From Candidatus Hydrogenedentota bacterium (lineage in GTDB: Bacteria > Hydrogenedentota > Hydrogenedentia > Hydrogenedentales > SLHB01): DNA of 39,867 bases. This document shows, one piece after another, positions 1 through 39,867 of the stretch. Made by a program: the position numbers and the translations under genes. The DNA lies in the NCBI GenBank assembly GCA_903925285.1, contig CAIYET010000136.1, forward strand, positions 1 to 39,867, written 5' to 3'. A model generated the notes under the pieces. The model was not told the origin of the DNA and searched no databases. It saw only the letters and a list, made by a program, of their open reading frames with translations. How positions within the stretch are numbered: the first letter of the stretch is position 1; every line of letters starts with the position of its first letter.

Positions 1-104
1 CGCCGCGCGCAAGGCTTCCGCGCCGGTGGCGAGTCCCATTTGCGTCCACTCCGTCCACAAAGTCCACTACGCCCAAACTTTCGACGAATCCCCAGAGATC
101 CTGA
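1..104. repeat. Partial copy of dispersed intergenic element (GC-rich core + GTCCAC-rich arm + AATCCCCAGAGATCCT)
   Basis: CGCCGCGCGCAAGGCTTCCGCGCCGGTG...GAGTCCCATTTG.GTCCACT.CGTCCAC...ACTTTCGACGAATCCCCAGAGATCCT is shared with 13650-13731; runs off the left window edge. Confidence 0.75.
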
Positions 105-132
105 GAACGCATGGTAACCGGCTGCCAAGGGG

Positions 133-1704
133 ATGGGCATGAGCGAACAGGAACTGGTTGAACGTTCTCGTGACGGCGATCCGCGCCGGATGACTTTGTA
201 TGTGGGCGTTGGACTGGTCCTAATCCTCGGCCTTGGTCTGCTGCTGCGCACTTGGGGGCTGTCCTCCGAACAACCGTGGTGGGACGAATTCGCCGCAATA
301 AGAAGTCTAAACGAACCGTCGTTTTCCGCATATTATCAGGCTTCGCGAGAGTTCATGCCAGCGACGTGCCCCCCACTCTTTGTGCTGCTCTACGGCATGG
401 CGAAAATGGGATTGAACGTGCCTGTTCATTTTCGCGCCCTGTCCATTGGGTTCGGAATGATATCCTTGGTGGCGATCTTCCTTGTGGGACGGAAGGTGTT
501 GGGTACACGCGGCGGACTTCTGGTGGCGGCGCTGTGCAGCGTTCACTCCTGGCTCGTCTATTACTCACAGGAAATCCGGGAATATCCGTTACTGATACTA
601 TTGACGATACTGTCGAGTCTCTGTTACGTGTCGATGCTCGAAAAACCGAATCGACGTCTTTCGCTGGCGGGATGCGTGTGCCTGAATTCATGCCTGTTGG
701 TTTCCCATCTGATGTCCGTCTTCTTCGTACTCGCCCAGTTGTTCCACTTCGTAGCATTCGCGTCGCGTGGCGAAAAACGCAAGAATGCCGCGATCTTTGT
801 GCTGTTGCATGTGCCGGGCTTTCTCCTGTGGGGCATGTTGTGTATGACGGTGGACGCGACGAAGATGGCGGAATCGTCGGTTGACTTTTTATCGTTGCAT
901 CACGGCGTCGTTCATTTTCTGCTATGCATACTGGAACTGGCCGGGGCGAGAAGTGTTCTGGTGCAGTTTGGCATGTTCCTGTTTCCATGGTCGTTGCTTG
1001 TGAACGGCACGATCGCGGCAGGCGTGGTATTGGGTGCATTCACAGCCCTTCGTGCATGTCTTCGCGACAAGACGGCCACGCACGACACCCCCTCCCGCTT
1101 TGTCTTTTCCTACCTCATCATATGGGCTTTTCTGCCGCCCATGATTCTCTATGGCATCTCCTGGTTTGTGAAGCCATGTTTCATGACGCGGTATGTAGTG
1201 GAGTCGAGTCCAGCCCTTGTTCTCCTTATCGCATTGGCATTGACACGCGTGCGACGCAATGATCTATTCGCGGCAACTTCCGGCACTGTTCTCATCGCAT
1301 TACTTTGCGTGAGTCTTGCGCACCCACTCCCACTACGCGGAAACTTTGCCGAAGTATCTGGATTTGTCACGCGCATGGCGAATCCGAATGAATGCGTCTG
1401 CACGTCCTCACCCATGCTGGCAATGATGATGTCGTACTACGCGGACTTGAAGAAAGACCCCGGACCAGCCGAATCGCCCAATGGAAAACGAGTCCATTTC
1501 GCCTATGGCGCGCCGACGCAAGCTCCCAGGATTTACGTCGATGGCGGGCCGCCCAGCCAACGCAAGTCGAATAACGAAGAGGCGCTTCGGGCCACGGGAC
1601 ACACGTATCGAACCTATTCGTTTCTCCGGCCTATTCGACTGAGTCCATTGATGGATTCCACATCCGTTCCGAGACTCACGATCTATATTAGAGAGAGTCC
1701 ATGA
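133..1704 (+). CDS. GT-C fold (ArnT/PMT-like, family 39-type) membrane glycosyltransferase
   Basis: 523-aa ORF, multiple TM segments, N-terminal EQPWWDE acidic motif followed by a PPLF segment typical of the family. Confidence 0.75.
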   Translation: MGMSEQELVERSRDGDPRRMTLYVGVGLVLILGLGLLLRTWGLSSEQPWWDEFAAIRSLNEPSFSAYYQASREFMPATCPPLFVLLYGMAKMGLNVPVHFRALSIGFGMISLVAIFLVGRKVLGTRGGLLVAALCSVHSWLVYYSQEIREYPLLILLTILSSLCYVSMLEKPNRRLSLAGCVCLNSCLLVSHLMSVFFVLAQLFHFVAFASRGEKRKNAAIFVLLHVPGFLLWGMLCMTVDATKMAESSVDFLSLHHGVVHFLLCILELAGARSVLVQFGMFLFPWSLLVNGTIAAGVVLGAFTALRACLRDKTATHDTPSRFVFSYLIIWAFLPPMILYGISWFVKPCFMTRYVVESSPALVLLIALALTRVRRNDLFAATSGTVLIALLCVSLAHPLPLRGNFAEVSGFVTRMANPNECVCTSSPMLAMMMSYYADLKKDPGPAESPNGKRVHFAYGAPTQAPRIYVDGGPPSQRKSNNEEALRATGHTYRTYSFLRPIRLSPLMDSTSVPRLTIYIRESP

Positions 1705-1800
1705 ACCTAAATTCGGCAGTTGACACAGGCGGGCATCGCCTGCCTTCGAGGCGCCGCGCGCGATGACCAGGCAAGCACAAGACGTGGAAGAAAAAAGTTC

Positions 1801-1829
1801 TTGACATTCAGACTGGTTTGTGGTACAAA
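1801..1829 (+). promoter_or_regulatory. Putative sigma70-type promoter for the 1976-2515 gene
   Basis: TTGACA (1801-1806), 17-nt spacer, TACAAA (1824-1829); would give a leader of about 140 nt. Confidence 0.5.
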
Positions 1830-1975
1830 CTTGTTGTGGCCATAGGAAGGTAAGACTTCCGAGGGCGCATACAGTTGAATCCGAGGGCCGTCCCTTGTGG
1901 GGCGGTAGGCGCGCGTGGCCTTGTGGCAGCGCGAGCCGATAGAACGGAGTGTTACAGAAAAAGGAGAATACAGCA

Positions 1976-2515
1976 ATGAAGAAACTTAGCATTATCGCGG
2001 TACTGGTTGCAGTAGGTCTGGTAGGTGGCTTTGCGTACGCGAAGTCGATGTGCGTGCCTTGGTTCGTAGATAATGCGGCCAATGCGTCGAGTTATCCGCC
2101 GACGGCTGGCGTCGCGGCCATCATCTACCTGCATAACAACCTTGCCACACCGAAGGAGTGCAACATCACGTACTACAACCAGGATGGTGTCGAACAGGCG
2201 CTGCCCGCGGGTGGAAACACCTTCACCGTTCCGGCGCTTTCGACGGTTGCCTTCCGTCCAGTAGCGGATGACCCGGTTTCCGCTGGCGGCCAGGAATCCG
2301 TTTTAGCTCAAACGATCCCGAATCGTCCGATGGCTGCTCCCGCAGATGGCAAGAAGAATGGTGCTATCGTCATCGGCTGGCAAGGCGACGCGACGGATAT
2401 CCAAGGCATCCTCGGCCAAGCTCAGGCCGTTGCCGCCACAGGTGCATACGCGGGCAAGATCGCGGGCCCTGGCCTTCTTGTGTCCTATGCGACCCTTCTT
2501 CCCGGTGGTGCATGA
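1976..2515 (+). CDS. Small secreted protein of unknown function
   Basis: ATG at 1976 preceded by AAAGGAG; N-terminal MKKLSIIAVLVAVGLVGGFAYA signal peptide; followed by a terminator hairpin. Confidence 0.75.
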   Translation: MKKLSIIAVLVAVGLVGGFAYAKSMCVPWFVDNAANASSYPPTAGVAAIIYLHNNLATPKECNITYYNQDGVEQALPAGGNTFTVPALSTVAFRPVADDPVSAGGQESVLAQTIPNRPMAAPADGKKNGAIVIGWQGDATDIQGILGQAQAVAATGAYAGKIAGPGLLVSYATLLPGGA

Positions 2516-2538
2516 TCCTAGCATAGCGTTTGATTTTG

Positions 2539-2580
2539 AGAGCGAGAATGTCGGAAGACATGCTCGCTCTTTCTCTTTTT
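2539..2580 (+). terminator. Rho-independent terminator
   Basis: AGAGCGAG-a-ATGTC-ggaa-GACAT-g-CTCGCTCT hairpin followed by TTCTCTTTTT. Confidence 0.8.
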
Positions 2581-2636
2581 CCACCTGCTACGCCTGGAAA
2601 TAGACACCCAAGTACCAGTCTCCCTAAAAAAGGCTG

Positions 2637-2789
2637 TCAGAATTCAGAATGTCGAAAACAGTGGACTTACACGCGAAACTCGGCAACATTTGCGTTCACC
2701 CAACACCAGCGCGGAAGCCTTGCGCGCGGCGCTGTGAATACTTTCGCGCCTCGAAAGATACCATAACCTGTTGCCATTCTGAATTCTGA
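2637..2789. repeat. Dispersed element: perfect 15-nt heptad-type inverted arms around the GC-rich core
   Basis: TCAGAATTCAGAATG (2637-2651) and CATTCTGAATTCTGA (2775-2789) are perfect reverse complements; 2704-2731 matches the reverse complement of 1-28 with one mismatch. Confidence 0.7.
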
Positions 2790-2914
2790 ATTCCTACTGC
2801 TTTTTTTGGTGATATCAGGCATGGCCTTGCCTGAGGCTAGGCGCGGGTTGAACTGTTTCTTCCCATTTGCTACTCTCGGCGCGTCGTTGGGTTGGAGTTG
2901 GAAGGACCTATTTC

Positions 2915-4018
2915 ATGCCGGTACCGATGATTGACCTTCGGGCGCAGTATCGCCGAATCAAAACGGAAATCGACGCCGCAGTCGCCGAGGTGTTCGAGAC
3001 GCAGGGGTTCGTCGGCGGGATCAATATCGATAGACTGGAAAAGGGCATCGAAGCGTATCTCGGCGTGGGCTGTGCGATCGCCGTGGCGTCGGGCACGGAC
3101 GCGTTGTTGTTGTCGCTCAAGGCGATGGGCGTGGGACCGGGCGATGAGGTAATCACGACGCCGTTTACGTTTTTCGCGACGGCGGGCGCGATCGCCAATC
3201 TGGGGGCGAAACCGGTCTTCGCGGATATCCGGCCCGATTGCTTTACCATCGATCCGGACGCTATCGAAGCGCTCGTCACACCGCAGACAAAGGCGATTGT
3301 CCCAGTCCATCTTTACGGCCAATGCGCCGATATGGACCCCATCAACGCCATCGCCTCGAAATATGGCCTGGCGGTGCTCGAGGATGCGGCACAGGCACTT
3401 GGTGCGCGCGACAAGGGACGTCCGGCGTGTACGCTCGCACCCATGGCCGCGATCAGCTTTTATCCGACGAAGAATTTGGGTGGCGCGGGCGACGGCGGCA
3501 TGGTTGTTACGCAGGATGCGGCCCTCGCGCAACGCGTCCGTCTGCTCCGCGCGCACGGGGCCGGAACAACGTATATCCACACGATCGTCGGCACAAACAG
3601 TCGTCTCGATGCACTCCAAGCGGCGCTCCTGAACGTGAAACTTCCCCATCTCGATCAGTGGAACGCCGAGCGCCGGGCGCAGGCCGCGTATTACGCCGAA
3701 CGGTTTGCGGAAATTCCGGAAGTGATCCCGCCCGTCGAACGCGCGGGAAATTTCCACGTTTACCATCAGTACGTGATCCGGCTCCCACATCGCGATGCGG
3801 CACGCGATCTGCTTCGTGCGCGCGGGATCGGTTGTGCCGTGTTCTACCCTCTCGCGCTCCATATGCAGGAATGCTTCCGCTATCTCGGTTACGAGGAGAA
3901 GGATTGCACGCATGCCGCGCAGGCGTGCCGCGAGGTGTTGGCGCTGCCCATGTATCCCGAACTCACGCCCGATCAGCAGGATGAGGTTGTGGCCGCTATC
4001 AAGGAGCACCTGGCATGA
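2915..4018 (+). CDS. DegT/DnrJ/EryC1/StrS-family PLP-dependent sugar aminotransferase
   Basis: Family signatures: MIDLRAQYRRI, GVGPGDEVITTPFTFFATAGAI, VHLYGQCADMD, EDAAQALGA, SFYPTKNLGGAGDGG; ATG at 2915 preferred over 2867. Confidence 0.93.
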   Translation: MPVPMIDLRAQYRRIKTEIDAAVAEVFETQGFVGGINIDRLEKGIEAYLGVGCAIAVASGTDALLLSLKAMGVGPGDEVITTPFTFFATAGAIANLGAKPVFADIRPDCFTIDPDAIEALVTPQTKAIVPVHLYGQCADMDPINAIASKYGLAVLEDAAQALGARDKGRPACTLAPMAAISFYPTKNLGGAGDGGMVVTQDAALAQRVRLLRAHGAGTTYIHTIVGTNSRLDALQAALLNVKLPHLDQWNAERRAQAAYYAERFAEIPEVIPPVERAGNFHVYHQYVIRLPHRDAARDLLRARGIGCAVFYPLALHMQECFRYLGYEEKDCTHAAQACREVLALPMYPELTPDQQDEVVAAIKEHLA

Positions 4019-4090
4019 CCGGTTGCGGCCAGGGTATTGCCAAGACAGGGGTTGTGGTAAAATTGGTCTAGGCAAAGGAAGTGAAGCACC

Positions 4091-4390
4091 ATGCGTTTAC
4101 GAGTACCGATAGTATTCGCGCTGGCCTTGCTGGGCGTCGGTTGCCTAAGCAACGTGCATGATCGGCGGCCGTTCACGGAAGGATGGCAGCACGAAATCGA
4201 ACACAACAAGGCCTTTCAAGAACGACGGGCCAAGATCGACAAGAAGGATCCGAACGCACTGAAGGGCGATGGCGGCGCAATCGGCCATGACTACGACGAC
4301 GCTAAGCCGCTGCTCGGAAATCGGGACGGCGCCAGCGCCAACGTCGATACGAGCGGAAGTGCCGTGGTGCAATACGGGGTAAGGTGGTAG
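4091..4390 (+). CDS. Small putative lipoprotein
   Basis: MRLRVPIVFALALLGVGC lipobox; 99 aa; otherwise unknown. Confidence 0.6.
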   Translation: MRLRVPIVFALALLGVGCLSNVHDRRPFTEGWQHEIEHNKAFQERRAKIDKKDPNALKGDGGAIGHDYDDAKPLLGNRDGASANVDTSGSAVVQYGVRW

Positions 4391-4409
4391 GCGTACTGTA
4401 ATCCCCAGG

Positions 4410-5609
4410 TTAGTATAGTCCATTGACGCGCTGATCGAGCGTTTGGAGGGGGGGTAGATCGTTTGCGGGGCGGTCGAGGTAGAAGTAGGCGCAACTGGAC
4501 CAGTCGTCTTGGCGCTCGAACAGGCCGTAGTCGCTCTTTCCATCGCCTTGGGTCCAATCGACCGGCGTTTGCTCCGCTCCGGCCAGAATATATTTGTTGC
4601 CCGACGCGACCATCTTCGGTTTGCTTTCGGGCGTCCAGCAGCCGATTTGTTGCATGGTGACGCGGAGGTCTTTGCGAAAGTACACCGGGTCGGGGACATG
4701 GAAGCGATAGAAGCAAAACTGCAAGCGATCCTTGTCGGCATACGGGCAGCCTTGATATCGGTGCGCGTAAGGCCCCAGGAACCAGCCGGTGCCGATATAG
4801 TCTTCCGTGCCGGTGCCGCAGAGCGTCGGGAACTGGGTATCTCCATCGAGATAAAGCTTGATCTCGCCCTCGCCCCACCATGCGTTGAAATACTGTTTGG
4901 TGTCGGCGATCACGCCGATGTTGATGCCGAGGAAACGTCCCTTGCCCGATATCTTCGGCAAGAATTCGTAATCTTTGCGCAACGTGGTCGGGTTTTCGCG
5001 GTGGAAATAGGCGTGGAAATACAACGTGTCCGGTCCATGCGGATCGCCGAGCGTGTAGTCGATGTCGTAGAAGAAAAGGGACATGTTGACTTTCGTCGTG
5101 TTAGTAACCGTGACACGCATTCCGTTCTTGAACGGCATCGGTATGCAGCAATTGAAACTGCGGCCTTCGGGACTCGAGAAATACTCGTTCTCGAACGCGT
5201 ACGTGCGGCCGAGGCCGGTACAAAAGAAATCGCCGAGCGGCACGCTCGCGGCGGGCTTTTCCGAACCGTCCCAATAGAAGTCCAACCGCATGCCGCGAAG
5301 CATCAGGGGCGTGCGGTCGCTCAGCGTCACCCAAAACCGGCGGATGGTTCCCGCTCCGCTCTTTTCCTCGGCGAGGACGCGTGTCTCGCCGGCGTTGATG
5401 GGAGAACTCGGCCTGCCTTTGCGCCCGCCCTTGGTCTGCCCGCCTTGGCCTTTCGCGGCGGTGGGATTCTCGAAGTCAGCCCAGCGTGTTTCAATGTCGG
5501 CGGGCAGTTGATAAACCTCGGCGGACGACGCAGGGGAAACGGTTGTCGGTTTCGCGCATGCGGCGCACAACAGCCCCGAGAGCATGGCGGTGAAAAGCCG
5601 CGCGTTCAT
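4410..5609 (-). CDS. DUF2961 / GH172-like lipoprotein
   Basis: MNARLFTAMLSGLLCAACAKP lipobox-type signal; DUF2961-like motifs GEGEIKLYLDGDTQFPTLCGTGTEDYIGTGWFLG; start set to internal Met at 5609. Confidence 0.85.
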   Translation of the reverse strand: MNARLFTAMLSGLLCAACAKPTTVSPASSAEVYQLPADIETRWADFENPTAAKGQGGQTKGGRKGRPSSPINAGETRVLAEEKSGAGTIRRFWVTLSDRTPLMLRGMRLDFYWDGSEKPAASVPLGDFFCTGLGRTYAFENEYFSSPEGRSFNCCIPMPFKNGMRVTVTNTTKVNMSLFFYDIDYTLGDPHGPDTLYFHAYFHRENPTTLRKDYEFLPKISGKGRFLGINIGVIADTKQYFNAWWGEGEIKLYLDGDTQFPTLCGTGTEDYIGTGWFLGPYAHRYQGCPYADKDRLQFCFYRFHVPDPVYFRKDLRVTMQQIGCWTPESKPKMVASGNKYILAGAEQTPVDWTQGDGKSDYGLFERQDDWSSCAYFYLDRPANDLPPLQTLDQRVNGLY

Positions 5610-7525
5610 GACGTTCGCTTCCGCGATCCGGCACGCGCGCGCAGGACGGCGCACAGTCCCAGGAGAATGACCGCGCCCTCGATGATCCAAAAGACGGCCA
5701 GCGAAGTCATTGCGCCGCTCGTGAATCCGTAGCTATGGAGTCCGACGCCGAGCAGGTTGACGCCCCACCATGAGAAGGCCACGATCATCCCGCATGCAAT
5801 GGACGCCATGCAGAAACCCGCGTCGCGGATGTAGCCGCCGCGTTTGGCGTGCAACGAGGCCAACTGCCAGAGCACGATCAACAGCGCGCCATTCTCTTTC
5901 GGGTCCCAGCCCCAGAAGCGGCCCCAGCTTTCGTTCGCCCACACGCCGCCGAGCAGCGTGCCGATAAACGTGAACAGGAATCCGAAGCAGAAGATGCCGT
6001 AGACCATGCGCGCGACGGATGCGCGGAACGCCTCGCCGTCGGCGGGCCGCCGCAACAGGTGCGATGCAACGTAGATGTGGGCGATGGCTCCGGACAAAAG
6101 CGCAGCAGCGTAGCCCATGGTAATCGTCGTGATGTGCGTGGCGAGCCAGAAATTGGTATCGAGCACGGCGACCATGCTGGGCATCGTGTCGGACCCCTCG
6201 CGGGCCTCGTACTTGATTGCGATGAACATGCCGACGGCGGCGAGCACCGCGCCGGCCGTGAGCGCGATGCGCTGGCGGTTCATCCACTCGGCGATCAGCG
6301 AGACCGCGGCAATTACGGCGGTCGTGAACAGGATCGTCTCGTACATCGTGGTCGCGGGCGGGCGATGCCGGATAATACAGCGCATCGCGATGGCGATCGA
6401 CAACAGAATCGTCGGCGCAGCAACGGCAATCCATGTCGCCGCGTACAACGGACGGTTGCGTGGCGCGGTCCACGATACCGCCACGAGCAGGAACGCGAAC
6501 ACGTACAGCGCGAGCGCTTTGCCCAAGAGGTCCATGCGGTAAAACGCGACCTCGGTCGGGACGTGAGCGTACTCGCCGCGCGACGTGGCCAAGCGAATCA
6601 CCGACGTGCGCCAGGCGGCGGCCTTCTCGTCGAAGCGCGCCGGATCGCCGGTTGATTGCGCGAGTTCATCTAGCCCTGCGAACAGTTCAATCTCTTGTAT
6701 GTCCACGCCGCCGGTTTCGAACGCGCGCAGAACGATATCGGCCGGCGTCAGCCACTTCGTTTCTTCGTGCAGCACGGGCGGAATCGACGACAGGGCTGTT
6801 GCCGTTTTGCGCACTTCGTCCAACGCATGAAAGAGGTTCAGGATCGCTTTGCCGTTGGGATCGACGGATGCGACGCCGCTTTTTTGCGATGCGGCGTATT
6901 CATTGTGCAACAGCGGGGCCTTGCGGAGAATATCGGCCGGCGTGGCCTGGGTCTTACTCGGGAACAGACGCGCGAACACATCGCACGATTCGAGATCAAT
7001 GGGTTTGCGCGCATGATCGAGATACGCGCTCAACGTTTCGTATTCGCCGACATTCTCGGCGAGACGGACGATCTGGTCCTGGTTGACGGTACGATCCTTC
7101 GCGGGACACCGCGCATAGACGTTGGCAAGCTCGAAGAGCTTCTCTTCGCCTTTCCGGAGTTCATTGTAGGAATACCGGTCGCGCTTCTTCGCGTGCGGGA
7201 CCAGTCCCATCGCGACAACCGTCTCGTCGCTGTCCACACAGAAGATCGCATAACTATTCGCCTGTTCAGGATAAAAGAGCGTATCGAGCAACCACGCCAC
7301 AGCGGTCAGCCGCGAACCGTCCGGCGTCGTGCATGAACGGCGACCGTTGAACTTGAGCAGCTTGAAGCTCGAATACGTATCGAGCGGTTTAATGCGCCCT
7401 TCGTCCTGAATAGGCAGCGCCGCCCAACCTTTCAGGCTCTCCGCGCTCCAGCGATGAGGCGAATCGCCGGCCACCGCCGCCGTGCAGAGGATCATGGACA
7501 AGCAAAATGCGCGCAGAGGATTCAT
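5606..7525 (-). CDS. ccsA: Cytochrome c biogenesis protein, CcsA/CcmC family, with long N-terminal extension
   Basis: WGRFWGWDPKENGALLIVLW tryptophan-rich heme motif, multi-TM C-terminal half, directly follows a ResB-like gene. Confidence 0.88.
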   Translation of the reverse strand: MNPLRAFCLSMILCTAAVAGDSPHRWSAESLKGWAALPIQDEGRIKPLDTYSSFKLLKFNGRRSCTTPDGSRLTAVAWLLDTLFYPEQANSYAIFCVDSDETVVAMGLVPHAKKRDRYSYNELRKGEEKLFELANVYARCPAKDRTVNQDQIVRLAENVGEYETLSAYLDHARKPIDLESCDVFARLFPSKTQATPADILRKAPLLHNEYAASQKSGVASVDPNGKAILNLFHALDEVRKTATALSSIPPVLHEETKWLTPADIVLRAFETGGVDIQEIELFAGLDELAQSTGDPARFDEKAAAWRTSVIRLATSRGEYAHVPTEVAFYRMDLLGKALALYVFAFLLVAVSWTAPRNRPLYAATWIAVAAPTILLSIAIAMRCIIRHRPPATTMYETILFTTAVIAAVSLIAEWMNRQRIALTAGAVLAAVGMFIAIKYEAREGSDTMPSMVAVLDTNFWLATHITTITMGYAAALLSGAIAHIYVASHLLRRPADGEAFRASVARMVYGIFCFGFLFTFIGTLLGGVWANESWGRFWGWDPKENGALLIVLWQLASLHAKRGGYIRDAGFCMASIACGMIVAFSWWGVNLLGVGLHSYGFTSGAMTSLAVFWIIEGAVILLGLCAVLRARAGSRKRTS

Positions 7526-8712
7526 TTACGGACTCCTTGCCGCACGGAGCGCAAGTACGTGCCCAATTTGACGACGAAGTGGAGCGTGAGGCCAAGCGCG
7601 ATCACGTAGCACGCATAAACGGGCAACTGCTCGGCCGGATTGCGCACAACAGCCAGCGACGAGTAAAGGCGATCATGCGGTCCGGCGCCGGGCGGTCCCC
7701 ACGACGACTGATAGAAAGTGTAACCTCTGTAGCGCATCGGCTCGTTCATGGCGATATGAACCGCCTGGCTCGCTTCGCCCTCGATACGCGTAACGTCGCT
7801 CGCGTAGGTCTTGGCAAGCTCCATGCCGGGATACAATTCGCGCGTGAATTTGTCGAGACGAATCGAGAAGGGCAGCAGCCATCCACGCCGACGTAGTTGA
7901 ACAGTCCAATCTGCATTGCCGACGGATACTTTCGTGGGCGACTCATCCGCCGCACAGAAAAGGATTTCCTTCGCTTCGCCGTTCTGTTTTGGGCGCACGA
8001 GGGCATGCGCGCCCGGGAAGTTCTCGCCCGCTTCCTTCGCCTGCGCCAAGACCTTCAACCACACGCCGTCCACCTGCTTGACGCCAGTTGGCGCGGCCTC
8101 GGTCGCGTCCGCGCGCCTTGCGTTTCGATCATATTGGGTCAGAACCAAGTCGAAGGGCAGGGACTCACTGAAGAAGGTCTTCGGCTGGCCTTGACGGACC
8201 GCGCCGACGGCGCGCGACGGGATCACGCGCCCGACAGGTTTGCCCTCCTTGTCCGGTCCCGTGATGGCGATCTCCCACTCCTCGCCGCTTTCGAAACGGT
8301 TCGTCCGATCACCCTCGTAGAGCGTAATTTGGCCGCGCAGACCCATTTCAAACGTCACAAATCCCGCGACAAGCAGGAGAAGAATACCGGCGTGCGCGAT
8401 CAGAATCCCCGACTGCGCCCAACCCTTCCTCGCGCGAACAATGCCACCGCATGTCACGTTCGCGAATCCCAGCAAGAGCAAGAGGTAGGCGCCCGGCAAC
8501 GGCACGGGAATGGTCCCGCCAACCCAATGAATTACGAACAACGAACCAAAATAGCGCTGCTGAACTTGGTATAGCCCTTCGTCCACCTGTTGCAGCGTGC
8601 CGAGGAAGGTCAATAGGATTAGCAAGAGCAAGAGGACGATCGACAGCCCGTACGACGCAAAGAACGCGAAAATACCCTTGGACAATCGAGCGATCATCGT
8701 AGCGACCCACAA
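7522..8712 (-). CDS. resB: ResB-like cytochrome c biogenesis protein
   Basis: TM-rich N-terminus, GLRGQITLYEGDRTNRF, MNEPMRYRGYTFYQSSWG typical of ResB; overlaps the start of ccsA. Confidence 0.85.
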   Translation of the reverse strand: MWVATMIARLSKGIFAFFASYGLSIVLLLLLILLTFLGTLQQVDEGLYQVQQRYFGSLFVIHWVGGTIPVPLPGAYLLLLLGFANVTCGGIVRARKGWAQSGILIAHAGILLLLVAGFVTFEMGLRGQITLYEGDRTNRFESGEEWEIAITGPDKEGKPVGRVIPSRAVGAVRQGQPKTFFSESLPFDLVLTQYDRNARRADATEAAPTGVKQVDGVWLKVLAQAKEAGENFPGAHALVRPKQNGEAKEILFCAADESPTKVSVGNADWTVQLRRRGWLLPFSIRLDKFTRELYPGMELAKTYASDVTRIEGEASQAVHIAMNEPMRYRGYTFYQSSWGPPGAGPHDRLYSSLAVVRNPAEQLPVYACYVIALGLTLHFVVKLGTYLRSVRQGVRK

Positions 8713-9299
8713 AACGCGATGAACGCCTCGCGTTGCGATTGAACCGTGGCCATAGGACCGATCATTTTCACGAACACGCTGTATCCCTCGCGTTGGGCGA
8801 CCGTGCCCAGCAACATGTAGTCGCCGTGCGACTGCCCTTCCATCCCCCGATACGTTCCGCGCGCTTCCAACAGCGACGCCGACTGTCCCAGCACCGTAAT
8901 CTTCGGAAGCGCGGCGATCGCCGCTTCGTCCAGCGGCGGCCCTTCAACATCCATCTGCCCACGCCAGCGCTCCATGTTCAACCCAACTCCGCCCGCAGCG
9001 CCCTTGAGGACGCTGGCATAGCACTCCGTGTCCTGCGCAGGCCCGACGCGAAAGTTCGCAAGCCGCATGGCGGTCGCAGGCACGGAGGTCCAACCGGACG
9101 GCATGTCCCACTGCAAATTCGGCGCACTGGTTTCCACCGACGCTCCGGCCTGTTTCGGAGTGATCGAAGACGGCGCAACGGGTTGGACCGGCGCCGAGTA
9201 CGTCTCCGTAATCTCCGTACGTCCGCCCGGATTGCCGCACGACGCTCCGGCCAACAGTAGAACGATGATGAGCGGATAAACCCGGCTTGCCTTGCGCAT
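8694..9299 (-). CDS. Putative lipoprotein of unknown function
   Basis: MRKASRVYPLIIVLLLAGASCGNPGG lipobox; overlaps start of resB, so probably operonic. Confidence 0.7.
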   Translation of the reverse strand: MRKASRVYPLIIVLLLAGASCGNPGGRTEITETYSAPVQPVAPSSITPKQAGASVETSAPNLQWDMPSGWTSVPATAMRLANFRVGPAQDTECYASVLKGAAGGVGLNMERWRGQMDVEGPPLDEAAIAALPKITVLGQSASLLEARGTYRGMEGQSHGDYMLLGTVAQREGYSVFVKMIGPMATVQSQREAFIAFCGSLR

Positions 9300-9423
9300 G
9301 GCAAAACCCCTCTCTGCCTAGAAGCATGCGACTTTAACTGTTGCACCGCCTGCAAGTCAATCGCGCTCAAATGTCGCCAATTCCGTCGAGAAAGGCAAGT
9401 TGCCGACAGGATGAATCAATAGA

Positions 9424-10365
9424 CTAGCGGGCCGAACCCGAAATACACAACCGCACCCCGATCCCGTAGTTCCTGTTGTCGGGATGGTCGCCGTAGCGAT
9501 CGGCGGACCGGCAGTACCTGCCATTGTTGACCCAACTGCCACCGCGCGGCACACGGTCAGCGGAAACACTGGATTTCCACGGATCTAATACTGGTCTTGC
9601 CGAGTAGACCTTGTACCAGTCCTGGCACCATTCCCACACGTTGCCGCTCATGTCGTAGATCCCCCACGCGTTGGGCGTTTTCTGGCCCACGGGATGCGTT
9701 GTGCCGCCACTGTTACCGTTGTACCAGGCATATGCTCCGATCTCGCTATAGCTCGGATCGTCGCCCCAGTAGAACCGCGTAGTCGTTCCCGCGCGGCAGG
9801 CGTATTCCCACTCGGCCTCGGTGGGCAGCCGGAACGTCGTACCCGGATTGGCATGGTTCAGCGTGTCGAGGAACCCGTTCGGTCCCGTGACGTCGTTCCA
9901 CGAGACCTGTTCGACGGGCAGGCTCGCGTCGCCGATGAAGCAGGATGGGTTCGACCCCATCACGGCCTCCCATTGCGACTGCGTTACCTCATACTTCCCT
10001 ATCCAAAGCTCGTGCGTCAACGTCACCCGGTGCCGAGGGGCTTCATTCGAGAGGCGGTTCAGATGGCCTTTATTCGAGATGCGATCCTGCTCCGATTCCA
10101 GGCTGCCCATCATGAATGTTCCTGGCGGTATCCAGACGAACTGAATGCCCCCGAACATGGCTTCTTCGCCCGGCGTGTGGGCGTCCGCCGCTGTGACCTC
10201 GGCGCGCGTTTGCATCCAACGGGCGTTCGGTTTGTCGGCGAGACTCGAACCTGGGTCCGACGGCGGCGTTACGGCCCATGTCGCGCCGACGATAAAGAGG
10301 GACGCCACGGCCGTCGCCATCCCCATGGCAAGAACCCGCGCGACATGTTTCATCCAGAACTGCAT
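9424..10365 (-). CDS. Formylglycine-generating-enzyme/SUMF1-like domain protein
   Basis: FVWIPPGTFMMGS, RLPTEAEWEYACRAGTTTRFYWGDD, YDMSGNVWEWCQDWY, RGGSW motifs; N-terminal signal-like segment. Confidence 0.9.
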   Translation of the reverse strand: MQFWMKHVARVLAMGMATAVASLFIVGATWAVTPPSDPGSSLADKPNARWMQTRAEVTAADAHTPGEEAMFGGIQFVWIPPGTFMMGSLESEQDRISNKGHLNRLSNEAPRHRVTLTHELWIGKYEVTQSQWEAVMGSNPSCFIGDASLPVEQVSWNDVTGPNGFLDTLNHANPGTTFRLPTEAEWEYACRAGTTTRFYWGDDPSYSEIGAYAWYNGNSGGTTHPVGQKTPNAWGIYDMSGNVWEWCQDWYKVYSARPVLDPWKSSVSADRVPRGGSWVNNGRYCRSADRYGDHPDNRNYGIGVRLCISGSAR

Positions 10366-10426
10366 TGCTTCCCCTCCCTTTCCCGCGCGGTCCAAACGCC
10401 GCGCACCGTTCGTATGCCTCATGTAT

Positions 10427-10924
10427 TCACCGGGAAACTACCGACGCCGCTATCGAGAACGCCAACCCCTGGCCTTCGATCACCATAGATCGCGCGTTCC
10501 CATCTCCGTCCAGCGACGGCCCGGATGCACAGTGAAGATATGCCTCCACCTGTCGCAAAGTCAAGGCTCCCAGCAGCAGGCGGAACACGACGCCGTGCGG
10601 TGCATGCGCTTCCATGGAGTCACTTTCGGGCGAGCAGATGACGGTGGAAGTTGCCAAAGGTTCGAGGCATTGCACGTGTCCGCAGTAGCGGTTCATGAAG
10701 CGGAGGAGGGGTCGTAGCATGGGGGCGTAGAAGACGTAGTAGAGGGAAAGGGTCTCGACGGTTGTCTGGACGCGGTGGAGTTGGTAATGGGCCATGTCTT
10801 CATTTCCGCGTTCGAGGGCCTGTGCGCAGCGGTGTTTGTCTAACCAGGCATCGGGTGAAAACAACAGGAGTAGGCGGGCAAGCTCTGCGAGGTAGCGCTC
10901 GGGGTCGTGAAAGCATTGGAGCAT
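10427..10924 (-). CDS. Hypothetical protein, possibly truncated
   Basis: Open frame of 165 aa; frame stays open upstream of the Met into the heptad repeat hairpin; no recognised domain. Confidence 0.35.
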   Translation of the reverse strand: MLQCFHDPERYLAELARLLLLFSPDAWLDKHRCAQALERGNEDMAHYQLHRVQTTVETLSLYYVFYAPMLRPLLRFMNRYCGHVQCLEPLATSTVICSPESDSMEAHAPHGVVFRLLLGALTLRQVEAYLHCASGPSLDGDGNARSMVIEGQGLAFSIAASVVSR

Positions 10925-10952
10925 GCCGATGGATATGACGATGCCGACAGAA

Positions 10953-11000
10953 AGGCTGTAGGCTGTAGGCGCACTGCCTACAGCCTACAGCCTACAGCCT
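10953..11000. repeat. Heptanucleotide inverted repeat (TAGGCTG)n
   Basis: AGGCTGTAGGCTGTAGGC - GCACT - GCCTACAGCCTACAGCCTACAGCCT. Confidence 0.9.
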
Positions 11001-11022
11001 AATGCCTCAGGCATTTCCAGGT

Positions 11023-12693
11023 TCACTTCTTCTGCGGCGGCAGCAACTGGAATTCCCAGAGCGTCGGGCCTTCGGTGGCTTCGGTGATATTGAGCCTGAA
11101 CTCGAGTCCTTTCACGGGCGGGAACTTGGCGTGGAAATCTTCGCCGATCGTTTTGCCCTTGTAGCACGCCACCCACTGCTTATCTTTCAGGTACTCGATG
11201 GCGAACGATTGCACGCGCGACCCGCACGACTCGCGGATATGCACCGCGCCAACCTCCGTAGGCTTCGCCATACGGACCGCGAGCCATGCCTGATGCGTGC
11301 CGCCGTCCGTTGCCCAGCGCGTGTTGTCCTCGCCGTCCACCGCCTTGGCCGCGTTGTAGGTTTCCATATTCCCATGCACGTTCGAGGCCGTCGCACCACG
11401 CGACTTGAGCGCCTGCTCGGCGGCCATGGCCATGGGCGGGACATCGAAGGCGGGACGATCGAGCGTGAGAACCACAATCGTATCGATGCTCTGGCGCGCG
11501 GTTTCGGGAATCCGAAGTTGAATGCCCTTGGACGTCTGCTGCATATGGACCTTGCCGCCGGTCAGCATCGACGCGTCTTTGATATGCGCCTTGATCGCCG
11601 GCAACCGCCATGACTTGTCCACAGTCTTCCAGTCGAGAATATGCACATAGACCTTGTTGCCTTTGCAGGTGCTCGATCCCCACGCGCCCGGCTTGAACGG
11701 CCCGCCGCGCGTCCCGTAGATTGTCTCGCCGTACCGTTCGAGCCACGCGCCCATCTCGGCCAGCCGCGAGACCATCCGCGGCTCGATGCGTCCATCCGGC
11801 ATCGGCCCGACATTGAACAGCAGGTTCCCGTCGCCGCCCGCGCACCGGATCAGCACATCGAGACACTGCTTGAGCGACTTTACGTTATCCTTCGGTTTCC
11901 ATGCCCATTGGTCGCCGATGGTCATGCACGTCTCCCAGGGACGCGAGCGCTGAAACGTGCCGATCGTCTGTTCCGGCGTGTCGAAATCCTCCGGCAGCCC
12001 CGCCCGGTTGTTGACGATGATCTTCGGCTGCAACTGGCGGATCGTCGCAACGAGTCTCTCCGAGTCCCAATCCTTGTTCGTTCCGCCAAGGCCGTCGAAC
12101 CAGAAAATGTCCAATTGGCCGTATTTCGTACACAACTCGCGCGCCTGGCCATGCAGGTATTCGAGATACCGCGCGTGGTTCTCGGTGCGGTAATCCGGGT
12201 GGTGCCAGTCCGGCGGCGAATAATAGAAGCCCAGACGCAGTCCGGCTTCGTGACACGCCTGCGCCAATTCCCCTACCACATCGCGTTTGAACGGCGAATT
12301 CGTGATTTTGTAGTCCGACAGCGCCGTATCGAACATCGAAAAACCGTCGTGATGCCGCGTCGTGAAAACCAGGTACTTCATTCCTGCCTGCTTGGCGATC
12401 GCGACCCATTCCTTCGCATTGAACTCGACCGGATTGAACTCCTTGTACAGGTTGTCGTAGACATCCACCGGGATTTGACCCGGCGCGCCACCCGTGCCGC
12501 GCCGCTCGCCGCCCCGCGACCAGCCAATCTCGGTGCCCTTCAGACTGACCGAACCCCAATGAATGAAAAGTCCAAACCGTGCCTCGCGCCACCACTCCAT
12601 CCTGTCCGCCTGCTGCGCAACGGCTGTGCCGCCAATCCCCAGCAACATCACGGCGACGACTGCAAACGAAATGTAACGAGCACAAGTCTTCAT
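11023..12693 (-). CDS. Alpha-L-fucosidase (GH29), secreted, with C-terminal F5/8-type-C-like domain
   Basis: MEWWREARFGLFIHWGSVSLKGTEIGWSRGG, YLVFTTRHHDGFSMFDT, YYSPPDWHHP, DIFWFDGLGG, LLFNVGPMPDGRI; C-terminal YNAAKAVDGEDNTRWATDG. Confidence 0.95.
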   Translation of the reverse strand: MKTCARYISFAVVAVMLLGIGGTAVAQQADRMEWWREARFGLFIHWGSVSLKGTEIGWSRGGERRGTGGAPGQIPVDVYDNLYKEFNPVEFNAKEWVAIAKQAGMKYLVFTTRHHDGFSMFDTALSDYKITNSPFKRDVVGELAQACHEAGLRLGFYYSPPDWHHPDYRTENHARYLEYLHGQARELCTKYGQLDIFWFDGLGGTNKDWDSERLVATIRQLQPKIIVNNRAGLPEDFDTPEQTIGTFQRSRPWETCMTIGDQWAWKPKDNVKSLKQCLDVLIRCAGGDGNLLFNVGPMPDGRIEPRMVSRLAEMGAWLERYGETIYGTRGGPFKPGAWGSSTCKGNKVYVHILDWKTVDKSWRLPAIKAHIKDASMLTGGKVHMQQTSKGIQLRIPETARQSIDTIVVLTLDRPAFDVPPMAMAAEQALKSRGATASNVHGNMETYNAAKAVDGEDNTRWATDGGTHQAWLAVRMAKPTEVGAVHIRESCGSRVQSFAIEYLKDKQWVACYKGKTIGEDFHAKFPPVKGLEFRLNITEATEGPTLWEFQLLPPQKK

Positions 12694-12775
12694 AACGCAA
12701 CCCTCCCTCGTTTTGTGTCCAGACACCACGGTACCGCGTCGGGCACGCCGTGTCAACTCTATCAAGGATGAAAAA

Positions 12776-12875
12776 GGCTTTAAGCTTTAGGCTTTAGGCT
12801 TTAGGCTTTAGGCTGTAGGCTGTAGGCTGTAGGCTGTAGGCTTCCTTCCTACAGCCTAAAGCCTAAAGCCTAAAG
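12776..12875. repeat. Heptanucleotide array (GGCTTTA)n(GGCTGTA)n with inverted arm
   Basis: Direct array 12776-12841, then CCTACAGCCTAAAGCCTAAAGCCTAAAG at 12848-12875. Confidence 0.93.
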
Positions 12876-12956
12876 TTGACAGCCCGCTCCACAGACTTTC
12901 CGTACACCCTCTTAGACCTTGAGCCTCACCCCCCCTTTTGATCCCGCATTTTTTGG

Positions 12957-12986
12957 TTGACATTACCCCCGGTTATTTTGTAGAAT
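12957..12986 (+). promoter_or_regulatory. Putative sigma70-type promoter
   Basis: TTGACA (12957-12962), 18-nt spacer, TAGAAT (12981-12986), upstream of the RlpA-like CDS. Confidence 0.6.
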
Positions 12987-13048
12987 CCGGGTTTTGGTAG
13001 CAAGGCTAGCTGTCGTCCCACCTGGATATTTGCAAGGAGGACCAAGCA

Positions 13049-13414
13049 ATGCTTCAACTGCTCGCGTTGATGATTGTATCGCAGCAGCCGCTACAGCACG
13101 TGGCTCAGGGCAAAGCCTCGTACTACACGGTCACCAGCAGCGGAGCGCATACGGCTTCCGGAGACCGATTGAACGATGCAATTTACACCTGTGCCATGCG
13201 TAAGGGCGAATTTGGCGCCTATTACCTTGTTGTAGCGGACAACGGGAACTCGGTCGTGTGCAAATTGAACGACCGGGGACCTTACGCCGCAGGCCGCGTT
13301 GTGGATTTGTCCCAAGCGGCCATGAGGCAATTGGATACCGACGCCGGAACGCTAAAGGTCAAGATCTTCAAGATAGATTTCGATGGCGTTTTGGGCTTTA
13401 TCGGGCTACGATAA
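13049..13414 (+). CDS. RlpA-like double-psi beta-barrel protein
   Basis: GKASYYTVTSSGAHTASGDRLND...VVCKLNDRGPYAAGRVVDLSQAAMRQL; AAGGAGG RBS upstream. Confidence 0.85.
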   Translation: MLQLLALMIVSQQPLQHVAQGKASYYTVTSSGAHTASGDRLNDAIYTCAMRKGEFGAYYLVVADNGNSVVCKLNDRGPYAAGRVVDLSQAAMRQLDTDAGTLKVKIFKIDFDGVLGFIGLR

Positions 13415-13585
13415 CGTGTAGCCCTCGGTCGGTTATCCCAAGAAAAGTAAATCGTGAAGTAAAGGGATGATGTACCCCTATGTCTTCTCCCGAAGACAAG
13501 AGAGGGATCGCAAGTCATTATTATTGAATGGCTTACGAATTTCGGCCCTTTACCAAAAAAGGCAGTTGGAGTCCATGGACGCTCA

Positions 13586-13713
13586 TCGAAAGTGTGGACG
13601 TAGTGGACGAAATGGACATAGTGGACGAGAATAGGATTCACCCAGCGCGCCGCGCCCAAGGCTTCCGCGCCGGTGGTGAGTCCCATTTGTGTCCACTACG
13701 TCCACACTTTCGA
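13586..13713. repeat. Dispersed element: 23-nt perfect inverted arms of 9-bp GTGGAC units around the GC-rich core
   Basis: TCGAAAGTGTGGACGTAGTGGAC (13586-13608) and GTCCACTACGTCCACACTTTCGA (13691-13713); tandem GTGGACGTA/GTGGACGAA/ATGGACATA/GTGGACGAG at 13594-13629; core 13650-13677. Confidence 0.85.
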
Positions 13714-13715
13714 CG

Positions 13716-13748
13716 AATCCCCAGAGATCCTACTGCCGAATTTAGGTT
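13716..13748 (-). repeat. 33-bp dispersed repeat, copy A
   Basis: Reverse complement AACCTAAATTCGGCAGTAGGATCTCTGGGGATT; matches 17423-17455 with 2 mismatches. Confidence 0.85.
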
Positions 13749-13980
13749 TACGGTTCCAGCCCTCTGGCGTAAGGCCTCCAAGACCCCTTGCGGGAAGGCC
13801 ACGCCTGCCGTTCGGGGTACGCCCAGCCTCCATCGGCCCGACAGAACGGCAATCAGGGTAAAATCGGGGTGCTGAACATGAGCGGTCCGTCGTGAGACGC
13901 ATCTTCGATCATGCTGTGCGGCTCATGAGGGGTTAGAGGGTACGGAGACCTGCAACGCGGAACTGATCCCCTGGATAAAA

Positions 13981-14070
13981 TGGCGGAGAGACCGGGATTC
14001 GAACCCGGGGTGCCGCAAGCGACACAACGGCTTTCGAGGCCGCCGCCTTCAACCACTCGGCCATCTCTCC
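13981..14070 (-). tRNA. tRNA-Ser(CGA)
   Basis: GGAGAGA acceptor, GCGGC-CTCGAAA-GCCGT anticodon arm, long variable arm, CCGGGTTCGAATCCCGG T arm, TCTCTCC-G-CCA; 90 nt with encoded CCA. Confidence 0.96.
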
Positions 14071-14205
14071 TAAAACCGTGTCGTATTGAAATGATATCAA
14101 ATGCGGTAGGAAGCCGTCAAATAGATTGCGGATTGCAAGGCCGGACGCAGCCTTACAGCTTGCTCGACGGTTTTTGTATACATTTTGGTTCAAGGTATTG
14201 GCAGG

Positions 14206-15981
14206 CTACGGCAGCGTGGAGGTGAACGCGTTGAGGCGGATGTGGCCGAATTGCTCTTCGCAGAGTCGGCGGTAGAGGGAATCGGTCTGGCTCAAGGTCT
14301 GATGGGGGCCTTGTTCGACTAGGTGTCCGTTGTCGAGGACGAGGACGAAGTCGCAATCGATGATCGTCGACAGGCGGTGTGCGATGACCAGCGTGGTGCG
14401 TCCGTGCATGAGCGTCTTGAGTGCATCCTGGATGATCGCTTCGGCGCGCGAGTCGAGGTTGGATGTGGCTTCGTCGAGGATTAGGATGCGGGGATCGCAC
14501 AGGAACGCGCGCGCGATACTGAGGCGCTGTTTCTGTCCGCCGCTGAGCGTGACGCCGCGTTCGCCGATGAGCGTCTCGTATCCGTTGGGCAGCGCTTCGA
14601 CGAACTCGTCGACGTGCGCCATGCGCGCGGCCTTGCGCATCGCGTCTTGCGTGGCGCCGGGACGCCCGTACAGGATATTCTCGCGGATCGAGCCGGCGAA
14701 CAAAATCGTGTCCTGCAAGACCATGCCGATGCGGCTTCGCAGGGACTTGACGGTAACGTGGCGGACATCGTGGCCGTCGATGCGCACCGTGCCGTCCCAT
14801 ACGTCGTAGAAGCGCGGCACGAGATTGACCAGCGTCGTTTTGCCGGCGCCGCTGCGCCCGACAATCGCCACGGCTTGGCCCGGTTCGATTGCGAAGGAAA
14901 TGTCTTGCAGGATCGGCGCGCCGGGCTGGTAGCCGAAATTCACGTGGTCGAAGACGAGCCGCCCGTGAAGCGTCGTCAGTTCGCGCGCGCCGGGCATGTC
15001 GCGAATGTCCGATTCCACATCGAGGATCTCGAAGACGCGGTCGACTGCCGCAAGTTTTTCCTGGATCATCGCGGAACAGTCCGCGAGACGGCGCGTAGGC
15101 AGGTACAAGTGTTGAATGAACCCGTAGAACAGGATCAGCTTGGGCAAGTAGGCCGTGTCGTGGATGGTCCGGTATCCACCGAAACAGATGACGACGAGCG
15201 GCCCGAAGGACTGGAGGAATTCCGCGATGGATGTGAGCGTCGTGCGCAAACGCAGTCGCGCGATGAATCGGTCGAAGTAGCGCCGTTGGCGGAGGTGGAA
15301 ATTTTCTTCCTCGGCCTCTTCGCGTGCGAAGGCTTTTACGACCTGTATGGCGCCGAGTTTTTCGGTGACCTCGCCGGCCATTTCCTCCATCTCCTTCTGG
15401 ACCTGGGTGGCGGCGTTGCGCAACTTGGGATTCATGCGGTAGTACACGATACCGTACAATGGCAACGTGAACAGGCTGATCGCCGCGAGTTTCCAATCCA
15501 GAAACAGCAGGAAGATGGCCGTCGAGCACAGGAAGACGGAATCCATCCCGACGTCGATGACGCCCTCGCCCAGCAAACCTTGCGCCTCGTTCAGGTCGCC
15601 GATGATCCTCGCGGTCAGATTGCCCTTACGATGCCGGTTGTGAAATGCGAGGCTCAAGCGTTGCACGTGGCGGAACACGTCCATGCGGATATCGAAGATC
15701 GTCAGCGAACAGGCCCTCGACGCCAGGTACGACCGCCAATAAGTGACCGGCGTCCGAATAATCAGCGCAATCGATAGCAACCCAAGGATCACGAAGAGGC
15801 GGAGCATTTTATCGGGTGCGGAAAGATTGCCGACGATAGCGTACTTCGTGACGGAACTCAGGCTCGCGGGCAAGCCCAGCGCCAATGTGAACTTGAGTAC
15901 CCCGCATGCGACCGCGCCAGATATCAGCCGCCAATAGGGTGCGCAATACCGTAGATACCGCCAGAATGTCGTCGACCACAT
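14206..15981 (-). CDS. MsbA-like ABC transporter, fused permease/ATPase
   Basis: Walker A GRSGAGKTT, signature LSGGQKQRLSIARAF, Walker B ILILDEATSNLD, H-loop AHRLST; N-terminal TM domain. Confidence 0.95.
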   Translation of the reverse strand: MWSTTFWRYLRYCAPYWRLISGAVACGVLKFTLALGLPASLSSVTKYAIVGNLSAPDKMLRLFVILGLLSIALIIRTPVTYWRSYLASRACSLTIFDIRMDVFRHVQRLSLAFHNRHRKGNLTARIIGDLNEAQGLLGEGVIDVGMDSVFLCSTAIFLLFLDWKLAAISLFTLPLYGIVYYRMNPKLRNAATQVQKEMEEMAGEVTEKLGAIQVVKAFAREEAEEENFHLRQRRYFDRFIARLRLRTTLTSIAEFLQSFGPLVVICFGGYRTIHDTAYLPKLILFYGFIQHLYLPTRRLADCSAMIQEKLAAVDRVFEILDVESDIRDMPGARELTTLHGRLVFDHVNFGYQPGAPILQDISFAIEPGQAVAIVGRSGAGKTTLVNLVPRFYDVWDGTVRIDGHDVRHVTVKSLRSRIGMVLQDTILFAGSIRENILYGRPGATQDAMRKAARMAHVDEFVEALPNGYETLIGERGVTLSGGQKQRLSIARAFLCDPRILILDEATSNLDSRAEAIIQDALKTLMHGRTTLVIAHRLSTIIDCDFVLVLDNGHLVEQGPHQTLSQTDSLYRRLCEEQFGHIRLNAFTSTLP

Positions 15982-16171
15982 GGCAACAGTATATCACGCA
16001 CGTGTCATGTGACGCCGTTCGAGTCCCTCGCGCACGAGCGGTGGCGAACCCGCGACTTGAAATGGTCCACCAAGTCAAGTACATTACCCTTGTTGGCGCG
16101 TGACATGTCATGGCGCACGTGGTATAGTGAAGAAGAAGAAGGCCCGATGGTCTCTGGAACATCTGGTGACA

Positions 16172-16193
16172 CGCACCGCACGGGCGCGGTGCG
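16172..16193 (+). promoter_or_regulatory. Leader hairpin just upstream of the RBS of the 49-aa ORF
   Basis: CGCACCGC-ACGGGC-GCGGTGCG, perfect 8-bp stem 3 nt before GGAGG. Confidence 0.45.
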
Positions 16194-16211
16194 AACGGAG
16201 GTTACAAGGGA

Positions 16212-16361
16212 ATGAAACACGTTGTAGCAATATCGAAGAAACCGGTCTCGGCGACAACGACGACTGTCACCGTGGACACGAAGATCACCTTCATAACCAA
16301 CATCTTGACCGCATTCAAGCCGCTGCTAGTAGCCAAGGAAGCCGGCACGGCGACGTCCTGA
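16212..16361 (+). CDS. Candidate small protein (49 aa), below the ORF-track cut-off
   Basis: MKHVVAISKKPVSATTTTVTVDTKITFITNILTAFKPLLVAKEAGTATS; GGAGG at 16197-16201 with 10-nt spacing to ATG. Confidence 0.5.
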   Translation: MKHVVAISKKPVSATTTTVTVDTKITFITNILTAFKPLLVAKEAGTATS

Positions 16362-16370
16362 CCGCCGCCG

Positions 16371-17366
16371 TCATCGGGTAGGATGGCCCATCATTTCCAC
16401 GAACATGTGGAAAAGGTCCGGGTCCAGGTCGGAGGCGAGCCTTGTTCGCATGATGGACAAGGCGGTGAATGATTTCTGCGCCTGCTGATATGGACGATTT
16501 GTTGTAAGGGCATCGAACACGTCGGCGATGGATACCATTCGTACGAACGGTGAAATCGAGTCCCCGTCGATATTGTCGGGATAGCCGCCGCCGTGCTTTT
16601 TCTCGTGGTGGTGGAGCACGATGTCGAGCGCTATTTCGCCCATGGCTCCCGTTGTCGATAAGATTTCATAACCGTACCGGGGGTGCTGTTTCATTTCTTC
16701 CCATTCGCGTTCCGACAACGCCCCGCTGGACGACAGGATTTCCTTGCCGATGCGGCATTTGCCCACATCGTGCAGCAGCGCGCCGATGGCCAGTTCACGC
16801 AATGTGGCGGCGGAGGCATGGCCACTACGCTGGGCCAGTGAAACGGCGTAGGTCATCACGTTCACGCTGTGCGTGTAGATGCGATAATCCAGCGACACCT
16901 GCCTGAGCAGACTCGCGAAGGCGTTGCGTTGCGCCAGCATGAAGTTCACGGTGTTCTTGACGATGTCCTTGCTGCGCTGGATGTTTTTCTTCGATTCAGG
17001 GTCGTCCAGTATATTCTCGATCAGGCCGCCGGACGATGCGTAGAGGGCCTCGGCCTTTTCGTCGTTGGGGATGTCGTCGTCCGCGAGGATGGCCGCCAGA
17101 TTCCCCTCGACATAGCGCCCGTATGCCTCCTGTTGGCTGGGCAGGATGTAGACAGTGCTTAGATTGCCGTCGAGCAGGCGTTGCTGGGCCTTCTCGGAGA
17201 ACCGGACGTTTCGCTCGCAGTACAAAACGAATGGTTGGCCCAGGCTCGCCTGAAAGTAAATATCGAAGCCCGTAACCGTGTCCACCCGGAGCGATGCCAG
17301 TCTGATGGGCAGGAACGTACCCGTATCCTCCCGGCTCTTGTCGCGGATCGCGGCTTTATTGACCAT
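16371..17366 (-). CDS. HD-GYP domain protein (putative c-di-GMP phosphodiesterase)
   Basis: HSVNVMTYAVSLA, IGALLHDVGKCRIGKEIL, HPRYGYEIL, HHHEKKHGGGYPDNI, ISPFVRMVSIADVFDALTTNRPY. Confidence 0.93.
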   Translation of the reverse strand: MVNKAAIRDKSREDTGTFLPIRLASLRVDTVTGFDIYFQASLGQPFVLYCERNVRFSEKAQQRLLDGNLSTVYILPSQQEAYGRYVEGNLAAILADDDIPNDEKAEALYASSGGLIENILDDPESKKNIQRSKDIVKNTVNFMLAQRNAFASLLRQVSLDYRIYTHSVNVMTYAVSLAQRSGHASAATLRELAIGALLHDVGKCRIGKEILSSSGALSEREWEEMKQHPRYGYEILSTTGAMGEIALDIVLHHHEKKHGGGYPDNIDGDSISPFVRMVSIADVFDALTTNRPYQQAQKSFTALSIMRTRLASDLDPDLFHMFVEMMGHPTR

Positions 17367-17422
17367 TGCTCTCTTACCTCTACATCTTTGTTGTTATCGT
17401 AACATCCCGCCCGTTATGCTTC

Positions 17423-17455
17423 AACCTAAATTCGGCAGTGGGATCTCTGTGGATT
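17423..17455 (+). repeat. 33-bp dispersed repeat, copy B
   Basis: AACCTAAATTCGGCAGTGGGATCTCTGTGGATT; see 13716-13748. Confidence 0.85.
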
Positions 17456-17468
17456 GGGAGAATGAGAC

Positions 17469-19757
17469 GTGGCGATGACAATCTTGGGCATGATGATGTT
17501 GGCGGCGGTCGAGCTGCCGATGGGTTCGGGGCCAGCGCCTGTGGCGTTGCCGCATTTTCCGGATACGGTGCATGCATTGGTGTGGCGGAACTGGCAGGTG
17601 CTGCCGATGGAGCGTCTCGCGGATGCGGTGGGCGCACATGCGGAAGACCTGGTCGGGATCGGCAAGGCGATGGGGTTGACGGGACCTCCGAAGATCTCGG
17701 ACGACCAGTTGCGGCGTTCGGGCACGACAATCATCAAGCGCAATTGGCATCTGCTGCCGTACGACCAGTTGCTCGAAGTCTTGAAGTGGACGCCGGAGGA
17801 ATTGGCGTATACGTTGCGTGAGGACGATTTCCTTTTCATCAAACTGGGTCTGTTGAAGCCGAAGTGTGCGCGCGTCGTGTATGCGCCGCCGGGTGAGAAA
17901 GCCGTTGCGCGAGAGAAGGCGATTGCGGCGGCGGTCAAGGAAGCGTTCCCCGACGGTGTTGGCGAAACGCCCGATCCGCCGCTGGGATTCGTCAAGCAAC
18001 TCTCGTCGCCGTGCCGCGAACAGGCGTTACCGGCGACGGAGTTCAAGTTGACGCCGCGCTACTGTTTTTCGTACTTCGGGCTGACGGGCGACCCGTTTCT
18101 CGCACGTAGCGAGGATATCTATCCCGACGGTTATCTCGCGCGGTTAGCGGCGCGGGGCGTCGATGGGATATGGCTGCAAGGCGTGCTGTTCACGCTGGCA
18201 TCGTTCCCATGGGATCCAGAGCGTAGCGCGCGGTACGAGGAGCGGCTCGAAAACTTGCGTGTGCTTGTCGAGCGCGCCTCGAAATACGGCATCGGCGTGT
18301 ATCTGTACCTCAACGAACCGCGCGCAATGCCGAAGGCGTTCTTCGAGAAGCATCCCGAATTGAAGGGCGTGACGGAAGGCGACTACTCGACGTTGTGTAC
18401 GAGCCATCCGGACGTGCAGAAATACATCCGCGACTCTGTGGCGTCGATCTGCAAAGCCGTGCCGGATTTGCGTGGGTTCTTCTCGATCACGGCGTCGGAA
18501 AACATGACGAACTGCTATAGCCATTACCAGGGCAAGCAATGTCCGCGCTGCAAGGACCGTACGCCGCAGGAGGTCATCTCGGAGGTCATCCGGCTCTATT
18601 ACGAGGGCATCCGGCAGGCTGGCACGAAGACGGAAGTGATCGCGTGGGATTGGGGTTGGCAGGACGAGTGGGCGCTCGAGGCGATCGACGGTTTGCCCAA
18701 AGAGGCCGCGTTCATGAGCGTCAGCGAATGGAGCATCCCGATCGTGCGCGGTGGCATCGCGACCACGATCGGCGAGTATTCGATGAGCGTCATCGGCCCG
18801 GGTCCGCGCGCGCAGAAACATTGGGCGCACGCACGCGAGCGCGGCATGAAAACCATCGCCAAAATCCAGGCGGGCACGACATGGGAATGCGGCGGTGTGC
18901 CGTACATCCCCGTGACGGAAAACGTCGCCAAACACATCGCGAACCTGCGCGACGCGAAACTCGACGGCCTCATGCTGGGTTGGACCCTCGGCGGATACCC
19001 GTCGCCAAACCTCGAAGTCGTCGCCGAGATGACGCGGGTCGTCGATGGGCAACCTGCGCCCACGCCCGACGACGCGATGCAAAAAGTCGCCAAGCGCTGG
19101 TTCGGTGAATCCGCAGGCAGGGCCATGGTCGAGGCGTGGAAAGCATGGAGCGCGGCGTTCCAGGAATTCCCGTTCAACGGCGGACTGGTCTACACCGCGC
19201 CGGTTCACACCGGCCCGTCGAACCTCCTGTGGGAAACACCGACGCATTACGCGGCAACCATGGTGGGGTTCGCGTATGACGATGTCGATACGTGGCGCGC
19301 GATCTATCCCGTGGAGGTCTTCACGGGCCAACTCGAGAAGATTGCGGACGGCTTCGACAAGGGCATCGACGCATTGCGCGAGAAGACGAAGGGGATTGGC
19401 GGCGGTGCGGAACAATACACGGCGTTCGAGCAGGAAGTCGGCGTCGCGACAGCCGTCTCGCTGCACTACCGCAGCGCTGCGAATCAGGCACGGTTCGTCA
19501 TGGCGCGCCGCGGGTTGGAAAAAGCCACGGCGCCGGATGCCGCCAAGCCGCTCATCGACGAATTGGAGCGCCTCGTGAAGAGCGAAATGGACTTGGCCAA
19601 GCGCCTCTACGCGTTGCAGGCAAACGATTCGCGCCTGGGATTCGAGGCGTCGAACCAGTACTTCTACGTGCCGGTGGACTTGGCGGAAAAGGTGTTGAAC
19701 TGCCGCGATCTGCTCGATCGCTGGCTGCCCGAACAACGCAAACGTCTGGGCCTCTAA
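17469..19757 (+). CDS. Large protein of unknown function, possibly a TIM-barrel glycoside hydrolase
   Basis: 762-aa ORF; carbohydrate-active-like central region (DGIWLQGVLFTL, YGIGVYLYLNEPRAMP, FSITASENMTNCYSH, EVIAWDWGWQ); family not certain. Confidence 0.7.
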   Translation: MAMTILGMMMLAAVELPMGSGPAPVALPHFPDTVHALVWRNWQVLPMERLADAVGAHAEDLVGIGKAMGLTGPPKISDDQLRRSGTTIIKRNWHLLPYDQLLEVLKWTPEELAYTLREDDFLFIKLGLLKPKCARVVYAPPGEKAVAREKAIAAAVKEAFPDGVGETPDPPLGFVKQLSSPCREQALPATEFKLTPRYCFSYFGLTGDPFLARSEDIYPDGYLARLAARGVDGIWLQGVLFTLASFPWDPERSARYEERLENLRVLVERASKYGIGVYLYLNEPRAMPKAFFEKHPELKGVTEGDYSTLCTSHPDVQKYIRDSVASICKAVPDLRGFFSITASENMTNCYSHYQGKQCPRCKDRTPQEVISEVIRLYYEGIRQAGTKTEVIAWDWGWQDEWALEAIDGLPKEAAFMSVSEWSIPIVRGGIATTIGEYSMSVIGPGPRAQKHWAHARERGMKTIAKIQAGTTWECGGVPYIPVTENVAKHIANLRDAKLDGLMLGWTLGGYPSPNLEVVAEMTRVVDGQPAPTPDDAMQKVAKRWFGESAGRAMVEAWKAWSAAFQEFPFNGGLVYTAPVHTGPSNLLWETPTHYAATMVGFAYDDVDTWRAIYPVEVFTGQLEKIADGFDKGIDALREKTKGIGGGAEQYTAFEQEVGVATAVSLHYRSAANQARFVMARRGLEKATAPDAAKPLIDELERLVKSEMDLAKRLYALQANDSRLGFEASNQYFYVPVDLAEKVLNCRDLLDRWLPEQRKRLGL

Positions 19758-19918
19758 GCGCCTGAGACTTCCTACAACGACGTATTCATCGGCGCCGTGG
19801 AGCGCCATGGACCGTCCGAAGGTCGTAGAACATGGCATCTATGAAAAGAAGACAGCGCGGAGATCTGGAAGCCCCTTGTTCTCTTCCAAGGGCGGAAATT
19901 TATTCAAACGCCAAGTAG

Positions 19919-19947
19919 TTGAAAATCCGTCGGCAAGAGTGTATAGA
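19919..19947 (+). promoter_or_regulatory. Putative sigma70-type promoter
   Basis: TTGAAA (19919-19924), 17-nt spacer, TATAGA (19942-19947), upstream of the prepilin-like CDS. Confidence 0.5.
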
Positions 19948-19981
19948 GAGTAGTTAATGCTACTAACGGGAGGAATTGTTC

Positions 19982-20950
19982 ATGAGAACCAAAGGTTTCA
20001 CGCTCATCGAGTTGTTAGTCGTCATCGCTATCATCGGAATTCTCGCGGCAATCTTGCTGCCCGCCCTGGCACGCGCCAGAGAATCGGCCCGGCGTTCGTC
20101 TTGCCAGAACAACCTCAAACAAATGGGGATCATCTTCAAGATGTACGCCAACGAAAGCCCCATGCAAAAGTTCCCGCCCATGGGCGGCTACCCGAGTTGG
20201 GACGGTCCGACAGACCCGGATACGGACTGCAACGGCCACTACTCGTATCCCTGCGTTGGCCCATCGGGCAAGGCCATCTATCCGGAATATCTGACCGATA
20301 TCAACGTCCTCAATTGCCCATCCAGCGGTCGGCAGGAAAAAGTCGTTTCGCTGGGAGACAAGATCATCGCGGCGGAGCCAGGCTGCGCGAAATATCGAGG
20401 CGAAATCCCCCAGAGCGACATTAGCTACTTCTATCTCGGATTCGTAATAGACAAGGCAAGCCCGAAGGGAACGACGACTGCCGAAGACCCCACGGTCATG
20501 ATACACAGCATTGCCGGTAAACCGGATATCTATATTACCGATCAAGTATTCAACCTTTACGCTCATGTGGTAAATCAGAACGTAGGTGCGTGGGAACCCG
20601 TACGCGAAAACTGCGATGCCGACGCTCCGCTCGGGGCATTCCCGCTCGTTCCCGCCAATTGCGGCAACGGTGGCAGCGGACGCATCTACCGCTTGCGCGA
20701 GGGCATCGAACGGTTCTTGGTGACGGATATCAACAATCCGGCCGTAACCGCCAGGGCACAAAGCACGATCCTCATCATGTCGGATCTGCTCTCGAACACC
20801 GGGAACGACACGCTTTTCAATCACATACCGGGCGGCTGCAATGTCCTGTATCTCGATGGCCACGTTGAATTTCAGAAGTACGAAGAAACCGGCCAAGCGC
20901 CGGCCAATGGGGTCGTGGCGAATCTGATAGGTGTATTGGCCACCCTGTAA
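19982..20950 (+). CDS. Prepilin-type N-terminal cleavage/methylation domain protein (DUF1559/H-X9-DG-like)
   Basis: [50 protein letters not shown]-terminal [17 protein letters not shown]. Confidence 0.93.
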
Positions 20951-20964
20951 CGCTCAAGTCGAAC

Positions 20965-20996
20965 GGAGAGGCCTTGGCTGCGGCCTAGGCCTCTCC
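20965..20996. terminator. Shared hairpin between convergent genes
   Basis: GGAGAGGCC-TTGGCTGCGGCCTA-GGCCTCTCC; contains the stop codon of the minus-strand gene. Confidence 0.6.
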
Positions 20997-22499
20997 GAAA
21001 AACGCTATCGCATCCGCGACACGCGGATGCGCACGCAACAGCGCCGAGCAGTCGCGGCGTGTCTTGACCGCCTTGGCGAGCGTGGCCGAGAGGCGTGTGT
21101 CGCCCACAAGAATCGCCCCGGCCAGCGTGTTGTCTTGAAAAAGAAACGCGTAGTAGCCCGTGTCCGTTTCTTCGCGCACGACCGTGAAGCTGCCGTCCGT
21201 GGGCGCGATGGTCCCGATGCTGAACAAGTCGATGCCAAGGACTTTCAACATGTTGGCGCGCGGCAATCCGCCAAACTCGACCGGGCGACCCGCCGCGTTG
21301 AGTCCCGCAATCGAACCTTGGTACCGCGCCGGTTCCCACAGACCGTAAACGACCCCGCGATGTTCCGCAACGTCGCCCACCGCGAAGATGTCCGGGTGCG
21401 ACGTTGCCAGGTGGGCGTCCACGACGACGCCTTGGTTGATTTCGAGACCGGCCTTGCGTGCGAGGTGACTGTTGGGTCGAATGCCGGTCGCGATGACCAC
21501 GCCGGCGGCGGGCAGAAATGTGCCGTCCGCCAGGCGCACGCCATGGACGCGCCCGTCGCCCTCGATAGCCTCCGTCTTTGCTCGATAGCGAACCTCGATG
21601 CCCTTTTCCGTCACGAACGCCTGCAAACGTTCGGCGGCGGGTTTGTCCAATTGGCGCGGCAGAAGCCAGTCGAAATTTTCGATGACCGTTACCCGCACGC
21701 CTCTTTGCGCGAGCGCCCCGGCGGTTTCGAGACCCAGGATCCCGCCGCCGATGACGACCCACGGCGCGGCGGGCCGGATCGCATTCAGAATACGGTCGGC
21801 GTCCTCGCGTGTACGCAACGCCGTCACGCCCTCGAGTGCAACGCCCTCGATCGGTGGAACGAATGGATGCGCGCCGCACGCCAGGATCAGCTTGTCGTAA
21901 GGCTCGGAAGCGCCATCGGCGAGTTGCACAATGTGCGCCTCCGGCTCGATAGCCACCGCCTCTTCGCCCAGCAGGATGCGAATGCCCCGCTCGACGTACC
22001 ACGATTCGGGATGGACCGACAGTTGTTCCGCGCTCACTTCGCCGGCGAGATAACGCGTCAGATTGAGTCGGTAATACGGGAGTACGGACTCTTTGGAGAC
22101 CAGCGCGATGGCGGCGTCCGGGCAAGCGTCGCGGACGGATTCCGCCGCCGCGATGCCCCCAATCCCCCCACCCACGATAACCACGCGACGCGAGCCTGCT
22201 TGCGCGCATGGATGTTTCGCCTCGGCGCTGTCGAACCGCTCGAACTCGTCCGCCGCCGCCCCGCACACGGGACACGCCTCCGGCGGCGCGCCGCCCGAAT
22301 GGATATGTCCGCATATCAGGCAACGCCATTGGTTCGATGTGGGCGCGGATGCCTTTGGCGCCTCAGCCTGCGCCTCGAAATCGGACGCCGCCGCGCCGCA
22401 CACGGGACACGCCTCGGGCGGCGCCGCGCCGCGATGCACATACCCGCACACCGAACACACCCAAGCCATGCCACCCAATTCGCGCAAAGTATCGGTCAT
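20985..22499 (-). CDS. FAD-dependent NAD(P)H oxidoreductase with two N-terminal rubredoxin-like domains
   Basis: WVCSVCGYVHRG...EACPVCGA and WRCLICGHIHSG...EACPVCGA, then RRVVIVGGGIGGIAAAESVR and WVVIGGGILGLETAGALAQRG, IFAVGDVAEH. Confidence 0.92.
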   Translation of the reverse strand: MTDTLRELGGMAWVCSVCGYVHRGAAPPEACPVCGAAASDFEAQAEAPKASAPTSNQWRCLICGHIHSGGAPPEACPVCGAAADEFERFDSAEAKHPCAQAGSRRVVIVGGGIGGIAAAESVRDACPDAAIALVSKESVLPYYRLNLTRYLAGEVSAEQLSVHPESWYVERGIRILLGEEAVAIEPEAHIVQLADGASEPYDKLILACGAHPFVPPIEGVALEGVTALRTREDADRILNAIRPAAPWVVIGGGILGLETAGALAQRGVRVTVIENFDWLLPRQLDKPAAERLQAFVTEKGIEVRYRAKTEAIEGDGRVHGVRLADGTFLPAAGVVIATGIRPNSHLARKAGLEINQGVVVDAHLATSHPDIFAVGDVAEHRGVVYGLWEPARYQGSIAGLNAAGRPVEFGGLPRANMLKVLGIDLFSIGTIAPTDGSFTVVREETDTGYYAFLFQDNTLAGAILVGDTRLSATLAKAVKTRRDCSALLRAHPRVADAIAFFGEA

Positions 22500-22580
22500 T
22501 TAAGCAGATCCCCATGTAACTATCAATGGAAATCGAAATCCGGATCTGAGATCCGAGATCTTGTGAATATAACTCGCATG

Positions 22581-22646
22581 TTCTCGTAGGGAGGGATTGA
22601 TTCCCGCCTCCACAAATCGGCGGGAACTAATCCCGCCCTACGAGAA
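22581..22646. repeat. Imperfect inverted repeat, 28-nt arms
   Basis: TTCTCGTAGGGAGGGATTGATTCCCGCC / GGCGGGAACTAATCCCGCCCTACGAGAA around a 10-nt loop. Confidence 0.8.
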
Positions 22647-22692
22647 CGGTATTTCTTCACAACCTCTGAGATTTGAGATTTCGGAGGCGCGC

Positions 22693-23193
22693 TTACTGGA
22701 CCTCGAAAAAGCGTTCCTTCCCGACGCCGCACACTGGACAGCGATCCGGCGCATTGCCGACGATGGTGTTGCCGCACACGTTGCAGACATGGATCGACGC
22801 CGACGTCAGATCCTTGCTGTCCTCGATCGCCGCCAGCGCATCGCCGTACATACCGTAATGGATTTCCTCGACCGCCATCGCGTTCTTGAAGCTGGCCAAC
22901 CCAGGCTTATTGCCTTCCTTCTCCGCTTCCGCCACGAATTCCGGGTACATTTTTTGGAACTCGTGTCCTTCGCCCGCGATGGCCGCGCGCAGATTGTCCG
23001 CCGTGCTTTTGACGCCGTTCATGACCCGCAGATGCGCGTGGGCATGAACCGTTTCCGCCGCCGCCGCCGCACGGAACAGCTTCGCGATCTGCGGATATCC
23101 TTCCTCGTCCGCCTTCTTCGCAAAGGCCAAATACTTCCGGTTCGCCTGGCTTTCGCCGGCAAACGCCGCCGCAAGATTGTCCATGGTTGCCAT
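22693..23193 (-). CDS. Rubrerythrin
   Basis: NLAAAFAGESQANRKYLAFA, EEGYPQIAKLFRAAAAAETVHA, VEEIHYGMY, C-terminal rubredoxin VCNVCGNTIVGNAPDRCPVCG. Confidence 0.96.
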   Translation of the reverse strand: MATMDNLAAAFAGESQANRKYLAFAKKADEEGYPQIAKLFRAAAAAETVHAHAHLRVMNGVKSTADNLRAAIAGEGHEFQKMYPEFVAEAEKEGNKPGLASFKNAMAVEEIHYGMYGDALAAIEDSKDLTSASIHVCNVCGNTIVGNAPDRCPVCGVGKERFFEVQ

Positions 23194-23414
23194 TATTCAA
23201 TCTCCTCTGTTGTGAAAAACTCAACCAATCATCATGGAAAGATACCGGATTCCCGCGCGAAATGCCAGATCTTGAGGAACCGTTCTTTCTCTTTGCGGAA
23301 AGAGAAGGGACCAAAGAGAAACGAACGCGGGCAAGTCCGACACTTGCATGCGAGGATGGTTTGGCCTATGGTTATCGGACAATCGGCGGCATGGAACTTT
23401 TGGAGAGAATCGCA

Positions 23415-24758
23415 ATGGATACGATGAATCGGCGGACGTTTCTTGGGCGTAGCGGCGCGGCGGCATTGGCGGTAGGCGCGGCGTCGACGTTTTCAATCAA
23501 TGTTTTGGGCGCGAACGAGAAGATCCGCGTCGGGTTGATGGGCGCCGGCGGACGCGGGTCGCAGTTGTTGGAGTGGTTCGCGCAACGTCCGGATGTCGAG
23601 GTCGTCTATGTCGCGGACCCGGACGCGGGGCGTTCTTGGAAGTGCGCCAACCTTATCGAGAAGGCGTCGAAGCCGAAACCCAAGGGAATCCAGGATTTCC
23701 GGCAGATGCTGGACGACAAGGGCGTGGACGCAATCATCAACGCGACGCCGGACCATTGGCATGCCATGGGCACGATCCTCGCCTGTCAGGCAGGCAAGGA
23801 TGTCTATATGGAAAAACCGCTCTCGCACAGCATGTGGGAAGGCCGGAAGATCATCGAAGCCACACGGAAATACAAGCGCATTGTCCAGGTGGGCACGCAG
23901 AACCGCAGCGCAAAGTATTGCCGCGCGGCGCTCGAATTCCTGCGGTCGAAGGATTTCGGCGACATCCATTTCATGCGCGTCATGAACAGCAAACCCCGCA
24001 ATGCCATCGGCAAGTTGCCCGATACCGACGTGCCGGCAGGCATCGACTACGACATGTGGCTCGGCCCGGCGCCGATGCGTCCGTTCAACATGAACCATTT
24101 CCATTACAACTGGCACTGGTTCTGGGCGTATTCGGGCGGCGACATCATCAACGATGGCGTGCATCAGATCGATCTCACGCGGTGGATGTCGGGTCAGACA
24201 TATCCGCTGTCGGTGTCTTCGACCGGCGGCATACACCATTTCGACGACGACCAGGAAACGCCGGACACGCATGTCGTGAACTGGGATTTCGGCAAGATGA
24301 CCGTTGTGTTCGAACAGACCCTGTGGTCGCCGTACATGAAGAAGGTGCCGACGCCCGTACGCGAGGGAGACGGTTTCCCGAACTGGATGTTCACGGGCAC
24401 GCGAATCGAGATCAGCGGTACGAAGCTGTTCATGAACCTCGCGCGGCACGGCGGCGGCTGGCAGGCGTACGACGAGAACTGGAATGTCGTGAAGGAAATG
24501 CACGGCAAGTTCTCGGAATCGAATACGGACCACATCGAAAACTTCCTCGATTGCATCCGCACGCGCAACGAGCCGAACGCGCCCGTCGAGGAAGGCCATC
24601 TCTCGACGGCGTGGTGCCATTACGGCAACATCGCCTATCGCACCGGACGCAAGCTGTTCATCGACCCGAAGACGGAAGGTTTCGTGAACGACGCCGAAGC
24701 CGACGCCCTGCTCAAGCGCAAGTACCGCGAGCCGTGGGTCGTGCCGGAACAGGTGTAG
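23415..24758 (+). CDS. Gfo/Idh/MocA-family oxidoreductase with Tat-type signal
   Basis: MNRRTFLGRSGAAALAVGAAS; IRVGLMGAGGRGSQLL; DVYMEKPLSHSMWEGRKI; start set to 23415. Confidence 0.92.
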   Translation: MDTMNRRTFLGRSGAAALAVGAASTFSINVLGANEKIRVGLMGAGGRGSQLLEWFAQRPDVEVVYVADPDAGRSWKCANLIEKASKPKPKGIQDFRQMLDDKGVDAIINATPDHWHAMGTILACQAGKDVYMEKPLSHSMWEGRKIIEATRKYKRIVQVGTQNRSAKYCRAALEFLRSKDFGDIHFMRVMNSKPRNAIGKLPDTDVPAGIDYDMWLGPAPMRPFNMNHFHYNWHWFWAYSGGDIINDGVHQIDLTRWMSGQTYPLSVSSTGGIHHFDDDQETPDTHVVNWDFGKMTVVFEQTLWSPYMKKVPTPVREGDGFPNWMFTGTRIEISGTKLFMNLARHGGGWQAYDENWNVVKEMHGKFSESNTDHIENFLDCIRTRNEPNAPVEEGHLSTAWCHYGNIAYRTGRKLFIDPKTEGFVNDAEADALLKRKYREPWVVPEQV

Positions 24759-24786
24759 CAATACGCAAAAATGAGGATCCGAACAC

Positions 24787-27225
24787 ATGGCAATAAAGAA
24801 GAAGGCGGCCGCACCCAAACGAACCTCGCAATCGCGTAAGCCCGACAACATGTCGGTCGAGGAATGGCAGATCGCGTTGCGGCGCGAATTCGGACGGCAG
24901 CAGGATTTCCGGTGGCGCAATATCGGGACCGATCCCGTGTTTTCGGAGTTCGCGGTACGCAATCCCGCGTCGGGCGGCGAATATCGCGTCGCGATTCGCG
25001 GGCGGCACGCAGGCGACAATTACTGCTCGTGTCCGGACTTCACCGCGAACACGCTCGGGACGTGCAAGCACGTCGAGTTCGTACTGGGGAAACTCGAGCG
25101 CAAGCGCGGCGGACTCGAGGCGCTCGAGCGGGGATTCTCGGCGTCGTATTCGGAAGTTTTCTTGCGCTACGGCGCGAAACGCGAAGTGGCGTTCCGCGCG
25201 GGCACGGAATGTCCCGAATCCATGCGCAAGGCAGCCTCGAAGTTCTTCGACGCGTCCGGCGTACTGCGCCCAGAGAAGTTGATGGCCTTCGACGACCTCC
25301 TCAAAATCTTGAATGGCAACGGCCACGAGGCGCGCTGCTATGATGACGCGCTCGAGTTCGTGGCGCGCGCGCGGGATCAGGTCCGCTTGCGCGAACGCGT
25401 GGACGAGACGTTTCGCGACGGCATCGAGAGCGCGGCGTTCCGCAAGCTGCTGCGTGTGACGATGTATCCGTACCAACGGGAAGGCGCGCTGTTCGCGGCG
25501 CGCGCGGGGCGCTGTCTCATCGCGGACGACATGGGCCTCGGCAAGACCATCCAGGCAATCGCGGCGGCGGAAATCCTCGCGGGCGCGATGGGTATCGAGC
25601 GCGTACTCGTGGTCATGCCGACTTCGCTCAAGCACCAATGGAAACAGGAAGTCGAGCGATTTACCGGGCGAACGGTGCAGGTCGTCGAAGGGATGCTCTA
25701 CGCACGCCAGGCCTGCTACGAATCGGAATCTTTTTTCAAACTGACAAACTACGACGTCATCCACCGCGACCTCGCGTCAATCCAGCGCTGGGCGCCGGAC
25801 CTCATCATTCTCGATGAAGCACAACGCATCAAGAACTGGCGGACGCGCGCCGCGCGGACGATCAAGAAGCTCGCGTCGCCGTACGCAATCGTGCTGACGG
25901 GCACACCGCTCGAAAACCGTCTCGAAGAACTGCACTCGATCATCGAGTTCGTGGACCGCTTCTGCCTGGGGCCGCTGTTCCGGTTTCTGCACGAACATCA
26001 ACACACCGACGAATGCGGGCGCGTCATCGGATACAAGAACCTCGGCAGCGTGGCGCAGACGCTCAAGTCAATCCTCGTCCGGCGTCTCAAGAAAGACGTG
26101 TTGCTCGAACTTCCCGAGCGGCTCGACAAACAGTTCTTCGTCGAAATGACGCAACAGCAATGGGCGATACATGAAGAGAACCGTGAGACCGTCGCGCGGC
26201 TCGTCGCGAAATGGCGCCGATACCACTTTCTGTCCGAGGCGGACCAGCGCCGGATGACCATCGCGCTGCAATATATGCGTATGGCATGCAACAGCACCTA
26301 TCTGATCGAGCCGAAGGACGATTTCGGCGTCAAGGCCGACGAACTCGTCACGCTGCTCGATGAAATGTTCGAGGACCCGGATACGAAAGCCGTCGTGTTC
26401 AGCCAATGGCTGCGGACGCACGAGTTGATCGAGCGGCGGATCGCGAACCGCACATGGGGCCACGTGCTGTTCCACGGCGGCGTGCCAAGCCCGAAACGCA
26501 AAGAACTGATCCAAAAATTCAAGGAAGACCCGAACTGCCGACTCTTCCTCTCGACGGACGCCGGCGGCCTCGGACTCAACCTCCAAAACGCCAGCGTCGT
26601 CGTCAACATGGACCAGCCGTGGAACCCGGCCGTCCTCGAACAACGAATCGGGCGCGTACACCGGCTCGGACAGCATCGTCCGGTCCGCGTCGTGCATTTC
26701 GTGGCGCAAGGCACCATCGAGCACGGGATGCTCAACATTCTCCAGTTCAAGAAGTCGCTCTTCGCTGGCGCGCTCGACGGTGGGCAGGACGAAGTCTTTC
26801 TCGGCGGCACAAAACTCAAGCGTTTCATGGAATCGGTCGAGAACGTTTCGACCTCGATCCCGAACGCCATGCCCGCACAGGAAACCGACGTCGGCAACAG
26901 CGACGCCGCCGACGCCGCGAAGGAAGTTCCGGAAGAACTCGACCTCGCGGTCGAGGCCAAGCCCGCCGAACCGCGTCCCACGTCGCGCGAGGAGTCCTGG
27001 AATACCTGCCTCAGCGCGGGCACGGCGTTTCTCAAATCGCTCGGCGACGCGCTTACCGCCGCACCCGCGGAAAAGAAAATCGACGCGTTATCGCGCATGC
27101 TGCCGATCGAGCACGATGAGGCCACGGGCCGTTCCTACGTCAAGCTGCCCATGCCGGATCCGGCGATATTGAACGCGGCCCTCGGCGCGCTCGCATCGCT
27201 CGTGGAACGCCTCGCCAAGCCTTGA
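24787..27225 (+). CDS. SNF2-family DEAD/DEAH helicase with N-terminal SWIM zinc finger
   Basis: SWIM YCSCPDFTANTLGTCKH; LIADDMGLGKTIQAIA; ILDEAQRIKN; LTGTPLENR; LEQRIGRVHRLGQHRPVRVVHF. Confidence 0.95.
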   Translation: MAIKKKAAAPKRTSQSRKPDNMSVEEWQIALRREFGRQQDFRWRNIGTDPVFSEFAVRNPASGGEYRVAIRGRHAGDNYCSCPDFTANTLGTCKHVEFVLGKLERKRGGLEALERGFSASYSEVFLRYGAKREVAFRAGTECPESMRKAASKFFDASGVLRPEKLMAFDDLLKILNGNGHEARCYDDALEFVARARDQVRLRERVDETFRDGIESAAFRKLLRVTMYPYQREGALFAARAGRCLIADDMGLGKTIQAIAAAEILAGAMGIERVLVVMPTSLKHQWKQEVERFTGRTVQVVEGMLYARQACYESESFFKLTNYDVIHRDLASIQRWAPDLIILDEAQRIKNWRTRAARTIKKLASPYAIVLTGTPLENRLEELHSIIEFVDRFCLGPLFRFLHEHQHTDECGRVIGYKNLGSVAQTLKSILVRRLKKDVLLELPERLDKQFFVEMTQQQWAIHEENRETVARLVAKWRRYHFLSEADQRRMTIALQYMRMACNSTYLIEPKDDFGVKADELVTLLDEMFEDPDTKAVVFSQWLRTHELIERRIANRTWGHVLFHGGVPSPKRKELIQKFKEDPNCRLFLSTDAGGLGLNLQNASVVVNMDQPWNPAVLEQRIGRVHRLGQHRPVRVVHFVAQGTIEHGMLNILQFKKSLFAGALDGGQDEVFLGGTKLKRFMESVENVSTSIPNAMPAQETDVGNSDAADAAKEVPEELDLAVEAKPAEPRPTSREESWNTCLSAGTAFLKSLGDALTAAPAEKKIDALSRMLPIEHDEATGRSYVKLPMPDPAILNAALGALASLVERLAKP

Positions 27226-27280
27226 GAGTTTGTGCGCACCGCTACGGCATGGTATATTGGTTGGGGTAGGAGAAGCCGCC

Positions 27281-27586
27281 ATGAAGGACGAGGTTCGGAA
27301 GTCTCATACGAAGACCGGAAAGCCGAAGCGGCGGGGTATTGACCTCGGCGGCGTGGACCGGGTTTTGAAATCCGTGAATGTATTCCCGGGAACGTCCGGC
27401 AAGTGGAAAGTGAAAGTGCTCGGGACGGCGGGCGTAAGCCGGATGTTCGCATCCAAGGAAGATGCAGTAGCCTTCGCGCAGAAGGTGGCTCAAGCGAAAG
27501 GGTCCGAGGTGCTCGTCCACAAGAAACTCCCCGTGCTGAAAGTAGCGCCCAGCGAGAGCAACGCCGTCTACATATTGAGCCGTTAG
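27281..27586 (+). CDS. DUF2188-like small protein
   Basis: NVFPGTSGKWKVKVLGTAGVSRMFASKEDAVAFAQKVAQAKGSEVLVHKK resembles DUF2188; ATG at 27281. Confidence 0.65.
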   Translation: MKDEVRKSHTKTGKPKRRGIDLGGVDRVLKSVNVFPGTSGKWKVKVLGTAGVSRMFASKEDAVAFAQKVAQAKGSEVLVHKKLPVLKVAPSESNAVYILSR

Positions 27587-27597
27587 GGTCGGCAGGC

Positions 27598-28218
27598 ATG
27601 CACGCGGCGTTGCGTTACGAGACGGGGGTGTTCATCAACTGCCCCTTCGATTCGGATTATGCGAAACTCTTTCCCGCGCTTGCATTTGCGATTCGGGCGT
27701 GCGGTTTCGACCCTCGATGCGCACTCGAAGAGAGCGATTCCGGCGAATCACGTATCGAGAAGCTGTATCGGATCATAGGCGAATGCAGACTCGGCATTCA
27801 CGACATTTCACGAACGGAACTCAACCGGAAACGACTGCCCCGTTTCAACATGCCTCTCGAACTCGGCGTTTTCCTGGGTGCGAAACGGTTCGGCGACGCC
27901 CGGCAGAGAGATAAGCGTTGCCTTATACTCGATCGGAAACCCTATCGATTCCAACAATTCTGTTCCGATCTCGCGGGCAACGACCTGCGCGCTCACGACA
28001 ACAGCCCCCGGAAAGTTATCCTGCTGGTTCGCGACTGGCTTCGGGATTCCAAGAAAGATATCCTGCCGGGCGGCGAGGCGGTCTTCGAGCGCTATTGCGC
28101 ATTTCGCAAGGATTTGCCCCTCTTGTGCGCGCTGCATAGCCTCAACGAGGAGGCGCTGCCGTTCAACGATCTCGTCGCGCTCATCGATAAGTGGCTGGCG
28201 GCGTCCGGCCAAACATGA
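27598..28218 (+). CDS. TIR-like / nucleotide-binding-like protein
   Basis: ETGVFINCPFDSDYAKLFPALAFAIRACGFDPRCALEESDSGESRIEKLYRIIGECRLGIHDIS...LPRFNMPLELGVFLGAKRFG; ATG 11 nt after the preceding stop; ORF-track start at 27403 overlaps the upstream gene. Confidence 0.7.
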   Translation: MHAALRYETGVFINCPFDSDYAKLFPALAFAIRACGFDPRCALEESDSGESRIEKLYRIIGECRLGIHDISRTELNRKRLPRFNMPLELGVFLGAKRFGDARQRDKRCLILDRKPYRFQQFCSDLAGNDLRAHDNSPRKVILLVRDWLRDSKKDILPGGEAVFERYCAFRKDLPLLCALHSLNEEALPFNDLVALIDKWLAASGQT

Positions 28219-28240
28219 ACTTCCTGGCGTCGCAGGCCTA

Positions 28241-29248
28241 CTACGCCCGTAGCGCGTCGCGGGCGGTTTGGATGTAGCGCGAACCGTCGGCCCAGGTGGG
28301 ATCGCCTGCGAGGGCCTGTTCGAAGCAAGCGAGGGCTTGCGGCCATTGGCGTGCGTCGGCGTGAACTACGCCGAGATTGCGCCAGGCATCGGCGAGGCGC
28401 GGGTCGATCTTGACCGCCAGTTCGAAGGCGCGGCGCGCTTCGTCGCGGCGCTGCATGAGATACAAGGCCGAGCCAAGTTCTTTGAGCAAGGCCGCGTTCG
28501 ACGGTGCGTATTCGAGTGCCTCGCGAAATGCATTCGTCGCACCCGGATAGTCGCCAAGTTCAAGGTAGGCATTTCCCAACTCGGCATATGCGTTGGGATC
28601 GTCCGGCGCGTCCGCCACTTTTGCGAGACCGAGGCGCAAGTACATCTCCTGTTTCGCGCGGACCCGTTCCGGGGCTTTTGCAAAGGGATAATGGTGGATG
28701 GGGACGTCGCACAACAGGGCCGCGATACCCCGCGTTTCGAGCGACCGGTTGACCAGTTCGTGTACTTTGCCCTCGAATCGCGCCCCGGCGTGGTTGGGGA
28801 AGAGGCGCACTTTGACGCTGGGGTGCCATCCTGCGAAACCGCGCACAAGAGGGTCGTCTTTCGCACAGGGTTGGAATCCGGCCAATCCGGCTTGGTTTGT
28901 GTAGTTGCGCGTTACGAAACGATAGCAATGGCCGCCCGATCCGTCTGCCAGTGCGCGTACCGCACCCGTATCGGCGGCGGCGATCCGTTCATCGGCATCG
29001 ACAATCAGGATCCAATCGCACGTGTAGCCGTCGATCGAGGCGTTTCGTGCCGCAGAGAAATCGTCGTTCCAAGAAAAGTGGCCGACTTTGGCGCCATATC
29101 GGCGCGCGGTGGCAGGCGTATCGTCGCGAGACCCTGTGTCGACGAGATAGATCTCATCGATCCATCCGGCGAGCGATTGAAGGCATTCGGGCAATTGCTC
29201 CGCTTCGTCCTTCGCGATGATGGCCGCCGAAATAGTCTGGAACCCCAC
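28241..29248 (-). CDS. Family 2 glycosyltransferase with C-terminal TPR repeats
   Basis: ISAAIIAKDEAEQLPECLQSLAGWIDEIYLVDTGSRDDT; DWILIVDADERI; TPR units (NAYAELGNAYLELGDYPGATNAFREAL). Confidence 0.92.
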   Translation of the reverse strand: MGFQTISAAIIAKDEAEQLPECLQSLAGWIDEIYLVDTGSRDDTPATARRYGAKVGHFSWNDDFSAARNASIDGYTCDWILIVDADERIAAADTGAVRALADGSGGHCYRFVTRNYTNQAGLAGFQPCAKDDPLVRGFAGWHPSVKVRLFPNHAGARFEGKVHELVNRSLETRGIAALLCDVPIHHYPFAKAPERVRAKQEMYLRLGLAKVADAPDDPNAYAELGNAYLELGDYPGATNAFREALEYAPSNAALLKELGSALYLMQRRDEARRAFELAVKIDPRLADAWRNLGVVHADARQWPQALACFEQALAGDPTWADGSRYIQTARDALRA

Positions 29249-29602
29249 TCAGTAGTCGTCTCCTTCGACCGCAGTACGATCAAGCACCGCCGACTTGCCT
29301 GGTTTCGGCAGCGGCTGGCTTTGCGGCGCGCGTACCGCGCCTGCCGCGATGAGCGCGTAAAAGGTCTCCTCGTCCACCAAGTCGCCGCTCGTAACCAAGC
29401 GCGTGGAACCATTGACTGTCACGCCATACTGGCGAACCGATCCTCGACGGCGTTGGTAGACGCTGCCCTTCAGCATCATGTCGAAATCGATACGATACAA
29501 TTGCTGACGGTCGTGCGGCATTTGAACATCGGAAGCGCGTTGATTCGCGCCGTCGCTTTCGTCCCGCCGACCGCTGAATAGAAAACCAAGTAACCGCTTC
29601 AT
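29249..29602 (-). CDS. Hypothetical protein, probably co-transcribed with the GT2 gene
   Basis: 117-aa ORF abutting the downstream GT2 ORF on the same strand; no domain recognised. Confidence 0.6.
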   Translation of the reverse strand: MKRLLGFLFSGRRDESDGANQRASDVQMPHDRQQLYRIDFDMMLKGSVYQRRRGSVRQYGVTVNGSTRLVTSGDLVDEETFYALIAAGAVRAPQSQPLPKPGKSAVLDRTAVEGDDY

Positions 29603-29647
29603 TCGTATTGCTTAATCGCGGCCCTCCATGACCGCGTCCTTCTCATG

Positions 29648-30739
29648 TCATTGTACTGCGGGATTGGGTGCTTTGGGTGGATTGGCCTGCAGCGTCGTCG
29701 TGGTTTTTTTGCGCCCGTTGACCGCATCGAGCGCGTCCTTGGCGGCCTTCTTGAGCGCATCGCTGGCGCCCTTTTCGGCTAGTTCGGTCAGGATAGGCTC
29801 GGTGCTCGGATCGGCCATAAGGTTCAGCGCAGACAATGCCGCAAGCTTGCTGTCTTCGTCGAAATCCGGCGCGCGCAAGACATCCTGGAATATCGGCAAG
29901 CCGTCTCCAGTAGGTACCGATGCCAACAACATCAGGATGTCCTTTTTTTCTGCGGCGGTCGTGTCGGGCTTCGACCAGAGGTCGATGAGATCTTTGCGTC
30001 CCTCGGGTGCGCGCGTCGCCAAGGCGCGCACGGCCTGGAAACGCACTTGATGATCGGGGTCGTTCTTCAGTTGACTCAGGGCCTCGTCCACATTGCCCCC
30101 CAGCAACGTGGTCAATAGTTTCGTGGCACAGACGCGCGTGGTGAGATCGTTTTCCGGCTTGACCAACGGCAGCAAACGCGCCGCCGCGTCTTTGTCCAGC
30201 ACGCCCGAGAGACTGATGGCTGCCAGCGCCTTGGCGCGCGGGCTGGAAGCCTTATCCGCCAGCGTGTCGAATACAGGCTGAAGAGCATCCTGTCCAAACT
30301 CCGCCAGTTTCTTGACGACAGTAATTCCTTCCGCCAAGTTTGGCTTCTCGGCGCTAGTGGTCTTGGCCACATCCTGCCACATCGCCAAGGCTTCTTCCTT
30401 GGTCTTGGGAACAACAGGATCGTCCGTGGAAGCGGACGGCTCCGCAACGACTGGGGCAGCAAGCGCGATGGTCGTCGCAGCAGGCTCCGCTGGCACCGGC
30501 GCAGGCGCAGGCACGGGCGCAGGTGCAGCAGGCGGCGCAGGCGCAGGCGCGGCAGGCGCTGATACGGCCAGTGGCGCGGGTGCGGGTATGGGCGCAGGCG
30601 CTACGGATGTGGGGGGCGGGGCGGCTTGTGCCGGAGGCGGCGTCTGGGGCGCGGGCGTCGGCGCCCAACATCCCGCGAGACTTATCGCTACGACCAGCAC
30701 GGCCACACTGACAAGCAGAACACGGCTCATCTTACGCAT
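29648..30739 (-). CDS. HEAT-repeat-like lipoprotein with Pro/Ala-rich linker
   Basis: MRKMSRVLLVSVAVLVVAISLAGC lipobox; APAPIPAPAPLAVSAPAAPAPAPPAAPAPVPAPAPVPAEP linker; HEAT-like helical repeats. Confidence 0.75.
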   Translation of the reverse strand: MRKMSRVLLVSVAVLVVAISLAGCWAPTPAPQTPPPAQAAPPPTSVAPAPIPAPAPLAVSAPAAPAPAPPAAPAPVPAPAPVPAEPAATTIALAAPVVAEPSASTDDPVVPKTKEEALAMWQDVAKTTSAEKPNLAEGITVVKKLAEFGQDALQPVFDTLADKASSPRAKALAAISLSGVLDKDAAARLLPLVKPENDLTTRVCATKLLTTLLGGNVDEALSQLKNDPDHQVRFQAVRALATRAPEGRKDLIDLWSKPDTTAAEKKDILMLLASVPTGDGLPIFQDVLRAPDFDEDSKLAALSALNLMADPSTEPILTELAEKGASDALKKAAKDALDAVNGRKKTTTTLQANPPKAPNPAVQ

Positions 30740-30836
30740 AGAGCATCTCCCTTCCAGACGAAACGTCAAGACCACAGCATGTCTTAATCTTCATGTCTTC
30801 ACAACACGAGTATAGCATATCCCAATTCGGCAAAGT

Positions 30837-32114
30837 CTAGCCGCGCTTCGCCAGAACGTCCTTTTCATATTGCCGGACGTCGTCCAGCCACGCTACTCCC
30901 GTCGGCACGCCCTGTTTCCGGCAATAATAATCCCATATCGCGCCGAACGGCATTGTCTTCAATTCTTCGAGCAACGCCAGCCGCCCCGTGTAGTCGCCCG
31001 CCCGCTCGACTTGCTTAAGCAGGTCCGTCGGTTCGAGCAACGCAATCAGTAGGGCCTTCATCATCGCGCGCGTGCCCGTGACCCATGCGGCGATCCGGTT
31101 GATGCTCGCATCGAAGAAATCCAGCCCGATATGCACGCGGTTCAAGAAACCGTGGCGCACCAATTCCTCCGCGATGGCACGCAACTCATCCGAGAGTATA
31201 ACGACGTGATCGCTGTCCCAGCGGACACCCCGGCTGACGTGCAACAACAGTTCGTCCACATACAGAAGAATCGACGAGATCTTGTCTGCGATACCTTCCG
31301 TCGGATGGAAATGGCCCGCATCGAGTGTAAGCAGGACGCCTTTTTCGACCGCGTAGCCAAGGTAGAACTCATGTGAACCAGCCACGTAACTCTCCGAACC
31401 GATGCCGAAAAGTTTGCTTTCGACGGCATCGAGATTGAACTTCGGGTCGATGGGATTCGCGAAGATCGCATCGAGCGATTGGCGCAGTAACTCGCGCGGC
31501 GTCTTCCGGTCCACGGGGATATCCTTGAACCCGTCCGGGATCCAGATATTGGTGACGCACGGCGTACCCAACGCGCGCCCGACCGCTTCGCCTATGACCC
31601 GGCATGCGATGCAGTGGTCGACCCAGAACGACCGGATGCCCGCGTCGTAGTTCGACAACGTGAATCCGCTGTCTGCCTTCGGATGGCCGAAACAGGTCGG
31701 ATTGAAGTCCATGCCCAAGTTGCGCGACTTCGCCCAATCGATCCAGCCCGCGAAATGCTTCGGCTCCAACGCGTCGCGCTCGACCTTCGCGCCACCTGTC
31801 TCGGCGTACATCGCATGAAGGTTAATCCGCTTCTTGCCGGGAATCAGGCTCGCCGCCTTCTCGAAGTCCCTGCGCAACTCATCGGGCGTCCGCGCCTTAC
31901 CGGGATAATTGCCCGTCGCCTGAATGCCGCCGCCGGAAAGCGCGTCGATATTCTCGAACCCACCTACATCGTCACCTTGCCAGCAATGCAATGAAACTGG
32001 GACGCCCGAAAGCACCTCCATCGCCGTAGCGACGTCAACGCCAAACGCCGCGTAAGCGTCCTTCGCATGCAGATACCCCGCCTCGATATGCTTATCGCTC
32101 ATTTGCGCCGCCAT
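30837..32114 (-). CDS. rhaA: L-rhamnose isomerase
   Basis: [79 protein letters not shown]; start set to 32114. Confidence 0.96.
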
Positions 32115-32260
32115 GTCGAATCTCCAACCGTCCGAAAACACGTTGCCAACATTTCGCCCGGGATTATACCGGATTTCAATCGTTCCGCAGTAACACGACG
32201 TTTCCAACGTCGCGTTACCTCAGAACACGCTACGTGCATCAGGTTATCAATACACCGTAC

Positions 32261-34117
32261 TTACTTCTCGTGCAGGTTCTTCAATGCCTCGGCAGCGCGC
32301 GCGTTTCCCGGATCGCGGCGCAACGCCTGGTTGTAGGCTTCGCGTGCATCTGCGGGCTTGCCGAGTTGGGTGTACACGTAGCCGATGTTGCACCACGGCG
32401 GATCGTTCGGTTCGAGCGCGAGCGCGCGCCGGTATTGCGCCAGCGCCGCCTCGAATTGACCCGACATGGCGAACGCGCTGCCGAGATTGTTGTACCCGCC
32501 CGCTCGATTCGGATCGAGTTTGAGCGTTTCCTGGAAGGCCTTTACGGCCTCGTCATATCGTTTCAACCGCGCAAGGGCGATCCCGAGGTTGTACTGCGTA
32601 TCGGGCAGGTTGGCGTCCATTTTCAGCGCCTTGCGGTAAGACGCGACCGCGTCCTCGACTCGGCCCAAGCCCATGTATGCGTTGCCGAGATTGTAATGCA
32701 GCGTCGCGTCGTTGGGATCGAGTGCCACGGCGCGGCTGCAATGTTCGACGGCCTTGTCGTATTGCTTGCGCTCATCGGCATAGGCGACGCCAAGCCCTTT
32801 GTGCGCGCGGTAGTTGTCCGGCTCGACGAGCAACGAATGTTCGAACATGACGATCGTGTCGCGCCACGTTCTCGTCTGAACATAGGTCCGCACGCCCAGC
32901 GCCACGAGGATCGCAAACGCCACGCAGGCCGCGATGCGGGCGTGTTGGCGTATCGACGGCAGCAACAGCCACGTGACCGCAACGAAGACGCCAATATGCG
33001 GGATGTAGGTGTAACGGTCCGCGAGGGCTTGATCGCCGACTTGGACGATGCCGATCACGGGCACAAGCGTGCCCAGGTACCAAAGCCAACCCACGATCGC
33101 GTACGGATGCCGCCGCCAATACGCAACGGCCGCCGCCGTGATCGCGATCAGCACCGCCGAGGCCAGGAACGGCTGCCACAGCGGAATGGCCGCGCGCAGA
33201 TGCGGATAGAACACGCCCAAGTGCGCCGGCCACGCGGTCATAACGAGGTAACGCACGTATGCAACCGGCACGTTGGCGAGCCGGGCCCAAACGGGGATCG
33301 CGTCGATGGTCACGACGCCGCCGCCGGAGCGTTGCACGAGGAACGTGATTAGGCTCGATGCGGCAGCGAGTGCGAAGAGCGGAACTTTTTCGAGAAGGAG
33401 GCGAAAGAAGGAAGAAGGTGTGGCGGACCGCACTTCGTACCGCCGTAACGGCCAGTAGTCGAGCAGAAGCAACGCGGCGGGCAAGGTCACAAGCATTGGT
33501 TTCGCAGTCAATCCGAGCGCAAACAACACGGCGGTCAGCGTCATTCGCAAAACGACGGGACGCCGCACATACCACGTGTACGCGGCCATCGTCAGGATCC
33601 AGAGGCATCCGCTCAACACGTCTTTGCGCTCGGAAATCCATGCGACCGATTCGACATGCAACGGGTGCAGCGCGAACAGCGCCGCCACCCACGCGCTCGC
33701 CCACATCTCCTTGGTCATGGCGCGCAATACGAGAAACAACAGCGCACCGTTCAACGCATGGAAGAGCGCGTTGACGATGTGATGCGCGCCGGGGCGCGCG
33801 CCGAACAGCGACACGTCCAGTTGCAGCGATATCCACGTCAACGGATGCCAGTTGCACACCGCGTCCGTCGTCAGCGCCCACCGTAGGCCCGCCCCGGTCA
33901 ATCCCGAAAGAACCTGCGGATTGCGGTAGACATACGCGCCGTCATCGAAGTTCACAAAGTCGAACCACGCCGTCTGGACGTACGGCGCCAGCCCAACTGC
34001 AAACAGCGCCACGCACAGCGCCGCAATCGGCCACGGATTCGTCTTTGCTACAGACTGCACAGGCGCCGTAGGCGGGGCTTGTTTCGCTGGTTTCGTTTTT
34101 GCGGGTTTTCGCGCCAT
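32261..34117 (-). CDS. TMTC-like TPR membrane protein (paralog 1)
   Basis: FDDGAYVYRNPQVLSGLTGAGLRWALTT...NWHPLTWISLQLDVSLFG..PGAHHIVNALFHALN; C-terminal TPRs. Confidence 0.88.
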   Translation of the reverse strand: MARKPAKTKPAKQAPPTAPVQSVAKTNPWPIAALCVALFAVGLAPYVQTAWFDFVNFDDGAYVYRNPQVLSGLTGAGLRWALTTDAVCNWHPLTWISLQLDVSLFGARPGAHHIVNALFHALNGALLFLVLRAMTKEMWASAWVAALFALHPLHVESVAWISERKDVLSGCLWILTMAAYTWYVRRPVVLRMTLTAVLFALGLTAKPMLVTLPAALLLLDYWPLRRYEVRSATPSSFFRLLLEKVPLFALAAASSLITFLVQRSGGGVVTIDAIPVWARLANVPVAYVRYLVMTAWPAHLGVFYPHLRAAIPLWQPFLASAVLIAITAAAVAYWRRHPYAIVGWLWYLGTLVPVIGIVQVGDQALADRYTYIPHIGVFVAVTWLLLPSIRQHARIAACVAFAILVALGVRTYVQTRTWRDTIVMFEHSLLVEPDNYRAHKGLGVAYADERKQYDKAVEHCSRAVALDPNDATLHYNLGNAYMGLGRVEDAVASYRKALKMDANLPDTQYNLGIALARLKRYDEAVKAFQETLKLDPNRAGGYNNLGSAFAMSGQFEAALAQYRRALALEPNDPPWCNIGYVYTQLGKPADAREAYNQALRRDPGNARAAEALKNLHEK

Positions 34118-34210
34118 GCTCATCCTCAAACAGCCATTCTAAATTCTGACTCATCCTAATTTAGTGTACTTCTCCTTCGCTTTTACGGAAAATTATCATT
34201 TCGATTCGGT

Positions 34211-34424
34211 TTCCCCGAAGGGGAAGAACATGAATAGCCGTGGGTGGCAACCCACGGATACAAAACCGACATCCATCGACCCTGAAGGGGGCGCACTATG
34301 TCAATATTATTGTTAATAAAGGTCGACATCGTGCTCCTTGTGCGACCCCTTCAGGGTCGGTGGTTAAGCATTTGTACCCGTGGGTTGCCACCCACGGCTA
34401 TTCTTGTTCTTCCCCTCCGGGGAA
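34211..34424. repeat. 214-bp nested palindrome (MITE/REP-like)
   Basis: 47-nt outer arms 34211-34257 and 34378-34424 with 2 mismatches; inner inverted repeat CGACCCTGAAGGGG / CCCCTTCAGGGTCG; TGCGTTGACG follows. Confidence 0.9.
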
Positions 34425-34497
34425 ATTGCGTTGACGCGATAACTTTCCAAAAGCGTGGAGCTCTGATAAAGTACGCCAAATCCGGATGAGCCCCAAG

Positions 34498-36765
34498 CTA
34501 TCGTTTCTTGCCGAGATAACTGTCGATGTTCTTCAACGCTTCGTTGGCGCGCGCGTTGCCCGGCTCGAGCGCAAGCGCTTTGAGGAACGGGTCCCGCGCG
34601 GCATCGGGCTTGTTTTGCCGGGCGAGCGAGAATCCCAAACCGATCCACGCCTCGATACTACGCGAGTTCAACGCCGCCGCCTTCCCGTATGCGTCCCCGG
34701 CCGGGGCCAGCTCGCCGAGTTCAGTCAACGCATGACCCAGATTAAGATATGCATCGCTGTTGTTCGGCTGACGCCGCGCCGATTCGCGAAACTGTTCGGC
34801 GGCCTCGCGCAGCCGCCCTTGTACCGCGAACGCGTTGCCAAGATTGACCCGTGCGTCGCTGAAATCGGGATTCAGTTTCAGCGCTTCCTCGTAATACGCC
34901 GCAGCCTCCGCATACTTCTTCGAGTCGGCCAACGCATTGCCCTGCTTGAAATATTCGTCCGCGTTGGCCAGTTTCGGCACGGCAACCGCCGGACGCCGCG
35001 TCGCCTCCTCCTTTTCGAGCGATTCCGCGAGGTTGCGCGCGGGCGCGTGACGCGGACTAATCCGAACGGCATCGCGCGCGTGGCGCAACGCCTCATCGAA
35101 GCGGTTCAGCCGTTGCAGCGTCAGTGCGAGGTTGTACTGGGCGTCCGCGTCTTCGGGATGAATCTCGACCGCTTTACTATAATGGCTGGCGGCCTCCTCC
35201 ATCTTGCCGAGCGAGAAATAGGCCACGCCTAGATCGTTCTCGATATCGCCGTGATTCGGGTGGCCCGCTGCGAATTGAAGCGCCTGCTCGTACTCCTTGA
35301 TGGCCGCCTCGCATTCGTTTTTCTCGTAATAAATAAGGCCAATATAAATTCGCGCGGCAACATAACTGTTGCGGAGCTTCACGGCTTCCTGGAAATGCGT
35401 CAACGCCTCGTCGTTACGACCCGCCCGCTTCAAGGCTATCCCGAGATTGTAATGCACGAAATCGTTGTTGCTCGTGGCGCGCAACGCTTGCTCGAACAAC
35501 GCGATGTTGTCGCGCCAACACGCCGTTGTCGCAAACGCGCAGACCGCATACGCAACGACGACCGCGACACCCAGCGCAACCGGCCCGAACGCCGGCAACC
35601 ACTTCGCGCGCGTTCGGAGCCACGCCGCGAAATCGTGCGCGCCCCACACGGCCATCACGAACAGTCCAACAATCGGCAGATACATGTAGCGATCCGCGAT
35701 GGATTGAGAACCGACCTGGACGATCCCGATGACCGGCACTAACGTGCCCAGGAACCATAGCCAGCCCACGGCAAGGTAACGCTTCTCGCGGGCGCCGCGC
35801 CAGACCAACGCCGATACGACCAAAAGCGCAAGCGCCGCCGCCAAGATGCTCCACCACCGCATCTCCGCGCCAAGGTGTGGGTAGTACACAGCCAGGTTCG
35901 ACGGCCAGACGGCCTTCGATGCATAACGCAGATACGCCACGAAGACATTGCCCAACCGTTGGAATGGCGGTAGCGCCTCGAGCGTCCGCATCGCACCGCC
36001 ACGCTGTTGCACGACGAACGTGATCACGCTCGACGCGAGCGACAACGCGAACAACGGCAGCTTTTCGAGAATAGGCCGCCAGAAACGCATACTGGGTGAC
36101 GACCGTAAAGCGGCCTTTCCCTGCTTCTTGCCTCCTCGTGGAGCCGACTCCGCGACATCGAAACGCCCGAGCGGCCAATAATCCAGCAGCAGGAGCACGC
36201 ACGGAAGCGTGACGACCATCGGCTTCGCAGTCAGACCCAGCAAGAAGAAACCCGCGACGAGCAAATACCGGAGCACCCCGGGCTTGCGCGTGTACCAAAC
36301 GTACCCCCCCATCGCGGCGATCCAAAAAAACGCGCTCAACACGTCTTTGCGCTCGGCAATCCACGCGACCGACTCGACGTGCAACGGGTGTACCGCGAAC
36401 AACGCCGCCAACAGAAGACTCCGCTCCGTCGCACCCGTCATCGCGCGAAAGACTAGGAACAACAGCACGGAATTGATCGCGTGGAAAAGCACGTTGACCA
36501 TGTGATGGTAGCCAACGTTCATGCCGAAGATCTGGCAATCCAACATGTGCGAGAGCCACGTCAGCGGATGCCAGTTCGCAACCGCACCCGTCGTCATCGC
36601 CCACGCAAAACCCGGCCACGTCAGCCCATCCTGCACGCGGAGGTTCTTTACAACGTAGTCGTCGTCATCGAGCACCGAGAAACCGTGGCGCGCGGTTTGC
36701 GCGTAAATGCCGAAAACAAGCGCCGCCAGCAAAAGGCTGAACAGCACCAAACGCCACATCCGCAT
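34498..36765 (-). CDS. TMTC-like TPR membrane protein (paralog 2)
   Basis: LDDDDYVVKNLRVQDGLTWPGFAWAMTTGAVANWHPLTWLSHMLDCQIFGMNVGYHHMVNVLFHAIN; C-terminal TPRs; start set to 36765. Confidence 0.88.
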   Translation of the reverse strand: MRMWRLVLFSLLLAALVFGIYAQTARHGFSVLDDDDYVVKNLRVQDGLTWPGFAWAMTTGAVANWHPLTWLSHMLDCQIFGMNVGYHHMVNVLFHAINSVLLFLVFRAMTGATERSLLLAALFAVHPLHVESVAWIAERKDVLSAFFWIAAMGGYVWYTRKPGVLRYLLVAGFFLLGLTAKPMVVTLPCVLLLLDYWPLGRFDVAESAPRGGKKQGKAALRSSPSMRFWRPILEKLPLFALSLASSVITFVVQQRGGAMRTLEALPPFQRLGNVFVAYLRYASKAVWPSNLAVYYPHLGAEMRWWSILAAALALLVVSALVWRGAREKRYLAVGWLWFLGTLVPVIGIVQVGSQSIADRYMYLPIVGLFVMAVWGAHDFAAWLRTRAKWLPAFGPVALGVAVVVAYAVCAFATTACWRDNIALFEQALRATSNNDFVHYNLGIALKRAGRNDEALTHFQEAVKLRNSYVAARIYIGLIYYEKNECEAAIKEYEQALQFAAGHPNHGDIENDLGVAYFSLGKMEEAASHYSKAVEIHPEDADAQYNLALTLQRLNRFDEALRHARDAVRISPRHAPARNLAESLEKEEATRRPAVAVPKLANADEYFKQGNALADSKKYAEAAAYYEEALKLNPDFSDARVNLGNAFAVQGRLREAAEQFRESARRQPNNSDAYLNLGHALTELGELAPAGDAYGKAAALNSRSIEAWIGLGFSLARQNKPDAARDPFLKALALEPGNARANEALKNIDSYLGKKR

Positions 36766-36904
36766 GCTCGGGTTTGCGCTTTCCACAAAACATCCTGTAC
36801 CGTCTCGAAAAATGCGGACTGTGCCAAGCAAGCACCGTCCGCAAGTCAGACAAGACTAATCACCATTTCTTCGTTTCTCGAACCCGCCAAGTATCCGGCG
36901 TCGC

Positions 36905-37225
36905 ATGGGGAATGTCAAGCAGAAGATCGATGCGACAGATCGGTTGGCAGGCGAGGTCGCACATGACTTCAACAAACCGCTACCCAAAATGGAGATTCCG
37001 TGTGGAACGGAAACAATCTTGTTCGCCGAAGACGAACAGTTGCTTCGCAATCTGGGCAAACAGATCCGCCCCAGCGGCGGATATCGGATACTGGCCACCA
37101 AAGACGGGCATGAGGCGTTTGGCCTTTATCCCAATAGGGCTATCCGCTTGACTCCGGCAACCACAACATGCCGTGTGTGTGACTCACAGAGGCAGGCGGA
37201 GAACCCTCGGTTACCTTGGAGTTGA
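36905..37225 (+). pseudogene. Remnant of hybrid sensor histidine kinase (H-box joined to partial receiver domain)
   Basis: ATDRLAGEVAHDFNKPL resembles the HisKA RLAGGVAHDFNNLL box; GTETILFAEDEQLLRNLGKQI..GYRILATKDGHEAF resembles a receiver start; ATPase domain absent, receiver breaks off. Confidence 0.7.
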
Positions 37226-37373
37226 TTTGCTGCTGCGAGACACCGCAAGGCCGTTGCTTCCGCGCATTAACCGGGATAGGACTGACGGTGGATCGTAACC
37301 CTTCTCCTCCGACCAGAGGCTGATGCTGTCCCTGAGAGTCGCATTGGCACGCGAATAACTGCCCCTGGTTCAT
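37140..37373 (-). CDS. Doubtful small ORF (77 aa) downstream of the C39-like gene
   Basis: MNQGQLFACQCDSQGQHQPLVGGEGLRST...; ATG at 37373, 16 nt after the stop of the 546-aa gene; weak RBS spacing, overlaps the kinase remnant on the other strand. Confidence 0.25.
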   Translation of the reverse strand: MNQGQLFACQCDSQGQHQPLVGGEGLRSTVSPIPVNARKQRPCGVSQQQINSKVTEGSPPASVSHTHGMLWLPESSG

Positions 37374-37389
37374 CCTCTGGTTACCCTGT

Positions 37390-39030
37390 CTACCTGTCAG
37401 GCCCCCCCGGTAGCCTTTCTTCTGCCAGGCGTTTCCAGGCATAGCCTGTCGTAAAGCTGCTGTAAACAAGGTCAAGGAGGTACCGTGGTACACTCTTTGC
37501 CTCTGCTGTCCCCAAGAGACCGGCAAATCGGGATTTGAGGGAGCTCTGGGCGCCTGCGTCACGCCAGCGGACAAAATAGAAACAGGACTCGGCCATGTCC
37601 GTGGCGTCGCCAAGAAGCTCAAGGATGGGTTTTGTTTTCCACCGAAATGACGCCCGCCAGATGAATCTCGGATGCTGGTGGGTAAGTATCTCGCGACGGA
37701 CATCTGCCTGCATTTTCGAACCAACTCGAAATTGCTTCTTGTATTCATTCACCAATATCAGGTGTATATCCCAGTAGTAGTCCTTCTGTTCCTTGTCATT
37801 CAGGTTCTCGAAGACAGATCGCAGGATCTGGTCCAAGGGGAAAACACTTCTGATGATGTCCTCGTACTTTACGCGGATCTTTCCGTAGAGAGGAACGACT
37901 ATCGCTTCAAGCTTGAAGGGGGTCGGATCATTCTCGTTCCTCCAATGCCCTCTCGTCACGATTGGGCTGCCGACCTCGCTGGCAACCTCAATCGCAGCAA
38001 ACGGTGCGATTTGATCATCGTGAACGAAGAGCCGACAAATCCGAGAAGCGATGGTTTGGGGTAGATCACTATGGGCGTGGTGAAGAATGTCGCCACTCAT
38101 CTCAAAGCCCACGACCGTAACGGCATGACGACCAAGCCCGTCAATCTTACCACAAAGAATAACTGGAAGACCCATGGCGAGATAGCCGTGGACGTAACCG
38201 AGGGCTATGCCCATATTCCTGAGCTCGTTCGATTTTTTCAGATGTTCGGGCAGTTCCGAATCATCTTTGCGCTTCTCCGCTATGTCAAAAACCTCTGGCT
38301 CCAACCCGGCGCACACAATGGCGGCGCACATCTCTTCCACCGAGAGGCCTGTCGAGGGAAAAGGACGACCGCCGAGAGAACTTGCATGCTGGGTAATTTT
38401 CGCGGGCCTCAGGGGGGAAATCCCAAAAAGGACAGATAGCTTCTGGAAGGCACACCAGAGGGATACCGTGGCGCATGCCGCAACGACGGTATCTTGCTGT
38501 TGAAACGCCAAAGTTCCACGGATTTTCAGAGGAATGCCAAAAAGATTCGCGTCATAGTCACGCGTGGCTCGATACTGGACTCCGTTCGTCGCAGGCGGGT
38601 ACGGAAGGATCACCGTTCGACCAATTATGGCTCTTGGGAGAGGCCGTGTAACGCAGAAACCGCAGTAACAAGCTTGAAGCTGCTCCTCGGCCTCGCGACG
38701 AGCCTTGTCAGTGTCCCCTGCCAACGCCGTGTTCAGGAGGCTTTCAACGTTCTTGTCGTCTCCCCTAAAGAAGTGCAGGCGTCTGCACCGGTTCCTATAC
38801 TGCGCGAAGCAACGTACATGGAAGGAGGCAAAGTCTTCCATGTAATCCCCATCTACATAGTCATCCTCAATGACAATAGTCAGGACGCCGCATTTTCCAA
38901 GATATGCGAACAATTCCTTCGCTTGATGAACAGAGTGAACTGTTTCGGGTGGACAGTGTTCATTGGCAAGAACAGCATAGAATACCTCCTCTGAAAAGAC
39001 AACACACCTCACCGCTGAAGTACTAGGCAT
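37390..39030 (-). CDS. Putative papain-fold/C39-like cysteine peptidase-type protein of unknown function
   Basis: 546-aa ORF; Q/Cys region LAFQQQDTVVAACATVSLWCAFQ, His region GLGRHAVTVVGFEM, Asp region RLFVHDDQIAPFAAI in papain order. Confidence 0.7.
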   Translation of the reverse strand: MPSTSAVRCVVFSEEVFYAVLANEHCPPETVHSVHQAKELFAYLGKCGVLTIVIEDDYVDGDYMEDFASFHVRCFAQYRNRCRRLHFFRGDDKNVESLLNTALAGDTDKARREAEEQLQACYCGFCVTRPLPRAIIGRTVILPYPPATNGVQYRATRDYDANLFGIPLKIRGTLAFQQQDTVVAACATVSLWCAFQKLSVLFGISPLRPAKITQHASSLGGRPFPSTGLSVEEMCAAIVCAGLEPEVFDIAEKRKDDSELPEHLKKSNELRNMGIALGYVHGYLAMGLPVILCGKIDGLGRHAVTVVGFEMSGDILHHAHSDLPQTIASRICRLFVHDDQIAPFAAIEVASEVGSPIVTRGHWRNENDPTPFKLEAIVVPLYGKIRVKYEDIIRSVFPLDQILRSVFENLNDKEQKDYYWDIHLILVNEYKKQFRVGSKMQADVRREILTHQHPRFIWRASFRWKTKPILELLGDATDMAESCFYFVRWRDAGAQSSLKSRFAGLLGTAEAKSVPRYLLDLVYSSFTTGYAWKRLAEERLPGGPDR

Positions 39031-39049
39031 GGGGATTTCTGAAGAGTAG

Positions 39050-39223
39050 TCAGTATGTCACACGCATTCGCAACGTGTCAACGCTCACACATCCTGCCTG
39101 ATCGAGCCAGCGCATTCGCTCCGCGAAGTCCTTAAATGCACCCTGAAGACGTTCCTGCATTTTCTCCTCGGTCGCCGGGACAATCACCAAGCCCGCAACA
39201 CCCTCATCTTCTTCTTCTGGCAT
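39050..39223 (-). CDS. Small acidic protein (57 aa), not in the ORF track
   Basis: MPEEEDEGVAGLVIVPATEEKMQERLQGAFKDFAERMRWLDQAGCVSVDTLRMRVTY; AAGGAGA RBS; stops 19 nt before the 546-aa ORF. Confidence 0.65.
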   Translation of the reverse strand: MPEEEDEGVAGLVIVPATEEKMQERLQGAFKDFAERMRWLDQAGCVSVDTLRMRVTY

Positions 39224-39347
39224 AATAGGTCTCCTTCCACGAATACCCTCTACATCACATATCGAACTTTTACCATATCAACACGCAATTGTCAACAGGA
39301 ATTAGGTCGTTGCAGTATTTTTTCGATATCTGCCGATCACAACCGTA

Positions 39348-39381
39348 AACCCCGCAGTCCACTTTCGTGAACTGCGGGGTT
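39348..39381 (-). terminator. Hairpin downstream of 5S rRNA, probable rRNA operon terminator
   Basis: AACCCCGCAGT-TCACGAAAGTGG-ACTGCGGGGTT; only a short T run follows. Confidence 0.6.
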
Positions 39382-39391
39382 CTCAAAATAA

Positions 39392-39507
39392 GCCGGCGAC
39401 GACCTACTCTCCCACCCAGTTGCCCGGGCAGTACCATGGGCGCTGGTGGGCTTAACTACCGTGTTCGGAATGGGAACGGGTGTGACCCCACCGCTATAGC
39501 CACCGGC
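39392..39507 (-). rRNA. rrf: 5S ribosomal RNA
   Basis: Reverse complement GCCGGTGGCTATAGCGGTGGGGTCACACCCGTTCCCATTCCGAACACGGTAGTTAAGCCCACCAGCGCCC...GGGTGGGAGAGTAGGTCGTCGCCGGC. Confidence 0.97.
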
Positions 39508-39604
39508 AAAAACCTGTGACAGCGAACGCAAGGATAACGCAAACAACCGCATTTCAAGCGCGTGATGATGGCGCGGCACGCCTATTGCATACGTGCCGCA
39601 ATGT

Positions 39605-39867
39605 TAGGCCAAGCCTCACGAGCGATTAGTACTGGTAAGCTGAACGCCTCGCGGCGCTTACACCTCCAGCCTATCAACCAGGTAGTCTTCCTGGGCTCTT
39701 TAGGGGTCTTACGACCCTGGGAGATCTTATCTTTGGATGGGTTTCGTGCTTAGATGCTTTCAGCGCTTATCCCTTCCGGACATAGCTACCCGGCGCTGCC
39801 ACTGGCGTGACAACCGGAACACCATAGGTCCGTCCACCCCGGTCCTCTCGTACTAAGGGCAGATTCC
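39605..39867 (-). rRNA. rrl: 23S ribosomal RNA, 3' end, cut by the right window edge
   Basis: Conserved 23S 3' segments in reverse complement: GGAATCTGCCCTTAGTACGAGAGGACC...CTGAAAGCATCTAAGCACGAAACCC...CAGTACTAATCGCTCGTGAGGCTT. Confidence 0.97.

What the first reader, a model, noticed from the sequence alone, without database searches (positions are those of the whole stretch)
37390..39223. 57-aa + 546-aa papain/C39-like cassette of unknown function
A short acidic ORF with good RBS, missing from the supplied ORF track, ends 19 nt before a 546-aa ORF. The large protein has a Q...D...AC-A-T-x-SLW segment, then GRHAVTVVGF, then FVHDDQIAPFA: the Gln-Cys-His-Asp order of papain-fold/C39 peptidases. 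It lacks an obvious signal peptide or TM segments. The GC and codon style look different from the flanking genes by eye. Inference: accessory cytoplasmic protease-like system with a small partner, sitting between a decayed kinase and the rRNA operon.
Basis: partly seen in the sequence, partly recalled or inferred. Interest (0 to 1): 0.66.

Follow-up and report, generated by a model that had tools for sequence, protein, structure and literature searches.

The report
Papain-fold protease with conserved mini-partner
The window carries a mobile two-gene cassette, a papain-like cysteine protease preceded by a tiny partner protein, whose relatives occur across bacteria and archaea and repeatedly sit beside bacterial ubiquitin-like conjugation genes; it is an uncatalogued module that probably works as a restrained immune or toxin-type protease.

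Summary
The 546-aa protein (37390-39030, -) has no Pfam, NCBIfam or PADLOC match of its own. A 63-sequence alignment gives a confident AlphaFold2 model (pLDDT 89.9, pTM 0.91) whose best PDB matches are staphopains and C39 peptidase domains. Gln179, Cys186, His302 and Asp338/339 are invariant in every relative where those columns are present. Eighteen of 63 relatives hit Peptidase_C39_2. Relatives (145 found, 80 kept) span bacteria and archaea.

The 57-aa ORF is a real partner. All but about four of 79 loci have a roughly 50-75-aa ORF just upstream (by eye), under purifying selection where testable (dN/dS 0.04-0.27), ending in a conserved C-terminal tail. In 22 of 77 loci, but not in the window, an intrinsic terminator lies just upstream of the protease (controls 11/452).

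A ubiquitin-activating-type E1 gene lies within four genes in 21 of 88 loci, in about six separate branches, often with polyubiquitin-like, DUF6527 and HTH/ImmA genes. The window's genome shows no polyubiquitin-like gene.

Best reading: a mobile protease restrained by its small partner until stress or infection. Fold and pairing are shown; inhibition and an immune role are inferred.

The parts
37390..39030 (-). 546-aa papain-fold cysteine peptidase; catalytic candidates Gln179, Cys186, His302, Asp338/Asp339; N-terminal alpha/beta domain with invariant R84-x-H86-F-F, papain core about 164-381, C-terminal domain about 389-535
39050..39223 (-). 57-aa acidic small partner protein ending ...VSVDTLRMRVTY, fitting the conserved C-terminal tail of the family
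39031..39049 (-). 19-nt gap between the two genes; no terminator here, unlike many relatives; no strong RBS for the protease, so translational coupling is likely (inference)
39231..39238 (-). Shine-Dalgarno GGAAGGAG of the small ORF
39267..39295 (-). possible sigma-70-type promoter, TTGACA-17 nt-TAAAAG (weak -10; not listed by the scan; by eye)
39348..39381 (-). strong hairpin AACCCCGCAGT...ACTGCGGGGTT after the 5S gene, probable end of the rRNA transcript (by eye); separates the cassette from rRNA transcription

Best explanation
It is a horizontally mobile two-gene module: a cytoplasmic papain/C39-fold cysteine peptidase (effector) preceded by a roughly 50-75-aa partner that keeps it in check. 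The partner gene comes first and is probably made in excess: by translational coupling in the window, and by a terminator between the genes in many relatives, so that the protease comes only from read-through. Its conserved C-terminal tail is proposed to sit in or near the protease cleft. When infection or DNA damage upsets the balance, the protease is released and cleaves target proteins. In about a quarter of loci the module is an add-on to polyubiquitin-like (E1/polyUbl) systems with HTH+ImmA (CapH/CapP-like) regulators. Shown: fold, invariant catalytic residues, conserved pairing, purifying selection on the partner, terminators in many relatives, repeated E1 association. Inferred: inhibition by the partner, the trigger, the targets and the immune role.
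For: Fold and catalytic residues. Small ORF with conserved tail: hand pattern 28/79 against 0/536 control genes (the pattern was made from these data), held-out score AUC 0.83 over 28 clusters, near-universal presence by eye, dN/dS 0.04-0.27. Terminator in the 110 nt upstream of the protease: 22/77 against 11/452 controls, stems differing between clades but still paired. E1 within four genes in 21/88 loci and never at 5-8 genes, seven state changes on the tree; 2 of 4 plasmid carriers have a polyUbl system although only 162 of 72,556 plasmid records do. Mobile or defence settings: inside a type I restriction locus in another Hydrogenedentota genome (L021), in a phage next to the portal gene (L100), beside caspase-type genes, patchy in 7 of 68 genomes of the phylum, atypical GC in the window. 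CapH+CapP accompany Bub ubiquitination-like operons (PMC13373217).
Against: No biochemical or phage data. Most loci (67 of 88) lack E1 genes, and their neighbours are heterogeneous. One apparently intact protease (L060) has no visible partner. The window copy has no terminator and no ubiquitin-like neighbour. PADLOC has no model of the protease.
Confidence: 0.45

Rival explanations
1. The small protein is the protease's dedicated substrate or activator (a pro-peptide in trans, or a signal peptide cut at its C-terminal tail) rather than an inhibitor.
For: The tail is the best conserved part of the partner and ends at the stop codon. C39 peptidases, among the closest folds, process small precursor peptides.
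Against: No double-glycine leader motif, no transporter fused to the protease, no consistent transporter neighbour. The gene order and the terminator between the genes suit a partner made in excess.
Confidence: 0.25
2. The protease is a ubiquitin-like-specific peptidase that matures or removes polyUbl modifiers in the linked E1 systems.
For: Repeated E1/polyUbl adjacency. Papain folds are common among eukaryotic deubiquitinases, and a functional link of Ub-like domains with papain-like peptidases in prokaryotes was suggested in PMC1779556. Josephin appears as a weak structural hit.
Against: 67 of 88 loci have no E1 nearby; the window's genome and eight other carrier genomes tested without E1 at the locus show no Multi_ubiq match. 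A weak JAB match occurs on a linked E1 (L027), while the L011-type E1 has DUF6791 instead, so the protease does not simply replace JAB.
Confidence: 0.15
3. The small ORF is mainly a leader peptide of a transcription attenuator that senses translation.
For: In Pseudomonas an invariant terminator follows the small ORF, and the last codons (TGCAGCC) can pair with its 3' arm. Upstream DNA and synonymous sites are unusually conserved.
Against: The competing pairing is absent from most other clades with a terminator. Amino-acid selection and the tail are seen across phyla, and the window and many other loci have no terminator.
Confidence: 0.1

Closest known systems
Peptidase C39-like family (Pfam PF13529; C39 domains of PCAT1 and ComA)
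   Same: Papain fold; Gln, Cys, His, Asp order; 18 of 63 relatives match the model, best E 7e-7; near-full-length match in the P. aeruginosa plasmid relative
   Different: No transporter fusion, large extra N- and C-terminal domains, a separate small partner gene; the window protein itself is below threshold
Staphopain-staphostatin (papain-like protease with a co-encoded small inhibitor)
   Same: Staphopains are the top fold matches; protease gene paired with a small-protein gene
   Different: Staphopains are secreted with a pro-domain and the gene order differs (own knowledge); no relation of the partner proteins was tested
Bacterial polyUbl (type 6e) and Bub ubiquitination-like operons with CapH/CapP regulators
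   Same: Linked to the module in about a quarter of loci: E1, polyUbl, DUF6527, HTH, ImmA
   Different: No papain-like peptidase is listed for type 6e (PMC1779556); the module also occurs alone, as in the window
Toxin-antitoxin loci with antitoxin first and a terminator before the toxin (as in ToxIN; own knowledge)
   Same: Small gene first, terminator before the effector in many relatives, mobility
   Different: Protease effector and small-protein partner; toxicity and neutralisation untested

Membership tests
Papain-fold cysteine peptidase | Papain-like fold | tested here: met
   AF2 pLDDT 89.9; Foldseek top hits staphopains and C39 domains, target TM about 0.55-0.62, probability about 1, best E 0.0018
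Papain-fold cysteine peptidase | Conserved Gln, Cys, His, Asp/Asn | tested here: met
   Invariant in all relatives covering the columns
Papain-fold cysteine peptidase | Triad atoms in contact | not testable with these tools
   Model coordinates were not returned
Papain-fold cysteine peptidase | Proteolytic activity | not testable with these tools
   Needs bench work
Peptidase_C39_2 (PF13529) | Score above the Pfam threshold | tested here: inconclusive
   Window protein: no match; P. aeruginosa relative just above cut-off, 24.7 against 24; 18/63 members at E up to 0.1
polyUbl/Bub ubiquitin-like conjugation system | E1 and Ubl genes at the locus | tested here: not met
   None near the window copy; no Multi_ubiq match in its genome (positive controls); an E1 is present in 21 of 88 related loci
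Toxin-antitoxin system | Toxicity neutralised by the partner | not testable with these tools
   Genetic architecture only
Known anti-phage defence system | Match to a described defence family | tested here: not met
   PADLOC: no match for the window proteins and none shared among relatives

The most novel reading that the evidence does not exclude
A previously undescribed, widespread protease-plus-mini-inhibitor immune module, mobile on its own and repeatedly recruited as the proteolytic arm of bacterial ubiquitin-like defence systems, with partner excess set by a terminator between the genes in many lineages.
Probability: 0.35. Interest if true: 0.85.

Novelty: new variant of a known kind. 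Interest (0 to 1): 0.7.

Why it matters
Ubiquitin-like conjugation together with papain-fold peptidases is a hallmark of eukaryotic signalling. A peptidase family that keeps joining prokaryotic polyUbl systems, yet also travels alone with a conserved mini-partner, would link those systems to proteolysis and give a testable new class of bacterial protease effector. The family has no Pfam, NCBIfam or PADLOC model of its own, and the partner is short enough to be missed by annotation.

Tried and rejected
Single-sequence AlphaFold2 was useless (pLDDT 36). A single-protein pattern search of the genome and viral collections found nothing; the alignment search worked. Phage records hold no relative. 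Sequence search of the PDB gave nothing significant. RiPP processing was considered and set aside: no double-glycine leader, no transporter. Simple presence of a small upstream ORF was not used as evidence alone because half of control genes have one. General attenuation by competing pairing was rejected for most clades. Two Bub papers (PMC12885553, PMC12145246) were not held, so a protease mentioned there cannot be excluded. A test of defence-island enrichment against a background was not done.

Full report
Observation. Both ORFs exist at the stated coordinates on the minus strand with a 19-nt gap. The small ORF has a GGAAGGAG ribosome-binding site; the protease has none obvious, which suggests translational coupling (inference). 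The cassette has GC 52.8% and GC3 57%, below most of the window. Upstream on the same strand are the 5S gene and the end of the 23S rRNA gene, separated from it by a strong hairpin (by eye). Neither protein matches Pfam, NCBIfam or PADLOC.

Family. The protein is single-copy in its genome. Relatives were found in seven other genomes of the 60 first searched, one of them only by a weak partial match, in four plasmids, and, with an alignment, in 145 genome-collection stretches, of which 80 were kept, from Bacteroidota, Pseudomonadota, Gemmatimonadota, Planctomycetota, cyanobacteria, archaea and others, plus four viral contigs. Within the window's phylum it is patchy: 7 of 68 genomes, its own included. 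This is the pattern of a mobile gene.

Fold and active site. Sixty-three sequences gave a confident model. Its top PDB matches are staphopains, including a staphostatin complex, then C39 peptidase domains; E-values are modest (best 0.0018) but the top probabilities are near 1, and only the papain core is shared. Gln179, Cys186, His302 and the Asp338-Asp339 pair are invariant wherever the columns are present; Arg84, His86, Tyr122 and Gly124 of the N-terminal domain are too. Peptidase_C39_2 is matched by 18 of 63 members and spans residues 186-328 of the P. aeruginosa plasmid relative, nearly the whole profile. The triad distance itself could not be measured.

Small partner. Nine of the first ten relatives had a 52-66-aa ORF upstream. 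Over 79 loci nearly all have one, several seen only on hand inspection; L060 and L017 lack a clear one, L103 is doubtful and L098 is frameshifted. Any small ORF upstream is common in controls (50%), so the evidence is the tail and selection: roughly V-T/S-x-x-x-L-x-R-x-hydrophobic-T/S-hydrophobic at the stop codon, hand pattern 28/79 against 0/536 (circular in part), held-out score AUC 0.83 with half of the 28 clusters above the 99th control percentile, and dN/dS 0.04-0.27 in close pairs. The window's partner ends VSVDTLRMRVTY.

Arrangement. In 22 of 77 loci an intrinsic terminator lies within 110 nt upstream of the protease start, against 11 of 452 control genes (Fisher p about 1e-12; related loci are not fully independent). 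Stems differ in sequence between clades but stay paired. In the Pseudomonas alignment it clearly lies after the small ORF's stop. In that clade the DNA upstream of and through the small ORF is more conserved than the protease. Loci with short gaps, like the window, have no terminator.

Neighbours. A ThiF-type E1 occurs in 21 of 88 loci, always within four genes, in many together with multiubiquitin, DUF6527, HTH and ImmA genes. On the tree this needs seven changes of state, about six gains, so the association arose repeatedly. A linked E1 can carry a weak JAB-like match (L027) or DUF6791 (L011). HTH+ImmA-type (CapH/CapP) regulators are reported for Bub operons (PMC13373217), and DUF955 genes beside 70% of PF14452 proteins (PMC4963859). 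The table of polyUbl operons in PMC1779556 lists no papain-like peptidase. Other copies sit in a type I restriction locus (L021), a phage (L100) or beside caspase-type genes.

Mechanism. The arrangement (small gene first, likely partner excess, effector protease, mobility, defence-type company) best fits a protease held by a small inhibitor and released on stress. That the partner inhibits, and that the module is immune, is inference. Rivals are a substrate or activator role, ubiquitin-like deconjugation, and attenuation.

Limits. The literature search covered open papers only; two key Bub papers were not held. Partner counts by eye are approximate. No complex was modelled.

Noticed in passing
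L011:7300-7860, L077, L088, L072, L081, L083 and kin (alignment A5): In Pseudomonas the last codons of the small ORF (TGCAGCC) can pair with the 3' arm of the terminator before the protease, and upstream noncoding DNA and synonymous sites are unusually conserved: a possible clade-specific attenuator or regulatory RNA.
   Followed up: partly
proteins P0004 (L010) and P0006 (L011), residues from about 500 to the end: Gammaproteobacterial relatives carry an extra C-terminal domain of about 200 aa with a GHPxxTGxxAARIxGE...SGRYS motif and no PDB sequence match.
   Followed up: partly
L100:7909-9444 and L101: The cassette sits inside a phage genome just before a lambda-type portal gene, suggesting carriage as a prophage cargo gene.
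   Followed up: partly
L103:11982-12056: ARAGORN calls a tRNA with anticodon CTA (labelled Pyl) in this viral contig; possibly a stop-codon suppressor tRNA.
   Followed up: no
window 36905-37225: Short ORF with histidine-kinase H-box-like and receiver-like stretches joined; looks like a decayed hybrid kinase; no Pfam match at E 0.001.
   Followed up: partly
L017:8300-8610: Upstream of this relative, in place of a clear partner ORF, is a stretch that looks by eye like the start of a DarT-type gene.
   Followed up: no
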